From Parasphingorhabdus halotolerans (GTDB lineage Bacteria; Pseudomonadota; Alphaproteobacteria; Sphingomonadales; Sphingomonadaceae), in the NCBI RefSeq assembly GCF_012516475.1, contig NZ_CP051217.1:1612001-1676000 (forward strand): a DNA stretch of 64,000 nt. Direction: 5' to 3'. The notes below the pieces were generated by a model. The model did no database searches. It was not told the origin of the DNA and saw only the letters and a program-made list of their open reading frames with translations. Numbering within the stretch: the first letter of the stretch is position 1; each line of letters begins with the position of its first letter. This document shows, in pieces, positions 1 through 64,000 of this stretch. The position numbers were made by a program, and so were the translations under genes.

Positions 1-658
1 GGCAGTCGGTCCACAGATAAATCTGCTTTCCGGCTGCCACTGCACCTGATTTGGGACTGCGACCCTCTTGCGAAGCTCGCTTCCGCTTTTCTGGTGTCCG
101 GTTTCCGGGCCAATATCTCTGTTTTCTGTTCTCCGTTCCGCCGCTTGCGCTTTGGGACTGCGGTTTCAAACGTGATATTGGTCCAGTCACCTGATGATTT
201 TCTGTCGCAGATCCGCTCCAGCTTACGCCTTTGCTTTTCTGGTTCTGTCCAATCATCAATCAAAAGATCAGTCTATCATTCTTGCAAATAACGAACCGGT
301 CGTCCTGATTATCTTCCGTTCCTTATCTCTCCCCAACGGGTCATTGCTGACTGGTCGCCGGTTGTGAGCAAAGCCCTTCCGATAAATCTGTTATGACAGA
401 TGACTCCGAGTCGGACCTAATATAAAAAACCAACTTATCCACAGGTCATCAAATAAGCAGTGGAAAAACACTGCGCCTGTGGTGGAAAACTATAGCTATG
501 CCAATTTATGTCAAGTTGGGGCGGCATAATATCCGTTGGTCCGGCCTTTCCAATCGGGAGGGGATGGGGAAAGGACCGGACCTTCGGAGCAATTCCGGCG
601 CCAACCGGGAGGAGAGAGCGGCACCGGAACTGAAACTTTTCGTAACTTATATTCGCGC
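1..658. other. Gene-free stretch with structured DNA
   Basis: I see no convincing coding sequence here. Short open frames exist on both strands but lack ribosome binding sites and recognisable protein character. The first 38 bases can form a strong stem-loop: a 9-bp outer stem (1-9 with 30-38, one G-T wobble) enclosing a CAGA/TCTG inner hairpin. The words GATAAATCTG and GCTTTTCTGGT recur imperfectly across 1-400, so the stretch may be a decayed repeat or part of a non-coding RNA cut by the window edge. No function can be assigned. Confidence 0.4.
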
Positions 659-733
659 TTAGACCTGAACCGAAGACAGCAAAACGACGCTGCTGACGGC
701 AAAGGCGGCTACGATATTGAAAAGCGTTTTCAT
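659..733 (-). CDS. 24-residue hydrophobic membrane peptide (small ORF)
   Basis: This small frame starts with ATG behind a strong ribosome site (AAGGAG, 6 bases before the start). It encodes 24 residues beginning MKTLFNIVAAFAVSS. The product has one basic residue, then an uninterrupted hydrophobic stretch from residue 4 onward, so it should be a single-pass membrane peptide or a bare signal-peptide-like helix. The pattern N-I-x-A-A-F-A is shared with the three 39-residue peptides encoded at 58122-58544, which also follow AAGGA sites. I infer a shortened relative of that family. The function is unknown and no neighbour is obviously cotranscribed. Confidence 0.5.
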   Translation of the reverse strand: MKTLFNIVAAFAVSSVVLLSSVQV

Positions 734-912
734 GGAGTTTCTCCTTGGTTAAAAACGCCCGCCAAACATCAACTTTCCTGCTTAACTTATAGTGAGTAAA
801 TGGTTTCCAGTGAGTTAAGTTGCAATTGAAAACGGAGTAAAAGCAGTTGCATTGTTTGCAACCAATCCTACTCCGCTTCACCAGGTAATGCGCGCCTGAA
901 TTTCTGATATTA

Positions 913-1602
913 TTAGAAAATACCCTTGAGCAGCTTCCGTCCCTTATCCAGCGGATTTTTGCGAAACTTGGCTTCTTCGAGCCCGATATAGGAAAAAATC
1001 CCGTCCAGCGCTTGTTGCGTCACGCTGTCGGTCAGCCCGTCGCGCGAGATATCGGCTCCCGCCATTGACGCAAGGGATGATAGTGAACCAAGTTTCTCCA
1101 CCTGCTGATAAGCGCCGGTTTCGCCCAGAGCTTTTTCCACCAGGGGCCGGATCTTAACCGCTAGATCCTCGCCTGCGCTCTTGCGCAAATAATCGGTTCC
1201 GCCGGTTTCGCCATTGGTTACGATACCGACGCCGTCCGTGAGGGTCATATCGTCAATTGCCGAACGAAATATCGGTTTCGCTTCCAGCGCCGCTTTGCCA
1301 GCCGCATCGTTGAGCGTCTTGGTGATGTCTGTTGTCAGGCCCGCTTTGCTGGTGAACCGCAGTATGCTGCTCGCCTTCTTTAGTGGTCCGGGGAGCAATA
1401 TTCTCACCGCCTTGTCTGCATAGAAAGCGCCGGGCTGGGACAACTTATCGAGCGCGCCATCAGAAGCATTGCCGAGCAAGCTTTTGACACCGCCGCTTTG
1501 CGCCATCGCTGGAGCAACCATGATCGGAGAAAAACTGATCGGCACTGCAAACACCGCTGCTGCCAGAGCAAATTTCGTCCTGCTGGTAATATTCCACATC
1601 AT
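913..1602 (-). CDS. DUF4197 family exported protein
   Basis: The 229-residue product has an N-terminal signal peptide (about residues 1-35, ending A-M-A-Q before SGG) and then a largely helical DUF4197-type domain. Conserved-looking stretches include LLPGPLKK near the start and YIGLEEAKFRKNP near the end. It should be periplasmic; the biochemical role of DUF4197 proteins is not established. I chose the double ATG at 1602 because GGAG lies just upstream; a longer frame to 1656 would put 18 unlikely residues before the signal peptide. It stands alone: the next gene on the same strand starts at 2248. Confidence 0.8.
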   Translation of the reverse strand: MMWNITSRTKFALAAAVFAVPISFSPIMVAPAMAQSGGVKSLLGNASDGALDKLSQPGAFYADKAVRILLPGPLKKASSILRFTSKAGLTTDITKTLNDAAGKAALEAKPIFRSAIDDMTLTDGVGIVTNGETGGTDYLRKSAGEDLAVKIRPLVEKALGETGAYQQVEKLGSLSSLASMAGADISRDGLTDSVTQQALDGIFSYIGLEEAKFRKNPLDKGRKLLKGIF

Positions 1603-1717
1603 TCCTGCTCCTCTGTGTTTAACCGCCAATACTATAGCATAGCAGCGCAGTCGCAAGCTGAACAGATCAAGCCATAGGCGTAAACATTGGTAACAGGAGT
1701 TGCTGCGTGAGCAAAAA

Positions 1718-2248
1718 TCAGCTCTCGGAGAAAGTCAGCTTTCCGGCTGTTTCCTTTGATGATTTCGAGTCCAATGTTAAATCAAACGGATCGCCTTCAC
1801 CAGTTTTGCCAGACAGGCCATTGGAACTTTTTGCTACCTCAAAGCTCTCCGCCTTCATTTTTTCTTCAAACCAGGAAGTCAGCGTTTTTGTATCTGTCGG
1901 CGCTACAAAACTCAGCGTGACTTTGCCGCCCTTCCCGTCCTTATCTTCAACATCAAGTCCGGTTACTTTCGTGCCGGGGTAAAGCGCCACATTGTTAAGA
2001 TCGAAATCATCGCTATCCAGCGTGATTGAGGGCAGGTCCACATCCAGGGAAAAGCCATCCGCCTTGATCGAGAATTTGCTATCCTCGCCATCACCGCCAA
2101 TCTTGATTTTATCGGCTTTACTACCATCGCCGCCAAGATCGACCGAGAATTCCACGCCATCGTCTGCGCCTTTCTCACTGTCTGTTCTGGAACAAGCGGA
2201 CAGTACTAATGGCAGCGCGGCCAATGCAATAAAATGTCGATAGGTCAT
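1718..2248 (-). CDS. Predicted lipoprotein of unknown function
   Basis: The 176-residue product begins with a lipoprotein signal whose lipobox is L-S-A-C with the acylated cysteine at residue 19. It should therefore be membrane-anchored by lipidation. The mature part is rich in Asp, Gly, Ser and Lys and looks beta-rich, with repeated acidic segments such as DSDDFDLNN. No catalytic motif is visible and I do not recognise the family. The start at 2248 has GGAG 8 bases upstream; an in-frame ATG at 2302 would bury the signal sequence. Confidence 0.7.
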   Translation of the reverse strand: MTYRHFIALAALPLVLSACSRTDSEKGADDGVEFSVDLGGDGSKADKIKIGGDGEDSKFSIKADGFSLDVDLPSITLDSDDFDLNNVALYPGTKVTGLDVEDKDGKGGKVTLSFVAPTDTKTLTSWFEEKMKAESFEVAKSSNGLSGKTGEGDPFDLTLDSKSSKETAGKLTFSES

Positions 2249-2314
2249 AATAAACTCCAAACTGTATTGCCTGAATAATACAGCATGGAGTGATAACGTC
2301 AAGCGCGGGCTATG

Positions 2315-3106
2315 TTATGTAGCATCAATGCCCGCACCGGCATGCGCGTTCACCACGCCGCCATCCACAGGCAATGTCGAGCCTATGACATAATCTCCTG
2401 CAGAACTGGCCAGGAATACCGCCGCTGATGCCATATCTTCTGGCTTACCGATCCGACGAGCCGGAATTCCGGGTGCCACCGCATCGCCATGATCACGCGC
2501 TGCCTTGTTCATCGTTGAGGCAAATGCGCCCGGCGCGATACCGGTCATGATGATATTTTCATGCACCAGCTTGGAAGCCATTTTGCGGGTCAGGTGAATG
2601 ACCGCCGCCTTTGAAGCCTGATAGCTATAGGTTTCCCAGGGGTTTACCTTCAGTCCATCAATTGAGGCAATGTTGATGACTTTTGCCGGCTGCTCAAAGC
2701 TCGCAGCGGCCTTAAGTTGCGGATGCAGTGCCTGGGTTAAAAAGAACAAGCCTTTGACGTTCGTGTCCATCACCTTGTCCCAGCCACTTTCGGGAAAGCT
2801 GATATATTCTTCACCCCACGCCACACCGGCATTATTCACCAATATGTCGAGCTTCTCTTCACGCGAAGCGATTTCTGCGGCGAGTGCTTTGCAGCCTTCC
2901 ACAGTGGAGATATCGCCCTGAATATAGGTACAATTCTCGCCAAACTCGGCAGCTGCGGCCTCGCCCTGGTCTGCTTTGCGACCAGAAATATAGACTTTCG
3001 CACCTTGCGCCAAAAAGCCTTCGGTGATCATCGCGCCAATACCGCGTTGTCCGCCGGTGACCAGAGCCACACGACCTTCGAGCGAAAACAGTTTATTAAA
3101 ATCCAT
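2315..3106 (-). CDS. SDR family NAD(P)-dependent oxidoreductase
   Basis: This is a classical short-chain dehydrogenase of 263 residues. The nucleotide-binding motif TGGQRGIG is at 17-24, NNAG at 91-94, and the catalytic Ser148, Tyr162 and Lys166 are all present. The C-terminal PVDGG segment is typical of the family. It is the last gene of a leftward set behind two acyl-CoA dehydrogenases (27 bp after the nearer one). It therefore probably oxidises or reduces a hydroxy- or ketoacyl intermediate of the same beta-oxidation-like route. The exact substrate cannot be read from sequence. Confidence 0.9.
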   Translation of the reverse strand: MDFNKLFSLEGRVALVTGGQRGIGAMITEGFLAQGAKVYISGRKADQGEAAAAEFGENCTYIQGDISTVEGCKALAAEIASREEKLDILVNNAGVAWGEEYISFPESGWDKVMDTNVKGLFFLTQALHPQLKAAASFEQPAKVINIASIDGLKVNPWETYSYQASKAAVIHLTRKMASKLVHENIIMTGIAPGAFASTMNKAARDHGDAVAPGIPARRIGKPEDMASAAVFLASSAGDYVIGSTLPVDGGVVNAHAGAGIDAT

Positions 3107-3132
3107 TGTTCAGGTTCCTTGGTTGCTGGCCA

Positions 3133-4269
3133 CTAGTATCCGTGCATCTCGGCAACGAGATTAGTGTGATAATTGGCATCGCCCATAAACTCGGCAAGCG
3201 CCCGGTCCCGCTTCATATAGAGACCGATGTCATATTCATCGGTCATACCGACGCCGCCGTGCATCTGGACACCTTCTTTCACTGAAAGCGCCGTTGCCCG
3301 GCCCGCTTTGGCTTTGGCAACCGATACCATCAATTCGGCTTTCGATGACCCTTCATCGAGCATTTGCTGCGCCTTGAGAACCGTCGCCCGCGCAATTTCC
3401 ATCTCGCTGTAGAGATGCGAAACGCGGTGTTGCAATGACTGGAAGGTCGCGATGATCTTATCAAACTGCTTGCGGCCCTTGATGTAGTCGACGGTAATAT
3501 CCATTGCCCCAGCGCCAACGCCAAGCGTTTCCGCAGCAGAGCCAGCCCGGCCCGCATTGAGCAGGCGCTTCAACACCGTGCCGCCCTCGTCTACTTCACC
3601 AATCACGGCGTCGGCATCGACAACCACACCGTCAAACTCGACATGGGCAGCCATCGCGCTATCGACCAGACGCACGCTGTTGCGTGAAAGACCGGCAGCG
3701 TTCGTATCAACCGCAAATAGGGTAAGGCCCTTATCTTCGCCAGCGCTGCCGCTGGTGCGCGCTGCTACAATTAAAGTATCAGCCGAACCGCCCTGCACGA
3801 CAAATTGCTTCTTGCCGTCGAGCTTGAAGCCATTGCCTTCACGCGTTGCCGCCATACTGATCTGATCGGGGCGATGCTTTGCGCCCTCGTCAATTGCCAG
3901 CGCCAAAACGCTATCGCCCGACAATATTCCGGGAAAATATTTATCCCGTAGCGCTTTGCCGCCGGCGTTCAGCGCCTCAACGCCCGCAACAGCGGTCGTC
4001 AAAAACGGTGAAGGCGTAAGATTGCGACCAATTTCTTCTAGCACCACTCCGGCTTCGACATGGCCAAGACCAAGGCCGCCTTCGTCTTCTGAAACCATGA
4101 TCCCGGTAAAACCCATTTCCGCAAATTTTTTCCACAGATCATGGGAGAAACCATCCTTGCAATTCTTGTCACGGAACTCGCGGAAGTGGGCAACATCGCC
4201 CTCGCCTCTCATAAAGTCGGCGGCGCTGTCTTGCAGCATTTTCTGGTCGTCATTTAGATAAAGCGGCAT
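3133..4269 (-). CDS. Acyl-CoA dehydrogenase family protein (378 aa)
   Basis: This FAD-dependent acyl-CoA dehydrogenase fold protein introduces a double bond into an acyl-CoA thioester or has a structural role in such an enzyme. The N-terminal helical part, the middle beta domain (GFKLDGKKQFVVQGG) and the C-terminal helical domain with MHGGVGMTDEYDIG are all present. The protein is at the short end for the family. It sits 114 bp downstream of a second, 397-residue dehydrogenase on the same strand. Such unequal pairs often form mixed alpha2beta2 enzymes in sterol and side-chain degradation, so I infer a heteromeric partner. The catalytic base was not identified. Confidence 0.9.
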   Translation of the reverse strand: MPLYLNDDQKMLQDSAADFMRGEGDVAHFREFRDKNCKDGFSHDLWKKFAEMGFTGIMVSEDEGGLGLGHVEAGVVLEEIGRNLTPSPFLTTAVAGVEALNAGGKALRDKYFPGILSGDSVLALAIDEGAKHRPDQISMAATREGNGFKLDGKKQFVVQGGSADTLIVAARTSGSAGEDKGLTLFAVDTNAAGLSRNSVRLVDSAMAAHVEFDGVVVDADAVIGEVDEGGTVLKRLLNAGRAGSAAETLGVGAGAMDITVDYIKGRKQFDKIIATFQSLQHRVSHLYSEMEIARATVLKAQQMLDEGSSKAELMVSVAKAKAGRATALSVKEGVQMHGGVGMTDEYDIGLYMKRDRALAEFMGDANYHTNLVAEMHGY

Positions 4270-4290
4270 TTGCTAGTCCTTGTCTTTCGG

Positions 4291-4317
4291 TCCCGTTCGC
4301 TTCGAGCGAAGTCGGGA
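4291..4317. repeat. REP-like hairpin between two dehydrogenase genes
   Basis: This GC-rich palindrome folds as TCCCG, TTCGCT, a TCG loop, AGCGAA, a GT bulge and CGGGA. It lies in the 113-bp gap between the two leftward acyl-CoA dehydrogenase genes and has no T-run after it on the minus strand, so it is not a classical terminator. It resembles a dispersed extragenic palindromic repeat and could stabilise the upstream transcript. Confidence 0.5.
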
Positions 4318-4382
4318 ATCCCTAACCCCAATGTGTCGTGACACCACACGAAACGTACGGAAATTTTGGCTATCTATTTCGT

Positions 4383-5576
4383 TCAAGCACCCGGCAATTG
4401 CAGGATTTGCTTGGACACCACGTTGAGCATCACCTCACTGGTGCCGCCTTCAATGCTATTGGCTTTGGTCCTGAGCCAGCTTCGCGCGGTCAGGCCGCCG
4501 TTGGTTGCCTCACTTTCCCATTCCAGCACTTCGCTGCCACCAGCCGACATGATCAGTTCATGCCGGCGTTTGTTAATTTCAGTACCCGCATATTTCATCA
4601 TATTTGGCTGCGCCGGATGGCAAAGACCGGCCTTGAATGTATCACCAAAACGCTCCGCCATCGCGCGGAAGGCCAGCACTTCGATGTCCATTTCCGCCAT
4701 TTGCGCACGAAGCATAGGATCGTCGAGACGCCCCATTTCATCGCGACCATATTGATCAGCGAATTTGGCACCAAGAGAAGTTGCCCCTTCAGCGCCTCCA
4801 CCAGAAATCATGCTGCGCTCATGTCCCAGAAGATATTTCGCGACATCCCAGCCGCGATTAACTTCGAATACGACAGATGACACGCCGTCACCGTAAGTTT
4901 TCGGCACTTTCACATCATCAAAGAAAGTCTCGCAGAAAGCAGACTGCCCTGAAATCAGCACGATCGGTTTGGTCGTTACGCCATCGCTCGCCATGTCGAA
5001 CAGCATGAAGGAAATGCCCTTGTGCTTCTCGCTCTTGTCGGTCCGCGTCAGGCAGAAAATCCAGTCAGCCTTGTCGGCGTAGCTGGTCCATATCTTCTGG
5101 CCGTTGATGACAAAGTGATCTCCAGCGTCAACTGCACTTGTTTGCAGCGAAGCCAGATCAGAACCCGAGCCTGGCTCCGAGTAGCCTTGGCACCAGCGAA
5201 TTTCGCCGCGCGCGATTGGCGGGAGGAAATGTTTTTTCTGCTCTTCGGTGCCAAAGTGCAGCAACGCAGGGCCAAGCATCCAGATGCCAAAGCTGGATAG
5301 CGGCGAGCGACATTTTAGACGGGCCATTTCCTGACCGAGGATTTTCGCTTCCGCCCGGGATAGTCCGCCACCACCATATTCTTTCGGCCAATCGGGAACC
5401 GTCCAGCCTTTCTGTGCCATGATGTCCAGCCACTCTTTCTGCCCCGGCTTGAAGGTCGGATTCCGCCCGCCCCAGCAAGCATCGCTTTCATCAACCACGG
5501 GCGCGCGCATTTCTGGCGGGCAGTTGGCTTCGAGCCAGGCTGCCGTCTCTGCGCGAAAGATATCAAGATCGGACAT
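4383..5576 (-). CDS. Acyl-CoA dehydrogenase family protein (397 aa)
   Basis: This is a full-length acyl-CoA dehydrogenase. The FAD and substrate signature region is clear (WCQGYSEPGSGSDLASL and VINGQKIWTSYADKADWI), and the C-terminus carries EGGTSEVMLNVVSKQ. It is the first gene of the leftward set with the 378-residue paralogue and an SDR. Its ribosome site (AAGGA) directly follows an 18-bp perfect palindrome at 5589-5606, suggesting repressor control. The ligand is probably a long, branched or cyclic acyl-CoA, but this is inference from the family only. Confidence 0.92.
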   Translation of the reverse strand: MSDLDIFRAETAAWLEANCPPEMRAPVVDESDACWGGRNPTFKPGQKEWLDIMAQKGWTVPDWPKEYGGGGLSRAEAKILGQEMARLKCRSPLSSFGIWMLGPALLHFGTEEQKKHFLPPIARGEIRWCQGYSEPGSGSDLASLQTSAVDAGDHFVINGQKIWTSYADKADWIFCLTRTDKSEKHKGISFMLFDMASDGVTTKPIVLISGQSAFCETFFDDVKVPKTYGDGVSSVVFEVNRGWDVAKYLLGHERSMISGGGAEGATSLGAKFADQYGRDEMGRLDDPMLRAQMAEMDIEVLAFRAMAERFGDTFKAGLCHPAQPNMMKYAGTEINKRRHELIMSAGGSEVLEWESEATNGGLTARSWLRTKANSIEGGTSEVMLNVVSKQILQLPGA

Positions 5577-5588
5577 GACGAATTTCCT

Positions 5589-5606
5589 TTTAATTGATCA
5601 ATTAAA
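5589..5606. promoter_or_regulatory. Perfect 18-bp palindromic operator candidate
   Basis: TTTAATTGATCAATTAAA is a perfect palindrome directly upstream of the ribosome site of the leftward acyl-CoA dehydrogenase operon. It lies in the 209-bp region between two divergent catabolic operons. Position and symmetry suit a TetR- or GntR-type repressor responding to an acyl-CoA. No regulator gene is present nearby, so the partner is unknown. Confidence 0.55.
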
Positions 5607-5729
5607 GTTGGACTATCATATTTGCGGTCTGTGGTTCAATGATTCCCTTGATCGCAAAGACAAAAACTTTAGCGCGTTAAACGGAGCGCAAGATTCCGTA
5701 ACGGTAGGTTTGAAAAATAATGCAAGCGA

Positions 5730-5758
5730 TTGACGCATAAATTGCCCGGCGCTTATGT
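5730..5758 (+). promoter_or_regulatory. Predicted sigma-70 promoter of rightward catabolic operon
   Basis: TTGACG (5730-5735) and TTATGT (5753-5758) are separated by exactly 17 bp, ending 27 bp before the SDR start at 5786. This is a good housekeeping promoter by spacing and -35 match. It would drive the SDR and the overlapping transporter gene. Confidence 0.55.
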
Positions 5759-5785
5759 TGAAAAGAAAAACAGGAGAGCATGAGG

Positions 5786-6622
5786 ATGCGATTTGAAGGC
5801 AAAACCGCGGTTATCACCGGCGGATCATCAGGAATCGGCCGTGGCACTGTAGATCTGTTTTTGCGCGAAGGGGCCACTGTCGTGGTGGGCGACATCGACG
5901 AAGCGGAAGGCTCTGCGATGATGTCTACGCTGGGAGAGGGCTTTCATTTCAAGAAGTGCGACGTGACACAGGAAGAGCAGGTCAAGGCACTGATGGACCA
6001 TGCTGCGGAGAAAACCGGCGGGATTGATATTGTTTTCAACAATGCGGGCGCCGGTGCTTCACGCAACCCGATAGACGAGATTAGCGGTGACGACTGGGAT
6101 TTCGCTATGGCGTTGCTCCTCAAGTCTGTCGCGATGGGTATCAGGCATTCCGCCCCGCATCTGAAAAAACGCGATGGCGGGGCGATTATCAACACGGCGT
6201 CGGTTTGTGCTTTTCAGGCAGGTTTTGGCCCGATTGCTTACTCGACCGCGAAGGCGGGCGTTTTGCACCTCTCCAAAGTCGCCGCCGCTGAGCTCGCGCA
6301 ATATAAAATCCGAGTCAATGCGATTTGTCCGGGGTTTATCCAGACCAATATTTTCGCCGCCACCGTTGGCGCAAACAAGGAAGAAGCGGCCCAGATTAAT
6401 TCGGTTCTCGGGCAAGCGGCTGCCGGCGCTCAGCCGGTTGCGCGGCCCGGTGTTCCGAACGACATTGCCGAAGCTGTCGCCTATTTCGCTTCGGATGCCG
6501 CCGGTTTCATCACTGGGACGCATTTGCTGGTTGACGGCGGTTTACTGGTGGGCACCCAAGCAAGCTGGGATCCCGAAATGCCGGGCATGTTGGATGCAAT
6601 ATTACCGGAACATTTACGTTGA
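5786..6622 (+). CDS. SDR family NAD(P)-dependent oxidoreductase
   Basis: This 278-residue classical short-chain dehydrogenase has TGGSSGIG at 11-18, NNAG at 85-88 and the catalytic Ser139, Tyr152 and Lys156. I preferred the ATG at 5786 over the one at 5780 because AGGAG then sits 9 bases upstream rather than 3. Its TGA overlaps the TTG start of the transporter gene, indicating translational coupling. It is the first gene rightward from the divergent promoter region and probably handles a hydroxyl or keto intermediate of the imported compound. Confidence 0.9.
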   Translation: MRFEGKTAVITGGSSGIGRGTVDLFLREGATVVVGDIDEAEGSAMMSTLGEGFHFKKCDVTQEEQVKALMDHAAEKTGGIDIVFNNAGAGASRNPIDEISGDDWDFAMALLLKSVAMGIRHSAPHLKKRDGGAIINTASVCAFQAGFGPIAYSTAKAGVLHLSKVAAAELAQYKIRVNAICPGFIQTNIFAATVGANKEEAAQINSVLGQAAAGAQPVARPGVPNDIAEAVAYFASDAAGFITGTHLLVDGGLLVGTQASWDPEMPGMLDAILPEHLR

Positions 6623-8064
6623 GCGTTTTAACCGACCCGCTACCGACCAGAACCAAAGTTCTCTACGGTTTTGGTTCCATCGCTTACGGCATTAAAGACA
6701 ACGGCTTCGCGACCTTCCTGCTATTCTATTATAATCAGGTTATCGGGCTTCGCGCGGATCTTGTCAGTCTCGCGATAGCCATTGCGCTCTTTGTCGATGC
6801 CTTTATTGACCCTGTCATCGGTCAGTTGACCGACAGAACACGAACAAAAATCGGTCGCCGCCATCCGTGGCTCTATGCGTCTGCGATTCCGATTTGCATA
6901 ACTTGGCTATTACTATGGCATCCGCCGGAAGCCAGCGAGATGGTGCAGTTTTTCTATCTGCTTGGCTTTGCCATCCTGGTAAGACTGGCGCTATCGCTTA
7001 ACGAAGTCCCGGCCCTCGCTTTGCTACCGGAATTGTCCCGGGACTATCATGATCGCACCGCCATAACCCGCTATCGCTACCTTTTTGGCTGGGCGGGCGG
7101 ATTGCTGCTGATGTTTTTTGCATATGCCGTTTTGCTGGTGCCGACCGAGGAATATCCCGACGCTCTGCTCAATGCAGATGGCTATACAACCTACGCGATC
7201 ATCGGTGCATTTGTGATGGCTTTTGCTGTTTTGGTGGCGGCGCGTGGCACCCATAAACGGATCGTAACCGCTTATAATGAAGCCGATAAACTGCCCCAAA
7301 CCTCGGAATCGCTGAAAGAAATATTCAGCACGTTCAAGTTCCGCCCGTTCGCCTTGCTAATGCTAGCTGGTGTGTTTGCCTATACCAACCAGGGCATAAT
7401 CTTCGCACTTTCGCCGTATCTATTGACCCATGTCTGGTTGTTTGGCCAGACGGAGCTGTCAATATATTCACTCACTTTGTTCATTGCGGCGATCATCGCC
7501 TTTTTGATCGTCAACTATATCTCCCGGCGATTTGGCAAGTCGCGGTCAGCTTGCTTCATGGTCGTCGCATCGATCATATTGGGGACCGCCCCTTACTGGC
7601 TTTACCTCGCCCGATTGTTTCCTGAAGCTGGTTCGTCGTTTCTGTTGCCAGTCTTTCTGGTGTTCATCATCTTGGGCACGGCTTGCGGAATTTGTGTGCT
7701 GATCCTCACGATGTCGATGATGGCAGACGTCACCGACGCTTATGAATATGAATATGGCAAACGCTCGGAAGGCGTGTTCGCTTCTGGCGTGTGGCTGATG
7801 CAAAAATCGGTCGGGGCTCTGGGTATATTGTTCGCCGGCTTGATCATCGCCGTGGTCCAGCTCCCGGACAAAGCCTCCCCGGGATCCGTCGATCCTGCGA
7901 TTGTTGATAATCTGGTCTGGATTTTTGCGTCGCTGACCGTGGTGATTGGCTTAATCGGCGCATGGACTTTTACCCTGTTTCCGCTGGGTGAGCAGGACCA
8001 CAATGACCGGGTCGCGGAAATTGCTAAGGCGGCCGCGCTACCGGTTCGGCCGCCGGTTTCATAA
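6619..8064 (+). CDS. MFS transporter, GPH (glycoside/cation symporter) type
   Basis: The 481-residue protein has about twelve hydrophobic segments. Near residues 60-80 it carries the signature DPVIGQLTDRTRTKIGRRHPW, typical of the glycoside-pentoside-hexuronide:cation symporter family. It should sit in the inner membrane and couple uptake of an organic substrate to an ion gradient. The start is TTG, overlapping the SDR stop (TTGA). Its position inside a fatty-acyl catabolic cluster suggests that the substrate is not necessarily a sugar; sphingomonads use members of this family beside steroid and aromatic degradation genes. Confidence 0.88.
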   Translation: MSVLTDPLPTRTKVLYGFGSIAYGIKDNGFATFLLFYYNQVIGLRADLVSLAIAIALFVDAFIDPVIGQLTDRTRTKIGRRHPWLYASAIPICITWLLLWHPPEASEMVQFFYLLGFAILVRLALSLNEVPALALLPELSRDYHDRTAITRYRYLFGWAGGLLLMFFAYAVLLVPTEEYPDALLNADGYTTYAIIGAFVMAFAVLVAARGTHKRIVTAYNEADKLPQTSESLKEIFSTFKFRPFALLMLAGVFAYTNQGIIFALSPYLLTHVWLFGQTELSIYSLTLFIAAIIAFLIVNYISRRFGKSRSACFMVVASIILGTAPYWLYLARLFPEAGSSFLLPVFLVFIILGTACGICVLILTMSMMADVTDAYEYEYGKRSEGVFASGVWLMQKSVGALGILFAGLIIAVVQLPDKASPGSVDPAIVDNLVWIFASLTVVIGLIGAWTFTLFPLGEQDHNDRVAEIAKAAALPVRPPVS

Positions 8065-8162
8065 AACATATTTTCCTGTCAGTTTCGCGGTGGCAATGAC
8101 CATCCGCCTCTGATACGTAAATTGCATAGTTAAATTTCAAGAACAAAGAAAAGGACTTGGGC

Positions 8163-9464
8163 ATGGACTTCGATCTTACGGAAAAGCAGGAATATTGGCG
8201 CAATCGGGTACGCGAGCATATCGAGAATCACCTACGGCCCCGCGTCGCTGACTTTAACAAAGAAGAAAGCACGGGCGAACGTTGGAAAGTCCTACAAGTT
8301 GTCGAGGAAGAGAAAAAGAAAGCCAAGGAAGCGGGTATCTGGAATCTCTTCATGCCCCCTGCCAATCCTAATCTTACCCATATTGATGATGTTTTCGAGT
8401 TTGAAGGTCCCGGTCTGACCAATATGGAATATGCGCTTTGTGCCGAAGAAATGGGCCGCGTTGGTTTCTCATCCGAAGTGTTTAACTGCTCCGCTCCCGA
8501 CACCGGCAATATGGAAGTCTTCCATCGCTACGGCACGCTCGAACAGAAAGAGCAATATCTGCGCCCGCTGATGAACGGAGAAATCCGGTCGGCATTCCTG
8601 ATGACCGAACCCGCCGTTGCCTCCTCGGATGCCACCAACATCGAAACCGCAATTGTCCGCGATGGTGATGAATATGTCATCAACGGCCGCAAATGGTGGT
8701 CCTCCGGCCTCGGCGATCCGCGCTGCAAAATTGCAATCTTGATGGGCAAGACCACGTTCGAAGGCAGCCGCTATACGCAGCAGTCCCAGATCCTGATGCC
8801 CACCGATGCACCTGGCGTGAACATCATACGCCACTTGCCAGTCTTTGGTTATGATGATGCACCGCATGGTCACATGGAAGTCGAAATGAAGGACGTGCGT
8901 GTACCGGCATCAAACATCCTGCTGGGTGAAGGCCGCGGCTTTGAAATCGCGCAAGGTCGCCTCGGGCCTGGCCGCATCCATCACTGTATGCGGACAATTG
9001 GTGTCGCTGAAGAAGCGCTCGAGAAAATGGTCAAGCGCCTGCAATCACGCATCGCTTTCGGCAAACGCATTTCAGAACATAGCATTTGGGATGAACGCGT
9101 TGCCCGTGCGCGTATCGATATCGACATGAGCCGTCTCCTCTGCCTCAAAGCGGCGGACATGATGGACAAGGTCGGTAACAAATATGCCAAGGCCGAGATT
9201 GCGATGATCAAAGTGCAGGCTCCCAACATGGCGCTTAAAATTATCGATGATGCCATTCAAGCACATGGAGGCGGCGGTGTTAGCAATGACTTTGGCCTTG
9301 CCAGTGCCTATGCTCATCAACGGACCTTGCGCCTCGCTGATGGCCCGGATGAAGTGCACAATCGTACGATCGCCAAAATGGAATATGGCAAATATGCGGA
9401 AACAGCTGATGGCAGCAAAATGAAAGACGAAATCTCGTCCGGTGATTTGGCCGTTACTCGATAA
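8163..9464 (+). CDS. ACAD11/LvaC-like acyl-CoA dehydrogenase
   Basis: This 433-residue flavoprotein of the acyl-CoA dehydrogenase family contains [15 protein letters not shown] and [17 protein letters not shown] in the FAD region and [15 protein letters not shown] near the C-terminus. Length and motifs resemble the dehydrogenase part of ACAD10/11 and the bacterial LvaC. In those proteins the enzyme works with an APH-like kinase to turn a 4-hydroxyacyl-CoA into an enoyl-CoA through a phosphorylated intermediate. A separate APH-like kinase is encoded two genes downstream. The ATG at 8163 was chosen because AAGGA lies 7 bases before it. Confidence 0.9.
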
Positions 9465-9476
9465 GGATATAAAATA

Positions 9477-10562
9477 ATGAAAGCTGCAGTTCTGGTTGAA
9501 GTGGGCAAACCGCTCGAAATCGAAGACGTTACCATCTCGAAGCCAGGACCGCATGAAGTGCTGATCCGAACGGCGGCCTGCGGGCTTTGCCATTCGGATT
9601 TGCATTTTATCGAAGGCAGCTATCCGCACCCGCTACCGGCCATTCCGGGCCACGAGGCGGCTGGTATTGTGGAGGCAATCGGGAGCGAGGTGCGCACGGT
9701 CGCGGTTGGCGATGCTGTCATCTCCTGTTTGTCAGCCTTTTGTGGCCATTGCGAATTTTGCGTGACCGGCCGCATGTCGCTATGTTTGGGTGCTGATACG
9801 CGGCGAGCAGAGGGCAGCGAACCGCGTTTATCACGGCCAGATGGAACGCCGGTCGGTCAAATGCTCAACCTTTCCGCATTTGCAGAACAGATGCTCATCC
9901 ACGAAAATGCATGCGTCCGGATCGACCCGGACATGCCGCTAGACCGGGCGGCAGTCATTGGCTGCGCGGTGACGACAGGCGCGGGCACAATTTTCAATGC
10001 CTGCAAAGTCACGCCAGGAGAAACCGTTGCGGTTGTTGGCTGCGGCGGTGTTGGGCTGGCCACAATTAATGCTGCAAAAATTGCTGGCGCGGGGCGGATC
10101 ATTGCCGCTGACCCCATTCCGGAAAAGCGCGAGCTGGCCAAGAAACTGGGCGCGACCGATGTGGTCGATGCGATGGCCGATGATGCCGCCGCACAAATTA
10201 TCGAAATGACCGGCGGCGGAGTTGATCATGCCATTGAAGCGGTTGGTCGTCCGGCCTCTGGTGATCTGGCGGTCGGATCACTCAAACGCGGCGGCACGGC
10301 CACCATATTGGGTATGATGCCGCTTGATCACAAAGTCGGTCTGAGTGCGATCGATTTGCTCTCGGGCAAGAAACTGCAGGGGGCTATCATGGGCGGTAAT
10401 CGCTTTCCGGTTGATATCCCCCGTCTTGTCGATTTTTATCTGCGTGGACTGCTTGATCTGGACAGCATTGTGGCAGAGACGATTCCACTCGAGCAGATTA
10501 ATGACGGCTTTGAGAAAATGAAAAAAGGTGATGCGGCGCGCTCCGTCATCACGTTCGCATAG
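9477..10562 (+). CDS. Zinc-dependent alcohol dehydrogenase (MDR family)
   Basis: This 361-residue medium-chain dehydrogenase has the catalytic zinc ligand Cys38 (CGLCHSD) with the GHE motif (His59, Glu60). The structural zinc cysteines are 89, 92, 95 and 103, and a GCGGVG nucleotide-binding turn lies near residue 188. It should oxidise an alcohol or reduce an aldehyde with NAD(P). It begins 13 bp after the ACAD11-like gene and is followed 17 bp later by the kinase gene, so the genes form one operon. The likely substrate is a hydroxylated or aldehyde precursor of the acyl chain, which is inference. Confidence 0.92.
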   Translation: MKAAVLVEVGKPLEIEDVTISKPGPHEVLIRTAACGLCHSDLHFIEGSYPHPLPAIPGHEAAGIVEAIGSEVRTVAVGDAVISCLSAFCGHCEFCVTGRMSLCLGADTRRAEGSEPRLSRPDGTPVGQMLNLSAFAEQMLIHENACVRIDPDMPLDRAAVIGCAVTTGAGTIFNACKVTPGETVAVVGCGGVGLATINAAKIAGAGRIIAADPIPEKRELAKKLGATDVVDAMADDAAAQIIEMTGGGVDHAIEAVGRPASGDLAVGSLKRGGTATILGMMPLDHKVGLSAIDLLSGKKLQGAIMGGNRFPVDIPRLVDFYLRGLLDLDSIVAETIPLEQINDGFEKMKKGDAARSVITFA

Positions 10563-10579
10563 ACGGAACGAGGGACTTG

Positions 10580-11641
10580 ATGAATCCACAAGAAGACATG
10601 ACCGGCACTATGGCGGTGCCCGATAAGGACAAGCTCGACGAAGCCAGTCTTCAGAAATGGATGGAGGCCAATGTCGAAGGCTTTGCTGGTCCGATGGAAA
10701 TCAGCAAGTTCAAGGGTGGCCAGTCCAATCCGACATATAAAATCGAAACCTCGGGCGCTGACTATGTTCTACGCAAGAAACCGTTCGGAAAACTGCTGCC
10801 TTCCGCCCACGCCGTAGACCGCGAATTTCGCGTTATTGCCGGGCTGCATCCCACTGGCTTTCCGGTCGCCAAACCTTATGGCCTTTGCGACGATGATAAT
10901 GTCATTGGCACGATGTTCTATATCATGGGCATGGCCGATGGCCGGACGCTGTGGGACGGCACTTTACCCGATAGCAATCCGGAAGAACGCCGCGCGATCT
11001 ATTACGAGATGATCGACACACTGGCTTTGCTTCACAGCTATGACCCGGCGGAGCTTGGCCTCGAAAAGCACGGTAAACCCGGTAATTATTGCGAGCGCCA
11101 GATTTCACGCTGGACCCAGCAATACCGGCTCTCCGAACTTCAAGTCATTCCGGAAATGGATCAGCTGATTGAATGGTTGACCAAAACCATTCCGGAACAG
11201 AAATATTTCGGGATAGTCCACGGCGACTATCGCCTCGACAATATGATTTTTGCGCACGACGAACCAAAGGTCATCGCGGTGCTTGATTGGGAACTCTCGA
11301 CGCTGGGCGATCCTATTGCCGACTTTGCTTATTGGCTGATGGCCTATGAACAGGAGCCGGAGGGCCGCAGCGGTCTGAAGGGTCTTGATGTCAAGGCCCT
11401 CGGTATACCGACCCGCGATGAAGCCATAGCGCGCTATTGCGAGAAATCCGGCATTGACGAGCTCCCGCCAATGGATTGGTATCTCGCCTATAATTTGTTC
11501 CGGATTGCTGCTATTCTGCAGGGCATTCAAAAACGCGTGGTGGATGGCACCGCGAATAGTTCAGCCGCAGCAGAAATGTCGGACCGGGTAACGCCGCTGG
11601 CGCAGGCTGGATGGGAAGCTGCGAAACGCGCTGGCGCATAA
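10580..11641 (+). CDS. Phosphotransferase family protein (APH fold, LvaA/ACAD11 kinase-like)
   Basis: The 353-residue protein has the aminoglycoside-phosphotransferase fold. The nucleotide loop is GGQSNPTY at 46-53, the catalytic loop HGDYRLDN is at 214-221 (Asp216, Asn221) and DWE is at 236-238. In this subfamily the substrate is not an antibiotic: LvaA and the N-terminal domain of ACAD10/11 phosphorylate the 4-hydroxyl of hydroxyacyl-CoA. Its operon position with an ACAD11-like dehydrogenase and SDRs supports that role. The ATG at 10580 is preceded by GAGGG; the adjoining TTG three bases earlier is less likely. Confidence 0.88.
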   Translation: MNPQEDMTGTMAVPDKDKLDEASLQKWMEANVEGFAGPMEISKFKGGQSNPTYKIETSGADYVLRKKPFGKLLPSAHAVDREFRVIAGLHPTGFPVAKPYGLCDDDNVIGTMFYIMGMADGRTLWDGTLPDSNPEERRAIYYEMIDTLALLHSYDPAELGLEKHGKPGNYCERQISRWTQQYRLSELQVIPEMDQLIEWLTKTIPEQKYFGIVHGDYRLDNMIFAHDEPKVIAVLDWELSTLGDPIADFAYWLMAYEQEPEGRSGLKGLDVKALGIPTRDEAIARYCEKSGIDELPPMDWYLAYNLFRIAAILQGIQKRVVDGTANSSAAAEMSDRVTPLAQAGWEAAKRAGA

Positions 11642-11653
11642 AGGAGCAAAGTG

Positions 11654-12448
11654 ATGGGTGACCTTCAGGACAAAGTCGCGATAGTGACCGGTGCCGGCAG
11701 CGGAATAGGCCGCGCGGCGGCGATACTGTTTGCCGAACATGGTGCAAAGGTCATTGCCAGCGATATTACTGATGATGTCGAGGAAACTGCCAAAGGATCC
11801 GATGGAAATATCATCGCCATCAAGGCCGATGCGGGCGACGAAGGTGATATCGAAATGCTGGTGGAAGCGGCTGAGACCCGCTTTGGTGACTTGCATGTGT
11901 TTTTTGCCAATGCAGGTATTGGCGGAGGCTTTGAAGGCATTTTCAATAGCAGCGTCGCTGAGTGGCAAGAAGTCCTGCGGGTCAATCTGATCGGTCCATT
12001 TCTGGCGACCAAATATGCTGGCAAGGTTATCGCCGAAAGCGGTCATGGCGGATCAATCATCTGTACCGCCAGTGTGGCCGGCATCCGTTCGGGCGCAGGC
12101 GGCCCGGCCTATTCCGCCTCCAAAGCCGGTGTAATCAATCTGGTTAAAGTCGCGGCCCAGCAATTTGCCACATCCAATGTCCGTTGCAATGCCATCTGCC
12201 CCGGCATCACCGAAACCGGCATGACCCAATTTATCTATGACAAAGCGCGGGAAAAAGGAAAAGAAGATCGCCTCGGCTATCTTAATCCCCTCCGGCGCGG
12301 CGCGGCGCCTATTGAAATGGCGGAAGTTGCCTTGTTTCTGGCCTCCGACCGTTCATCCTACGTCAACGGGCAAGCCATTGCGGTCGACGGGGGCCTGAGC
12401 GCTTCGCACCCTGTCACCCGGCAGGAATTTGGTAGAACCGCCGTTTAG
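11654..12448 (+). CDS. SDR family NAD(P)-dependent oxidoreductase
   Basis: This is a 264-residue classical short-chain dehydrogenase with TGAGSGIG at 12-19, NAG at 86-88 and catalytic Ser140, Tyr153 and Lys157. AAGGAG lies 7 bases before the ATG. It closes the rightward operon, 12 bp behind the kinase gene. In the Lva pathway an SDR (LvaD) oxidises the 3-hydroxyacyl-CoA after rehydration, and this gene could play that part. The specificity is not readable from sequence. Confidence 0.9.
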
Positions 12449-13090
12449 CTAGTTGGCGAACGCCAGATCACCCGAACCCAGCTGAACAAAATCCACGCGT
12501 CCTTCGGTTGATCCGCAAAGAAATGTCCGTTCTTCACTATTGCTCAAATCACCTTCGACACGCCAGCCGTTGCCGTCTTTGGTTACCGAACGAATTTCCG
12601 ATACCCTAGCATCGCTACCCGCGCGCTGCTCTGCTGCATTGGAGCAGACATTGATCGCCTGATCGACCGATCCCGCACCGCGGTCAGCAGATCTGCTGTC
12701 CGAGCGCCGGTCATCATATCGCTGGTTGTCGCTGCGATAATCGCGATCTCTGGTATCACGATCTTCATAGCGTCGATCCGTTTTATTTTTGGAAGCAGCA
12801 CTTGCGATGGCTGCGATCCCACCGATAATAAGAATACCCGCAAGCACATCACCGCCGTCAATCCGGTCGCGGTGACGCCGGTGCCCATATCCGCGATAAC
12901 CTCTATATCCGCGATTACTACGCCAGCCCTCTGCTTTCTCGACGTCCGCAGACCAGCCCAATGCGCCCACCTCGAACGGTGTCGCAGTTGCAATATTCGG
13001 ATTCATTGGAGCCGCCATTGCCGGCGTGAAACCGGTAAATACCAAAGCAAGCGACGCAGTGGCTGTTGCAATTTTACTACTCATTGTCAT
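12449..13090 (-). CDS. Exported Arg/Asp/Tyr-rich protein with two-cysteine C-terminal domain
   Basis: The 213-residue product has a signal peptide (about 1-26, ending A-M-A-A), a hydrophobic Gly/Ile/Ala stretch (GGDVLAGILIIGGIAAIASAA) and then a long low-complexity run of Arg, Asp, Tyr and Ser. The compact C-terminal region has two cysteines (VCSNAAE and FLCGSTEGR). The next gene upstream on the same strand (13199-13735) has the same order of parts, so the two are paralogues. The ATG at 13090 has AGGGG 8 bases upstream. The function is unknown; a periplasmic or envelope location is inferred. It converges with the SDR gene, which ends directly beside it. Confidence 0.78.
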   Translation of the reverse strand: MTMSSKIATATASLALVFTGFTPAMAAPMNPNIATATPFEVGALGWSADVEKAEGWRSNRGYRGYRGYGHRRHRDRIDGGDVLAGILIIGGIAAIASAASKNKTDRRYEDRDTRDRDYRSDNQRYDDRRSDSRSADRGAGSVDQAINVCSNAAEQRAGSDARVSEIRSVTKDGNGWRVEGDLSNSEERTFLCGSTEGRVDFVQLGSGDLAFAN

Positions 13091-13198
13091 GATCGATACC
13101 CCTGTCAAGAGCAGATATCATAATATGAAATCTGCGTTAGTACAAATATAGTTGGCCCAGCCTGTCGCCAGGCTGAACCATGATTTTGAGTTTGTATC

Positions 13199-13735
13199 TT
13201 AGTGATAATTGCCAAGACCTTTCAAACGAAGATCGGTAATCTGACGGCCTTCGATATAACAGGTAAATTTGCCGGTGTCATAGTTGCTGTAGCGGCGGTT
13301 ATATCCGCTCCGATAGTGACGACTGCGACGATTATCCTGTACCGCGATCCGGCCGCTCACTTTGTAACCATAGCGAGTCCGATCAACTTTCCGAACTTCG
13401 GTCACGTTGGCTCGGCCCCAACGGCTCGCCCGGTTTTCAGCGGCGCGAACACATTTGTTCACGGCTCGACGCGGACGGATACGCTGGTTATGGCCATAAT
13501 CGTAATTCTGGTAGCGGTCACCGCGATAACCGCGATCATAATTGTTATTGTAGCGATCATTCTTGCCCGACGTCAGTATCGCAGCCAGTCCGCCGAGAAC
13601 GACAGCTCCTGCTATTACTTCACCTGCGCTAATCCCATCATTGTTATGACCGCCTTTGGCCGTTGCCGGGGTTGCTGAAACGGCCATCGCAGTTGCGGCA
13701 GCGGTTCCGACTATTGCTGTTTTAAGAGTCTTCAT
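13199..13735 (-). CDS. Exported Arg/Tyr/Asn-rich protein, paralogue of the preceding gene
   Basis: This 178-residue protein has a signal peptide (about 1-27, ending TPATA), a Gly/Ala-rich hydrophobic segment (ISAGEVIAGAVVLGGLAAIL) and a basic Tyr/Asn/Arg-rich linker. The C-terminal domain has cysteines in NKCVRAAE and FTCYIEGRQ. These match the spacing and context of the two cysteines in the 12449-13090 product, where a disulfide or shared fold is likely. AAGGA lies 8 bases before the ATG at 13735. The role is unknown. Confidence 0.78.
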   Translation of the reverse strand: MKTLKTAIVGTAAATAMAVSATPATAKGGHNNDGISAGEVIAGAVVLGGLAAILTSGKNDRYNNNYDRGYRGDRYQNYDYGHNQRIRPRRAVNKCVRAAENRASRWGRANVTEVRKVDRTRYGYKVSGRIAVQDNRRSRHYRSGYNRRYSNYDTGKFTCYIEGRQITDLRLKGLGNYH

Positions 13736-13741
13736 GTCCAC

Positions 13742-14064
13742 TTTCCTTTATAACTGCTCAAGAACCATTTCCCGAGCTGTGTTGCCCTTCTGAATGATTC
13801 CCATTGAGCAGAGACTGAACTGGCTCGACAGGATTTGTTAAGGTTAAGGGGTGATTTTATGAACAACGGAGTTTTTTGGTTTTTATTGGAATGAGGCCAA
13901 AGTTCACATAGTTCACGCCAGCAGACTGTGCGGATTAATCGTCCCGCCAGGGCGGGATCCCGCATCCGCTAAGACTAGTGTCAGTATTTAGGCTTTCGGA
14001 CTATAGCGGGAAAGCGTCACTTCAGCTTGCTCGCCTTCGAAGGAGCTATGACAGAAGATCTAGT
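13742..14064. other. Gene-free stretch of about 320 bp
   Basis: No gene is supported here. The plus strand holds an 11-codon frame at 13859-13894 with an AAGGGG site, but nothing downstream on that strand would be controlled by it. A short GC hairpin (CCCGCC/GGCGGG) lies near 13945. The segment probably carries the promoter of the leftward exported-protein genes and a transcript end, but no clean promoter was found. Confidence 0.4.
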
Positions 14065-14171
14065 TTACGATCCCTTCCCCCCGGGCTGTGGCAACTTCAT
14101 AATATCTTCCGAAGTCAGGCGCACATTGGCCAGACCGGTTTCTTCGGTCCATCCGTCATCATATTTTATTT

Positions 14172-14780
14172 CTAGCCGATCCCCTTGCGTGACAACACGC
14201 TCCCCCGATACCAGCGGCCTTGCTTTTTCCAGTTTACGAATACGCGCGATTCCGCAACGATATCATCATCAAGCAGATGTTCTGCTGAAGCCTCCACCAA
14301 AAAGCCATTGGCAAGTAACACCCGATAGCCGTTTTCGGTCACACCGAGAATGGTCGCGGGATACCAGAAATCATCTCCTGCCCGATTCACCAGTATTTTT
14401 TCACCCTGAACCCGTTGTTTCACCGGCACTGCGGCCCGTTGATAGCCAACCACACATGCTTTGGTTTCCCGCGGCGCAACTGTAATCCGGTAGCTATGGG
14501 GAATCTCTTGCTTGAAGCAAATTGGCAATTCAAATGCACCGGGTTCGAATATCCGGATATCCAGATCGAAGCGGTCTTCACCGCGATTCCATCTCACCTT
14601 CTGGTTCTTGCCCAGAACCCAGCATTCGCGAGGACGAATCAGGCTTTTGTCGTCAGAGCGATACGCACAGACTTTTACCTTCGTCCCACGCTGATTGACG
14701 ATTTCTGTTATCTGGGCGCGAATGGGAGTCGATGCGATTGCCAGCACCGAAAACATTACGAAGAAAGCAATCCCGCGCAA
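14172..14780 (-). CDS. Exported protein with tandem Tudor/SH3-like repeats, frame broken near C-terminus
   Basis: This frame encodes 202 residues from a TTG start 1 bp after the prolyl oligopeptidase stop codon. The signal peptide (about 1-23, ending IRAQ) is convincing only with this start. The C-terminal part carries a repeat of Tudor or SH3 type (ILVNRAGDDFWYPATILG...YRVLLANGFLVEA) and the beginning of a second copy (VFVNWKKQGRWYRG). The second copy stops early, but its remainder (KYDDGWTEETGLANVRL) is readable in another frame down to a stop at 14065. One extra base in the C5 run at 14202-14206 would restore a protein of about 240 residues. This is a real frameshift, a sequencing error or programmed slippage. 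The function is unknown. Confidence 0.7.
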   Translation of the reverse strand: MRGIAFFVMFSVLAIASTPIRAQITEIVNQRGTKVKVCAYRSDDKSLIRPRECWVLGKNQKVRWNRGEDRFDLDIRIFEPGAFELPICFKQEIPHSYRITVAPRETKACVVGYQRAAVPVKQRVQGEKILVNRAGDDFWYPATILGVTENGYRVLLANGFLVEASAEHLLDDDIVAESRVFVNWKKQGRWYRGSVLSRKGIG

Positions 14781-14781
14781 T

Positions 14782-17016
14782 TCACTTCACCACATCAAGC
14801 CCGGTTGCCTTGGCCAGAAAGGCGTATATATCAGCATATTCCTCAATCAGCTTGTCTGTCGGCTTGCCGCTACCATGGCCAGCCCGCGTTTCGATGCGGA
14901 TCAGATGTGGTTTATCCCCTGTGTCGAGTGCTTGCAATCTCGCGGTATATTTAAAGCTATGGCCGGGAACGACGCGATCATCCGTATCTGCGGTTGTCAC
15001 CATTAGCGCCGGATATTCGGTTCCGCTTTTGATATTATGGTAGGGCGAATAGCTGAGCAGCGTTTTAAAGTCCTGCTCCTTGTCGGGGTAGCCGTAATCA
15101 TCGACCCAATAGCGCCCGGCGGTAAAGCGATCAAATCGCAGCATATCCATAACCCCCACCGCCGCGTGACCCGCAGCAAATAGATCAGGCCGCTGGTTCA
15201 TAACCGCACCGACCAGCAGACCGCCATTTGAGCGGCCTTCAATGGCAAGGCCGTTCTCCGGCGTGACGCCTTCTGCGATCAGATATTCGCCCGCAGCGAT
15301 AAAATCATCAAATACATTCTGCTTGTTCTGGAGTCGGCCTCCATCATGCCATGCCTTGCCGTATTCTCCACCGCCGCGCAGATTAGCCGAGGCGAAGACA
15401 CCACCAGCCTCAATCCACGCCATCCACGCCGGCTTATATTGCGGGAGCACTGAAATGTTGAATCCGCCATAGCCATATAGCAGCGTGGGCGCGCCTTCCG
15501 AAAGATCGAGGTCTTTTTTGTGAACCACGAACATCGGGATCTTTGTGCCATCTTTACTTTGATAGAATTGCTGTTTCACCTCGATGGTATCAGGATCAAA
15601 GGGGAAATCCGGTTTTGCCCAGATCGCTGACTTTCCTGCATCGGAGAAACTGTAAATCGTCGTCGGCCGGTTAAAACTGCCGAATGCAAAATAGCCGGTT
15701 GCGGTTTTGGCTGATCCGTTCAATTCACTCACCGTGCCCAATCCCGGCAAATCAATCAGGCCGACTGGCGTTCCATCAAGCGCAAATACTTCCACCCGGC
15801 TTTTGGCATCGTCGATAAAGTCGACATAAAGTTTATCGCCGACGATCGCCGCACTGTCGATAGTTGCGCTATGCTCGGGAACGACCTCAGAAAAGACAAA
15901 AACATCTTTCCCGCAGATCGTGGTTTCGGCGTCAGGACCATCGCACATGACATCGCGGCTTTCCAGCTTCGACACGTCGGTTTTAACCACCCGCAGACGT
16001 GATGCGTCCTTATTTGTGGTGAAATATAGCGTGTCGCCGATGCCATCGATCAGGCTCCAGCTATAATCAAAACCTTCCACCAGTGTTTGCCGTTTGATTT
16101 CGGGGGCATCCACTTTGATCAATGTCATTTCATAGCGGTCATCGGTACCGGACGAAGAGGTAATGATAATCCATTCCTTGTCAGACGTCAGTTCCGCTGA
16201 ATGATTAAGTTCCGGGCGATCAGGTGTGTCATAGACCTTGTAGTCTTTCGATTGATCGGCCCCGAGCGGGTGAAGATAAATCGCCTGATTTTTATTGAGC
16301 GACTGAAAAGTCCCGCCTTCTTTCGGCTTGGGAAAACGCGAATATAAAAAGCCGGTATTTTTCGGCATCCAGGCCAAATTGGTAAATTTCGCCCACTCGA
16401 CAGTGTCGGTGAGTACTTCGCCTTTTTCGACATCAATAACCTTCAAAGTCCGCCAGTCCGAGCCGCCATCCTGGATAGCATAGACCAGAAACTTGCCATC
16501 GCCCGAGGGTTTCCACTCGGCCAACGCGGTCGCGCCATCTGCCGACCAGCTCGCCGGATCAATCAAAACGCGCTCTTTGCCGTCCTTGCCTTCCCGGACG
16601 TAAAGGACGGCCTGATTCTGGCCACCACTTTTGCGTTCGTAGAAGAATTTGCCGCCCGCCTCTGTCGGCGCCGATAACGCATCATAATCAAACAGCTTGG
16701 TCATTGATGCCGCAAGCACTTCACGGCCTTCGATTGTCTCCAGATAACTGTTGGTGACCGCATTTTGCGCTTTGACCCATGCCGCCACGTCTTCATTTTC
16801 GCGAACATCGTTCTCAAGCCAGCGATAAGGATCGGAGATATATTCACCGAATAGTTCATCAACAACATCTACGGTTTTGGTTTCGGGATATGCCAAAATT
16901 GTTTCTTCCGTTACGAGATTGCCGGGAGCAGGCGTTTCAATCTGGGCCAATGCAGGAACTGCTAGCAAACCCGATAAGGGAGCGAGTATCAAGAGATGGA
17001 AAATGGACTTACGCAT
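14782..17016 (-). CDS. Prolyl oligopeptidase family serine peptidase (S9)
   Basis: The 744-residue protein has a signal peptide (about 1-25, ending ALAQ), an N-terminal seven-bladed propeller region and a C-terminal alpha/beta-hydrolase domain. The catalytic triad is visible: Ser596 in GRSNGG, Asp679 in DTDDRV and His714 in RAGHGSG. Enzymes of this family cleave short proline-containing peptides; the signal peptide places this one in the periplasm. Its length agrees with secreted bacterial prolyl oligopeptidases. The TTG-started Tudor-like gene follows after 1 bp, so the two are probably cotranscribed. Confidence 0.93.
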   Translation of the reverse strand: MRKSIFHLLILAPLSGLLAVPALAQIETPAPGNLVTEETILAYPETKTVDVVDELFGEYISDPYRWLENDVRENEDVAAWVKAQNAVTNSYLETIEGREVLAASMTKLFDYDALSAPTEAGGKFFYERKSGGQNQAVLYVREGKDGKERVLIDPASWSADGATALAEWKPSGDGKFLVYAIQDGGSDWRTLKVIDVEKGEVLTDTVEWAKFTNLAWMPKNTGFLYSRFPKPKEGGTFQSLNKNQAIYLHPLGADQSKDYKVYDTPDRPELNHSAELTSDKEWIIITSSSGTDDRYEMTLIKVDAPEIKRQTLVEGFDYSWSLIDGIGDTLYFTTNKDASRLRVVKTDVSKLESRDVMCDGPDAETTICGKDVFVFSEVVPEHSATIDSAAIVGDKLYVDFIDDAKSRVEVFALDGTPVGLIDLPGLGTVSELNGSAKTATGYFAFGSFNRPTTIYSFSDAGKSAIWAKPDFPFDPDTIEVKQQFYQSKDGTKIPMFVVHKKDLDLSEGAPTLLYGYGGFNISVLPQYKPAWMAWIEAGGVFASANLRGGGEYGKAWHDGGRLQNKQNVFDDFIAAGEYLIAEGVTPENGLAIEGRSNGGLLVGAVMNQRPDLFAAGHAAVGVMDMLRFDRFTAGRYWVDDYGYPDKEQDFKTLLSYSPYHNIKSGTEYPALMVTTADTDDRVVPGHSFKYTARLQALDTGDKPHLIRIETRAGHGSGKPTDKLIEEYADIYAFLAKATGLDVVK

Positions 17017-17040
17017 TACAATTCCCGAATAAGAAAACCA

Positions 17041-17078
17041 AAAACAAAAGAGGCCACGAACGTAACGTCCGCAGCCTC
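17041..17078 (-). terminator. Rho-independent terminator after rplQ
   Basis: Read on the minus strand, GAGGC pairs with GCCTC around an inner ACGT/ACGT helix. It is followed by a T-rich run (TTTTGTTTTTGG). It lies 37 bp after the rplQ stop and ends the alpha-operon transcript before the prolyl oligopeptidase gene. Confidence 0.65.
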
Positions 17079-17114
17079 CATTATCAATTGAAACTGTATC
17101 GCAGATGAAGCGCG

Positions 17115-17537
17115 TTACGCCTCAGCGAAGTCCTCATCCGCATTCTGGTCCGGACCGCTATCCTGACCCTTGGCATCTTCGTCCCGGTCAACCAGTTCGA
17201 TAATCGCCATTGGAGCGGCATCCGAAGCGCGGTAACCGGCTTTGATGATGCGCGTATAACCACCGTTACGATCCGCATAACGTTCCGCCAAAACTTCAAA
17301 AATCTTCTTTTCCTGCGTTTCATCAAGCAAGCGAGCGTGCGCAAGGCGACGATTGGACAGGCCACCGCGTTTGCCCAGCGTAATCAGTTTTTCAATATAC
17401 GGCCGCAGTTCCTTCGCCTTTGGCAAGGTCGTCTGGATCTGTTCGTGCTTGATCAGTGCTGCAGACAGGTTTTTCAACAAAGCCTGACGGTGAGCACCGG
17501 TCCGCTGCATACGGCGGCCCTTCATTCTATGACGCAT
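17115..17537 (-). CDS. rplQ: 50S ribosomal protein L17
   Basis: The N-terminus [20 protein letters not shown] is the hallmark of L17, a large-subunit protein near the peptide exit. The product is 140 residues, with an acidic C-terminal tail ([16 protein letters not shown]) beyond the roughly 120-residue core. It is the last gene of the leftward alpha operon, 77 bp after rpoA, and is followed by a terminator hairpin. Confidence 0.97.
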
Positions 17538-17614
17538 ATTCTATACTCCGTTCGTTATGGGGCCGTACCAGGTACCCCGTAGCAGGCTGATAAAAGGGTC
17601 AGCCAGTTTCCCGT

Positions 17615-18673
17615 TTAACCCAAAAGCTCTTGCTCAAGCTTCTTGGCCATTTCTTCGATATTTTCAGGCGGCCATCCGGGGATGTCCATGCCGAGACGCA
17701 GACCCATTGATGACAGCACTTCCTTGATTTCATTCAAGGACTTGCGACCAAAGTTAGGGGTACGCAACATTTCGGCTTCGGTTTTCTGAACCAGATCGCC
17801 AATATAGATGATATTGTCGTTCTTGAGGCAGTTGGCCGAACGCACCGAAAGTTCCAACTCGTCGACTTTCTTGAGAAGATAGCGATTGAGCTGGTTCGCG
17901 TCGCTTTCCTGCTGGCTTTGGGTTGCTGCCATACCGATGGGCGAGGACACGGCATCCAGCGCTTCTTCGAAATGCACGAATAGCTGCAACTGGTCCTGGA
18001 GAATGCGCGCCGCATAAGCGATCGCATCTTCCGGCGTGACCGTGCCATCGGTTTCGATGGTGAGGTTGAGCTTGTCAAAATCGAGTTCCTGACCAACACG
18101 GGCATTGTCGACTTTATAAGACACCTGACGGATTGGCGAATAGAGCGAGTCAACCGGGATCAAACCGATGGGCGCGTCTGCGGGACGATTGGCAACCGCA
18201 GGAACATAGCCTTTACCAACATTGACTGTCAGTTCCATGTTCAGCGATGCGCCTTCATCAAGATGGCAGATCACCAGATCAGGGTTCATGATTTCGATAT
18301 CGCCAGAAACCGCGATATCGCCCGCCTTAACATCAGCAGGTCCAGTTGCGGAAAGCTGCAGACGCTTGGCGTCTTCACCTTCCATCTTGAGCGCAATCTG
18401 CTTGATGTTCAGGACAATGTCAGTGACATCTTCACGAACGCCGGGCAGCGATGAAAATTCATGCAGCGCATTTTCGATTTTGATCGAGGTAACCGCAGCG
18501 CCTTGCAGCGAAGACAGGAGCACGCGGCGTAGCGCGTTACCCATTGTCAGGCCGAAGCCACGCTCCAAAGGTTCAGCAACAAAAGTGGCTTTACGCTTGG
18601 GATCACCGCCGGGTTTAATGTCGAGGACGTTGGGCTTCTTCAGTTCTTGCCAGTTCTTCATATTGACAGTCAT
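17615..18673 (-). CDS. rpoA: DNA-directed RNA polymerase subunit alpha
   Basis: The 352-residue alpha subunit scaffolds RNA polymerase assembly through its N-terminal domain ([25 protein letters not shown] near residue 30). It contacts UP elements and activators through its C-terminal domain ([21 protein letters not shown] onward from about residue 270). Length and motifs are normal for an alphaproteobacterium. It sits between rpsK and rplQ as in the conserved alpha operon. Confidence 0.98.
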
Positions 18674-18777
18674 GGACTTCCCCTAGTGATTTCAAAGAGT
18701 GGTTTGGACCGATACCACTCTGAATTTGCAAAAAATGGACTTTGGCCAGCCAGCCAAGGTCCGGAAACTCAAATGGC

Positions 18778-19167
18778 TTAGACCCGGCGACGTTTCGACG
18801 GACGGACACCATTATGCGGGATCGGCGTAACATCACGGATTGATGTGATGGTAAAACCGACTGCCTGAAGCGCGCGAAGAGCGGATTCACGACCAGAGCC
18901 GGGACCTTTTACTTCCACCTCGAGAGTGCGGACACCGTGGTCAGCTGCTTTTTTACCGGCATCTTCCGCTGCAACCTGCGCCGCATAAGGCGTCGATTTA
19001 CGGGAGCCTTTAAAGCCCATCATGCCCGCAGAAGACCAGCTTATCGCATTGCCCTGTGCATCGGTGATGGTGACCATCGTGTTGTTAAATGTGGCGTTGA
19101 CGTGCGCTACGCCTGCCGAGATGTTTTTTCGCGCGCTTTTCTTTATGCGCTGCGGTTCGCGTGCCAT
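18778..19167 (-). CDS. rpsK: 30S ribosomal protein S11
   Basis: This 129-residue protein has the S11 core ([22 protein letters not shown]) and the C-terminal motif [18 protein letters not shown]. It belongs to the small-subunit platform and binds 16S rRNA with S7 and S18. It lies between rpsM and rpoA in the leftward alpha operon. Confidence 0.98.
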
Positions 19168-19217
19168 GTGATAAATTCCTACCTAATATCTTGAAGATAA
19201 CTGTCAGCAGACAGTTC

Positions 19218-19586
19218 CTATTTTTTCTTACCGGCAATCGCCTTTGGCTTGCCTTTGCGGGTGCGCGCATTGGTATGCGTACGCTGACCACGAACCGGAA
19301 GGCCTTTACGATGACGAAGACCGCGATAGCAGGCCAGATCCATCAAACGCTTGATGTTCATTGCAACTTCACGCCGCAAATCACCTTCAACAGTGTGTTC
19401 CGCGTCAATGGTTTCACGAATATGCAAAACTTCCTGATCGGTCAGGTCCTGAACCCGGCGGGCCGGATCAATCTTCAATTTTTCGACAATTTCAGCCGCT
19501 TTTGTGCGCCCGATACCGTGAATATAGGTTAGCGCGATAATTACGCGCTTGTTTGTTGGGATATTTACCCCGGCAATACGTGCCAA
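19218..19586 (-). CDS. rpsM: 30S ribosomal protein S13
   Basis: The 122-residue product starts [14 protein letters not shown] and contains the helix-hairpin segment [13 protein letters not shown] and the basic tail [19 protein letters not shown], all diagnostic of S13 at the head of the small subunit. Here it begins a separate transcription unit: instead of following adk closely it lies 6.6 kb from it and has its own promoter at 19726-19754. Confidence 0.98.
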
Positions 19587-19725
19587 TATATTTCTCCATG
19601 CTCCACAGAGGGCGATTCTCTCGGCCTCTATCTCATCGCTAAGTCGTTAAAAACACATCCAAAACGCACAAAACCAGCGGACGCCCAGAAAGCGCTGCCG
19701 GTTGTGTTGGATTTCGAATAACTGT

Positions 19726-19754
19726 CAGATAGGCAGAGTCGCGCGCGCTGTCAA
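19726..19754 (-). promoter_or_regulatory. Predicted promoter of the rpsM-rpsK-rpoA-rplQ operon
   Basis: On the minus strand TTGACA (19754-19749) and TATCTG (19731-19726) are 17 bp apart, about 140 bp before the rpsM start. A dedicated promoter is expected here because foreign genes separate this operon from adk. Confidence 0.6.
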
Positions 19755-19857
19755 TAGCAGTTTTCAGCTGGTCTGCCCGATACCGACCGATCAAGATTGG
19801 CGTCAAGTTTTACCCGGAGAAACATAAAAATAGAAATATTATTAACCGAATGTCGAT

Positions 19858-21318
19858 ATGATTTTCGGCATGTGGGGACGTTGCCTGTCCAATGCACATA
19901 AAGTGCTTGTGGTCCCATTGCTTATCGCGGTCGGGGCTTGCCTCGCTATGCCGGCACATGCCGGGCGTCTGGAGGCCGGCAGTTTTACCGCACATGATAC
20001 GTCGGCGAATAGCTTGCCGGTACGGGTCAATTTCCAGCAGACGTTTGACACGGTTCCGGTTGTCGTTGCTCTCCTTGGTAATAACGGCTCGGACGCAGCA
20101 AAAATACGGATCACAAATGTGTCTACCACCGGGTTTGACGAGCTGATCCTCGAACCCGATAGTTTTGATGGTCCCCATGCTGCTGAAACCATTCACTATC
20201 TTGCGGTTGAACCTGGTCGACACGTCCTTCCCGACGGCCGGATTATAGAGGCAGGACTAGCCAGCGTTTCGGCGGTGCAACATGGTAGCGGCGTTGCCGG
20301 CCCGGAAAGTTGGGCGTCGGTGTCCTTTTCTGCGCCTTTGCAGGGGACAGCTAGTCTCATCTCCCATATCCAGACCGCCAATAGTGAAACACGGACCGTG
20401 GCGAGCCAGAGTTCCCAGCCTTTTTTGACCGCAACAACTCAGAATCTGAGCGCAACCGGATTTCAAGTCGCTCTCGAACGCAGCGAAACCAGCGGCGGGC
20501 CGATACCATCATCGGAAACTGTGGGTTGGGTTGCTTTTCCCGCAGGTTTCAGCGGCACCTTCCCCGACATCAGCAGCAGCACCATCACATGGAGCGCGGT
20601 CAACAGCGCCAATAATATCCGGGGTTGGGACAATGGCTGTTTCACCAGCAGTTTTGGCCAGACGAGTGCGAGCGCAATCGTCATTGCAAAGAAAAACTCC
20701 CACAATGGCGGCGATGGCGGATGGCTGCGTCGATGCAGCCTGAGTAGCACGACAATCGGGTTAACCGTGGATGAGGATACATCGCGCGATACCGAACGCG
20801 GCCATATCTCGGAATCAGCTTCGATTATTGCTTTTTCTGGAAGCTTCCACGCCAATTTGCGCCCGAACATATCGGTGAGCAAAACCAGTGTGTCCTTCAC
20901 TGATACGCTCGGCGGTGGCTTTGCTTTGCCCAGCGCCACCGTCGAATATCTGATATCGGTACAGAACAGCGGTAATGCACCGCCCAATTACAACAGCCTT
21001 GTTATAACCGAAGCTTTGCCCGCGCAAATGGCATTGGTGGTCACAGATTTTGGCGGCGGCACGCTCGGGCCTGTGCAATTTCAGGAGGGCTCGCCCGCAA
21101 GCGGACTTGTTTACAGTTTCATTGCTTTGGGGAGCACTACGGATTCTATCTCATTCTCGACCGATGGGTTGAATTTCAATTATACTCCGATCGACTCCGG
21201 TGATAGTACGGACGCATCAGTCACCCACATCCGGATCACTCCAACCGGTTATTTGGCACCCGACACGGGAAGCGGACCAGCAGGTTTTAATCTCAGGTTA
21301 CGAGGCAAGATCAAATAA
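19858..21318 (+). CDS. Exported protein with duplicated H-type-lectin-like domains and C-terminal DUF11-like domain
   Basis: The 486-residue product has a signal peptide (about 1-35, ending PAHAG). Two similar segments follow, each with V-x-F, an N-[VL]-S-[TA]-TGF element (ITNVSTTGFDEL, TQNLSATGFQVAL) and a closing ET-[IV]-x-x-AV/AF-x-x-G stretch. This is the layout of H-type lectin-like beta-sandwiches, but the match is by eye only. The C-terminal third (NISVSKTSVSFTDT...VEYLISVQNSGN) resembles DUF11-type surface domains. I infer an extracellular or surface carbohydrate- or glycan-binding protein. It is divergent from the rpsM operon and followed by the desuccinylase-like gene 61 bp later. 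Confidence 0.65.
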   Translation: MIFGMWGRCLSNAHKVLVVPLLIAVGACLAMPAHAGRLEAGSFTAHDTSANSLPVRVNFQQTFDTVPVVVALLGNNGSDAAKIRITNVSTTGFDELILEPDSFDGPHAAETIHYLAVEPGRHVLPDGRIIEAGLASVSAVQHGSGVAGPESWASVSFSAPLQGTASLISHIQTANSETRTVASQSSQPFLTATTQNLSATGFQVALERSETSGGPIPSSETVGWVAFPAGFSGTFPDISSSTITWSAVNSANNIRGWDNGCFTSSFGQTSASAIVIAKKNSHNGGDGGWLRRCSLSSTTIGLTVDEDTSRDTERGHISESASIIAFSGSFHANLRPNISVSKTSVSFTDTLGGGFALPSATVEYLISVQNSGNAPPNYNSLVITEALPAQMALVVTDFGGGTLGPVQFQEGSPASGLVYSFIALGSTTDSISFSTDGLNFNYTPIDSGDSTDASVTHIRITPTGYLAPDTGSGPAGFNLRLRGKIK

Positions 21319-21379
21319 TGATCCACCCCTGCTTTTCCCTTGCATAGCGGACAAAAAAACCATCATAGAGACAGCTTGA

Positions 21380-22450
21380 ATGCACGGGGTAGATATGATG
21401 GCCACGAGAAATAAATATGACCTTTTTGAAATTGGTGGAACAACCGTAGCGCCTGGGAAAGTCGGCAGCATATCTCTTCCCATCAGTGATCTATCTGCCG
21501 GTATGCAAGCCAATCTGGAAGTCCGCGTATTTCATGGCAAGCGCACTGGCCCGACGATTTTTGTCAGCGCCGCCATCCATGGTGATGAAATAATCGGTAC
21601 GGAGATAATCCGCCGGGTTATGAAAAAACTGAAACCTGCGCGTATGGCTGGAACAGTAATATTCGTTCCGGTGGTCAATATGTTCGGATTCATCACCCAT
21701 AGCCGCTACCTACCGGACCGCCGCGACCTCAATAGATCTTTTCCTGGTGCCGAAAAGGGATCGCTCGCGTCCCAGCTAGCCCATATTTTCTCAACCGAGA
21801 TTATAGGGCATTGTTCGCTTGGCATTGATATTCACAGCGCCGCCCTTCACCGCTATAATCTGCCGCAAATCAGGATCGCTTCGGGCAATGCGGAACTGAA
21901 AGAACTAGCGCTTGAGTTTGGCGCGCCTGTCATGATCGAAGCAGAGCTGCGGCCGGGCTCCTTGCGGGCATTGGCAAGAGAGGCGGGCGTTGACATGCTC
22001 CTTATGGAAGCAGGTGAAGCACTACGATTTGATGAATATTCGGTGCTTACCGGGGTAAACGGCATCCTGCGCGTACTCAAAAAGCTGGAGATGATAGAAA
22101 CAAAACGGCTCGGCAAACGCGGCGCACCCTCAGCGCAGGCAACCCGCACGCTCTGGCTGCGCTCAAGCAAAGGCGGGATTTGCAGACTCGTCGCGCCGTC
22201 CGGCACTAAGGTGCATGTGGGGGATGCCGTAGCCTATATCAGCGATATTTTTGGCGAAGGTGAGGAAGAAATCACATCCCCCATTGACGGTATTGTAATC
22301 GGCCACAGCAATCTGCCGGTGGTCAATCAAGGGGATGCGCTACTGCATATCGCACAAGTACGCGTGTTTGATACGGTCGGTGAAAGACTGGAAAAAATTG
22401 AAGATGCCATCACCAGCGACCAGCTGCTCGACGAGGATGAGGTTATTTAG
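21380..22450 (+). CDS. Succinylglutamate desuccinylase/aspartoacylase family protein
   Basis: This 356-residue M14-type zinc hydrolase has the metal-binding segment [16 protein letters not shown] (His and Glu ligands) and a second histidine region, [18 protein letters not shown]. The C-terminal beta domain ([24 protein letters not shown]) resembles a biotinyl or barrel-sandwich fold. Relatives often lie beside RimK-type ligase and RimB-type protease genes, as here, where the RimK gene converges and overlaps its 3' end by 4 bp. The substrate is unknown; hydrolysis of an acylated or glutamylated amino acid is likely. The start could also be the ATGs at 21395 or 21398. Confidence 0.85.
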
Positions 22451-23352
22451 CCCTTACCTTTGGTCTTGGTCTTGCCCTTCACGGCGTTTTTTTCGATAAA
22501 TTCGATAATTTTGCCCGCGACATCAAGGCCCGTTGCGCCTTCCAGTCCTTCAATTCCTGGCGAGCTGTTTACTTCCATGATCACCGGGCCGTGATTGGCG
22601 CGCAAAATATCGACGCCGGCCACGTTAAGACCCATGACCTTCGCGGCGCGGATAGCGGTTGACCGTTCCTCTGGCGTAATCTTGATCATTTTGGCCGAAC
22701 CACCACGGTGCAGGTTGGAGCGGAAATCGCCCTCTGCTCCGGTCCGCATCATCGCCGCAACGACTTTGCCGCCAATCACGAAAATACGCAAATCGCTGGA
22801 CCCTGCTTCCTTGATAAATTCCTGCACCAGGATGTTCACATTCACGCCGCGAAAAGCCTCGATAACCGATTTCGCCGAATTATGGGTTTCGCCAAGCACC
22901 ACGCCGATACCCTGAGTACCTTCAAGCAGCTTGATAACCACAGGAGAACCGCCCGCAATCTTGATCACTTCGTCAGTCTGCTTGGGATCGTGCGCAAATG
23001 CAGTAACCGGCAGGCCAAGACCGTGCTTGGCAAAAATTTGCATGGAACGCAGCTTGTCGCGCGAACGACCGATCGCGACGCTCTCGTTGAGTGGCCAGAC
23101 ACCGGCCATTTCAAACTGGCGCAATACTGCCAGACCGTAGTGGGTGATGGACGCGCCGATACGAGGAATAACCGCTTCATATCCGCTCAAGGTCTCACCG
23201 CGATAGAGAATCGTCGGGCGGTGGGATGTGATATTCATCGTACATTGCAATGTGTTGATGACGTCCAGCGTGTGCCCGCGTTCCTCGGCTGCCTCGACCA
23301 GACGCTTATGGGAGTAAAGTTTTGCATTCCGGGCAAGCATTGCGATTTTCAT
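22447..23352 (-). CDS. rimK: RimK family alpha-L-glutamate ligase
   Basis: The 301-residue ATP-grasp enzyme starts [22 protein letters not shown] and carries the grasp motifs [18 protein letters not shown] and the metal-binding [16 protein letters not shown]. RimK adds glutamate residues to the C-terminus of ribosomal protein S6, tuning the ribosome. It overlaps the upstream RimB-like gene by 4 bp (ATGA type), showing coupling. A Lys/Gly-rich tail ([10 protein letters not shown]) ends the protein. It lies inside the ribosomal-protein region, which may be coincidence. Confidence 0.93.
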
Positions 23353-23849
23353 ATTTTTTCTTTCTTTAATGGACGATTGTCTGGCCGTCCAAGCATCCAG
23401 CGTTTACCGCAATTGACCAGAAAACCGCGCCGAAGTGCGCGGCGACCGATCAGCATGGGGAATGCCATGGACTGCCTGTTTGCCAGAGTGATGTGACCAG
23501 CCCAGGTAAGCGGGCCCAGAGTTATTAATGTCTCTATTACATATCTTTGCTCGATTTTACCATTAGAACTTTTGATCGCCCGGTGATCATAAACCCTTGA
23601 CTCACACTCTTGCGCAGCGTGTTCCGGCGATTTCGGTATAGTGAAACGGACCCACTCCTCTCCGTTCTTTTCAAAAGGCTGAATTCTAACGGCATGCAAG
23701 GAAGATGTACGCGCGCCGCTATCTATCTTGGCATGAAGTTTTCTTTGACCGAAATCGGGGAGATCAACCAGTTCACACCAGCCTATTTCACACGGCTGCT
23801 TGAGCTTCCGGCGGAGTTTTTTCGGAGCAGTTGCTATCGGTTTTGCCAT
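23349..23849 (-). CDS. RimB-like retropepsin-type protease (ATP-dependent zinc protease family)
   Basis: This 166-residue protein contains the aspartic-protease-like motif [13 protein letters not shown] around residues 41-53, followed by a conserved [23 protein letters not shown] stretch and [17 protein letters not shown] near the end. This is the family long called ATP-dependent zinc protease, now known to contain RimB, which modulates RimK-dependent S6 glutamation in Pseudomonas. The overlap with rimK supports that partnership. It is cytoplasmic, with no signal peptide. Confidence 0.85.
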
Positions 23850-23898
23850 CGGCCAATCATGTGGCCGATGGCACTATTTTGCGCAAGAAAATTGTCGT

Positions 23899-25254
23899 TT
23901 AGACGACGCCGTAAGCCAGCATCGCGTCAGCCACTTTCTTGAAGCCCGCGATATTCGCGCCCTTCACATAGTCAACATAGCCATCCCCCTGATCGCCATA
24001 TTCGACGCATTTCCCGTGGATGCCTTCCATCAGCTCGGTCAGCATCTCGCCAAGCCGCGCATGGTTCCAGCTGATCCGCTCGGCGTTCTGGCTCATTTCC
24101 AGACCCGAAACCGCAACGCCGCCTGCGTTAGCAGCCTTGCCCGGGCCGTACATAATCTTGGCATCGTGGAACACATGGACACCTTCCAGCGTGGTCGGCA
24201 TATTCGCGCCTTCAGACACCGCTATCACACCATTGGAGACTAGCATTTTCGCTTCGTCTTCATTGAGTTCATTCTGGGTTGCGCAAGGCAGCGCCAAATC
24301 ACAGGCAACGCTCCAGGGCCGCTTACCTTCGTGATACGATGCGCCCTTGAACTCGTCACAATATTCCGAGATCCGTCCGCGCTTGACGTTCTTGAGATTC
24401 TTGATCCAATCAATCTTCTCCTGATTAATGCCATCAGGATCGTGGATGAAGCCGCCGCTGTCTGACAAGGTCAGCACCTTGCCGCCCTGTTTGGTAATCT
24501 GCTCGGCCGCATGGGTCGCCACATTGCCGGAACCGGAAATCACCGCAGTCTTGCCTTCAATCACGTCCTTCTTGTGCTTGAGCATGTTCTCCATGAAATA
24601 GACCGCGCCATAGCCGGTTGCCTCGGGCCGCATTTGAGAGCCGCCATATTCCAGGCCTTTTCCGGTCAGCACGCCCTCCCAGCGATTTGTGATCCGCTTA
24701 TACTGGCCAAACATATAGCCGATTTCACGACCGCCCACGCCAATGTCACCAGCAGGAACATCTGTATCAGGGCCGATATGACGATAGAGCTCGGTCATAA
24801 ATGATTGGCAGAAGCGCATGACTTCCGCGTCCGATTTACCCTTGGGGTTGAAATTTGCACCGCCTTTTCCGCCGCCCATGGGCAAGCCGGTCAGCGAGTT
24901 TTTGAAGGTCTGCTCAAAAGCGAGAAATTTGAGAACGCTTTCGGTTACACTGGGGTGAAAACGGATGCCGCCCTTATAAGGCCCAATCGCATTATTGTTC
25001 TGGATGCGATAACCGCGCTGCACGCGAACATTGTGATTATCATCTTCCCAGCAGACGCGGAAGGAAATAACCCTGTCGGGCTCGGCAATTCGCCGTAATA
25101 TCTGTGCGCTGTGATATTGTTCTTTATCTTCGATAAACTCAAAGACGTCCTGCGCCACTTCCTGAACCGCTTGCACGAATTCTGGTTGTCCGGGATTGCG
25201 CTTTTTTACGCCCCCGATAAAAGTTTCTAAATCTACATGATCGGATACGGCCAT
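23899..25254 (-). CDS. gdhA: NADP-specific glutamate dehydrogenase
   Basis: The 451-residue length fits the hexameric small-subunit GdhA class, which makes glutamate from 2-oxoglutarate and ammonium. The substrate segment PMGGGKGGANFNPKGKSDAEVMRF, the catalytic region DVPAGDIGVGGREIGYMFGQYK and the nucleotide-binding SGSGNVATHAAEQ are all intact. It lies upstream of the rimB/rimK pair on the same strand, so it could supply glutamate for RimK, though a functional link is inference. No nitrogen-control operator was identified. Confidence 0.96.
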   Translation of the reverse strand: MAVSDHVDLETFIGGVKKRNPGQPEFVQAVQEVAQDVFEFIEDKEQYHSAQILRRIAEPDRVISFRVCWEDDNHNVRVQRGYRIQNNNAIGPYKGGIRFHPSVTESVLKFLAFEQTFKNSLTGLPMGGGKGGANFNPKGKSDAEVMRFCQSFMTELYRHIGPDTDVPAGDIGVGGREIGYMFGQYKRITNRWEGVLTGKGLEYGGSQMRPEATGYGAVYFMENMLKHKKDVIEGKTAVISGSGNVATHAAEQITKQGGKVLTLSDSGGFIHDPDGINQEKIDWIKNLKNVKRGRISEYCDEFKGASYHEGKRPWSVACDLALPCATQNELNEDEAKMLVSNGVIAVSEGANMPTTLEGVHVFHDAKIMYGPGKAANAGGVAVSGLEMSQNAERISWNHARLGEMLTELMEGIHGKCVEYGDQGDGYVDYVKGANIAGFKKVADAMLAYGVV

Positions 25255-25384
25255 TGCCCCACTCCCTTAGGTGAAATTCAGCGGACCCGATTTTTTGACA
25301 TGATTTCCTCGAATCACATCAAATTATAAATCTATAATAGAGCCATTTCTCCAATTTGGTAAAGCCTTGATATTCAGACGAATA

Positions 25385-25987
25385 TTAATTCTCGTCTTCG
25401 TTAGGCGCAGGGGCAGCATCGCTTGCACTTTCGCTCTCAATATCGGAAGCAAAAAGCGCAGCCAGTCGGGTCAATTGCTCACCGATAACGCCATCAACCG
25501 CCGGGGCAATCTGGTCCATCGGAAACTCCATATAGCCACCTACTTTGTAAGTAAATTGCACCACGGTTGCATCGCCATCGGGCTTTAACTCAATCGTCAG
25601 GGTGCCTGAGAGCGCTTCTCCCTGCAACGGTCCGAGGGCGCCAGACATGCGGAGTGTTTCATTTTTATTGACGAAAATCACGCGCATGTGCTGAACGCTG
25701 CCGCTGGATGATTTGATATTATCCTCACTGGTCTTGCGGATCAGTTCGCAAAAACACCCACCGGCTTGTGGAACCAGATAGAAGTTCTCGGCATTGCCCG
25801 ACCAACTATGCGCGCCGCTCCACCAGCGCGACGGTGCAATCAGATTTGCCCAGATGTCATCTGGAGTGGCTTGGACGGACGCTTGATGTTTCACCGTGAA
25901 GCCATTGGGCGCAGTGTTGGTTATCTCGGCATTTGCGGGCATCGCAAAGCCAGCCGCCGCAATCAGCGCTAATACTATTCTTATCAT
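25385..25987 (-). CDS. Exported SRPBCC (START/Bet v1-like) family protein
   Basis: The 200-residue protein has a signal peptide (about 1-20, ending MPANA) and a lipid-binding-type SRPBCC fold. The usual sequence is visible: HQASVQATPDDIWANLIAPSRWWSGAHSWSG, then a strand with GGCFCELI, and the closing helix MDQIAPAVDGVIGEQLTRL. It may bind a hydrophobic ligand in the periplasm. The tail is Asp/Glu/Ala-rich. It has no clear operon partner. Confidence 0.8.
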   Translation of the reverse strand: MIRIVLALIAAAGFAMPANAEITNTAPNGFTVKHQASVQATPDDIWANLIAPSRWWSGAHSWSGNAENFYLVPQAGGCFCELIRKTSEDNIKSSSGSVQHMRVIFVNKNETLRMSGALGPLQGEALSGTLTIELKPDGDATVVQFTYKVGGYMEFPMDQIAPAVDGVIGEQLTRLAALFASDIESESASDAAPAPNEDEN

Positions 25988-26146
25988 TTTGCTTCTCCCT
26001 GTTCCCGGCTACCAGCTAACGGCATCAAGGATGAGAAATCAACCCGGTCTGATGTTATTGGCCACTGCGGCGCTGATCAATCAACCCAAGGCGCGGCACG
26101 ACCACGTTCGGGGCCAAAATTGCTCCGGGCGCGATAACTGCATTCC

Positions 26147-26200
26147 CTAATAGCCGCTCAACTCGTCCGGCCAGTTTTCAATCGCTCGGGCGATATACAT
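26147..26200 (-). CDS. Possible 17-residue ORF overlapping the adk stop
   Basis: An ATG overlapping the adk stop codon (TAATG arrangement) opens a 17-codon frame, MYIARAIENWPDELSGY. The overlap would allow translational coupling. It may instead be the relic of a gene that once followed adk before the 6.6 kb insertion. There is no other support. Confidence 0.2.
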   Translation of the reverse strand: MYIARAIENWPDELSGY

Positions 26201-26847
26201 TATGTCTTCAGCACGGCCTCAATAGCATCGGTGACCTGCGCCATGCTGCCCATGCCGTCCACTTTGCGGACGATGCCGCGCTTTTCGTAGATTGGCAGGA
26301 TCGGCGCGGTTTTGCCGCGATATTCCTGCATCCGGGTGCGGACCGTTTCCTCGTTATCATCCGGCCGGCGTTTAAATTCCGTCGAGCCACATTCATCGCA
26401 AACGCCTTCCTGGGCAGGTTGCTTGAACTTGTCGTGATAGCCAGCGCCGCAATTGCCGCAGGTGAAGCGGCCTGTAATCCGTTCCACCAGCGCATCTTCA
26501 TCGACTGCCAGTTCAATGACATAAGACAATTTGCGCCCACGCGCGGAAAGGATTTCATCGAGTGACACAGCTTGCGCCGCAGTACGCGGATAGCCATCAA
26601 AAATAACGCCCTGATCGGGGCCAAGTTCATCCAGCTTGTCACCGATAATGCCGGAAACCACTTCATCGGGAACCAACTCGCCAGCGTCCATAAGTGATTT
26701 GGCCTTGAGCCCCACTTCGGTACCAGCTTTGACAGCGGCCCGCAGCATATCGCCGGTAGAGAGTTGCACCATCGCATGCTCATCTTCAAGACGCCCAGCC
26801 TGTGTGCCTTTGCCAGCCCCCGGCGGTCCCAACAAGATGATGTCCAT
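26200..26847 (-). CDS. adk: Adenylate kinase, zinc-lid type
   Basis: The 215-residue enzyme interconverts ATP plus AMP with two ADP. The P-loop GPPGAGKGT is at 7-15, and the LID carries four cysteines (130, 133, 150, 153) that should bind structural zinc. It follows secY by 43 bp, the usual alphaproteobacterial order. The expected next gene rpsM is displaced by 6.6 kb of unrelated genes. Confidence 0.97.
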   Translation of the reverse strand: MDIILLGPPGAGKGTQAGRLEDEHAMVQLSTGDMLRAAVKAGTEVGLKAKSLMDAGELVPDEVVSGIIGDKLDELGPDQGVIFDGYPRTAAQAVSLDEILSARGRKLSYVIELAVDEDALVERITGRFTCGNCGAGYHDKFKQPAQEGVCDECGSTEFKRRPDDNEETVRTRMQEYRGKTAPILPIYEKRGIVRKVDGMGSMAQVTDAIEAVLKT

Positions 26848-26890
26848 GCGTTTGCCCCTATTTTTGTGTCAGGTGGTTTTGATGACTCGC

Positions 26891-28264
26891 CTAGCGTTTG
26901 CGCCGACCGCCCTTGAGTTTCGCTTTTTTCAGCAGATCGCCATATTGCAGCGCGAGCAAATGGCTCTGGATTTGGGTCACTGTATCAACCGTTACGTTGA
27001 CCACAATCAGCAAGCTGGTGCCGCCGAGGAAGAATAGCGGCAAATTGGTTTGCGCCATCACATATTCCGGAAGCACACAGACGAAGGCCAGATAGGCCGC
27101 GCCAACGACAGTGATCCGCGTCAAAACATAATCGAGATAATCGGCTGTGTTTTTGCCGGGACGAATGCCGGGAACGAAACCACCATTTTTCTTGAGGTTC
27201 TCGGCTGTCTCTTCGGGGTTGAAAACAACCGCAGTGTAAAAGAAACAGAAGAAGACAATACCCGATGCATAGAGCAGCATATAGAGCGGCTGGCCGTGGG
27301 CGAGATATTGGTTCAATGCGATGATGAAATCACCAAAAGCACTTTCGCCTTGGGTGGTGTTGCCGGCAAACTGGCTGATTGTCAGTGGCATCAGCAGTAG
27401 CGACGAAGCAAAAATCGGCGGGATGACACCAGCGGTGTTCACTTTAAGCGGCAAATGGCTGCGATCCGCCTGCATCACCCCATTTTGCGTGGCGCGTTTG
27501 GGATATTGTATCAGCACACGTCTCTGGGCTCGCTCCATAAAGCTGATGAAAAGGATCAATCCGATCACCATACCAAGTAGGCCAAGAATAAGTACGGGGC
27601 CATAAGAGCCGGTGCGGCTGCCTTCCATAAGGTTACCGACAAAGCGCGGCATTTGCGCAACAATACCGGCCATGATGATCAGCGAGATACCGTTGCCGAT
27701 ACCGCGACTGGTAATCTGTTCGCCCAGCCACATCAGGAACAGTGTTCCGCCGACAAGGCTGATAACTGCACCTACGCGGAAACCTATGCCCGGCATAACC
27801 ACGGCTTGAAGACCGGATTGCGAAGCAAAGCTTTCAAGCCCGACCGCAATAAAATAACCCTGCACGGCGGTTAGACCAACCGTACCATAGCGGGTATATT
27901 GGTTGAGTTTCTTGCGGCCTGCTTCGCCGTCTTTCTTGATAGCGGCGAGAGTGGGAGACAGTGCTGCTGCCAATTGCACCACAATAGAGGCGGTAATATA
28001 TGGCATGACGCCCAGGGCGATAAGGCTCATACGTTCCAGCGAACCACCGGAGAAGGTGTTGAAAATATCAAGCACGCCGCCCTGGGTCTGCTTGTACAGA
28101 TCTGCCAATACAACGGGATCGACACCTGGAAGCGGAACAAAGCTCAGCAAACGGAAAATAACCAGCGCGCCCAGTGTAAACCAGATGCGTTGACGCAATT
28201 CAGTCGCTTCGCCAAATTTGGAAAGACTGAGATTTGCTGCGACTTGATCGGCTCTTGATGCCAT
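26891..28264 (-). CDS. secY: Protein translocase subunit SecY
   Basis: This 457-residue channel protein of the Sec translocon has ten predicted membrane helices. Conserved parts include the plug and helix 2 region (GGSLERMSLIALGVMPYITASI) and the cytosolic loop IQYPKRATQNGVMQADRSHLPLKVNTAGVIPPIFASS. It is separated from rplO by a 196-bp gap with a terminator-like hairpin and a small open frame, so its expression may be uncoupled from the spc operon. It is followed by adk. Confidence 0.97.
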   Translation of the reverse strand: MASRADQVAANLSLSKFGEATELRQRIWFTLGALVIFRLLSFVPLPGVDPVVLADLYKQTQGGVLDIFNTFSGGSLERMSLIALGVMPYITASIVVQLAAALSPTLAAIKKDGEAGRKKLNQYTRYGTVGLTAVQGYFIAVGLESFASQSGLQAVVMPGIGFRVGAVISLVGGTLFLMWLGEQITSRGIGNGISLIIMAGIVAQMPRFVGNLMEGSRTGSYGPVLILGLLGMVIGLILFISFMERAQRRVLIQYPKRATQNGVMQADRSHLPLKVNTAGVIPPIFASSLLLMPLTISQFAGNTTQGESAFGDFIIALNQYLAHGQPLYMLLYASGIVFFCFFYTAVVFNPEETAENLKKNGGFVPGIRPGKNTADYLDYVLTRITVVGAAYLAFVCVLPEYVMAQTNLPLFFLGGTSLLIVVNVTVDTVTQIQSHLLALQYGDLLKKAKLKGGRRKR

Positions 28265-28266
28265 CG

Positions 28267-28389
28267 TTAAACTTCCTTGCCCCGCTTCTTGTAAGCATGT
28301 TTCAGCTCACATCTATGCATCGGTCCCATATCGGATGTTGCCGCGCCAAAAACAAGGCTCTTAGGCATCAACTCGCCGCGACCGCTCAT
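28267..28389 (-). CDS. Possible 40-residue leader ORF before secY
   Basis: A 40-codon frame beginning MSGRGELMPKSLVFGAATSD runs from 28389 and ends 2 bp before the secY start codon. It begins only 23 bases after the rplO-secY hairpin. No good ribosome site precedes it, so translation is doubtful. If translated, it would couple to secY initiation. Confidence 0.25.
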   Translation of the reverse strand: MSGRGELMPKSLVFGAATSDMGPMHRCELKHAYKKRGKEV

Positions 28390-28411
28390 CACGACATGGG
28401 CTAAAAAATAG

Positions 28412-28449
28412 AAAAACCCCGCCTAACATCAAAGTCAGGCGGGGTTTTT
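28412..28449. terminator. Terminator-type hairpin between rplO and secY
   Basis: A perfect 13-bp stem (AAAAACCCCGCCT with AGGCGGGGTTTTT) encloses a 12-base loop, and a T-rich run continues on the minus strand. It lies 11 bp after the rplO stop, inside what is usually one continuous spc operon. It should end or attenuate transcription before secY. Confidence 0.8.
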
Positions 28450-28460
28450 AGTCACCGAGT

Positions 28461-29027
28461 TCAAGCCTTCTTTTTGGCTTTGTTCGCTGCTTTTTTCGCT
28501 GCTTTTTTCTCGGCGGCAGGCTTGGAAGGAGTGGCCTTCTTTTCGCCTTTAGGACGACGCTCGCCGCCTGCTGCCAATATTTCGACCTTGCCGCCCGCTT
28601 TTTCAACAGCTTCAACCGCCGCCTTGGAAGCACCAGCCACCGAAATGGTTATTTTGGCTGTCAACTCGCCTTTGGCCAGCAAACGAACACCGTCTTTGCC
28701 GCCGCGCGCCAGGCCTGCTTCTTTCAAAGCCGCGTGATCAAGCGTGCCTTTGTTGGCGAGACGTTTGCTGTCGATGAATTTCTGGATCATGCCAAGATTC
28801 ACTTCAGCATAATCGGTACCGAACGGGTTGTTAAAACCGCGCTTTGGCAGACGCATGTGAAGCGGCATCTGGCCGCCTTCAAAGCCTTTAATCGCTACAC
28901 CGGAACGGGATTTTTGACCTTTTTGGCCGCGTCCAGCAGTCTTACCTTTGCCGGAACCGATACCACGGCCGACGCGCATGCGTGACTTGCGTGCGCCGTC
29001 ATTGTCTCTAAGTTCGTTTAATTTCAT
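28461..29027 (-). CDS. rplO: 50S ribosomal protein L15
   Basis: The first 150 residues are a standard L15 ([38 protein letters not shown]), an early-assembly large-subunit protein. The 188-residue length comes from a Lys/Ala-rich C-terminal tail of about 35 residues ([20 protein letters not shown]) absent from compact L15 proteins. It follows rpmD and ends just before the terminator-type hairpin. Confidence 0.97.
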
Positions 29028-29074
29028 GTCGTGTACTCGCTTTCGCTTTTATTCGCACGGTTGAATTGGGATGA

Positions 29075-29254
29075 TTATCCTTCAACAACCTCTACCAGAT
29101 GATGCACCTTGCGGATCATGCCGCGTACTTCGGGTGAATCTTCCAGTTCGGAAACCCGGTGCATCTTGTTCAAGCCCAGACCGATCAGCGTTTTGCGCTG
29201 GTCATTTGGACGGCGGATGGGTGATCCCACCTGTTTGATTTTCACTTTAGCCAT
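29075..29254 (-). CDS. rpmD: 50S ribosomal protein L30
   Basis: This 59-residue protein ([20 protein letters not shown], then [18 protein letters not shown]) is L30, a small intersubunit-side protein of the large subunit. The gene lies between rpsE and rplO, 5 bp after rpsE. Confidence 0.95.
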
Positions 29255-29259
29255 ATCGC

Positions 29260-30033
29260 TTACTCCGTTACAGCCGCAGCTTCGGCTTTCGCCTCTGCTT
29301 CAGAAGCACCCCCGCGACCCAGCAAATCGGTAACTTTCTTACCGCGACGCTGAGAAACCGCTTTCGGGCTGGTCTGCTCACCAAGCGCTGCAAAGGTCGC
29401 CCGGATCATGTTATATGGGTTAGCAGTGCCGTTAGACTTGGTAACCACATCGGCAACACCAAGGCTTTCAAAAACAGCGCGCATTGGACCACCAGCAATA
29501 ATGCCGGTTCCTGGAGGCGCTGAACGCACGGTCACGTTACCGGCGCCAAAACGACCGGTACCGTCATGGTGCAATGTCCGGCCTTCTTTCAAAGGCACAC
29601 GAACCATGGCTTTTTTGGCCGCTGCAGTCGCTTTTGTAATAGCTTCAGGCACTTCGCGCGCCTTGCCCTTACCGAAGCCTGCACGGCCTTTGCCATCACC
29701 GACGATGACCAGAGCAGCAAAACCAAAGCGTTTGCCGCCTTTTACGGTTTTGGAAACACGGTTGATGTGAACCAGTTTCTCGATCAGCTCTTCGCCGCCG
29801 TCATTATTCCCGCGACCACCACGTCCGCCATCACGGCCTCCGCGATTATTACCGCCACGGTTGTTACCGCCTGGGCCACCACCACGGTTTCCACCGCGAT
29901 TATCGCCGCCGCGACCCTGACGTTCAGGACCGCCAGTTTTATTTTCAGGTGCTACAGCTGCTTCAGGCTGATTGCCTTCACCAGTGGTCCCCGGCTGTGC
30001 TGCACCTTCAGGTGTTGTTTTCTCATCAGCCAT
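29260..30033 (-). CDS. rpsE: 30S ribosomal protein S5 with RGG-rich N-terminal extension
   Basis: The S5 core ([32 protein letters not shown]) begins only after about residue 80. The preceding extension is acidic and Pro-rich, then strongly Arg/Gly/Asn-rich, with repeated RGG and NRGG units at about 40-78. S5 contributes to decoding accuracy and mRNA entry. The extension could contact RNA, by analogy with other RGG tails. The ATG at 30033 has GGAG 7 bases upstream and starts 1 bp after the rplR stop. Total length is 257 residues against about 165 in E. coli. Confidence 0.96.
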
Positions 30034-30034
30034 A

Positions 30035-30388
30035 TTAAAACTCCAATCCGCCTTCACGTGCTGCGTCGGCCAGAGCCTTCACACGTCCGTGATACAGAAA
30101 CCCGCCACGGTCAAAAATTACTTCTTTTACGCCAGCTTTTTTCGCAGCTTCTGCTACCCGTTTGCCAACATCTGCAGCCGCTTTGCTGTCAGCGCCGGTT
30201 TTTACTTTAGACGCCTTGTCGATGGTCGAAGCCGCAGCCACAGTTTTGCCCTCGGCATCATCAATAACCTGCGCATAGATATGGCGGCTTGTGCGATGAA
30301 TGGACAAACGAGGCTTGGAGAGCCCGCGCTTCCGCAGTTTGCTGCGAACGCGTTGCTGGCGCCGTTTGAATTGAGAAATTTTGGCCAT
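30035..30388 (-). CDS. rplR: 50S ribosomal protein L18
   Basis: The 117-residue product has [18 protein letters not shown] and the closing [26 protein letters not shown], typical of L18, which binds 5S rRNA in the central protuberance. Spacing to rpsE is 1 bp and to rplF 3 bp, consistent with tight coupling. Confidence 0.97.
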
Positions 30389-30391
30389 GAC

Positions 30392-30925
30392 CTATTTCTT
30401 CTTCCCTTCTTTGCGGAAAACATATTCGCCGCGATATTTAATGCCCTTGCCTTTATATGGCTCGGGTTTGCGCCAGCGCCGGATTTCTGCGGCAACCTGA
30501 CCAACCTGCTGTTTATCAATACCCGAAATCTCGACCGTGGTCTGATCTGGAGTCTTGATCGTAATGCCTTCCGGAATAGGGAAGTTCACATCATGACTAT
30601 AACCAAGCTGCAAGTTGAGGGTCTTGCCCTGAACCGCTGCACGATAACCAACGCCGGTAATTTCGAGGACTTTGGTAAAGCCTTCGGTGACGCCGTCGAC
30701 AAGATTTTGAACCAGGGTACGCTGCATGCCCCAATAGGAACGCGCAGTTTTTGACTTGTTGGCAGGCGTTACCTGCAAACCGCCATCACCCAATTCATAG
30801 GACAGGTCATCAACCATCGGGGTCGTTAGCTCGCCCTTTGGTCCTTTGACCTTGACCAGGCCGTCTTCCATGCTGGCTGTTACGCCATCAGGAATTGCTA
30901 CTGCTTTTTTTCCGATACGGGACAT
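30392..30925 (-). CDS. rplF: 50S ribosomal protein L6
   Basis: This 177-residue protein starts [15 protein letters not shown] and ends [19 protein letters not shown], the conserved termini of L6. It binds 23S rRNA near the sarcin-ricin loop and the factor-binding site. It lies between rpsH and rplR with 2-3 bp gaps. Confidence 0.98.
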
Positions 30926-30927
30926 GA

Positions 30928-31323
30928 TTAGAATACCTCAGCCAGTACTTCGCCGCCGACATTTTGCTGGCGCGCTTCTGCGTCAGACAAAACACCTTTT
31001 GGCGTGGATACGATTGTGATGCCCAAGCCATTGCGAACCGTTGGCAGCTCATCAGAGCCACTGTAGATCCGGCGACCGGGCTTTGAAACGCGAGCTACGT
31101 GGCGGATCGCCGGCTCGCCTTCAAAATATTTCAGTTCAATACGAAGACCAGGGTGTTTGTTCACCTCTTCTTCGCTGTAGCCACGAATATAACCTTCGCG
31201 CTGCAAAACTTCGAGAACTGCACCACGCAATTTGGACGCAGGGGTTACGACGCTGTCTTTGCGTGCCTGTTGTCCGTTGCGGATGCGGGTGAGCATGTCA
31301 CCCAAGGGATCGGTAAAAGCCAT
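30928..31323 (-). CDS. rpsH: 30S ribosomal protein S8
   Basis: This 131-residue protein has [14 protein letters not shown] at the start and [33 protein letters not shown] at the end. Both are diagnostic of S8, a primary 16S rRNA binder that in E. coli also represses the spc operon. It lies between rpsN and rplF. Confidence 0.98.
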
Positions 31324-31335
31324 ATTATCTTCCCT

Positions 31336-31641
31336 TTACCAGCTTGATTTCGTTACGCCGGGGATCAGGCCATGGTTGGCCATGTCGCGCAGCTCAATGC
31401 GGCAGAGACGGAACTTGCGGTAATAGCCGCGAGGACGTCCTGTGGTTTCACAGCGGTTACGCACGCGGGTTGGGTTACCGTTGCGCGGGATTTCCGCCAT
31501 TTTGAGGCGCGCCATCAACCGCTCGGTCTCGTCAAGAGACTGATCGTTGGCCATCGCCTTCAACTTCGCATAACGACCGGCATATTTCTTCACCAGCTTC
31601 TTGCGACGTTCGTTTTTATTAATGGAACTCAGTTTCGCCAT
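31336..31641 (-). CDS. rpsN: 30S ribosomal protein S14, zinc-independent form
   Basis: The 101-residue S14 has the conserved [21 protein letters not shown] segment and lacks the CXXC pairs of the zinc-binding short form. It is therefore the long, zinc-independent type usual in alphaproteobacteria. It sits between rplE and rpsH. Confidence 0.97.
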
Positions 31642-31708
31642 GACTTAAGTTCTCTTCCTTTCTTGCGTGTCCCGGCAACAGCCTGAGACGGAGTAAAATG
31701 GTTCGGCC

Positions 31709-32293
31709 CTATGCCGCTGCTTTTGCTTCTGCTTCTTCTTCTTTCGGGAACGGGAAACCGAAAAGTTTCAACAGTTCGCGCGCTTCGTCGTCGGTTTTCG
31801 CCGTTGTCGTAACGATCACGTCCATGCCGCGTACGACATCGATGTCGTCATATGCGATTTCCGGAAAAACGATCTGCTCTTTGAGGCCCATCGCGAAGTT
31901 GCCGCGACCATCAAAGCTTTTCGGGTTCAAACCACGGAAATCCCGGATACGAGGCATGGCAACTGTAATCAGCCGATCAAGAAACTCATACATCCGCTCA
32001 CGGCGCAGGGTAACTTTACAACCAATCGGCATGCCTTCACGCAACTTGAACGTCGCGATCGAGGTTTTGGCCGTGGTAATCACCGGCTTCTGGCCAGCAA
32101 TCAATTCCATTTCCTCAGCCGCCTTGGTCGTTTTTTTCTTATCCTGGCTACCTTCACCGACGCCCATGTTCAGCGTAATTTTGCTGATCTTTGGAACTTC
32201 CATGTGGTTGGAATAGTTGAATTTCTCTTGCATCGCCTTGATGATGTCGTCGTCATATTTTTTGCGCATGCGGGCTACATATTTATCAGCCAT
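31709..32293 (-). CDS. rplE: 50S ribosomal protein L5
   Basis: The 194-residue product contains [25 protein letters not shown] and the C-terminal [27 protein letters not shown]5 binds 5S rRNA and touches the P-site tRNA. Its start overlaps the end of rplX by 8 bp. An Ala/Glu-rich tail of about 10 residues extends the usual C-terminus. Confidence 0.98.
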
Positions 32294-32609
32294 CGACTTT
32301 CTCCCCGGACTTGACAGCTACACGCTGCATTTTTCCGTCTTTTGACTTTTCAAAGCGAACTCGCGTTGGCTTGCCGTCTTTCGGATCCGCCAAAGCCACT
32401 TTGCTGATATGCATCGGTGCTTCACGGCGTTCCAGACCACCTTGCGGATTGGCCTGGGTCGGTTTGCGGTGACGAATGGCAACATTCGCACCAGCGACAA
32501 TCACTTTGCTATCTTTTGGCATGACCTTCGTCACTTCACCGGATTTGCCTTTGTCCTTGCCGGACAGGACAACAACGGTGTCGCCCTTTTTAATCTTTGC
32601 ATTGGCCAT
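32286..32609 (-). CDS. rplX: 50S ribosomal protein L24
   Basis: The KOW-containing 107-residue protein ([20 protein letters not shown]) is L24, an assembly initiator of the large subunit at the exit tunnel. It lies 2 bp after rplN and overlaps rplE by 8 bp. Confidence 0.97.
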
Positions 32610-32611
32610 GA

Positions 32612-32980
32612 TTATAGTACCTCCGGCGCAAGGCTGATGATTTTCATGTGCTTCTTGGCGCGCAACTCGCGAACCACCGGGCCAAAGATACGCGTGCCGA
32701 TAGGCTCCTGCGCGTTATTGACCAGAACTGCAGCATTGCTGTCGAAACGGATAACCGAACCGTCTTTGCGGCGGATATCTTTCTTCGTGCGCACGATCAC
32801 GGCCCGGTGAACGTCACCTTTTTTGACCTTGCCGCGCGGAGCAGCTTCTTTGATCGACACAACAATAATGTCACCAACGCCAGCAAAACGGCGTTTTGAA
32901 CCGCCGAGCACCTTAATGCACTGTACGCGTTTGGCTCCGCTGTTGTCAGCGACCTCCAGGTTCGATTGCATCTGGATCAT
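32612..32980 (-). CDS. rplN: 50S ribosomal protein L14
   Basis: From [20 protein letters not shown] the product is 122 residues, the standard L14 length. A longer frame to 33016 would add 12 unlikely residues. L14 forms an intersubunit bridge. Its neighbours are rpsQ and rplX as in the conserved operon. Confidence 0.97.
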
Positions 32981-33039
32981 GGATCCAATTCCTTCTTCAT
33001 TCCGCCCAAGCCACAATCAACGTGGCCCGGAGCATTACA

Positions 33040-33414
33040 TTAACTCTCGGCTTTTTCTTCAGCCGCTGCTTCTTCTGCCTTGGGTTCGGCTGCTGGCTTT
33101 TCAGGAGCCTTGATCTTGTCATCAGCAGGATCGTTTTTCGTCAATTCTTTAACCGTCGGCGTTGCAAGGCCTGCGGCCGCACCAACGCGCTCCAGAACTT
33201 TCCAGGTTTTCAGCTTGGAAATCGGGCGGGTTTCTTCGATCCGGACAGTTTCACCTGTCTTGATCTCGTTATTTTCATCATGCGCATGATACTTCTTCGT
33301 CCGGCGCATGATTTTGCCGTACAGCGGGTGCTTCACTTTGCGCTCGACATTAACAACAACGGTCTTGTCGCCTTTGTCTGACACCACAGTGCCGGTTAGA
33401 ATACGTTTTGGCAT
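33040..33414 (-). CDS. rpsQ: 30S ribosomal protein S17 with acidic/Ala-rich tail
   Basis: The first 80 residues are S17 ([51 protein letters not shown]), a primary 16S binder. About 40 extra C-terminal residues, ending [19 protein letters not shown], are Ala/Glu/Lys-rich and probably disordered. It lies between rpmC and rplN. Confidence 0.96.
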
Positions 33415-33423
33415 ATTGTTTCC

Positions 33424-33675
33424 TTACGCCTTTTCTTTGGCGGTAGTTTTGGACGTCGCAGCGGCGAGACGCTCGTTCTGCAGCGTTTTAATCTGTGCAA
33501 TAGTCCGACGGACTTCACGCATCCGACTCGGTTTTTCGAGCTGGTTGGTCGCGGCCTGAAAGCGGAGGTTAAAGGCCTCTTTTTTCAAATCACCCAGATC
33601 GGCGGTCAATTGATCGTCGGTTTTCGTCCGCATATCTTCGATCTTGGCGCTACCGCCATTTTTTTTGTCAGCCAT
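33424..33675 (-). CDS. rpmC: 50S ribosomal protein L29
   Basis: The 83-residue product contains the two-helix L29 core ([44 protein letters not shown], residues about 17-60) with short Lys/Ala extensions at both ends. L29 sits at the tunnel exit. The ATG at 33675 lies 4 bp after the rplP stop, so an earlier start inside rplP is unlikely. Confidence 0.94.
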
Positions 33676-33679
33676 GTCC

Positions 33680-34111
33680 TTAACCCTCCAGATGCGAGGT
33701 GTCGCCGAGACGCGCCACAACTTTGGTTTTGATAGGAAGCTTCATCGCTGCGCGCTCGAAAGCAACCGCTGCAATTGGCCCGGGAACACCGTCAAGTTCA
33801 AACATGATCCGGCCTGGTTTTACCCGTGCCGCCCAATATTCAACCGAACCCTTACCTTTACCCTGACGGACTTCAGCGGGCTTCTTTGAAACCGGCACGT
33901 CCGGGAAAATACGGATCCACAAACGGCCTTGCCGTTTGATGTGACGGGTGATCGCACGGCGAGCCGCTTCGATCTGACGCGCGGTAATCCGGTCTGGCTC
34001 CATCGCTTTGAGGCCATAAGACCCAAAGTTCAGTGTCGTACCGCCGGGCGCATTGCCTTTTATCCGGCCTTTGAAAGCCTTGCGGAATTTATGTTTCTTG
34101 GGTTGCAGCAT
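33680..34111 (-). CDS. rplP: 50S ribosomal protein L16
   Basis: The 143-residue protein starts [19 protein letters not shown] and contains [32 protein letters not shown], diagnostic of L16, which helps to position tRNA at the A and P sites. It lies between rpsC and rpmC. Confidence 0.98.
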
Positions 34112-34135
34112 GATGCTCTACCTATTCCTCAAAAA

Positions 34136-34837
34136 TCAACGTTGGTGATGCGGACGAACGCCGGAAGTCTGCGCTTCCACCATCAACCGATCTTGAGCCA
34201 TCGGGTCGTGACCCAATATCTCGCCTTTGAAAATCCAGACCTTGATGCCGATGATGCCGTAAGCGGTCAGCGCTTCATATTCAGCATAGTCAATATTGGC
34301 GCGTAGCGTATGGAGCGGCACGCGGCCTTCACGGTACCATTCAACGCGGGCAATTTCTGCTCCACCCAAACGACCACCACAAACAATTTTAATACCTTCA
34401 GCGCCCAGACGAAGAGCCGACTGCACAGCGCGCTTCATGGCGCGACGGAATGCCACACGTCGGATCAGCTGATCGCCAATACCCTGTGCCACCAGTTGCG
34501 CGTCAACTTCCGGCTTGCGAATTTCAACAATATTCAAAGACACATCGCCGTTCGACATATCGCTCAACTTGCGACGCAGCTTTTCAATGTCCGCGCCTTT
34601 TTTGCCGATGATAACACCGGGGCGAGCGGCATAGATTGAAACGCGGCATGTTTTCGCAGGACGCTCGATCACAACTTTAGAAATTGCAGCCTGAGAAAGA
34701 TTCTCAATAATATATTTCCGCATCTTGATGTCTTCCATCAAGAGATCGCCATAGTTGGAACCTTCCGCATACCAGCGGCTATCCCAAGTCCGGTTAATCT
34801 GCAGGCGAAGCCCGATAGGATTACTCTTTTGACCCAT
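34136..34837 (-). CDS. rpsC: 30S ribosomal protein S3
   Basis: This 233-residue S3 has [23 protein letters not shown] at the start and a KH-domain GXXG region ([19 protein letters not shown]). S3 forms part of the mRNA entry channel with helicase activity. The C-terminal His/Arg-rich end is short. It follows rplV after 3 bp. Confidence 0.98.
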
Positions 34838-34840
34838 GGT

Positions 34841-35227
34841 TTACGCCTTTTCTTCTTCTTCATGCTCGCGAACGACAATGCGAACGCGGCTGAATGGCTT
34901 AAGAATTTGAGCAGAGCGACCACGTGCACGCGCTTTGAAACGCTTCATTGTGATGCCCTTGCCGACACTGGCTTCCTGAACGATCAACGCATCCACATCC
35001 AGATTATGGTTGTTTTCTGCGTTCGCGATTGCCGAAGCCAAAACTTTGCTGACATCTTTCGCCATTGCTTTTTTGGAGAAAGAAAGAATGTTCAGCGCGT
35101 CTTCCGCTTTGCGGCCGCGAATAAGCTGCGCAACAAGATTCAGCTTTTGAGCAGATCCACGGATGGAGTTGCCAACAGCCAAAGCTTCATTGTCGCCAAC
35201 GCGGCGCGGTGATGATGCCTTACCCAT
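34841..35227 (-). CDS. rplV: 50S ribosomal protein L22
   Basis: The 128-residue product has [32 protein letters not shown] and the tunnel-lining loop with [18 protein letters not shown]22 lines the narrowest part of the exit tunnel. Its start overlaps the rpsS stop by one base (TAATG), indicating coupling. Confidence 0.97.
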
Positions 35228-35502
35228 TATTTCTTGCCTTTTTTGTCAGCGCCGTGGCCATAATAGTTACGCGTAGGAGCGAACTCGCCAAGCTTGTGAC
35301 CGACCATGTCTTCATTCACGGAAACCGGAATGAACTTCATGCCGTTATAAACATTAAACGTCAGGCCAACGAAATCCGGAAGAACGGTGGAACGACGCGA
35401 CCATGTTTTGATCGGTGTACGCTTATTCTCTTCCTGAGCGGTCTGCGCTTTTTTCAGCAGGTGGAGGTCAACAAATGGACCTTTTTTGATGGAACGAGCC
35501 AT
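35227..35502 (-). CDS. rpsS: 30S ribosomal protein S19
   Basis: The 91-residue protein starts [18 protein letters not shown] and contains [23 protein letters not shown], the S19 signature. S19 pairs with S13 at the subunit head. It lies 2 bp after rplB and overlaps rplV by one base. Confidence 0.98.
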
Positions 35503-35504
35503 GC

Positions 35505-36341
35505 TTACCTCTTCTTCTTGGAATGACGCGACCGGATAATCATCTTGTCGGTCGTTTTATTCTTGCGGGTACGAGCACCCTTGGTTGGCTTACCCCAAGG
35601 CGTAACCGGGTGACGACCACCGGAGGTCCGACCTTCACCACCACCATGCGGGTGATCGACGGGGTTTTTAGCCACACCACGTGTCAAAGGACGACGGCCC
35701 TTCCAGCGGGTACGACCTGCTTTACCGAAATTCTGGTTCGAGTTATCGGGGTTTGAAACCGCGCCAACTGTCGCCATGCAATCGCTGCGCAAATAACGTT
35801 GTTCGCCTGATTTCATGCGAACGATAACCATGCCGCGGTCACGACCAACAATCTGGACATAAGCGCCGGCAGAGCGAGCAATCTGACCACCCTTGCCTGG
35901 CTTCATTTCCACATTGTGGATGATCGTACCAACCGGCATCTGCGACAGAAGCATGGCATTGCCAGGCTTCACGTCAACTTTTTCGCCCGCAATCACACTA
36001 TCACCAACGTCGAGACGCTGCGGTGCAATGATATAGGCCAGCTCACCATCTTCATATTTCAGAAGCGCGATGAACGCAGTACGGTTGGGATCATATTCAA
36101 GCCGCTCAACGGTGGCAGCCATGTTCCATTTGCGCCGCTTGAAATCGATCAGGCGATATTTTTGTTTGTGGCCGCCAGCAATGCCGCGCGATGTGACATG
36201 GCCTTTGTTGTTACGTCCGCCGGTTTTATTCTTGCCTTCGACAAGTTTTTTGACCGGACGGCCTTTCCACAAGCCGCTCTTATCAACAAGGATAAGACCA
36301 CGCTGTGCGGGGGTTGTCGGTTTATAGGATTTTAATGCCAT
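35505..36341 (-). CDS. rplB: 50S ribosomal protein L2
   Basis: The 278-residue L2 carries [28 protein letters not shown] near the start and the conserved C-terminal [29 protein letters not shown], including the histidine close to the peptidyl-transferase centre. Length is standard. It lies between rplW and rpsS. Confidence 0.98.
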
Positions 36342-36347
36342 GGTCCC

Positions 36348-36656
36348 TTAAACTCCCGTGGTGATGTCGATCGTCTGGCCTTCAGCCAAAGTCACAACAG
36401 CCTTTTTTACATCATTGCGTGTATAGGGGCGACCCTTCCACTTCTTGGTCTTGCCCTTTTGCACCAGCGTGTTGACGCCTTTGACTTTAACATCAAACAG
36501 CGCCTCGATAGCGGCTTTAATCTGCGGCTTGGTTGCGGTGTTCGCAACTTTGAAAACCACTGCATTATGCTCGCTAAGAAGTGTAGACTTCTCGGTGATG
36601 TGCGGGCCAACAATTACGTCATAGTGACGAATGTCGATTGCTTCTTTTTTAGCCAT
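36348..36656 (-). CDS. rplW: 50S ribosomal protein L23
   Basis: The 102-residue product ([37 protein letters not shown]) is L23, the docking site for trigger factor and SRP at the exit tunnel. The chosen ATG overlaps the end of rplD by 8 bp, normal for this operon; a start at 36680 would add 8 atypical residues. Confidence 0.96.
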
Positions 36657-37287
36657 TGAAGCGCGCCTCCAGCTTTTCAACTGCGGCGCGTGTCAGCACC
36701 AGAGTTTCGTGGTTCAAAATGTCGTAAACATTGGCACCAGCTGCTGGCATCACGTTCAGACGCGGAATATTGGAAGATGCTTTTGAAAAAGCCTCGTTCA
36801 CAGCATCGCCGTCCATGACCAGAGCAGATTTACCAAAGCCCAGTTTCGAAATTGTCGCTATCAGCGCCTTCGTCTTGGCTTCTTTTACGTCGAGATTTTC
36901 AAGAATGACCAGATTGTCGTTCTTCGCCTTGTCGCTCAGCGCCATTTTCAGACCCAATGCACGAACACGCTTGTTCAGCGAAGGATTGAAATCCCTCTTG
37001 CGTGCGCCATGGGCTTTACCACCGCCAACAAAAATCGGAGCGCGGCGATCGCCGTGACGAGCAGTACCGCCGCCTTTTTGATTGCCATATTTTTTACCGG
37101 TACGTGCTACATCGCTACGTTCGCGGGTCGGACGGGCCGTACCGCGGGCTTTTTCACGCTGCCAGTTGACAACACGATGCAGGATGTCCGCGCGCGCTTC
37201 CAGACCGAAGACGTCATCGTTCAATTCGATATCGCCTTTGGCTCCAGAGGCCTTGGCGCCGTCGAGGGTTATGACCTTATGTTTCAT
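36649..37287 (-). CDS. rplD: 50S ribosomal protein L4
   Basis: The 212-residue L4 has the tunnel loop region [36 protein letters not shown]4 is an early assembly protein and, in E. coli, a repressor of the S10 operon. It follows rplC by 3 bp and overlaps rplW. Confidence 0.97.
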
Positions 37288-37290
37288 GGT

Positions 37291-38121
37291 TTAGCCCTCC
37301 TTCCCTTCTGCATCCGAAGCAGCGGGTGCTTCTGCAGCCGGTGTTTCAGCGGGAGCTGCTTCTGCTGGCGTTTCCGCTGCAGCTGTTACAACTTCTTCTT
37401 CTACTGCAGCGACCGGAGCCTCATCAGCAGGTTTTTCTTCTGCGTTGCCGCGCGTTGCGCCAGGGAATGGCAGACCTTCAGGAGCGGCAACTTTCACTGC
37501 ATCCTTCACCAGAAGCCATCCGCCCTTTGAACCAGGCACACTGCCACGAACAAAAATCAGGCCGCGATCCGCATCGGTGCGAACAACTTCCAGATTTTGC
37601 TGGGTGCGATTTTTCGCGCCCATATGACCGGCCATTTTCTTGCCTTTAAAGACCTTACCCGGATCCTGGTTTTGACCGGTAGAACCATGTGCACGGTGAG
37701 AGATAGAAACACCGTGGGTTGCGCGCATACCGCCAAAACCCCAGCGCTTCATAGCACCGGCAAAGCCTTTACCTTGGGTAACACCTTGAATATCTACCAT
37801 CTGACCAGCCAAAAAGTGGTCAGCGGATACGGTTGCACCAATGGGGAGCAAAGCATCTTCGCTATCAACCCGGAATTCGGCAACACGCGCCTTTGGCTCA
37901 ACTTCTGCCTTGGCAAAAGCTTCACGTTGCGGCTTGTTTACATTTTTCGCTTTACGGGCACCAGCACCAAGCTGAACGGCAAAATAGCCATCACGTTCCT
38001 GATTGCGGGCTCCAACAACCTGGCATTCTTCCAAGGAAAGAACGGTAACCGGCACATGCTGGCCGTCCTCCTGAAACAAGCGGGTCATCCCCATTTTCTT
38101 CGCGATCACGCCTGTACGCAC
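37291..38121 (-). CDS. rplC: 50S ribosomal protein L3 with long Ala/Glu-rich tail
   Basis: The core ([71 protein letters not shown]) is L3, which reaches the peptidyl-transferase centre. The protein is 276 residues, with about 60 C-terminal residues of Ala/Glu/Pro repeats ([19 protein letters not shown]) beyond the usual end. The tail is probably disordered and solvent-exposed. A 204-bp gap separates it from rpsJ, unusually long for this operon. Confidence 0.97.
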
Positions 38122-38325
38122 GATCAGTCTCCTTCACAGAGGCCGACGGGACCATTCCCCCCGGCTTGCCAACCCAAATTGTCGTGCATCACCCCGTCCG
38201 GGCTGTAAAAGCTTCACAAATGATGCGAAGCAGACGGGGGACGCTTACCCGGCATATCCCTTCACAAGAAGGCACCGGAGGTATCCCAATGTCTCGCCCC
38301 GCTTTATTTGCGGAGCAAAATCGGC

Positions 38326-38637
38326 CTAAGCCAGCTTAATCTCAACGTTTACACCGGCAGCAAGATCAAGCTTCATCAAAGCATCGACTGTTTGCGGTGT
38401 GGGCTGCACGATATCGAGCAACCTTTTGTAAGTCCGCACCTCGAACTGCTCACGCGATTTTTTATCGACGTGGGGTCCGCGGTTTACGGTGAATTTCTCA
38501 ATGTGCGTTGGCAGTGGTATTGGTCCACGGATGAGCGCGCCGGTGCGGCGAGCGGTGTCAGCGATATCGCCGGTTGCCTGATCGAGAACCCGATGATCGA
38601 ATGCTTTCAAGCGTATGCGAATATTCTGCGTTTCCAT
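38326..38637 (-). CDS. rpsJ: 30S ribosomal protein S10
   Basis: This 103-residue protein ([21 protein letters not shown], then [35 protein letters not shown]) is S10, also the NusE antitermination factor. It is the first gene of the S10 operon; a terminator hairpin separates it from tuf. A TTGACA-like box lies about 15 bp upstream, too close to serve as its own -35. Confidence 0.98.
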
Positions 38638-38721
38638 GAACCTGTACCAATGTCAAAGAGCCAAAAATAAACCGCCCCGATTCTGCCCTAAATTTTCTAA
38701 GGCGAAAGGCCGGAGCGGCTG

Positions 38722-38756
38722 AAAAACTGGCCGACCGAATCAATGACCCGGTCGGC
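38722..38756 (-). terminator. Predicted terminator after tuf
   Basis: GCCGACCG (38730-38737) pairs with CGGTCGGC (38749-38756) around an 11-base loop. On the minus strand it is followed three bases later by TTTTT. It lies 14 bp after the tuf stop and should separate the str and S10 transcripts. Confidence 0.65.
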
Positions 38757-38770
38757 GAAGCAGTCCTATA

Positions 38771-39961
38771 TTACTTCGTTACGTTGCTGACAACCCCTGA
38801 TCCAACAGTACGGCCACCTTCGCGAATTGCGAAGCGAAGACCTGGATCCATAGCGATTGGTGCAATCAATTTAACAGCGATTGTTACGTTGTCGCCTGGC
38901 ATAACCATTTCCGTACCTTCTGGCAGGATAACTTCGCCGGTAACGTCCGTTGTGCGGAAGTAGAATTGTGGGCGATAGTTAGCAAAGAATGGTGTATGAC
39001 GGCCACCCTCGTCTTTGGAAAGCACATAGACTTCAGCGTCAAACTCGGTGTGAGGAGTGATCGAACCTGGCTTACAAAGAACCTGGCCACGCTCAACTTC
39101 TTCACGAGCAACGCCGCGAATAAGAGCGCCGATGTTATCGCCAGCTTGACCGGAGTCGAGAAGCTTGCGGAACATTTCAACGCCGGTAACAGTTGTCTTC
39201 GTGGTATCTTTGATTCCAACGATTTCACATTCGTCCCCAACATTCACAATGCCGGTTTCAACACGACCGGTAACAACCGTACCGCGACCTGAAATCGAGA
39301 AAACATCTTCGATTGGCATCAAGAACGCTTGGTCAACTGGACGCTCTGGCTGAGGAATGGCTTCATCAACAGCTTTCATCAGCTCAAGAATGGAGTTCTT
39401 GCCAATTTCATCGTCGCGGCCCTCAAGAGCTGCAAGAGCAGAACCCTTGATGATAGGAATATCGTCGCCGGGGAAGTCGTAAGAAGAGAGAAGCTCGCGG
39501 ATTTCCATTTCGACCAGCTCGATCAGCTCGTCATCATCAACCTGATCAACCTTGTTCATGTAAACAACCAGCGCTGGAACACCAACCTGACGCGCAAGCA
39601 GGATATGCTCGCGGGTTTGTGGCATTGGACCGTCAGCAGCGTTCACAACCAAAATGCCGCCGTCCATCTGTGCAGCACCAGTGATCATGTTTTTCACATA
39701 GTCAGCGTGGCCCGGGCAATCAACGTGCGCATAGTGGCGGTTTTCGGTTTCATATTCAACGTGCGCTGTTGAAATGGTGATGCCGCGCTCACGCTCTTCA
39801 GGAGCTTTATCGATATTTGCGAAGTCAACAGCGACGCCGCCGGTTGATTCAGCAAGCACCTTCGTGATCGCTGCGGTCAACGTGGTTTTGCCGTGGTCAA
39901 CATGACCGATCGTGCCAACGTTACAGTGCGGCTTGTTGCGCTCAAACTTTGCTTTTGCCAT
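38771..39961 (-). CDS. tuf: Elongation factor Tu
   Basis: The 396-residue GTPase delivers aminoacyl-tRNA to the ribosome. The P-loop GHVDHGKT is at 19-26, with [10 protein letters not shown] and NKVDQVDD as the further GTP motifs. Domains 2 and 3 are complete, ending [11 protein letters not shown]. It follows fusA by 149 bp, with its own predicted promoter in the gap. This is the only tuf copy in the window. Confidence 0.99.
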
Positions 39962-40005
39962 TATATAATACCTCTAATTTCTATCGTCTTGATAGTCCGT
40001 GCCGC

Positions 40006-40034
40006 GCTTTGGCGAGACTATACAAATCTGTCAA
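40006..40034 (-). promoter_or_regulatory. Predicted promoter of tuf
   Basis: On the minus strand TTGACA (40034-40029) is followed after 17 bp by CAAAGC, within GCCAAAGC. That resembles the alphaproteobacterial -10 form GCTANAWC. It lies between fusA and tuf and would give EF-Tu extra transcription independent of the str promoter. Confidence 0.45.
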
Positions 40035-40048
40035 CACCCTTTTATCAG

Positions 40049-40069
40049 TTGGGTAATTTTCTTACCCAA
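40049..40069. other. Stem-loop in the fusA-tuf gap
   Basis: A perfect 8-bp stem (TTGGGTAA with TTACCCAA) with a 5-base loop lies 15 bp upstream of the predicted tuf -35 box. No T-run follows on the minus strand, so it is not a standard terminator. It may be an RNA-processing site or a stabilising end for the upstream mRNA. Confidence 0.45.
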
Positions 40070-40110
40070 TGCTCAAAAAGGAAGCGCAATATCTTATGAG
40101 AAAGCGGCGA

Positions 40111-42204
<2,094 letters not shown>

Positions 42205-42289
42205 AGTCTTTACTCCAAATGCGGGGGCCTAATTTCTGCGCCGCCCTATAGTTAATATGGCCAGCAAATGCCAGCCCTGTGATTGCAAT

Positions 42290-42355
42290 GTGCTCCGCAC
42301 TTGATGCGGAGCTTCCCAAGATCGGTGTGAAGGCTCCGCATCAAGTGCGGAGCAC
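42290..42355. repeat. REPIN-type inverted pair of palindromes between rpsG and fusA
   Basis: Two 23-bp arms (42290-42312 and 42333-42355) are exact reverse complements around a 20-base spacer. Each arm is itself a hairpin, GCTCCGCA, a 5-base loop, TGCGGAGC. This nested layout is that of paired repetitive extragenic palindromes (REPIN). Its place inside the str operon could modulate relative rpsG and fusA transcript levels. Confidence 0.75.
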
Positions 42356-42363
42356 CTCAATTT

Positions 42364-42834
42364 CTACCAGCGGTAATGCGCGAACGCACGGTTGGCTTCT
42401 GCCATCTTGTGCGAATCTTCCCGCTTCTTCACCGCGTTGCCGCGGTTGTTGGAAGCATCGAGAATTTCACCCGACAGACGAGCCGCCATGGTGGTTTCGC
42501 TGCGTGAACGGGCTGCAGAAATCATCCAGCGGATGGCCAATGCCTGCGCACGTTCGGGACGTACTTCAACCGGCACCTGATAGGTCGCACCACCAACACG
42601 GCGGCTGCGCACTTCAATGCCTGGCTTGATATTGTTCAGCGCATCGTGAAAAAGCTCCAGCGGATCTTTTTTCGCTTTGGCTTCAACACTGTCAAAAGCA
42701 CCGTAAACAATTTTCTCGGCGGTGGATTTCTTACCATCCACCATGAGGTTGTTCATGAATTTTGAAAGGACCAGATCCTTGAATTTTGGATCAGGAAGGA
42801 TAACCCGTTTTTCGGGACGACGACGACGTGACAT
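42364..42834 (-). CDS. rpsG: 30S ribosomal protein S7
   Basis: The 156-residue S7 starts [20 protein letters not shown] and ends [11 protein letters not shown]. It nucleates assembly of the 30S head and in E. coli represses the str operon. It lies 23 bp after rpsL. Confidence 0.98.
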
Positions 42835-42857
42835 ATCTTATAACTCCGAAACTGATC

Positions 42858-43229
42858 TTATTTAGGACGCTTGGCGCCATATTTCGAACGGCTCTGCTTG
42901 CGGTCTTTAACGCCTTGCGTATCAAGAACGCCGCGCAGCACATGGTAACGCACACCGGGAAGGTCGCGCACACGGCCGCCACGAATGAGAACAACACTAT
43001 GCTCCTGAAGGTTGTGACCTTCACCGGGAATATAGCTGATGACCTCACGCTGGTTGGTCAGGCGAACCTTGGCAACCTTACGCAGAGCGGAGTTTGGTTT
43101 CTTCGGAGTCGTGGTATAAACCCGGGTGCAAACGCCGCGTTTCTGCGGGTTGGCTTCCATCGCTGGAACTTTGGATTTCACCTTCTGAGGCACCCGCCCT
43201 TTACGGACGAGCTGATTAATCGTTGGCAT
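42858..43229 (-). CDS. rpsL: 30S ribosomal protein S12 with Arg88
   Basis: The 123-residue S12 controls decoding accuracy. The Lys43 loop ([12 protein letters not shown]) is the wild-type form. The second loop reads [13 protein letters not shown], with arginine (codon CGC, 42966-42968) at residue 88, where E. coli has lysine. Lys88 to Arg changes are known to confer streptomycin resistance in several bacteria, so intrinsic resistance is predicted. It is the first gene of the str operon, downstream of a clear promoter and a hairpin-containing leader. Confidence 0.98.
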
Positions 43230-43255
43230 AAAGTCTTCACCTTATAGTAGAATGT

Positions 43256-43297
43256 CCTGCATTATGCAGGGGTTACTCTCACCGTATTTTGGTACGG
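43256..43297 (-). promoter_or_regulatory. Two hairpins in the rpsL leader
   Basis: The leader carries CCGTA/TACGG (43282-43297, 6-base loop) and then CCTGCAT/ATGCAGG (43256-43270, single-base loop), ending 26 bp before the rpsL start. No T-run follows either. They could be a site for feedback by a ribosomal protein or only stabilising structure. Confidence 0.4.
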
Positions 43298-43361
43298 CAA
43301 GTGTTTTGCCTATGTAGCTTTCCCGCTGGGTCAGATGCGACCCGCCCCAACAAGAGCGCGG

Positions 43362-43390
43362 CCCTTAGCGGGGATTCGGGTGGGGGTCAA
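43362..43390 (-). promoter_or_regulatory. Predicted promoter of the str operon
   Basis: On the minus strand TTGACC (43390-43385) and TAAGGG within GCTAAGGG (43367-43362) are 17 bp apart. A GC-rich start region follows, as in stringently controlled promoters. The -35 box lies just 5 bp from the stop codon of the restriction endonuclease gene. Confidence 0.65.
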
Positions 43391-43395
43391 GGGGA

Positions 43396-44484
43396 TCAAT
43401 TGTTTCCAAATTGCTTCGACCAGGCCTTCTTTGTGAAGATTTTTCTATTCGGATCAGCAATGAACTTTTCGAATCTTTTTATAACTTCGATTCTTTTCGT
43501 TTCGGTAAGAAGGAGGTACAAGATTTCCACCGTTCTGCAAAAATCAATAAACTGAAACTGGGCACCCCGATACTCTAAAACATCATTGGTCAATTTGAGA
43601 CTACTTGCGTCGTTAGGCATTCGGCATACAAATGTGATTGGAGCGTTGCTCAATCCTTGTTTGGCAAAGGACTCCACGGCAGCATCCAATCGTTCCTCAT
43701 CCACTGGCTTACAGGTCACTTCAAAATAGTTTCCTGCTTCATCGTTAGCCAACGATTCCCAAATGTCAGCCGGTTTGTTCGAAGTAGTATTTGTACCAAA
43801 GACGCTTTCGTTGACTCCCAATACAGCCTCAAAGTCTGTGTCCGTTGATCTGAGAAATGCTAAAATTAAACCAAACAAATATTGGGGTACCGAGCCTCCC
43901 TCTGGAGTTGAAACGGCAAACTTGGCCAATTTGCTACCTGTCTCCATCGGAGCAACAGTGTCCAAATTCTGCAATGTCACTTCAAGTTGACCGATTTCCT
44001 CGGCATATTGAAGCAATCGCTGGATGAACATCAGAATTAGATCATCTCTAAATTCCAAGTTTCCCCAGTGGCTATTTATACGCCTTATGTAGTCAACTGC
44101 TGCTAATGCAGCATCTTCCGGCTTTCGACCCTCTGCCCACTTTTCATCAATGACTTGCACATTCTTGGCCACATTTAATGGAGCACTAGCTCCTGTAGGA
44201 ATGCTGTACTTTTTCAAAATCGGCCGGATGCCTCTCTCAAAAATAGCGCGCGGATGTATGGAACCGAATTCGTTGGATGAATTTATGTCTTCGCGAACCA
44301 TTTTCCCTAATATTGCAGTCAATGTGATCCCTCGAAATCCATCAGTAGGAATTGGGATTAATCGCTCCAAAACGGCCCGTTCGTTTTTGTATCGATCCAC
44401 AGCAGGCCCTTCTCCTGCATTTACTCGCTCAATAAGTACTTCCAATTGATCGGCAACAAACTGATTTCGCTCCGCTGGCTTCAC
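43396..44484 (-). CDS. Probable type II restriction endonuclease
   Basis: The 362-residue protein is encoded head-to-head with a cytosine-5 methyltransferase, 127 bp from its chosen start, the classic arrangement of a type II system. I recognise no certain catalytic motif. The length and the run ESLANDEAGNYFEVTCKPVDEERLDAAVESF (a D/E-x-x-x-F-E-V-T-C-K core strand pattern resembling a PD-(D/E)XK centre) fit a nuclease, possibly of the SacI-like family. Codon use is clearly more AT-rich than the surrounding genes, indicating horizontal gain. Its stop codon abuts the str-operon promoter. Confidence 0.7.
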   Translation of the reverse strand: MKPAERNQFVADQLEVLIERVNAGEGPAVDRYKNERAVLERLIPIPTDGFRGITLTAILGKMVREDINSSNEFGSIHPRAIFERGIRPILKKYSIPTGASAPLNVAKNVQVIDEKWAEGRKPEDAALAAVDYIRRINSHWGNLEFRDDLILMFIQRLLQYAEEIGQLEVTLQNLDTVAPMETGSKLAKFAVSTPEGGSVPQYLFGLILAFLRSTDTDFEAVLGVNESVFGTNTTSNKPADIWESLANDEAGNYFEVTCKPVDEERLDAAVESFAKQGLSNAPITFVCRMPNDASSLKLTNDVLEYRGAQFQFIDFCRTVEILYLLLTETKRIEVIKRFEKFIADPNRKIFTKKAWSKQFGNN

Positions 44485-44611
44485 TTTTTCATTCCTATGT
44501 TTGCACTTGCTCGCTACCGTTATGGCCGAACTTGATCAATCAACAACAGTTATCTATTTGCTATTAGAGATAGAGTTCGGTACAAAGCATGAACAAATGA
44601 AGAGGCAAGTT

Positions 44612-45694
44612 ATGGATACACCGTCAGTCGTCTCACTTTTTTCCGGTGCTGGAGGATTCGATATCGGATTTGATCAAGCTGGATTTCAAACAGTCTGGGC
44701 AAACGAACTAAACATTGATGCTTGCGACTCCTTTGATCAAAAATTTGGTGACGGGTTTATTACTAGAGGGTCAATTATTGATCATATTGATGACCTTAAA
44801 AATTTGTCATCACCCGATGTGTTGATTGGCGGCCCTCCTTGCCAAGGGTTTAGCGTGGCTGGGTATATGGATCTCAATGATCCGCGTTCAGAACTTGTCT
44901 TTACCTATATGAAAGCCCTTCGTATTTTAAAGCCCAAGGCTTTCATTCTTGAAAACGTGAAAGCTCTCGCGGTACTCGAAAAATTTCGTCACATACGAGA
45001 ACGCTTAATCCGAGAAGCTAGAGCAGCTGGTTACAATACGGATATCGTTGTTGTGAAGTCATCGGATTATGGAGTTCCTCAAGCCAGAGAAAGAATGTTA
45101 ATTGTTGGTTTTCAAAATCATTCATTCGATGATTTTGAATCTTTTTTGCATACTCAGCGAGAACCAGCAAAACCTCTCCGTAAAGCGATTTCTCATCTCG
45201 GCCGCGCAGGCTCCAAAACGAATCCTCGAATCTGCAAAGCAAAGGTGACGATTGCGCAGAATCCGATTCTAAGAAAATCACCCTACGCTGGAATGATGTT
45301 CAACGGTCAAGGTCGCCCCTTGAATCTCGATGGGTACGCATCGACACTTCCTGCCTCCATGGGCGGTAATAGAACGCCAATTGTGGATGAGGAGCAACTT
45401 TACGGTGGTCTAAGTCCTTGGATTGACGTCTATCATCGTCAACTAATAGAAGGCGGCAAGGTCTGGTCAAATCATGAAGCGCCTAGAAGACTCCGTCGGC
45501 TAACGATTGATGAGGCGGCAACAATTCAAACATTCCCATCAAAGCATGTATTTAGCGGCAAAACATCTTCCGTGTTTTCTCAGATCGGCAATGCGGTACC
45601 TTGTGAACTTGCGAGAAAAATTGCGCTATCTGTTAAGGCAGTCCTAGGTGGATACAAATCGAATAGTTTACCCAATCAGATTAAAGTGGCTTGA
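44612..45694 (+). CDS. DNA (cytosine-5) methyltransferase
   Basis: The 360-residue enzyme has the C5-methyltransferase motifs in order. Motif I is SLFSGAGGFDIGFDQAGF at about 7-24 and motif IV, with the catalytic cysteine, is GGPPCQGFS. Then come ENVKAL, motif VIII QARERMLIVGF, a variable target-recognition region and motif X QIGNAVPCELARKIA. It should protect host DNA from the adjacent nuclease. The ATG at 44612 has AGAGG 7 bases upstream; an in-frame start at 44501 would add 37 unconserved residues. AT-rich composition matches the nuclease gene, supporting joint transfer. The specificity cannot be read. Confidence 0.93.
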   Translation: MDTPSVVSLFSGAGGFDIGFDQAGFQTVWANELNIDACDSFDQKFGDGFITRGSIIDHIDDLKNLSSPDVLIGGPPCQGFSVAGYMDLNDPRSELVFTYMKALRILKPKAFILENVKALAVLEKFRHIRERLIREARAAGYNTDIVVVKSSDYGVPQARERMLIVGFQNHSFDDFESFLHTQREPAKPLRKAISHLGRAGSKTNPRICKAKVTIAQNPILRKSPYAGMMFNGQGRPLNLDGYASTLPASMGGNRTPIVDEEQLYGGLSPWIDVYHRQLIEGGKVWSNHEAPRRLRRLTIDEAATIQTFPSKHVFSGKTSSVFSQIGNAVPCELARKIALSVKAVLGGYKSNSLPNQIKVA

Positions 45695-45714
45695 TTTTTC
45701 ATAGGGCGACGATG

Positions 45715-45847
45715 TCACCCCAAAACCGACAACCGCACTCCCATTGCCCGCAGCATATTCAAGAAAGTCTCCAGCGTCATATTGTCGTTCGGCCCGAGCG
45801 CCCGAAAGCAAATTAAGCATGGCGTCTGCAGCGTGATCTTGCTCTCC
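45715..45847 (-). pseudogene. C-terminal remnant of an addiction-module antitoxin
   Basis: The minus-strand frame reads ESKITLQTPCLICFRALGP and then NDNMTLETFLNMLRAMGVRLSVLG before a stop. This matches the C-terminal half of HI1420-type antitoxins, which end in a pattern like P-x-x-x-T-[LV]-L-K-[VI]-L-x-A-L-G-[LV]-R-L-S-V. The N-terminal half is missing: the frame runs into a palindromic repeat. It is a decayed copy and shares an 18-bp identical segment with the fragment at 46475-46669. Confidence 0.6.
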
Positions 45848-45848
45848 T

Positions 45849-46023
45849 TAAGCCCCTCCTCTTCAGGGGAGGGGTTGGGGTGTGGGGGCTGCCGTCGAAG
45901 AAATTGGGTTACGATAAAAACAGAAATTTCGTCTTGGCAACCAGATCAAAGCGCCGACCGGAGACATGGCATCAAGGCCAGAGGCCCCACCCCTTCCCCC
46001 TCCCCTAAAGGAGGAGGGGCTTA
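45849..46023. repeat. Paired inverted GC-rich repeat element (about 175 bp)
   Basis: The left arm 45849-45889 (TAAGCCCCTCCTCTTCAGGG and onward) and the right arm 45983-46023 are imperfect reverse complements around a spacer of about 93 bp. Each arm contains its own CCCCTCC/GGAGGGG hairpin. This is a MITE- or REPIN-like intergenic element. Its right end supplies the stop codon of the DUF1304 gene. Confidence 0.65.
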
Positions 46024-46398
46024 TTTATTATGCCCCGTCCCCAACCAAACCAGCACCAGCGCAATCACCGCCGGCACGGTTTGCACCAATGCGATGCGCG
46101 GCGATACGGTGGTGGCGCCGAATATTCCGGCGATCGCGACGAACAACAAAAAACATGTCGCAACGCGGCGATGCCATATAGGGTCTTTGATAAACAGCGA
46201 CCAGATCAAGCCAGCAGCAAGGAAGCTGTTATAAAGCCCCTGATTGGCCGCCATCGCCGTGGTCGGTTCAAACAAATCCGCAGGAAAGGCAGAAAAAACC
46301 GCCGGGCCTCTGGTGGTCCAGGCAAATATCTCAAACCAGGCGATATATAAATGCAGCGCGGCAATCAGCCCGATGCATATCGATGCCAGTAATTTCAT
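46021..46398 (-). CDS. DUF1304 family membrane protein (copy A)
   Basis: The 125-residue product has four hydrophobic segments and the family features LHLYIAWFEIFAWTT, FEPTTAMAANQGLYNSFLAAGL and a C-terminal VPAVIALVLVW. It is an integral inner-membrane protein of unknown function. It is closely similar over its whole length to the gene at 47020-47397, so the two are recent duplicates. The ATG at 46398 follows GGGAGAGG. The stop codon lies in the right arm of a palindromic repeat. Confidence 0.85.
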   Translation of the reverse strand: MKLLASICIGLIAALHLYIAWFEIFAWTTRGPAVFSAFPADLFEPTTAMAANQGLYNSFLAAGLIWSLFIKDPIWHRRVATCFLLFVAIAGIFGATTVSPRIALVQTVPAVIALVLVWLGTGHNK

Positions 46399-46474
46399 TG
46401 TGCCTCTCCCGCGATGCTGGATCACTATACGGTGCGGGCGAACAAGCACAAGCGGTCCGCTGGATTACCCAAAA

Positions 46475-46669
46475 TCAGATGAAGCAAAGCGCCTGCCGCG
46501 TGATCTTGCTCTCCTCGGCCATCGCAGTCATGCCTTTGGCACGCGCGACATCGTTTAGCGCCGCGCGGAACAACGCCGCGTCATTTTCCTCAAACGCAGC
46601 CTGCAAATAGGTCGCGATCATGACCGGGCTGTCGAGATATTCCGCAGCGTCAAATTCTGTTGTGGTCAT
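46475..46669 (-). pseudogene. N-terminal remnant of an HI1420-type addiction-module antitoxin
   Basis: The 64-residue frame reads MTTTEFDAAEYLDSPVMIAT and continues through LNDVARAKGMTAMAEESKIT before stopping at RQALCFI. The pattern FDAAEYLD...YL...A..DVARA+GM..+A...+.R is that of the HI1420-type antitoxin DNA-binding domain. Intact proteins run about 30-35 residues further. No partner toxin gene and no ribosome site are visible, so I regard it as inactive. The missing half resembles the remnant at 45715-45847. Confidence 0.65.
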
Positions 46670-47019
46670 TTGTTGTTATTGGAGCAAATTTGACTTGCTG
46701 TAATCTAAAGGTGACATTTTACGGTCGTCATCCTGAACTTGTTTCAGGATCTCCGGAGGCGTGTGTGAAAGTCATGGAATGCTGAGTCCAAGACCAGCGA
46801 GGGTAAACAAGTTCAGCATGACGAATTTGGCAGGCCTTTCCTACATGCACCTGCCCCGGTATCATCTCGTGCGGCTCTTTGAAAATCCAGACTTCCACGA
46901 CCGTGACATATCGGCATCCTACATAGCGCCCAGCGGTTCAGACTCTTTCTGAAGTTCAAACAAAGCTCTCATAGGCCCCAACTTTGACAAACTTAGGAAT
47001 GGATCAGCAACCCAAACGC
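46670..47019. other. Gene-free stretch carrying a palindromic repeat
   Basis: No gene is supported in these 350 bp. The segment holds the repeat at 46726-46823 and otherwise unremarkable sequence. Any open frames overlap the repeat or the 3' flank of the DUF1304 gene. Confidence 0.5.
46726..46823. repeat. Inverted pair of REP-like palindromes
   Basis: CGTCATCCTGAACTTGTTT (46726-46744) is repeated in reverse complement at 46805-46823 with one mismatch. The left unit is a full hairpin: ATCCTGAA, loop CTTGT, TTCAGGAT. The right unit has lost half of its stem. This word is one of the commonest intergenic repeats in alphaproteobacteria (recalled, not searched). Confidence 0.7.
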
Positions 47020-47397
47020 CTAGTCCCGCCGCAGCACGGGCAGCCACAGCAGCAGCAAGGCAATCACCGCCGGCCCGGCCTGCGCAATCGCTACATCGGG
47101 CGATACGCGGTATCCACCTAATATTCCCGCCGCCGCGACAAATAGCAAAAAGCAGGTCGCAATCCGCTTTTGCCACAGCGCATTCTTGATGCACAGCGTC
47201 CAGATCAGCCCTGCAGCCAGCAGCGCATTATACACGCCCTGATTGGCGGCCATTGCTCTGGTTGGTTCAAAAAGATCGCGCGGAAGGTCGGGAAAGGCAA
47301 TCGGCCCCTGTGTCTCCCACTGGAATATCCCGAACCACGCAATGTAAATGTGGAGCAAGGCAATCAGGCCGATCAGGATCGCCGCTAGCTTCGTCAT
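47020..47397 (-). CDS. DUF1304 family membrane protein (copy B)
   Basis: This 125-residue membrane protein (LLHIYIAWFGIFQWET, FEPTRAMAANQGVYNALLAAGLIW, IATCFLLFVAAAGILGG) parallels the product of 46021-46398 residue for residue, including four hydrophobic helices. The function of the family is unknown. The start at 47397 gives MTKLAAILIGLIALLH, aligning with copy A. Confidence 0.85.
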   Translation of the reverse strand: MTKLAAILIGLIALLHIYIAWFGIFQWETQGPIAFPDLPRDLFEPTRAMAANQGVYNALLAAGLIWTLCIKNALWQKRIATCFLLFVAAAGILGGYRVSPDVAIAQAGPAVIALLLLWLPVLRRD

Positions 47398-47452
47398 AGT
47401 GTATTCCCCGATGTCAGGGAGATGACTAAGGCTCGGTGCCGATAATGGCAAT

Positions 47453-47476
47453 GGTGATGGTGATGGTGATGGTGAT
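47453..47476. repeat. Hexanucleotide microsatellite (GGTGAT)x4
   Basis: Four perfect GGTGAT units, with partial flanking units, lie upstream of DUF1304 copy B and downstream of the methyltransferase gene. The tract is non-coding and could vary in length by slippage. Confidence 0.8.
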
Positions 47477-47521
47477 GGGCGGTGATTGCATCGCGATCAG
47501 CGGTCACGGGAAGACGTTTTG

Positions 47522-48052
47522 TCACCGCCCGCGCGGCACCAGCACGTCATTCTCGACTTTGATCCGGTGGCGCAACAATATTGCGTTTAATATCGAGAAA
47601 ACCAAGGCGACCCAGGGCAAACCCAGCATCAACGGGATGATCGCAATTTCTAGCACAACGACGGTGTAGTTGGGATGGCTGAGGAATTTATACGGTCCGC
47701 GGTTTACCCGGTCAAAATGCGGCGCGCTGATGATGCGGGTCGTCCACCAGCGGCCAATCGAAGCCAGCGTCCAGACCCGCAATATCTGGGTGCCGATGAA
47801 TACCGCCAGCATTACAAGGCCGATCGGCCGTAGAGGATCGACCATCAGGAAGATTATCGCAAGCCAGGCGGAGTGCAGGAAAATGAAATACTGGTAATGA
47901 TCCGCACCAAATTCTTTGCCACCTTCAGCGAGCAAGCGCCTGGTGTTGTGGTTCGCATAGACCAGCTCTGACAGGCGTTGCGCGACAATATAGATCAATA
48001 CCCAGGTGACGAGTGTTGGCGTGGTGTTAAAGATAGTCCCAAGCGCGTTCAC
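47522..48052 (-). CDS. Isoprenylcysteine carboxyl methyltransferase (ICMT) family protein
   Basis: The 176-residue membrane protein has several hydrophobic helices and the ICMT cofactor region near residues 118-135 (FDRVNRGPYKFLSHPNYTVVV, with RGPY...HPNY). It ends in RIKVENDVLVPRGR, a reduced form of the usual E-x-x-L ending. It overlaps the type III polyketide synthase gene by 4 bp (ATGA). In the Streptomyces srs cluster such a methyltransferase (SrsB) methylates alkylresorcinols made by the synthase. I infer O-methylation of the polyketide product at the membrane. Confidence 0.85.
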   Translation of the reverse strand: MNALGTIFNTTPTLVTWVLIYIVAQRLSELVYANHNTRRLLAEGGKEFGADHYQYFIFLHSAWLAIIFLMVDPLRPIGLVMLAVFIGTQILRVWTLASIGRWWTTRIISAPHFDRVNRGPYKFLSHPNYTVVVLEIAIIPLMLGLPWVALVFSILNAILLRHRIKVENDVLVPRGR

Positions 48053-49095
48053 GGATCAACGACTCCCAGCGCCGCAGTAAATCCCGGACCAAGCGCGGTC
48101 AGCAATAGCGGCTTGGTCAGGCGTTGCTCCAGCAACCGCTTAAGCACAAACAGCACGGTCGGCGATGACATATTGCCATAATGTTCAAGCACGTCACGCG
48201 TGGCAGCTATGCCAGGCAGATCAGGCGCAAAATAATCTTCCAGTGCCTCAATCACCCGACCCCCGCCGGGATGGCACGCGGGTTCGGAAAGATCGGACTT
48301 CGCCAACCCCTGTACCTCAAGAAACGCATCACAAAAGGGTGCAAAATCTTTGGTCACAAAAGTCGGAATATCGCGGGCGAGTACCAGATCAAAGCCGGTT
48401 TCACCAATATCCCAGCCCATCATATCGCGTGTGTCGGGCCAGGTTTTCTGATCGAACGCGCGAAATGAAGGTGCGTCATCCCGTCCTGTTTTGCCGCTGA
48501 TCACCGCCGCCGCGCAACCATCGGCAAATAATGCGGTCGCGATCATATTTTTTTTGTCAAACTGGCTGTAGTCGTACGACAGGCTGCAAAGCTCAAGCGA
48601 GATCAGCAGCACGTTCTGGCCGGCACCTGCCGCTGCCAGATCATTGGCCAACCGGAGACCCAGCACCCCTCCCGCGCAGCCGTGACCAAAGACCGGGACC
48701 GTTTGCGTCGATTGATCGAACTCCATCGCCTCAATCATCCGGCTGGGGATGGACGGGGTCATTGTGCCGGTCGTGGAGATAAGAACAATTGCATCTATGT
48801 CCGATGGTTTGAGTGCAGCCAGTTCCAGCGCCTCAGATGCAGCTTCCTGCGACAGTTTGCGTCCGACTTCGCTATAGACGCTTGCGCGCTCAGGCCAACT
48901 GCGCTGCTCGAGATAGTAATCAGGCGCACGTGCCAGATACCGCTGGTCAATGCCCGAATTGCCAAGAATTTGTTTCAACCGCCCGGGAAGCGCGGCGCCT
49001 CTCGCCTTGGCCAGCACTGCCAGCACCTCGTCCTGCGTGATCCGGTGATCGGGCAGTGCGGTGGCAATCGAGATTAGCTTTGACATGGGGGACAT
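48049..49095 (-). CDS. Type III polyketide synthase
   Basis: The 348-residue chalcone-synthase-fold enzyme has the full triad: Cys140 (VFGHGCAGG), His275 (ACHPGG) and Asn308 (YGNMSSP), with the GPGF loop at 336-339. Bacterial enzymes of this kind extend a fatty acyl starter with malonyl-CoA to alkylpyrones or alkylresorcinols. It overlaps the methyltransferase gene by 4 bp and diverges, across 69 bp, from a membrane-bound AraC-type regulator. No hydroxylase or ferredoxin partner is adjacent. The start could be 9 bases later (MSKLIS). Confidence 0.93.
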   Translation of the reverse strand: MSPMSKLISIATALPDHRITQDEVLAVLAKARGAALPGRLKQILGNSGIDQRYLARAPDYYLEQRSWPERASVYSEVGRKLSQEAASEALELAALKPSDIDAIVLISTTGTMTPSIPSRMIEAMEFDQSTQTVPVFGHGCAGGVLGLRLANDLAAAGAGQNVLLISLELCSLSYDYSQFDKKNMIATALFADGCAAAVISGKTGRDDAPSFRAFDQKTWPDTRDMMGWDIGETGFDLVLARDIPTFVTKDFAPFCDAFLEVQGLAKSDLSEPACHPGGGRVIEALEDYFAPDLPGIAATRDVLEHYGNMSSPTVLFVLKRLLEQRLTKPLLLTALGPGFTAALGVVDP

Positions 49096-49164
49096 TCGCT
49101 GTTCATTTGGTTCCTGTTACAGCAGCACAGCGTTAAAACCAGAGAGATATATCAAATAGCGGCG

Positions 49165-50196
49165 ATGGAACTGAATATTGACACGATAATTCGGCTGATG
49201 TCGGTGGGGGCGAGTGCCCTGCTTCTTTTGCTGATTATCGCAGGACGCGTCCGCAGGACGCTCAAGCTTCCATTGATAGGCTTAGCGCTTGGTGGAGCCA
49301 CCTATCTTATCAATACCTCGACCACTCTGCGCGTTCCGCATTCGCTGGAAGCCATTGTTGACCTGATATCAATCGTTACCCCTTTCTGGACTTGGCTTTT
49401 TGCCAGGCGGCTGTTTGAAAAAGACCCACCCAAAGGATGGCTCGCGCTATTGGGCATAGCCTATATCATAGGATGGATTCTTGCGCGTTGGGGTGACAGT
49501 CTATTTCTGGTCGGCTTCTATATTGTTCATATTTTGTCTCTCATTCTGATTGTTGATCTGATTTACAATGCGTTGTCCGGCCTAAAGGATGATCTGGTCC
49601 AGAAACGCCGCCTGATCCGCATTTACTTGCCATTACTGGTCGGGCTGCAAGCCGCTGGAATATTGACCTACGAACTTGTTACTTCAAATGCGGTACCGCC
49701 GCCTGCTGTTCAAATAACCAACGCATCGTTGGTTTTCGCGTTGGTAATGTTTGGCGGCCTCGCTTTGCTAGTGACCGACCCCAGCCTCTTGGTAGAAACC
49801 GATGACGACAAAAAGGAAACGAAGCCGGAGAACAATCTATCGCCAATTGAAACCGTCCTGCAGGAAAAGTTGAATGCAGCTATGTTGGAAGGCGAATACC
49901 GCACAGCTGGCTTGACCATTCAAAGCCTTGCAGCACATCTCAACACGCCGGAGCATCGTCTGCGTGCACTCATCAATCAAAAACTCGGACACCGCAATTT
50001 CTCCTCCTTCCTGAACGGCTATCGAATCGCCGAAGCAAAGGAGAAACTGGCTGACCGGGAGCTTGTGGACTTGCCGATTCTGACAATTGCGATGGATTTG
50101 GGATATAATTCTTTAGCCCCATTCAACCGGGCTTTTCGTGCCGAAACCAGTGTAACGCCTAGTGATTTTCGTAAAAGTGCGATTGATCAAAACTGA
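49165..50196 (+). CDS. AraC family transcriptional regulator with N-terminal membrane domain
   Basis: The first 210 residues form about seven hydrophobic helices (for example SALLLLLIIAGRV and FYIVHILSLILIVDLIY). A charged linker and a C-terminal AraC-type double helix-turn-helix follow (QSLAAHLNTPEHRLRALINQKLG and ILTIAMDLGYNSLAPFNRAFR). Such proteins act as one-component membrane sensors. The divergent placement 69 bp from the polyketide synthase gene suggests that it controls that operon. The signal is unknown. Confidence 0.88.
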   Translation: MELNIDTIIRLMSVGASALLLLLIIAGRVRRTLKLPLIGLALGGATYLINTSTTLRVPHSLEAIVDLISIVTPFWTWLFARRLFEKDPPKGWLALLGIAYIIGWILARWGDSLFLVGFYIVHILSLILIVDLIYNALSGLKDDLVQKRRLIRIYLPLLVGLQAAGILTYELVTSNAVPPPAVQITNASLVFALVMFGGLALLVTDPSLLVETDDDKKETKPENNLSPIETVLQEKLNAAMLEGEYRTAGLTIQSLAAHLNTPEHRLRALINQKLGHRNFSSFLNGYRIAEAKEKLADRELVDLPILTIAMDLGYNSLAPFNRAFRAETSVTPSDFRKSAIDQN

Positions 50197-50311
50197 AATA
50201 GTCTGATCCATTTCGAAATTGCACAGCATTTTTCGGCAATGCAGAGAGCGAACGGGACAATTCTGTCACTTTCACTTCATCAAACAACGTATCACCTGAT
50301 GGAGACATGAT

Positions 50312-51166
50312 ATGCCTGACATTTTCTACAAGATTATCGATCATATGATCGCCGCTTTTACATTCGATCTTGGCCGCTACCTTATTGCCGCAGGCGCCTT
50401 GTCGATCCTCCTTTGGGTATTTGGCAAATGGAGTGACGCCCGCCGCATCCAAACTCGCAGAGCCGGCATTGCAGATTACAAAAGAGAGTTTCTGTCTTCC
50501 ATGCGGACGGTCGCTGTGTTCGGTCTGACGACCATCAGCACGGTATTGCTGGAATCGGCAGGCATTGTAAAAGTCATGACCAGTGAGACCGTTTGGCCGC
50601 TATTCGCACTGCAGCTTGTCGCCATGATTCTTGCTCATGATGCTTACTTCTACTGGATGCACAGATGGCTGCACACGAAAACCATGTTCCGCTTCTCGCA
50701 TCTGCATCACCACAAGTCGCGCACCCCGACCCCTTGGGCAGCCTATAGCTTCTCTTCCTTCGAAGCGATGACCGAGGCCGCGTTTGTACCCATTTATTTG
50801 CTCGCCATCTCGGTTCTGTTTGGTGGCATGTATCCTTTCGCGATCTTCCTGTTCCTTGCCCATATGATTGTCCGCAATGTGATCGGACATGCTGGCGTGG
50901 AAATTTTGCCCGCCGGATGGCTCAATGGACCTTTGGGCTGGATCACCACCACCACCCATCATGACTTGCACCACAGCCAGGGCAACAGCAATTTCGGCCT
51001 GTATTTCACATGGTGGGATCGGATGATGGGAACCGAGCATCCTGAATATGAAGAGCGCTTCAACATGGTCGCCAAACCAATCGAACTTTCGGTATCTGCC
51101 GCAGCCAACGCCAGTATCGCGGCGTTCACCACTCTTATTGTCGTGAATACCGCGCTCTTTGCATAG
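50312..51166 (+). CDS. Sterol desaturase / fatty acid hydroxylase family protein
   Basis: The 284-residue integral membrane di-iron enzyme has the histidine clusters HDAYFYWMHRWLH, HLHHHKS and HHDLHHSQGN that bind the metal centre, between four hydrophobic segments. Family members hydroxylate or desaturate sterols, carotenoids or fatty acyl groups using oxygen. It lies downstream of the AraC-type regulator on the same strand (115 bp gap), so shared control with the polyketide genes is possible. The substrate is undetermined. Confidence 0.92.
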   Translation: MPDIFYKIIDHMIAAFTFDLGRYLIAAGALSILLWVFGKWSDARRIQTRRAGIADYKREFLSSMRTVAVFGLTTISTVLLESAGIVKVMTSETVWPLFALQLVAMILAHDAYFYWMHRWLHTKTMFRFSHLHHHKSRTPTPWAAYSFSSFEAMTEAAFVPIYLLAISVLFGGMYPFAIFLFLAHMIVRNVIGHAGVEILPAGWLNGPLGWITTTTHHDLHHSQGNSNFGLYFTWWDRMMGTEHPEYEERFNMVAKPIELSVSAAANASIAAFTTLIVVNTALFA

Positions 51167-51249
51167 AGCCACAGTCTAAGAAGGCGTCTCAATCCAGCCC
51201 GCGCTGCTATTCCACAAAGCAGCACGGGCTGGCTGATTTTCATTTATGT

Positions 51250-51310
51250 TGCACTGCAACATTTTTTCTTGACATCCTCCATCACCGTCGCTATTGGTGC
51301 ACTGCAACAT
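51250..51310 (+). promoter_or_regulatory. Phasin promoter with two identical operator half-sites
   Basis: The 13-mer TGCACTGCAACAT occurs at 51250-51262 and 51298-51310. Between the copies lie TTGACA (51269-51274) and TATTGG (51292-51297), 17 bp apart. The copies thus flank the promoter core, the upstream one before -35 and the other just after -10. The core TTGC-N3-GCAA resembles sites described for the PHB-sensing repressor PhaR. Repression lifted by polymer granules is inferred. Confidence 0.6.
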
Positions 51311-51326
51311 AGAGATGGAGCCAAAC

Positions 51327-52178
51327 ATGGCAGACACAAAAAATACAGATTCTAAGGCGGCTGCGGCTGCAACCAAACCAAATATAACTTCGGCTGAAGC
51401 TGCATATGCTGCAGCTGCGTCCGAAAAGCCCGTTGCCGCTGAGACAGCAGGCCAGGCTCCGGCTGTGGCAAATACTGCTGCCGTAAATGCGCCAGAAATT
51501 AAAACTGCAGAAGCAGCAACAAAAACGGCTTCTAAACCCGCTGCAACGAAGCCTGCAGCAAAGAAAGCGGCTCCGAAAAAGACCGCAACAAAACGTAAAG
51601 CTGCACCCAAACGTGCCGCGAAACCAATGTCTAAAAAGACTATAATTAAAGGAACGAAAAAAATGGCAACCACCAAAACAACCGCGACCAAACGCGTCGT
51701 GAAAAACACCAAAGCAGCTAATACCAAAGCCGCTAACACTGCCAAGAAGACTGCTGAAAAGCTCGGCAGCCGCTTTGAAAAACTGACTGCAACTGCTCAG
51801 GAACGTGCCAAATTGGCTGCTGACCGCGCTGTTAAAGTGTCCAAAACTGCGGTCGAATTCAACCGCGAAAACATCGAGACTCTGATCGAAACCGGCAAAA
51901 TCACTGTCAAAGGTGTTCAGGAAATCGGCAAAACCAACATGAAATACACCCGCGAGAACTTCGTAGAAGCAAGCCGCGCGCTGCAGGGTCTTTTCAGCGT
52001 TGCTACGCCTAAGGATTTCATTGAAAAGCAGACCGACTATGTTCGTAGCGGTCTTGACCGGATTATGGACCAGACTTCTAACAATGCCGATGCTGTTGTG
52101 AAGCTGGCTGGCAAAGCCTATCAGCCAATCGCTGATCGTCTTGGTGAAATCCAGAAAGATATGAAAAAAGCCGCTTAA
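51327..52178 (+). CDS. Phasin family protein with histone-H1-like N-terminal extension
   Basis: The 283-residue protein has a C-terminal phasin domain (about 160-283: VKVSKTAVEFNRENIETLIETGKITVKGVQEIG, FSVATPKDFIEKQTDYVRSGLDRI), which coats polyhydroxyalkanoate granules. The first 140 residues are Ala/Lys/Thr/Pro-rich with KPAAKKAAPKKTATKRK repeats, like histone H1 or the tail of Pseudomonas PhaF, suggesting nucleic-acid binding. ATG 51327 has GGAG 6 bases upstream. A second in-frame ATG at 51663 is preceded by AAAGGA 9 bases upstream and could give a 171-residue short form. A strong terminator follows. Confidence 0.88.
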   Translation: MADTKNTDSKAAAAATKPNITSAEAAYAAAASEKPVAAETAGQAPAVANTAAVNAPEIKTAEAATKTASKPAATKPAAKKAAPKKTATKRKAAPKRAAKPMSKKTIIKGTKKMATTKTTATKRVVKNTKAANTKAANTAKKTAEKLGSRFEKLTATAQERAKLAADRAVKVSKTAVEFNRENIETLIETGKITVKGVQEIGKTNMKYTRENFVEASRALQGLFSVATPKDFIEKQTDYVRSGLDRIMDQTSNNADAVVKLAGKAYQPIADRLGEIQKDMKKAA

Positions 52179-52205
52179 GCCGCTTTTTCAATCCCCAACA
52201 AAATC

Positions 52206-52235
52206 GGGCCGTTCCTTCAGGAGCGGCCCTTTTTT
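52206..52235 (+). terminator. Rho-independent terminator of the phasin gene
   Basis: A 10-bp stem (GGGCCGTTCC with GGAGCGGCCC, one G-T wobble) with a TTCA tetraloop is followed by six T residues, 27 bp after the phasin stop. Confidence 0.9.
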
Positions 52236-52429
52236 GTTTGAAACATTAGACGATATTGACACAATTCATCGCAAAATCATCCTCAGATGACCAATCCGCC
52301 ACTTGCCCTTGAGGGGGAAAATACCATATCTTGTCCATCATGAACAACGTAGAGATTCTCTTCCCCGATTCATCGGATGCATTAGCAGTGGGCCTGAATT
52401 ACTGGAAACCTGATATCCCGCAGGTTTTT

Positions 52430-52789
52430 ATGGCCGGTGATGGCGATGATGGCGACGATAAGGATGCTGGCAAAGGCGGCGGCGATGAGGATGATATTGA
52501 TCTTGGTGTCGCTACAAAAACCAGGGCAAAAACCAAAAAGCCCAATCCCTATAAAGTCCTGCTGCTCAACGATGACTATACGCCGATGGAGTTTGTCGTT
52601 CTGGTACTAAAGCGGTTTTTCAAGATGGACATTGATGAAGCCACGCGGGTGATGCTGCATGTTCATCAAAAAGGAGTCGGTGTCTGTGGCACGTTCAGTT
52701 ACGAAGTCGCCGAAACCAAAGTAACGCAAGTGATGGATTTTGCCCGCAAAAACCAGCACCCTCTGCAATGTACGCTTGAGAAAGCCTAA
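52430..52789 (+). CDS. clpS: ATP-dependent Clp protease adapter protein ClpS
   Basis: The 119-residue adapter hands N-degron substrates to ClpA. The ClpS core ([23 protein letters not shown] through [25 protein letters not shown] and [10 protein letters not shown]) carries the substrate-pocket residues of [10 protein letters not shown] Gly/Asp-rich N-terminal extension of about 35 residues precedes it. The start is uncertain: ATG 52430 has only a weak AGG site, and in-frame ATG 52340 would add 30 residues. No clpA lies in the window. Confidence 0.9.
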
Positions 52790-52824
52790 CCCGCAATACA
52801 ACACCTGCAAATAAGGAAGACGCG

Positions 52825-53487
52825 ATGACCGAGACACCCGTAATAACCGTGGATATTGTTTCGGACGTCGTCTGCCCGTGGTGCATAATCGGCTACAAGA
52901 AGCTGGAAAAGGCCATGCGCCAATTTGAAGGGCGCGCGCAATTCGCGATTGCCTGGCATGCCTTTGAGCTCAACCCCGGGATGCCGCCGGAGGGGCAGGA
53001 TATCAACGAGCATATGGCGCAAAAATATGGCGCGACGCCCGAGCAGAGCAAGGTCAATCGCGAGCGATTGCGTAACGCCGGTAACGATCTCGATTTCGAG
53101 TTTAAATATTCAGAGAATATGCGGATGGTAAACACATTTGATGCACACCGGTTGCTGCATTGGGCCGGCGAGATGGGGAAACAAACAGCCCTAAAGCTCG
53201 CTCTGTTTTCTGCACATTTCACTGATGGTAAAAATGTGAGCGATCAGGATACTCTGGTGGCGATTGCCGGATCAGTTGGTCTTGATGAAGACCGCGCCCG
53301 CGACTTGCTAAGCACAGATTTATATGCCGAAGAAGTTCGTGCCGTGGAAGCGGAATGGCAAGATCGCTTCATTACCGGCGTTCCGGCATTTATTTTCAAC
53401 AAGAAGTTCATGGTTCCAGGCGCGCAGGATAGCGATACTTTTGCCAATATTATCGAGAATAAACTGCTTGCCAGACAAGCGGCCTAG
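52825..53487 (+). CDS. DsbA family oxidoreductase (FrnE-like)
   Basis: The 220-residue cytoplasmic thioredoxin-fold protein has a CPWC motif at residues 17-20 (SDVVCPWCIIG). It also carries the later FrnE features NTFDAHRLLHWA and GVPAFIFNKKFMVPGAQ (cis-proline region). It probably acts as a thiol-disulfide isomerase or as an isomerase of the HCCA type; FrnE proteins link to oxidative stress. It starts 35 bp after clpS and may be cotranscribed. Confidence 0.88.
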   Translation: MTETPVITVDIVSDVVCPWCIIGYKKLEKAMRQFEGRAQFAIAWHAFELNPGMPPEGQDINEHMAQKYGATPEQSKVNRERLRNAGNDLDFEFKYSENMRMVNTFDAHRLLHWAGEMGKQTALKLALFSAHFTDGKNVSDQDTLVAIAGSVGLDEDRARDLLSTDLYAEEVRAVEAEWQDRFITGVPAFIFNKKFMVPGAQDSDTFANIIENKLLARQAA

Positions 53488-53498
53488 GGCATCGGCTA

Positions 53499-54305
53499 TC
53501 ATGACTTTGGCGGCATAGGGAAAAACCCGGAAGTCTTTGCAACATAGTCCGCATATTTCGGTCGGCTTTTTTGCATACCTTTTTCCAGCAACGGTGCGCC
53601 GCTCCATTTCATCAGCGTGAAGCTGAGGAATATCGGCCCGATCACAGCCACCCAAACCGGCCATCCAACCTGCGCTGCAACCAGCCAGATTCCCCACCAT
53701 GCACAAAAGTCACCGAAGTAATTGGGGTGGCGCGTATATCGCCACAGACCGGTATCAAGCACTTTGCCATTGTTTTCCGGGTTCGCCTTAAACGCTTTGA
53801 GCTGGGCATCGCTGATTGATTCGAAAAGGATGCCGATGATGGCGATTAAGATCCCTATCACCGCAAAAGCATTTGGCTCGGCATCATCGGCCAGAAAAAT
53901 GCCCAGTTGCGCCGGTAAACAAACCAAAAAGAGCAGCGGGATTTGCACCGCCCATGCTTTGAAAAAAGCAGCCTTGGCAAAACTCATCCCCTGCTTGTTC
54001 GTCGCTTTGCCAATGATTTTTTCATAGCGCGGATCTACGCCTTCTTTGCGCCACCGCAACAGCAAGTGGGTGCCAAGCCGGATGCCCCATAGAGCCGTCA
54101 GAGCCCAAATTATCCAGGCCAGCATTCCAGGCTCCGCTACCTGCATGATCGATGTGCCGGCCATGATCGCCATGCCATAGGCCCAGAACGCATCGATGAA
54201 CGACACATCCCGAATTTTTACCGAGATCAGCCACAAAACGATCATAATCGCGACTAGCAGCGCGAAATTTGTTCCCAGCGCAGCCCAGATTGCCAAGTCA
54301 TTCAC
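53499..54305 (-). CDS. DUF1295 family membrane protein (steroid 5-alpha-reductase-like)
   Basis: The 268-residue protein has about seven hydrophobic helices and the DUF1295 core DTGLWRYTRHPNYFGDFCAWWGIWL with GAPLLEKGMQKSRPKYADYVAKTSGFFP near the end. The family is related to steroid reductases and ICMT enzymes and probably acts on a lipid. It overlaps the upstream acyltransferase-like gene by 8 bp, indicating a two-gene lipid-related operon. The reaction is unknown. Confidence 0.9.
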   Translation of the reverse strand: MNDLAIWAALGTNFALLVAIMIVLWLISVKIRDVSFIDAFWAYGMAIMAGTSIMQVAEPGMLAWIIWALTALWGIRLGTHLLLRWRKEGVDPRYEKIIGKATNKQGMSFAKAAFFKAWAVQIPLLFLVCLPAQLGIFLADDAEPNAFAVIGILIAIIGILFESISDAQLKAFKANPENNGKVLDTGLWRYTRHPNYFGDFCAWWGIWLVAAQVGWPVWVAVIGPIFLSFTLMKWSGAPLLEKGMQKSRPKYADYVAKTSGFFPMPPKS

Positions 54306-54930
54306 CCGTTTTTACTTCTTTGACCTGTGGATTTAGGTCTGTGGTCACTATGTCCTTCATCGCTTTGCCCGGATATTTCGGGGTCACGCTATGATAGAAA
54401 TCGCTTAACCGCTGCATATCGGCCTTATAATCGCCAGATGGCATAAAGCTGGGACCAAGTCCGCCGGTTTTTTTGGCGTAATCCATCATCCCGATAATCA
54501 ATGGAACCTTGGCCTTAAGCGCTATATAGTAAAAGCCAGTGCGCCACTGTTTGACGCTACCGCGCGTGCCTTCCGGCGGAATAGTAAGCAGAAAATCATC
54601 GCGCTTGTTGAATTCTGCGACCATTGCATCGACCATATTATTCGACTTTGAGCGGTCGACAGGAACGCCGCCCAACCGCAGCATCATGCCTCCCCACGGC
54701 CATTTGAACAGGGTATTTTTGCCAATCCAGTAGGACTTGATTTTAAGCTGATTCAGCAGGCCGAAATAATAGATAAAATCCCAATTGCTGGTATGTGGTG
54801 CCGCAATGATCACCGCTTTTCTGGGCGGCGGATTATCCTGAACCGCTTTCCAGCCATTCACCGTATACATGAACACTGAAAACCGGCGGACAATCTCCGA
54901 CAGCCAGTTCGGTTTGATTTCTTTATGCAC
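54298..54930 (-). CDS. 1-acyl-sn-glycerol-3-phosphate acyltransferase-like protein
   Basis: The 210-residue product carries the acyltransferase motifs H-x4-D (APHTSNWDF), GGVPVDRS, IPPEGTRGSVKQWRTGFYYIA and VPLIIGMMDY. It should transfer acyl groups in membrane lipid metabolism. I chose the GTG at 54930 because GGGGAGG lies just upstream and the motif spacing then suits the family. An open frame extends to 55122 but lacks a ribosome site. It overlaps the DUF1295 gene. Confidence 0.87.
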   Translation of the reverse strand: MHKEIKPNWLSEIVRRFSVFMYTVNGWKAVQDNPPPRKAVIIAAPHTSNWDFIYYFGLLNQLKIKSYWIGKNTLFKWPWGGMMLRLGGVPVDRSKSNNMVDAMVAEFNKRDDFLLTIPPEGTRGSVKQWRTGFYYIALKAKVPLIIGMMDYAKKTGGLGPSFMPSGDYKADMQRLSDFYHSVTPKYPGKAMKDIVTTDLNPQVKEVKTGE

Positions 54931-55087
54931 GCAGCCTCCCCTCGCGACAGTCAGCGCCACGTTCGCAGGTGACCATAAATCTATTTTACCTGCGAGCAAG
55001 AAAAGATGTCTGAAGGAACAGGCCTGTTCAGCTTTGAGCCAGCTCATCAAGCTAATCTTTTCTGAAAGCAAAAGAGGAGAGGATAAA

Positions 55088-55666
55088 ATGCGCGTTTCCG
55101 ATATGGGTATTTTCACTTGCATGTCCGTCTTGATGATTGGTCCTGCTGTTGCGCAATCGTCTCACAGCGCCAGTCCCGTGCAGGCGGAGCCACAAATCGA
55201 CTATTCTGGCTTTGTCAAATTGTCCGCAGAACTTGAGGAATACCGGAACTCCAGGCTTGTTTCCCTGTCACGCTTCCAACAGATTGCGCGGCAGAGCGGG
55301 GCAATAATTCTGGATACACGCTCCGCCCGTGCCTTTGCAGAAGGACACATCAAGGGCGCGATCAACTTGCCGTTTTCCGACTTCACAGAAGACAAGCTCG
55401 CCTCGGTCATCGGCGAAAAGTCGAGACCGATACTGATATATTGCAACAATAATTTCAGTGACAACCGGTTTCCCATTGCTCTGAAACGCGCGCCGCTAGC
55501 TCTTAACATCCCGACATTTATAAACCTCTACGGCTATGGATATAAGAATATTTATGAGCTCGACGGCGTTATGAGCGTTGCGGAACCGCAGGTGCGGTGG
55601 ACCGGCCACAGATTTAGCTTGGTTTCAACACCCAATTTTAGCGAGGATGAGCAGCGCGCCAATTAG
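55088..55666 (+). CDS. Exported rhodanese-like domain protein
   Basis: The 192-residue product has a signal peptide (about 1-23, ending AVAQ) and one rhodanese domain. IILDTRSARAFAEGHIKGAINLPFSDF leads to the active-site loop IYCNNNFSDNRFP with Cys119. It may transfer sulfur or act as a thiol-based sensor in the periplasm. GAGGAGAGG sits before the ATG at 55088. The gene runs convergently into the nuclease gene, sharing 29 bp at the 3' ends. Confidence 0.85.
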   Translation: MRVSDMGIFTCMSVLMIGPAVAQSSHSASPVQAEPQIDYSGFVKLSAELEEYRNSRLVSLSRFQQIARQSGAIILDTRSARAFAEGHIKGAINLPFSDFTEDKLASVIGEKSRPILIYCNNNFSDNRFPIALKRAPLALNIPTFINLYGYGYKNIYELDGVMSVAEPQVRWTGHRFSLVSTPNFSEDEQRAN

Positions 55667-56165
55667 CGGGCTTGTCAAAACTGCCTTGCCAGATTCCGCG
55701 TTTTGCTTTTTCTGCCAATCGTTCTTCATCGGCATAAATCACATCGTCAAAATTATCACCGGATATCGCTAGCCCTTGCGTCACCATCGCCGCGCCGAGG
55801 TCCAACCCTTTCTCGTCAGCGCAGCTAACAACCGCGCGTCCAAACTGATCGCGTACATAGAGATCACAATTAAACTCTTTGCCCTTCATCAGCATATCGA
55901 GACCGCCTCGTGCGGTTTTGCCACAGGCCCAAGGTTCATTGGCAGCGTCATTGCAGATTTGGCGGTATTCAGGGGCATCGATTCCATAAATGCGGAACTC
56001 ATCGGTCCCGATTTTGAAGCTATCGCCGTCAATGACCGCCGCTTGTCGACCATCAACCACGATGGTCTCTTCGCTATCAGCCCAGCGTTGCAACGCCCAT
56101 GCAAACGCGATGGCCAGCATGAACATGAATAAGGTACGGATTCTTTTGAACTTCGGTCGGGCCAT
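55638..56165 (-). CDS. Thermonuclease family (SNase-like) protein
   Basis: The 175-residue protein has an N-terminal membrane anchor or signal (about 8-28) and an SNase OB-fold. The active-site regions VIDGDSFKIGTDEFRIYGIDAPEYRQIC (Arg and Glu residues) and DLYVRDQFGRAVVSC are intact. It should be an envelope-located phosphodiesterase, degrading or scavenging nucleic acid. It is shorter at the C-terminus than staphylococcal nuclease-like proteins with extra repeats. The 3' end overlaps the rhodanese gene. Confidence 0.87.
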   Translation of the reverse strand: MARPKFKRIRTLFMFMLAIAFAWALQRWADSEETIVVDGRQAAVIDGDSFKIGTDEFRIYGIDAPEYRQICNDAANEPWACGKTARGGLDMLMKGKEFNCDLYVRDQFGRAVVSCADEKGLDLGAAMVTQGLAISGDNFDDVIYADEERLAEKAKRGIWQGSFDKPANWRAAHPR

Positions 56166-56230
56166 GGGGATGCCAGACTAGCGCGTTAATGAGGCATGGC
56201 ATCCATCAGGTCGCAGCATGCAATGCTTGT

Positions 56231-56581
56231 TCAGTCCGCCATAATCAAAGTTGGGTATTTTTTTACGATATGGTCAAATACCGCAGGATAGAGCGACTGA
56301 ACAAATTCACAGCCGTAATAATCGCCCTCAGCCCAACAAATCACGCTCTCAAGGGCGGCGAATGACGGCAAAGTCATATAAATCCGCTTTTCAGCGTTCA
56401 GCCGCGTGATACACCGCATGCGAAAACCGGTCAGCGAAAGATCAAGTATCATCGCGCTTACCCGGCCAAGGCCAGGTTCGCGTACTTCTGCTAATATCTC
56501 AACGCCAGCGCGCGTGGAGATCCGGTGATCTCCGCGCTTGAACTGCTTGTTCATCATACGCTCGCTTGGTTTGCCGTTCAT
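56231..56581 (-). CDS. PilZ domain protein, probable c-di-GMP receptor
   Basis: The 116-residue single-domain protein has both c-di-GMP contact motifs of PilZ: R-x-x-x-R (RGDHR) and D-x-S-x-x-G (DLSLTG). The barrel strands RMRCITRLNAEKRIYMTLP and CWAEGDYYGCEF follow. It probably responds to cyclic di-GMP; its output partner is unknown. The start is uncertain: ATG 56581 has AGGA 11 bases upstream, and MMNKQFKR 8 codons later is possible. Confidence 0.85.
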   Translation of the reverse strand: MNGKPSERMMNKQFKRGDHRISTRAGVEILAEVREPGLGRVSAMILDLSLTGFRMRCITRLNAEKRIYMTLPSFAALESVICWAEGDYYGCEFVQSLYPAVFDHIVKKYPTLIMAD

Positions 56582-56760
56582 AGTGAACTGGTTTCCTATT
56601 CCTCTGTCTTTTGGCTCTTCAGCAAAAAGATTGTTCCTGACCCATTCGTTCGGACTTTTTACAAGTACCAACAGAAGTTTATGCAATCGTTAACGAGGGC
56701 CATGTTTTATATAGTTAATAGACGGCAAAACACTCAAAAGGTTTAGACCCTTCTATCAGA

Positions 56761-57729
56761 TCAAGAACTACAGTCCGTTTGGCAGAGTTCTGCCTCTTCA
56801 TCTTCCAGCTCAATTTGGATGGTAATATGGTGAATAGCATATCGTTGTTTCATATGTTCCTGCACTTTTGCCAGGAAACCTTTGCCGGGATGGCCACCGG
56901 GCATCACCAAATGAGCGGTCATGGCTGTCTCGCTGGTGCTCATCGGCCAGATATGAAGGTCGTGAACCGCGGTTACTCCCGGCTCTGCGGAGAGAGAATT
57001 CATAACCTGTTCGACGTCAATATTGCGCGGAACGCCAGACAAAGACATCCTGACTGCTTCGGAAAGCAACCCCCAGGTGCTCCAGAATATAAGCGCGACA
57101 ATCAGCAGGCTGATAACCGGGTCTATCCAGTTCAGCCCGGTAAAGTAGATAAACACTCCGCCCAGAACGACCCCCGCAGACACCCCCGCATCAGCCATCA
57201 TGTGCAAGAAGGCGCCGCGAATGTTGATGTCATCTTTCTGCCCGCGCATGAACAACATCGCGGTGCCAAAGTTTATGGCGATACCGATGGAAGCAACAAT
57301 GATGACGGTAGTAGAAGAAATTTCACTGGGATTCCCAAAACGGCCAATGGCTTCCCAGGCAATTGCCCCGCAGGCCAGCAACAAAAATAGGCCATTAAGC
57401 AAAGCTGCGAGAATCGATGAACCGCCCAGACCATAAGTGAATTGTTTGCTCGGAGGCCGTTTGGCCAGTTCAGCGCCCGCCCATGCAACGGCCAGTCCCA
57501 GCACATCAGAAAGATTATGCCCGGCGTCCGCCAGCAAAGCCATAGAGCCTGATAGAAGTCCGTAAATGACCTCAACGACAATATAGATAGTGTTGAGCGC
57601 GATGCCTAGCGCGAAAGCCCGGCTGAAATTTGCAGGCATATGGCCGTGCGGGCCGTGGCGGTCATGGTGACTATGCCCGTGGGCATGACCATGTGCAATA
57701 TCATGACTGTGACGATGATGGCCGGACAT
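56761..57729 (-). CDS. Cation diffusion facilitator (CzcD/ZitB type) transporter
   Basis: The 322-residue inner-membrane protein exports zinc or related divalent metals in exchange for protons. Thirteen histidines lie in the first 30 residues. Six membrane helices follow, with DAGHNLSDVLGL in helix 2 and HMMADAGVSAG in helix 5 providing the H/D metal site. The cytosolic domain contains VTAVHDLHIWPMSTSETAMTAHLV. The AT-rich upstream region with near-palindromic sequence may hold a metal-sensor site. Confidence 0.94.
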   Translation of the reverse strand: MSGHHRHSHDIAHGHAHGHSHHDRHGPHGHMPANFSRAFALGIALNTIYIVVEVIYGLLSGSMALLADAGHNLSDVLGLAVAWAGAELAKRPPSKQFTYGLGGSSILAALLNGLFLLLACGAIAWEAIGRFGNPSEISSTTVIIVASIGIAINFGTAMLFMRGQKDDINIRGAFLHMMADAGVSAGVVLGGVFIYFTGLNWIDPVISLLIVALIFWSTWGLLSEAVRMSLSGVPRNIDVEQVMNSLSAEPGVTAVHDLHIWPMSTSETAMTAHLVMPGGHPGKGFLAKVQEHMKQRYAIHHITIQIELEDEEAELCQTDCSS

Positions 57730-57867
57730 CTTCGCTCCGATAAATTATTGTCTGCCCAATAAGGCGACGGTGTTTGTTAGCGATTACACCAATTTATCAG
57801 AGCGGGTCTACAATATAATTCAATATTTATAATATGTTATATCATTTGGCGTGTTTGATTGCCGAGA

Positions 57868-58122
57868 TTAATCGACAATCAAACCAATCGCTAGATAGAT
57901 CAGGATCGCAGAGCCAAAGCCGAAGATGGTGGCAAGTACGAAAATGATACGCAACAGATTTGCATCCATACCGGTCCAATTTGCGAGACCCGAGCATACG
58001 CCCATAAGCTTGCCATTGGCCTTGTCGAGGTGCAGTTTGTTTTTAGTCGTGTTGGTCATGGTATCTTTTTTTCTTTCTGTTGAAGGGAGCGGAGTGGGCC
58101 AGCTTTTCTTTTCGTCTGCCAT
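57868..58122 (-). CDS. PspC domain-containing protein
   Basis: This is a small protein with a single PspC domain: LHLDKANGKLMGVCSGLANWTGMDANLLRIIFVLATIFGFGSAILIYLAIGLIVD, including one strong membrane helix. PspC proteins belong to envelope-stress responses. I chose ATG 58122 (84 residues) because it overlaps the stop of the upstream 39-residue peptide gene (TGATG), implying coupling. The internal ATG at 58059 (63 residues) is possible. It is the last gene of a four-gene leftward set with three tandem small peptides. Confidence 0.85.
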   Translation of the reverse strand: MADEKKSWPTPLPSTERKKDTMTNTTKNKLHLDKANGKLMGVCSGLANWTGMDANLLRIIFVLATIFGFGSAILIYLAIGLIVD

Positions 58123-58241
58123 CAGATCACCAGTGAAGCGGCGGTGGTAGCGGCTGGGCCAACACTGGCACCTACGAATAGAGCTGCTGAAACAAGCGCT
58201 GCGAAAGCGGCTGCGAATGAATTTTGAAGATTATACGTCAC
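58122..58241 (-). CDS. 39-residue hydrophobic peptide, tandem copy C
   Basis: A GTG-started frame of 39 codons encodes MTYNLQNSFAAAFAALVSAA followed by LFVGASVGPAATTAASLVI. AAGGA lies 7 bases upstream, in the same CGAAAGGAAA context as copies A and B. The product has a short polar start and an Ala/Val-rich hydrophobic helix, like a signal peptide or single membrane segment. Its TGA overlaps the pspC start by one base. The function is unknown. Confidence 0.7.
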   Translation of the reverse strand: MTYNLQNSFAAAFAALVSAALFVGASVGPAATTAASLVI

Positions 58242-58269
58242 ATCTGTTTCCTTTCGGGTGTTGGTCAAA

Positions 58270-58389
58270 TTATACGATCAGGGATGCTGCGGTGTTCGCG
58301 GCAGGCGCTACACTTGCACTGACAAAAACGGCAGCGGAAAGAAGAGCTGCAAAAGCTGCGGTTATGTTGCTTTTCAAATTGTAAGTCAT
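58270..58389 (-). CDS. 39-residue hydrophobic peptide, tandem copy B
   Basis: This frame encodes MTYNLKSNITAAFAALLSAA then VFVSASVAPAANTAASLIV, 39 residues, from ATG with AAGGAAA upstream. It shares length, start, helix and the PAA-x-x-AASL-x-[IV] ending with copies A and C. It lies 28 bp before copy C. A Lys and a Ser/Asn-rich N-terminus precede the hydrophobic helix. The role is unknown. Confidence 0.72.
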   Translation of the reverse strand: MTYNLKSNITAAFAALLSAAVFVSASVAPAANTAASLIV

Positions 58390-58424
58390 GGGGATTTCCT
58401 TTCGGGGGATTTTGAATTGTGAGA

Positions 58425-58544
58425 TTAGATGACCAATGATGCTGCATTGCTTGCGGCCGGTCCTACGCTTGCGCCGACAAATACGGCTGCGGAGATAATG
58501 GCTGCAAAAGCGGCTGCGATATTGTTTGAGACATTCGAGAACAT
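58425..58544 (-). CDS. 39-residue hydrophobic peptide, tandem copy A
   Basis: This frame encodes MFSNVSNNIAAAFAAIISAA then VFVGASVGPAASNAASLVI, 39 residues, from ATG with AAAGGA 8 bases upstream. It is the first of the three tandem copies, each 120 bp long and spaced 28-35 bp apart. The conserved part is AAFAA-x-[ILV]-SAA-[VL]-FV-x-ASV-x-PAA, while the N-terminus varies. Coding is supported by three independent copies with kept length and ribosome sites. Confidence 0.72.
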   Translation of the reverse strand: MFSNVSNNIAAAFAAIISAAVFVGASVGPAASNAASLVI

Positions 58545-58808
58545 TTTTAATTCCTTTGGTTAAATCTGGGCTTCGAAGCATTCTCCGAAGATGTCTGATA
58601 CAGTGCATAGCGCGTGCCAGTTTCTATATATCATTCATTATCAGATACTTGGGTGTATATCGAAACTTAACCTATGTTAGTCAAAACCGAAATTTGGCAC
58701 TTATTGCTAACATTTAGCATTTAATGAATGGAGAATGAACAAAGGGCAGTAGCTGCATTGAATTTACTTCTATTCAGCCATGTCCATCGCTAGACATGGC
58801 GCCCTGAT

Positions 58809-59882
58809 ATGACCATCACCCGCCTCACGCTGAAAAATTTCCGCAACTATGCGCAGCTGCGCCTTGAGGCCACATCCGGCTTCATAGTGTTGAGTGGGGA
58901 AAATGGCGCCGGCAAAACCAATATATTGGAGGCTGTATCTTTATTGTCTCCCGGTCGCGGCCTCAGGCGCGCCGGCCTGACCGATATCGCAAGCGAAACA
59001 GGCGCAGGTGATTTTGCGGTGGCTGCCGAGATGGGCGATGTAAGCCTGGGCACAGGGACAAGCGTTGACCAACCGGAGCGACGCAAATCGCGCGTCAACG
59101 GCGCCGCAGTGCCAACCAACGATCTTGCGCAATGGCTTTCCATCTTGTGGCTGACTCCGGCAATGGATCGGCTGTTCATGGAAGGCGCGACTGGACGCCG
59201 TAATTTTCTGGATCGATTGGTTACCGCGTTAGAACCCGATCACGCACACAACTCGGGGCGCTATGACGCAGCAAGACGCGAACGCAACCGGTTGCTGGCA
59301 GATGATAGCACGCCTGATCCCGGCTGGCTCGACGGGCTGGATGGCCAACTCATACAACATGGTGCGGCGATAGCAAAGGCGCGCTTTCGTGCCGTCGATG
59401 CGCTCAATAACTTGCTCGCGGCCAGCGATGATGGTTTGTTTGCTTCGGCTCGCATCGCCCTCGATGATCAGGAATTACGAGACGAAGGTAGTTTGCGTCA
59501 AGCCATAGCATCAAGCCGTTCGGCAGATCGTGCAGCAGGGCGAACCCTACGCGGACCGCATCGGGCAGACATGCGGGTTTATCACCGGGCCAAGGACCAA
59601 CCGGCTGAAAAATGCTCCACGGGCGAGCAAAAGGCTCTGCTATTCTCGATCATTCTCGCCCATGCCGATCTTATCGCCGACCAGCGCGGCAACCGGCCGA
59701 TATTATTGCTTGATGAGGTGGCTGCGCATCTTGATCCACAGCGGCGCGCAGCGCTCTTTGCCAAACTGGCAGCAAAGGGTGGACAAGTATGGCTGACCGG
59801 CACCGAGCCCGAGCTTTTTAAAGATATACCCGAAGATGCCCTGCATTTCCGCGTGAACCAGGGCACCCTCGATTTACGCTAG
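58809..59882 (+). CDS. recF: DNA replication and repair protein RecF
   Basis: The 357-residue SMC-like ATPase loads RecA at gaps. It starts [20 protein letters not shown] and has Walker A GENGAGKT at 30-37. The signature [14 protein letters not shown] and Walker [14 protein letters not shown] with the D-loop lie near 300-312. Length is normal. It stands alone here, not beside dnaA or dnaN as in many bacteria. It diverges from the small-peptide/pspC set. Confidence 0.96.
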
Positions 59883-59970
59883 ATCTCAAGTGTTTACACG
59901 CCATGGTTTACCGCCTGTTTACTATTATCTTTAGCACAGCGTTTGTAGCCAGTGTCTAATCACCACCAAG

Positions 59971-60654
59971 ATGATGATTCTCGCAAAAAATAGCCCGCAC
60001 AAGATTTTGGGTGCGTTGGTGCCCATTCTGCTGGTGATGCAGGCATTGCTATTCCCGCCTGCAGCCCGCGCGGAAAGCTATTTGCAATGTGTGCCATTTG
60101 CCCGGGAGCTAAGCGGAATTGAAATTTATGGTGACGCACATACCTGGTGGAAACAGGCGAAACACAAATATGAGCGCGGCAACCAACCCCAGCACGGCGC
60201 AATATTGTCGCTCAAGAGCCACGGCAAGATGCAACTTGGCCACGTAGCCGTGGTTAGCCAGATCATTGATAATCGGAATATTCTACTCAGTCACGCAAAC
60301 TGGTCGCCAATAAATGGCCGCCGCGGACAGATTGAGCGCAATGTCGCAGCCGTTGATGTATCGCGGGACAATGACTGGAGCCGTGTCAAAATCTGGTATG
60401 CACCGCTTGGCGGATTGGGCAAGACTGCTTATCCGGTAAATGGCTTTATCTATCCCGCTCGGCAATCGGACCGTAATGCAGAAGCCCGCCAATGGGCTTC
60501 CGCCAAGCCTGTCAAGCAGCCACGCGCGCCAAATCGCGATCTGTTTGCGCGAAATATGAAGGTGGAACTGGAACGCACGGCGCAGCGCGAACAAATGACA
60601 ACCGCCGAACCGGCGGACCTAATTGGAGAATTGCTGGACAGCATCGGCAACTAG
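59971..60654 (+). CDS. Exported CHAP domain amidase/peptidase
   Basis: The 227-residue protein has a signal peptide (about 1-35, ending ARAES) and a CHAP domain with catalytic Cys40 (YLQCVPFARELSG) and His91 (LGHVAVVSQI). The hallmark HANW segment follows near 108-111. It should cleave peptidoglycan peptides in the periplasm. The C-terminal 70 residues are polar and may be a linker. It is located between recF and mobA on the same strand. Confidence 0.9.
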   Translation: MMILAKNSPHKILGALVPILLVMQALLFPPAARAESYLQCVPFARELSGIEIYGDAHTWWKQAKHKYERGNQPQHGAILSLKSHGKMQLGHVAVVSQIIDNRNILLSHANWSPINGRRGQIERNVAAVDVSRDNDWSRVKIWYAPLGGLGKTAYPVNGFIYPARQSDRNAEARQWASAKPVKQPRAPNRDLFARNMKVELERTAQREQMTTAEPADLIGELLDSIGN

Positions 60655-60699
60655 CGACAATGTTCATCGCATGGGCTTAGCGTTTCAGAAATTTCACAA

Positions 60700-61278
60700 A
60701 TGAATGATAATCCGACACGCTGTCTGGTCATTTTGGCTGGCGGGCAATCACGGCGCATGGGTCAAGACAAAGCGACTATAGCGCTCGGTGGCGAACGGAT
60801 GATCGACAGGTTGATCGCTCGCTACAACACAAGCGTTGACCGGATAATCCTTTCATCGCCTCATGATTTTGGCACGGGTTTAGATTTCATCACCGATGAT
60901 CCAAACGCTCCCGGCGGACCAGTAGGTGCCATTTTCACATTGGCCACCGCGTTCGCTGGTCGTTGTCCGGACGTAGCCGGCTTTATGACAGCACCCGTTG
61001 ACGCGCCATTTGCCCCGATTGATCTCATCAAGCGGATGAACGCGCGTCAGGGCTGCGCGGTCGCATCGGGGCCAGACCGGCTCCATCCGACCTTTGCGCG
61101 TTGGGATTGCAATATGGTCGACACTGTTCGCAGATCCCATAACATTGAGGACGCCGCACCCTCACTCCAATGGCTCGCGCGCCAATGCGACGCTACCATT
61201 GTCGAATGGCCCGATGAGCAATCTTTCATGAACATCAATACGCCCGAGGATCTGTTTGTCGCAGAAAAACTGGCATAA
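60700..61278 (+). CDS. mobA: Molybdenum cofactor guanylyltransferase MobA
   Basis: The 192-residue enzyme attaches GMP to molybdopterin to form the bis-MGD cofactor. The nucleotide-binding signature LAGGQSRRMGQDK is at 12-24, the magnesium-binding region MTAPVDAPF follows, and the C-terminal FMNINTPEDL is typical. The gene is followed by a bidirectional terminator. No other molybdenum genes are in the window. Confidence 0.94.
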   Translation: MNDNPTRCLVILAGGQSRRMGQDKATIALGGERMIDRLIARYNTSVDRIILSSPHDFGTGLDFITDDPNAPGGPVGAIFTLATAFAGRCPDVAGFMTAPVDAPFAPIDLIKRMNARQGCAVASGPDRLHPTFARWDCNMVDTVRRSHNIEDAAPSLQWLARQCDATIVEWPDEQSFMNINTPEDLFVAEKLA

Positions 61279-61311
61279 AAAGGCCGGCACATGAGGGATG
61301 CGCCGGCCTTT
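61279..61311. terminator. Bidirectional terminator between mobA and a convergent gene
   Basis: AAAGGCCGGC (61279-61288) and GCCGGCCTTT (61302-61311) form a perfect 10-bp stem with a 13-base loop. T-runs flank it on both strands (a run of five on the minus side), suiting the convergent genes on either side. Confidence 0.85.
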
Positions 61312-61340
61312 CACATTGCGGTAAGCCGCGATGGATATAG

Positions 61341-61607
61341 TTATTTCAATTTGCGTATTTCTGACTTGGTCAGACTCGTCGTCAACTTGCCTTCAATATT
61401 GGAAAGCGTTTCGGACTGTATGCGGCGCACCTCGCCCTTGTAGATAACCAGAACATCGCCGTCGTCCGCCACCTGGTTAACCTTGGCAACACTGGAGCCT
61501 GAAGCATCAAAAAGGCGATCATTGCGCTCGGCATCGGCTGCAACTGCTGGAGAAGCTGCCAGTAAAAATGCGGTTGCGGCCATAATTATCGAAGAAGATC
61601 TGTTCAT
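61341..61607 (-). CDS. Small exported protein of unknown function
   Basis: The 88-residue product has a signal peptide (about 1-23, ending AVAAD) and a small, probably beta-rich mature part (AKVNQVADDGDVLVIYKGEVRRIQSETLSNIEGKLT). AGGA lies 7 bases before the ATG at 61607. A periplasmic location is inferred. No family is recognised and no operon partner is apparent. Confidence 0.75.
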   Translation of the reverse strand: MNRSSSIIMAATAFLLAASPAVAADAERNDRLFDASGSSVAKVNQVADDGDVLVIYKGEVRRIQSETLSNIEGKLTTSLTKSEIRKLK

Positions 61608-61833
61608 GTTCAATTCCTGTTTGGTTGGGAGAAGAACCTGCATAATGCCGCCGAGGCAATAAGTTGCAATATGAAATGTTGCACCTGCGAGTTGCATTTT
61701 TGCAATTGACGCGATTTCTGGAGATCAAAGCGAATGCCAGGACGCCTCAAATAATCATCGCGCCAATGATCTTGCGCAGCACATCGGTTGTGTGCCATCT
61801 TCACAATGATTTGAACAACGACCGGGAATATTT

Positions 61834-63267
61834 ATGAACCGCATCTCTTTGATTATCGCAGCTTTGGCTTTGCCTGCACTCGCCTTGCCCTCAGCAGCTA
61901 GAGCGGAAAATGAGGATATACTCTCGGGAATAGATGCGCGATCCAAAGAAGCAGCGGATAACGCCCGCAAAATCTGGGAATGGGCCGAAGTCGGTTATCA
62001 GGAAGAAAAAGCCAGCGGTCTGCTGAAGCAATCCCTTCGCACACAGGGTTTCAAGATCGAGTCAGGTGTGGCGGGCATCCCCACCGCCTTTGTTGCCGAA
62101 GCGGGTAATGGCGGGCCGGTAATAGCCATATTGGCCGAATATGATGCCCTGCCCGGCATAAACCAAGATGCCAAAGCTACGCGCTCACCCATAGATGGAA
62201 AACAAGCCGCTCACGCCTGCGGCCATAATCTTTTTGGCGCAGGATCGGTTGAAGCAGCCATTGCGGTGAAAAAATGGCTGGAAAAAACCGGCACACCTGG
62301 CCGCGTTCGGCTTTATGGCACACCGGCGGAAGAAGGCGGCAGCGGCAAAGTCTATATGGTTCGCGAAGGGCTCTTTAAGGACGTAGATTTCGCGCTCCAC
62401 TGGCACGCCGACGATGAGAACTCGGCGGCAGCCCGCACAACGCTTGCGAACCGCTCGGCCAAATTCCGTTTTCGCGGCGTCTCGGCCCATGCTGCTGGGG
62501 CGCCGGAAAAAGCGCGATCAGCCTTGGACGGCGTGGAATCGTTTAACGCGATGATCAATATGATGCGCGAGCATGTCCCGCAGGATGCCCGCATACACTA
62601 TGTCATCACCAACGGCGGCATCGCGCCCAATGTTGTCCCGGATTTTGCCGAAGTCTTTTACTATGTTCGCCACCCCGATCCTGATGGCGTCGATGCGATC
62701 TGGGCACGGGTTGAGGACGCGGCACGAGGCGCTGCTATGGGAACAGGGACCAAGGTCGATTGGGAAGTAATTCACGGGAATAACCCTCTGCTGGTGAATG
62801 AACCGCTGGCAAAAATGATGGATGCCAAGCTGCGGCAAATTGGCGGCATTACCTACACTCCCGACGAGCAAAAATTCGCTGAAACCATTTACGCTAGCTT
62901 TGACAAACCTTCCAACAAGCTTGGCAGCCAGGCAATGATCCAGCCCTACAGCAAATCACTAGGATATGGCTCCACTGATGTCGGCGATGTTTCCTATGCG
63001 ACGCCCACCGTTGGCCTGCGCACTGCGACATGGGTGCCAGGAACGTCTGCGCATAGCTGGCAATCTTCTGCCGCTAGCGGTATGTCCATCGGCTTCAAAG
63101 GTGTGCAGGTCGCGGCCAAGACACTGACGCTGGCCGCTATTGAGCTTTACACCAACCCAGAATTACGCGCCGAGGCCAAAGCGGAATTCGATGCAGCACG
63201 CGGACCGAATTATAAATATAAATCGCTGCTCGGTGACCGCAAACCACCTCTGGATTACCGGAAATAG
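61834..63267 (+). CDS. M20 family amidohydrolase, AbgB-like, exported
   Basis: The 477-residue metallohydrolase has a signal peptide (about 1-24, ending ARAEN). The M20 metal-binding motifs are all visible: KQAAHACGHNLFGAG, GTPAEEGGSGK, LHWHADDE and a late TSAHSWQSSAASGM. Sequence and length resemble AbgB, the subunit that cleaves p-aminobenzoyl-glutamate. A signal peptide points to periplasmic hydrolysis of an acylated amino acid. The substrate is inferred from family only. Confidence 0.92.
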   Translation: MNRISLIIAALALPALALPSAARAENEDILSGIDARSKEAADNARKIWEWAEVGYQEEKASGLLKQSLRTQGFKIESGVAGIPTAFVAEAGNGGPVIAILAEYDALPGINQDAKATRSPIDGKQAAHACGHNLFGAGSVEAAIAVKKWLEKTGTPGRVRLYGTPAEEGGSGKVYMVREGLFKDVDFALHWHADDENSAAARTTLANRSAKFRFRGVSAHAAGAPEKARSALDGVESFNAMINMMREHVPQDARIHYVITNGGIAPNVVPDFAEVFYYVRHPDPDGVDAIWARVEDAARGAAMGTGTKVDWEVIHGNNPLLVNEPLAKMMDAKLRQIGGITYTPDEQKFAETIYASFDKPSNKLGSQAMIQPYSKSLGYGSTDVGDVSYATPTVGLRTATWVPGTSAHSWQSSAASGMSIGFKGVQVAAKTLTLAAIELYTNPELRAEAKAEFDAARGPNYKYKSLLGDRKPPLDYRK

Positions 63268-63282
63268 TTTAAATTCCCTGCG

Positions 63283-64000
63283 CTAGCCGGACTTCACATC
63301 GCGGAACGGCATATTGCGGTCGACTTCAATTTCGCGAGGCAGGCCCAATATCCGTTCGGAGATAATATTACGCTGAATCTGATCGCTACCACCGCCGATG
63401 CTATTCATATAGGCTTTGGCGCTGTCAAAATTCATATCTGCGGAATCAGGGAAATCATCGCCATCAAGCAAGCTGTTGGCACCAAGTATTTCTCCTGCAA
63501 CTTTCGCTTCGCCATGCTGGATGCGCGACATGGCAAGCTTGCCCAGCGACATCAATGATGATGAACCGTTAGCCAGAATTTCCTGTTTCGCCCGCTTCAT
63601 ATTGAGTGCATTCAAATGCCGATAGGCGACCGCTTGGGCGATTTTCTGACGCAGTACCGGGTCGTCGAGCTTACCATGCCGCTTTGCCAGTTCGACCAAA
63701 GGCGGCACAGCGCTTTTTTCTTTGCCCTGCCGTTCGGTCGCGCCCTCGCCCATGATCAGACGCTCATAGGCTAGCGCGGTCTGCAAAACCTTCCAGCCGC
63801 CGTTCAGTTCTCCGACAATATAGCGCGCGGGGACGCGTGCTTCGGTGATAAATATCTCGTTAAACTCGGACTCGCCGGTAATCTGGTTGATCGGACGAAT
63901 TTCAACGCCGTCCTGCTTCATCGGGAAAATGAAAAAGCTGATGCCGCCATGCTTGGGCACATCCCAATCGGTTCGGGCGAGCAACATACCATAAGCCGCC
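63283..64000 (-). CDS. Acyl-CoA dehydrogenase family protein, C-terminal part (cut by window edge)
   Basis: The frame stays open to the window end, so the true start lies beyond 64000. The visible 239 residues cover the middle and C-terminal domains: PMKQDGVEIRPINQITGESEFNEIFITEARVPARYIVGELNGGWKVLQTALAYERLIMGEG and the C-terminal helices with GGGSDQIQRNIISERILGLPREIE. It is FAD-dependent and probably acts on an acyl-CoA in beta-oxidation-like catabolism. It converges with the M20 gene, 15 bp apart. Confidence 0.9.
   Translation of the reverse strand, partial: AAYGMLLARTDWDVPKHGGISFFIFPMKQDGVEIRPINQITGESEFNEIFITEARVPARYIVGELNGGWKVLQTALAYERLIMGEGATERQGKEKSAVPPLVELAKRHGKLDDPVLRQKIAQAVAYRHLNALNMKRAKQEILANGSSSLMSLGKLAMSRIQHGEAKVAGEILGANSLLDGDDFPDSADMNFDSAKAYMNSIGGGSDQIQRNIISERILGLPREIEVDRNMPFRDVKSG

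Follow-up and report, generated by a model that had tools for sequence, protein, structure and literature searches.

The window analysed here, a 64,000-nucleotide stretch of the Parasphingorhabdus halotolerans chromosome (contig NZ_CP051217.1, positions 1,612,001 to 1,676,000), carries three tandem micropeptide genes, a gene for a small PspC-domain protein (mini-PspC) and, ahead of them, a σ54-type promoter with a PspF-type UAS (Table 1). A preliminary description had reported three tandem minus-strand frames of 120 bp; their coordinates, equal length, and 39-residue products are confirmed, an AAAGGA ribosome site lies shortly 5' of each of the three starts, and the proposed core (AAFAA-xx-SAA-x-FV-x-ASV-x-PAA) is present in all three peptides, of whose 39 alignment columns 22 are invariant. 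The TGA of the third micropeptide gene overlaps the ATG of the PspC-domain frame by one base, as had been noted. A cation-efflux gene lies downstream of the array and mini-pspC; the divergent upstream neighbour is presumably recF, a name based on our reading of its RecF/RecN/SMC match and of neighbour names in protein records. The same genome has a second array of two 40-aa peptides outside the window (G000:C1, about 285765-286038; L007 5763-6038), giving five copies in total; this array has the same UAS and σ54 promoter and no pspC.

Table 1. Features of the micropeptide locus (window positions) and of the psp operon head (positions or loci as labelled in the analysis).
Feature	Position	Strand	Description
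PspF-type UAS	58686..58717	−	CTAAATGTTAGCAATAAGTGCCAAATTTCGGT; 32 nt, 65 nt before the −24 element
σ54 (−24/−12) promoter	58604..58620	−	CTGGCACGCGCTATGCA; about 75 nt 5' of the first micropeptide start
Micropeptide gene 1	58425..58544	−	120 bp including stop, 39 aa, ATG start, AAAGGA site; peptide MFSNVSNNIAAAFAAIISAAVFVGASVGPAASNAASLVI
Micropeptide gene 2	58270..58389	−	120 bp including stop, 39 aa, ATG start, AAAGGA site; peptide MTYNLKSNITAAFAALLSAAVFVSASVAPAANTAASLIV
Micropeptide gene 3	58122..58241	−	120 bp including stop, 39 aa, GTG start, AAAGGA site; peptide MTYNLQNSFAAAFAALVSAALFVGASVGPAATTAASLVI
mini-PspC	57868..58122	−	84 aa, PspC domain at residues 29-83, N-terminal extension with SWP
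recF	58809..59882	+	divergent neighbour, upstream of the array
psp head ORF	L078 5507-5686; L240-L268		first ORF after the psp promoter, single-span

The mini-PspC passes the gathering cut-off of PF04024 (58.9 versus 25, E 4e-16) and falls below that of the PspC equivalog TIGR02978 (55.1 bits versus 104); a shorter, 63-aa start within the 84-aa frame is possible. Among 25 distinct listed loci whose PspC contains LDKANGKLM, the one-base stop/start overlap is kept in 23 (22 TGATG and one TAATG), and the remaining two have a longer in-frame frame instead; the N-terminal extension of PspC contains WP in all 25 rows and SWP in 23. When the presence of pspC was scored by tblastn across the 22 array loci of the genus with wide flanks, 10 had mini-pspC and recF and 12 had neither nearby; pspC is therefore not obligatory for arrays. 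The suggestion that the family is coupled to pspC thus gains comparative evidence from the conserved junction but applies to only some of the arrays.

Relatives of the micropeptides were found in all 31 other genomes of the genus that were searched, with 2-11 matches each, and arrays seen in the genus hold 2 to 4 peptides. For sequences grouped by array position (three sets of 27, 24, and 12 distinct sequences), pN/pS (mean/mean) is 0.27, 0.32, and 0.29, respectively, and pN is lower than pS in 350/351, 276/276, and 66/66 within-set pairs, which are not independent of one another; differences within the sets fall most often at codon position 3 and least often at position 2. The three window copies compared with one another give pN 0.19 versus pS 0.64-0.77. 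By this pattern of substitution the three 39-residue frames are protein-coding genes under purifying selection (pN/pS about 0.3), and the matches in 31 of 31 genomes together with this selection rule out chance ORFs. The preliminary description had proposed a real peptide family, to be judged by its conservation in relatives, by selection between copies, and by any drift of the non-coding type. The frames, ribosome sites, and pspC junction prove to be conserved across the genus, similar peptides lie directly 5' of a small pspC in other genera, the copies differ as coding sequences do, and third-position changes dominate (pN/pS 0.27-0.32). One locus (L065, 6338 onward; G009:C2) has four tandem peptides, the fourth diverged; growth of this array to four suggests ongoing duplication.

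The peptides have no described family in the databases searched, as the preliminary description had supposed: neither Pfam scans of the three window peptides and of 18 family members nor an NCBIfam scan of the three window peptides gave a family over its cut-off, and membership of a Pfam or NCBIfam family was rejected on these grounds. Weak Pfam matches were to OmpA_like, PhrC_PhrF, and SoxE_N. No PspG or PspD profile matched the three peptides in Pfam-A or NCBIfam, or the 18 members in Pfam. An Rfam element was likewise rejected, the window having no match at the gathering threshold. A profile search of a large protein collection returned 477 proteins at E ≤ 0.01 among 7985 candidates scored; none of the best 120 of these 477 has a Pfam domain, most are nameless, and some are called 'hypothetical protein'. 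Within the same best 120, several Qipengyuania and Erythrobacter micropeptides of 39-47 aa (P0011, P0042, P0064, P0094, and P0103) are recorded as 'recombination protein F', most likely an annotation error because a recF-like gene adjoins such modules. No prior description of these micropeptides was recognised in the literature covered, subscription journals and preprints lying outside its scope, and a word search found 'sphingo' absent from the main text of two comparative PSP surveys (PMC11237479; PMC9239133).

Beyond the genus, 41 peptides were seen at module loci, of which 37 were tallied after four near-identical ones were dropped. All 37 contain a run of 19-23 residues, mostly 20, that is free of Lys, Arg, Asp, Glu, Asn, Gln, His, and Pro, and all 37 end in A, I or V; Lys or Arg occurs at least once in 33 and, by the measure of the script used, never in the tail. 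The five copies of the P. halotolerans genome have an equal span and even fewer charges than the peptides of other genera. The AlphaFold2 model of micropeptide 2 is one helix over residues 3-38, of moderate confidence (mean pLDDT 76, pTM 0.39). These properties lead us to infer that the peptides cross the membrane once, N-terminus inside.

The presence of pspC had been taken to link the peptides to envelope stress; that link is supported, but a stronger one, overlooked in the preliminary description, is the σ54/PspF-type control region. Exact YTGGCAC-N6-TGCA sites number nine in the 3.27-Mb genome (reversed control, 0) and include both the window promoter and the promoter between pspF and the psp operon; a YTGGCAY-N6-TGC site lies about 75-83 nt before the first peptide start at each of the two arrays of this genome and in the majority of the relatives scanned. 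The upstream regions of arrays and psp operons have in common a 32-nt element, roughly CYAA-N4-TRG-N9-CYA, which ends 65 nt from the σ54 element in arrays and 64-66 nt from it in psp promoters.

For 30 of 30 psp promoters of the genus, a matrix trained on 40 array promoters places its best match at a distance of 64-66 nt ahead of the promoter. With the genome itself left out of training and all 43 of its TGGCAY-N6-TGCW sites ranked, array 1 (29.9), array 2 (27.5), and the psp operon (18.3) take the top three places, and the next-best site scores 4.7 at a different spacing. A psp-trained matrix applied to the genome's sites gives 33.0 for psp, 8.2 for array 2, 2.6 for one other site, and −9.1 for array 1, the window UAS thus scoring poorly by this matrix (−2.2 as reverse complement). 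Across the 40 array promoters the psp-trained matrix yields group means of −0.7 and 1.1, shuffled sequences averaging about −18 (sd 5.4); taken one by one, arrays have as many as 7 of 60 shuffles scoring as high as the real sequence. The two groups, A and B, were formed by peptide spelling, and two loci labelled B (L013 and L026) adjoin recF and belong with A. Under a combined array and psp matrix, the top site in 6 kb of E. coli MG1655 is CCACTTGTTAGTGTAATTCGCTAACTCATCCT between pspF and pspA, 55 nt before the E. coli σ54 element, a stretch that we take to be the PspF UAS; it scores 10.3 and 8.9 (both strands), and the next separate site scores 2.8. By the combined matrix E. coli pspG, a known PspF target, is a weak match, its closest site scoring 0.4 and 4.3. 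Both pspA and pspG have UASs to which PspF binds in E. coli (PMC3709507).

The PspF of P. halotolerans passes the TIGR02974 equivalog cut-off (484 versus 443.55) and shares 50% identity with that of E. coli; PspA, PspB, and PspC of this genome also pass their TIGR cut-offs, and rpoN is present. The array therefore has, by sequence, what a member of a PspF/σ54 regulon is expected to have, namely a −24/−12 promoter and a PspF-type UAS in a genome with pspF and rpoN, and its control by PspF and σ54 is well supported as a prediction. PspF matches occur in 32 of 32 genomes of the genus and in 192 of 197 genomes of the order; PspF being nearly universal, its co-occurrence with the module is uninformative and adds little. 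A σ70 promoter scan gave 2 promoter-like sites versus 2.6 in shuffles, and a terminator scan gave 4 terminator-like sites versus 1.3 in shuffles, none of them on the minus strand at the end of pspC.

In the psp operon of this genome pspF is divergent from pspABC, whose separate 127-aa PspC passes the TIGR02978 cut-off, and a small head ORF precedes pspA. Such a head ORF, of 54-60 aa, is the first frame behind the psp promoter in 30 of 30 loci of the genus (two with a longer alternative start), and these head peptides have a span similar to that of the array peptides and a GPA or GPV motif; in other genera 29 of 29 psp loci start with a frame of 50-75 aa, and the UAS gap is 64-65 nt in 26 of 29. 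Many psp head ORFs end in ELA, EIA or YLA. NCBIfam has no match for the head ORF of the window genome. Alignment of array and psp-head profiles by hhalign gave probabilities of 5% (16-row array profile against genus heads), 63%, and 2% for three head alignments; with probabilities so mixed, a common origin of array and head peptides is not claimed.

A profile search with the peptides across 197 genomes of the order gave matches in 18 (6 of 63 genera, including that of the window). Promoter and UAS recur for the stronger matches (for example L182-L185, L187, L188, L191, L194, L198, and L201), and such a promoter was not seen at several weaker ones (L190, L192, L193, L195, L196, L197, L202, and L204). 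Genus g37 (L186, L192, L195, and L196) has related peptides of 42-46 aa without a clear PspF-type UAS, which may stand for another regulator or for a remote family. The mini-PspC profile, which also matches ordinary PspC, finds 106 of the 197 genomes in 33 genera. Among its best 30 loci, 26 in 11 genera (window included) have the full module of a σ54 element, a UAS at a gap of 64-66 nt by the matrix trained in the window's genus only, 1-3 hydrophobic frames with ribosome sites, and mini-pspC; the micropeptide frames are 36-48 aa, mini-pspC encodes 58-75 aa in other genera and 84 aa in the window, and recF adjoins 24 of the 26 modules. Of the four exceptions, L224 and L226 are psp operons, each with a 45-aa head frame and a UAS of its own (scoring 17.6 and 14.2); another (L217) has peptides and no recognisable promoter, and the last (L229) showed none of these.

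The reading that we consider likely is that the genes encode single-pass inner-membrane micropeptides, expressed with mini-PspC from a PspF-activated σ54 operon and acting as effectors or modulators of the Psp response. Damage to the inner membrane would free PspF from PspA; freed PspF would bind the UAS, 65 nt ahead of the −24 element, and open the array promoter together with the psp-operon promoter, and micropeptides and mini-PspC would be transcribed as one operon from the σ54 promoter. The cell would produce several copies of a 39-residue helix that crosses the membrane with a stretch of about 20 residues, flanked by a short N-terminal tail, probably on the inside, and by a short, apolar tail at the C-terminus; mini-PspC would be made by coupled translation. 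The most likely role of the peptides, in the membrane and together with mini-PspC, is that of Psp effectors or modulators, comparable to PspG in enterobacteria.

The peptide layout could also be that of cleaved, signal-peptide-like precursors, which would be exported by Sec and shed a short C-terminal fragment that serves as a signal in the periplasm or outside the cell, or would probe the capacity of Sec/YidC. In agreement with such a precursor, the short N-terminal part is followed by a hydrophobic span and then by P-A-S-P or G-P-A with small residues before the tail, which resembles a c-region, and 2 of 18 members match the Pfam Rap-phr extracellular signalling family (best E 0.0054); these matches are weak, however, the apolar run of about 20 residues in nearly all tallied peptides is long for a signal peptide, and window copies 1 and 3 have no Lys or Arg at all, which makes such processing unlikely. 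Size and hydrophobicity, and a copy number that varies among genomes (2-11 matches), would suit depolarisers like TisB or YohP, made under stress and lowering the membrane potential while mini-PspC limits the damage; the small membrane protein YohP of E. coli dissipates this potential and increases PspA and PspC (PMC12719787). The toxins considered in that paper are often flanked by positive residues (PMC12719787), whereas the array peptides are mostly uncharged or singly charged; moreover, the window has no Rfam match of any kind, and a depolariser under a depolarisation-responsive promoter would presumably feed itself, so a depolarising role appears quite unlikely.

PspF binding is a prediction, and the genome has eight strong matches to the σ54 activator domain; another enhancer-binding protein of this genome might in principle activate real micropeptides in place of PspF. 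In 30 of 30 loci of the genus, however, the pspF-psp promoter has this UAS at nearly unchanged spacing, the UAS is similar to the site between pspF and pspA in E. coli, and σ54-like sites beside genes that by our reading are flagellar (L121 and L123) lack it; activation by another enhancer-binding protein is accordingly very unlikely. That the small frames are regulatory leaders which only meter the translation of pspC would fit the stop/start overlap but is barely credible given purifying selection on the amino-acid sequence, the tandem copies, and the 12 of 22 wide array loci without pspC.

The preferred reading, PspF-activated membrane micropeptides, invites a broader and more tentative proposal, whose chances we place somewhat below even: nearly every PspF-controlled unit in the window's bacterial family (order Sphingomonadales), the psp operon included, might open with one or more single-span micropeptides, which would form a dedicated and previously unrecognised set of Psp subunits, sense membrane damage or seal it as hetero-oligomers with PspC or mini-PspC, and be tuned in copy number by tandem duplication. 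Because the same layout recurs in related bacteria, the results suggest that a component of a well-known envelope stress response has been overlooked, in a bacterial family with a recurring second PspF-type operon (micropeptides and a minimal PspC) and a small ORF heading its psp operon. These proteins, compact and open to testing, are candidates for two poorly understood steps of the Psp response, sensing and effector action, and public annotation leaves such genes nameless and some of them misnamed. To our knowledge, the PspF regulon is well described in enterobacteria only.

As in the E. coli phage shock response (pspF-pspABCDE), pspF is divergent from pspABC, with a σ54 promoter and a similar UAS; in contrast to E. 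coli, the psp operon here starts with an extra small ORF, and there is a second operon of micropeptides and mini-pspC. In E. coli, pspG is the one known PspF target outside the psp operon (PMC9239133). Like the array peptides, PspG of enterobacteria is a small predicted inner-membrane protein with a PspF/σ54 promoter away from the psp operon (PMC2763126; PMC9239133). The resemblance thus lies in predicted regulation and likely role, yet the array peptides match neither PspG nor PspD profiles and have no sequence family match; they are 36-48 aa with one span, whereas PspG is predicted to have two (PMC2763126), and they are tandem, often joined to a gene for a PspC domain, and found in another phylogenetic group. 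The operon ends with a gene for a PspC domain (PF04024, TIGR02978), but its product is below the equivalog cut-off and has 84 aa in the window and 58-75 aa elsewhere, the genome having a separate PspC of 127 aa. With YohP and TisB (both mentioned in PMC12719787) the array peptides have in common that they are short, hydrophobic, and linked to envelope stress; they differ in their few charges, PspF-type promoter, tandem arrangement, and recurrence with pspC across genera.
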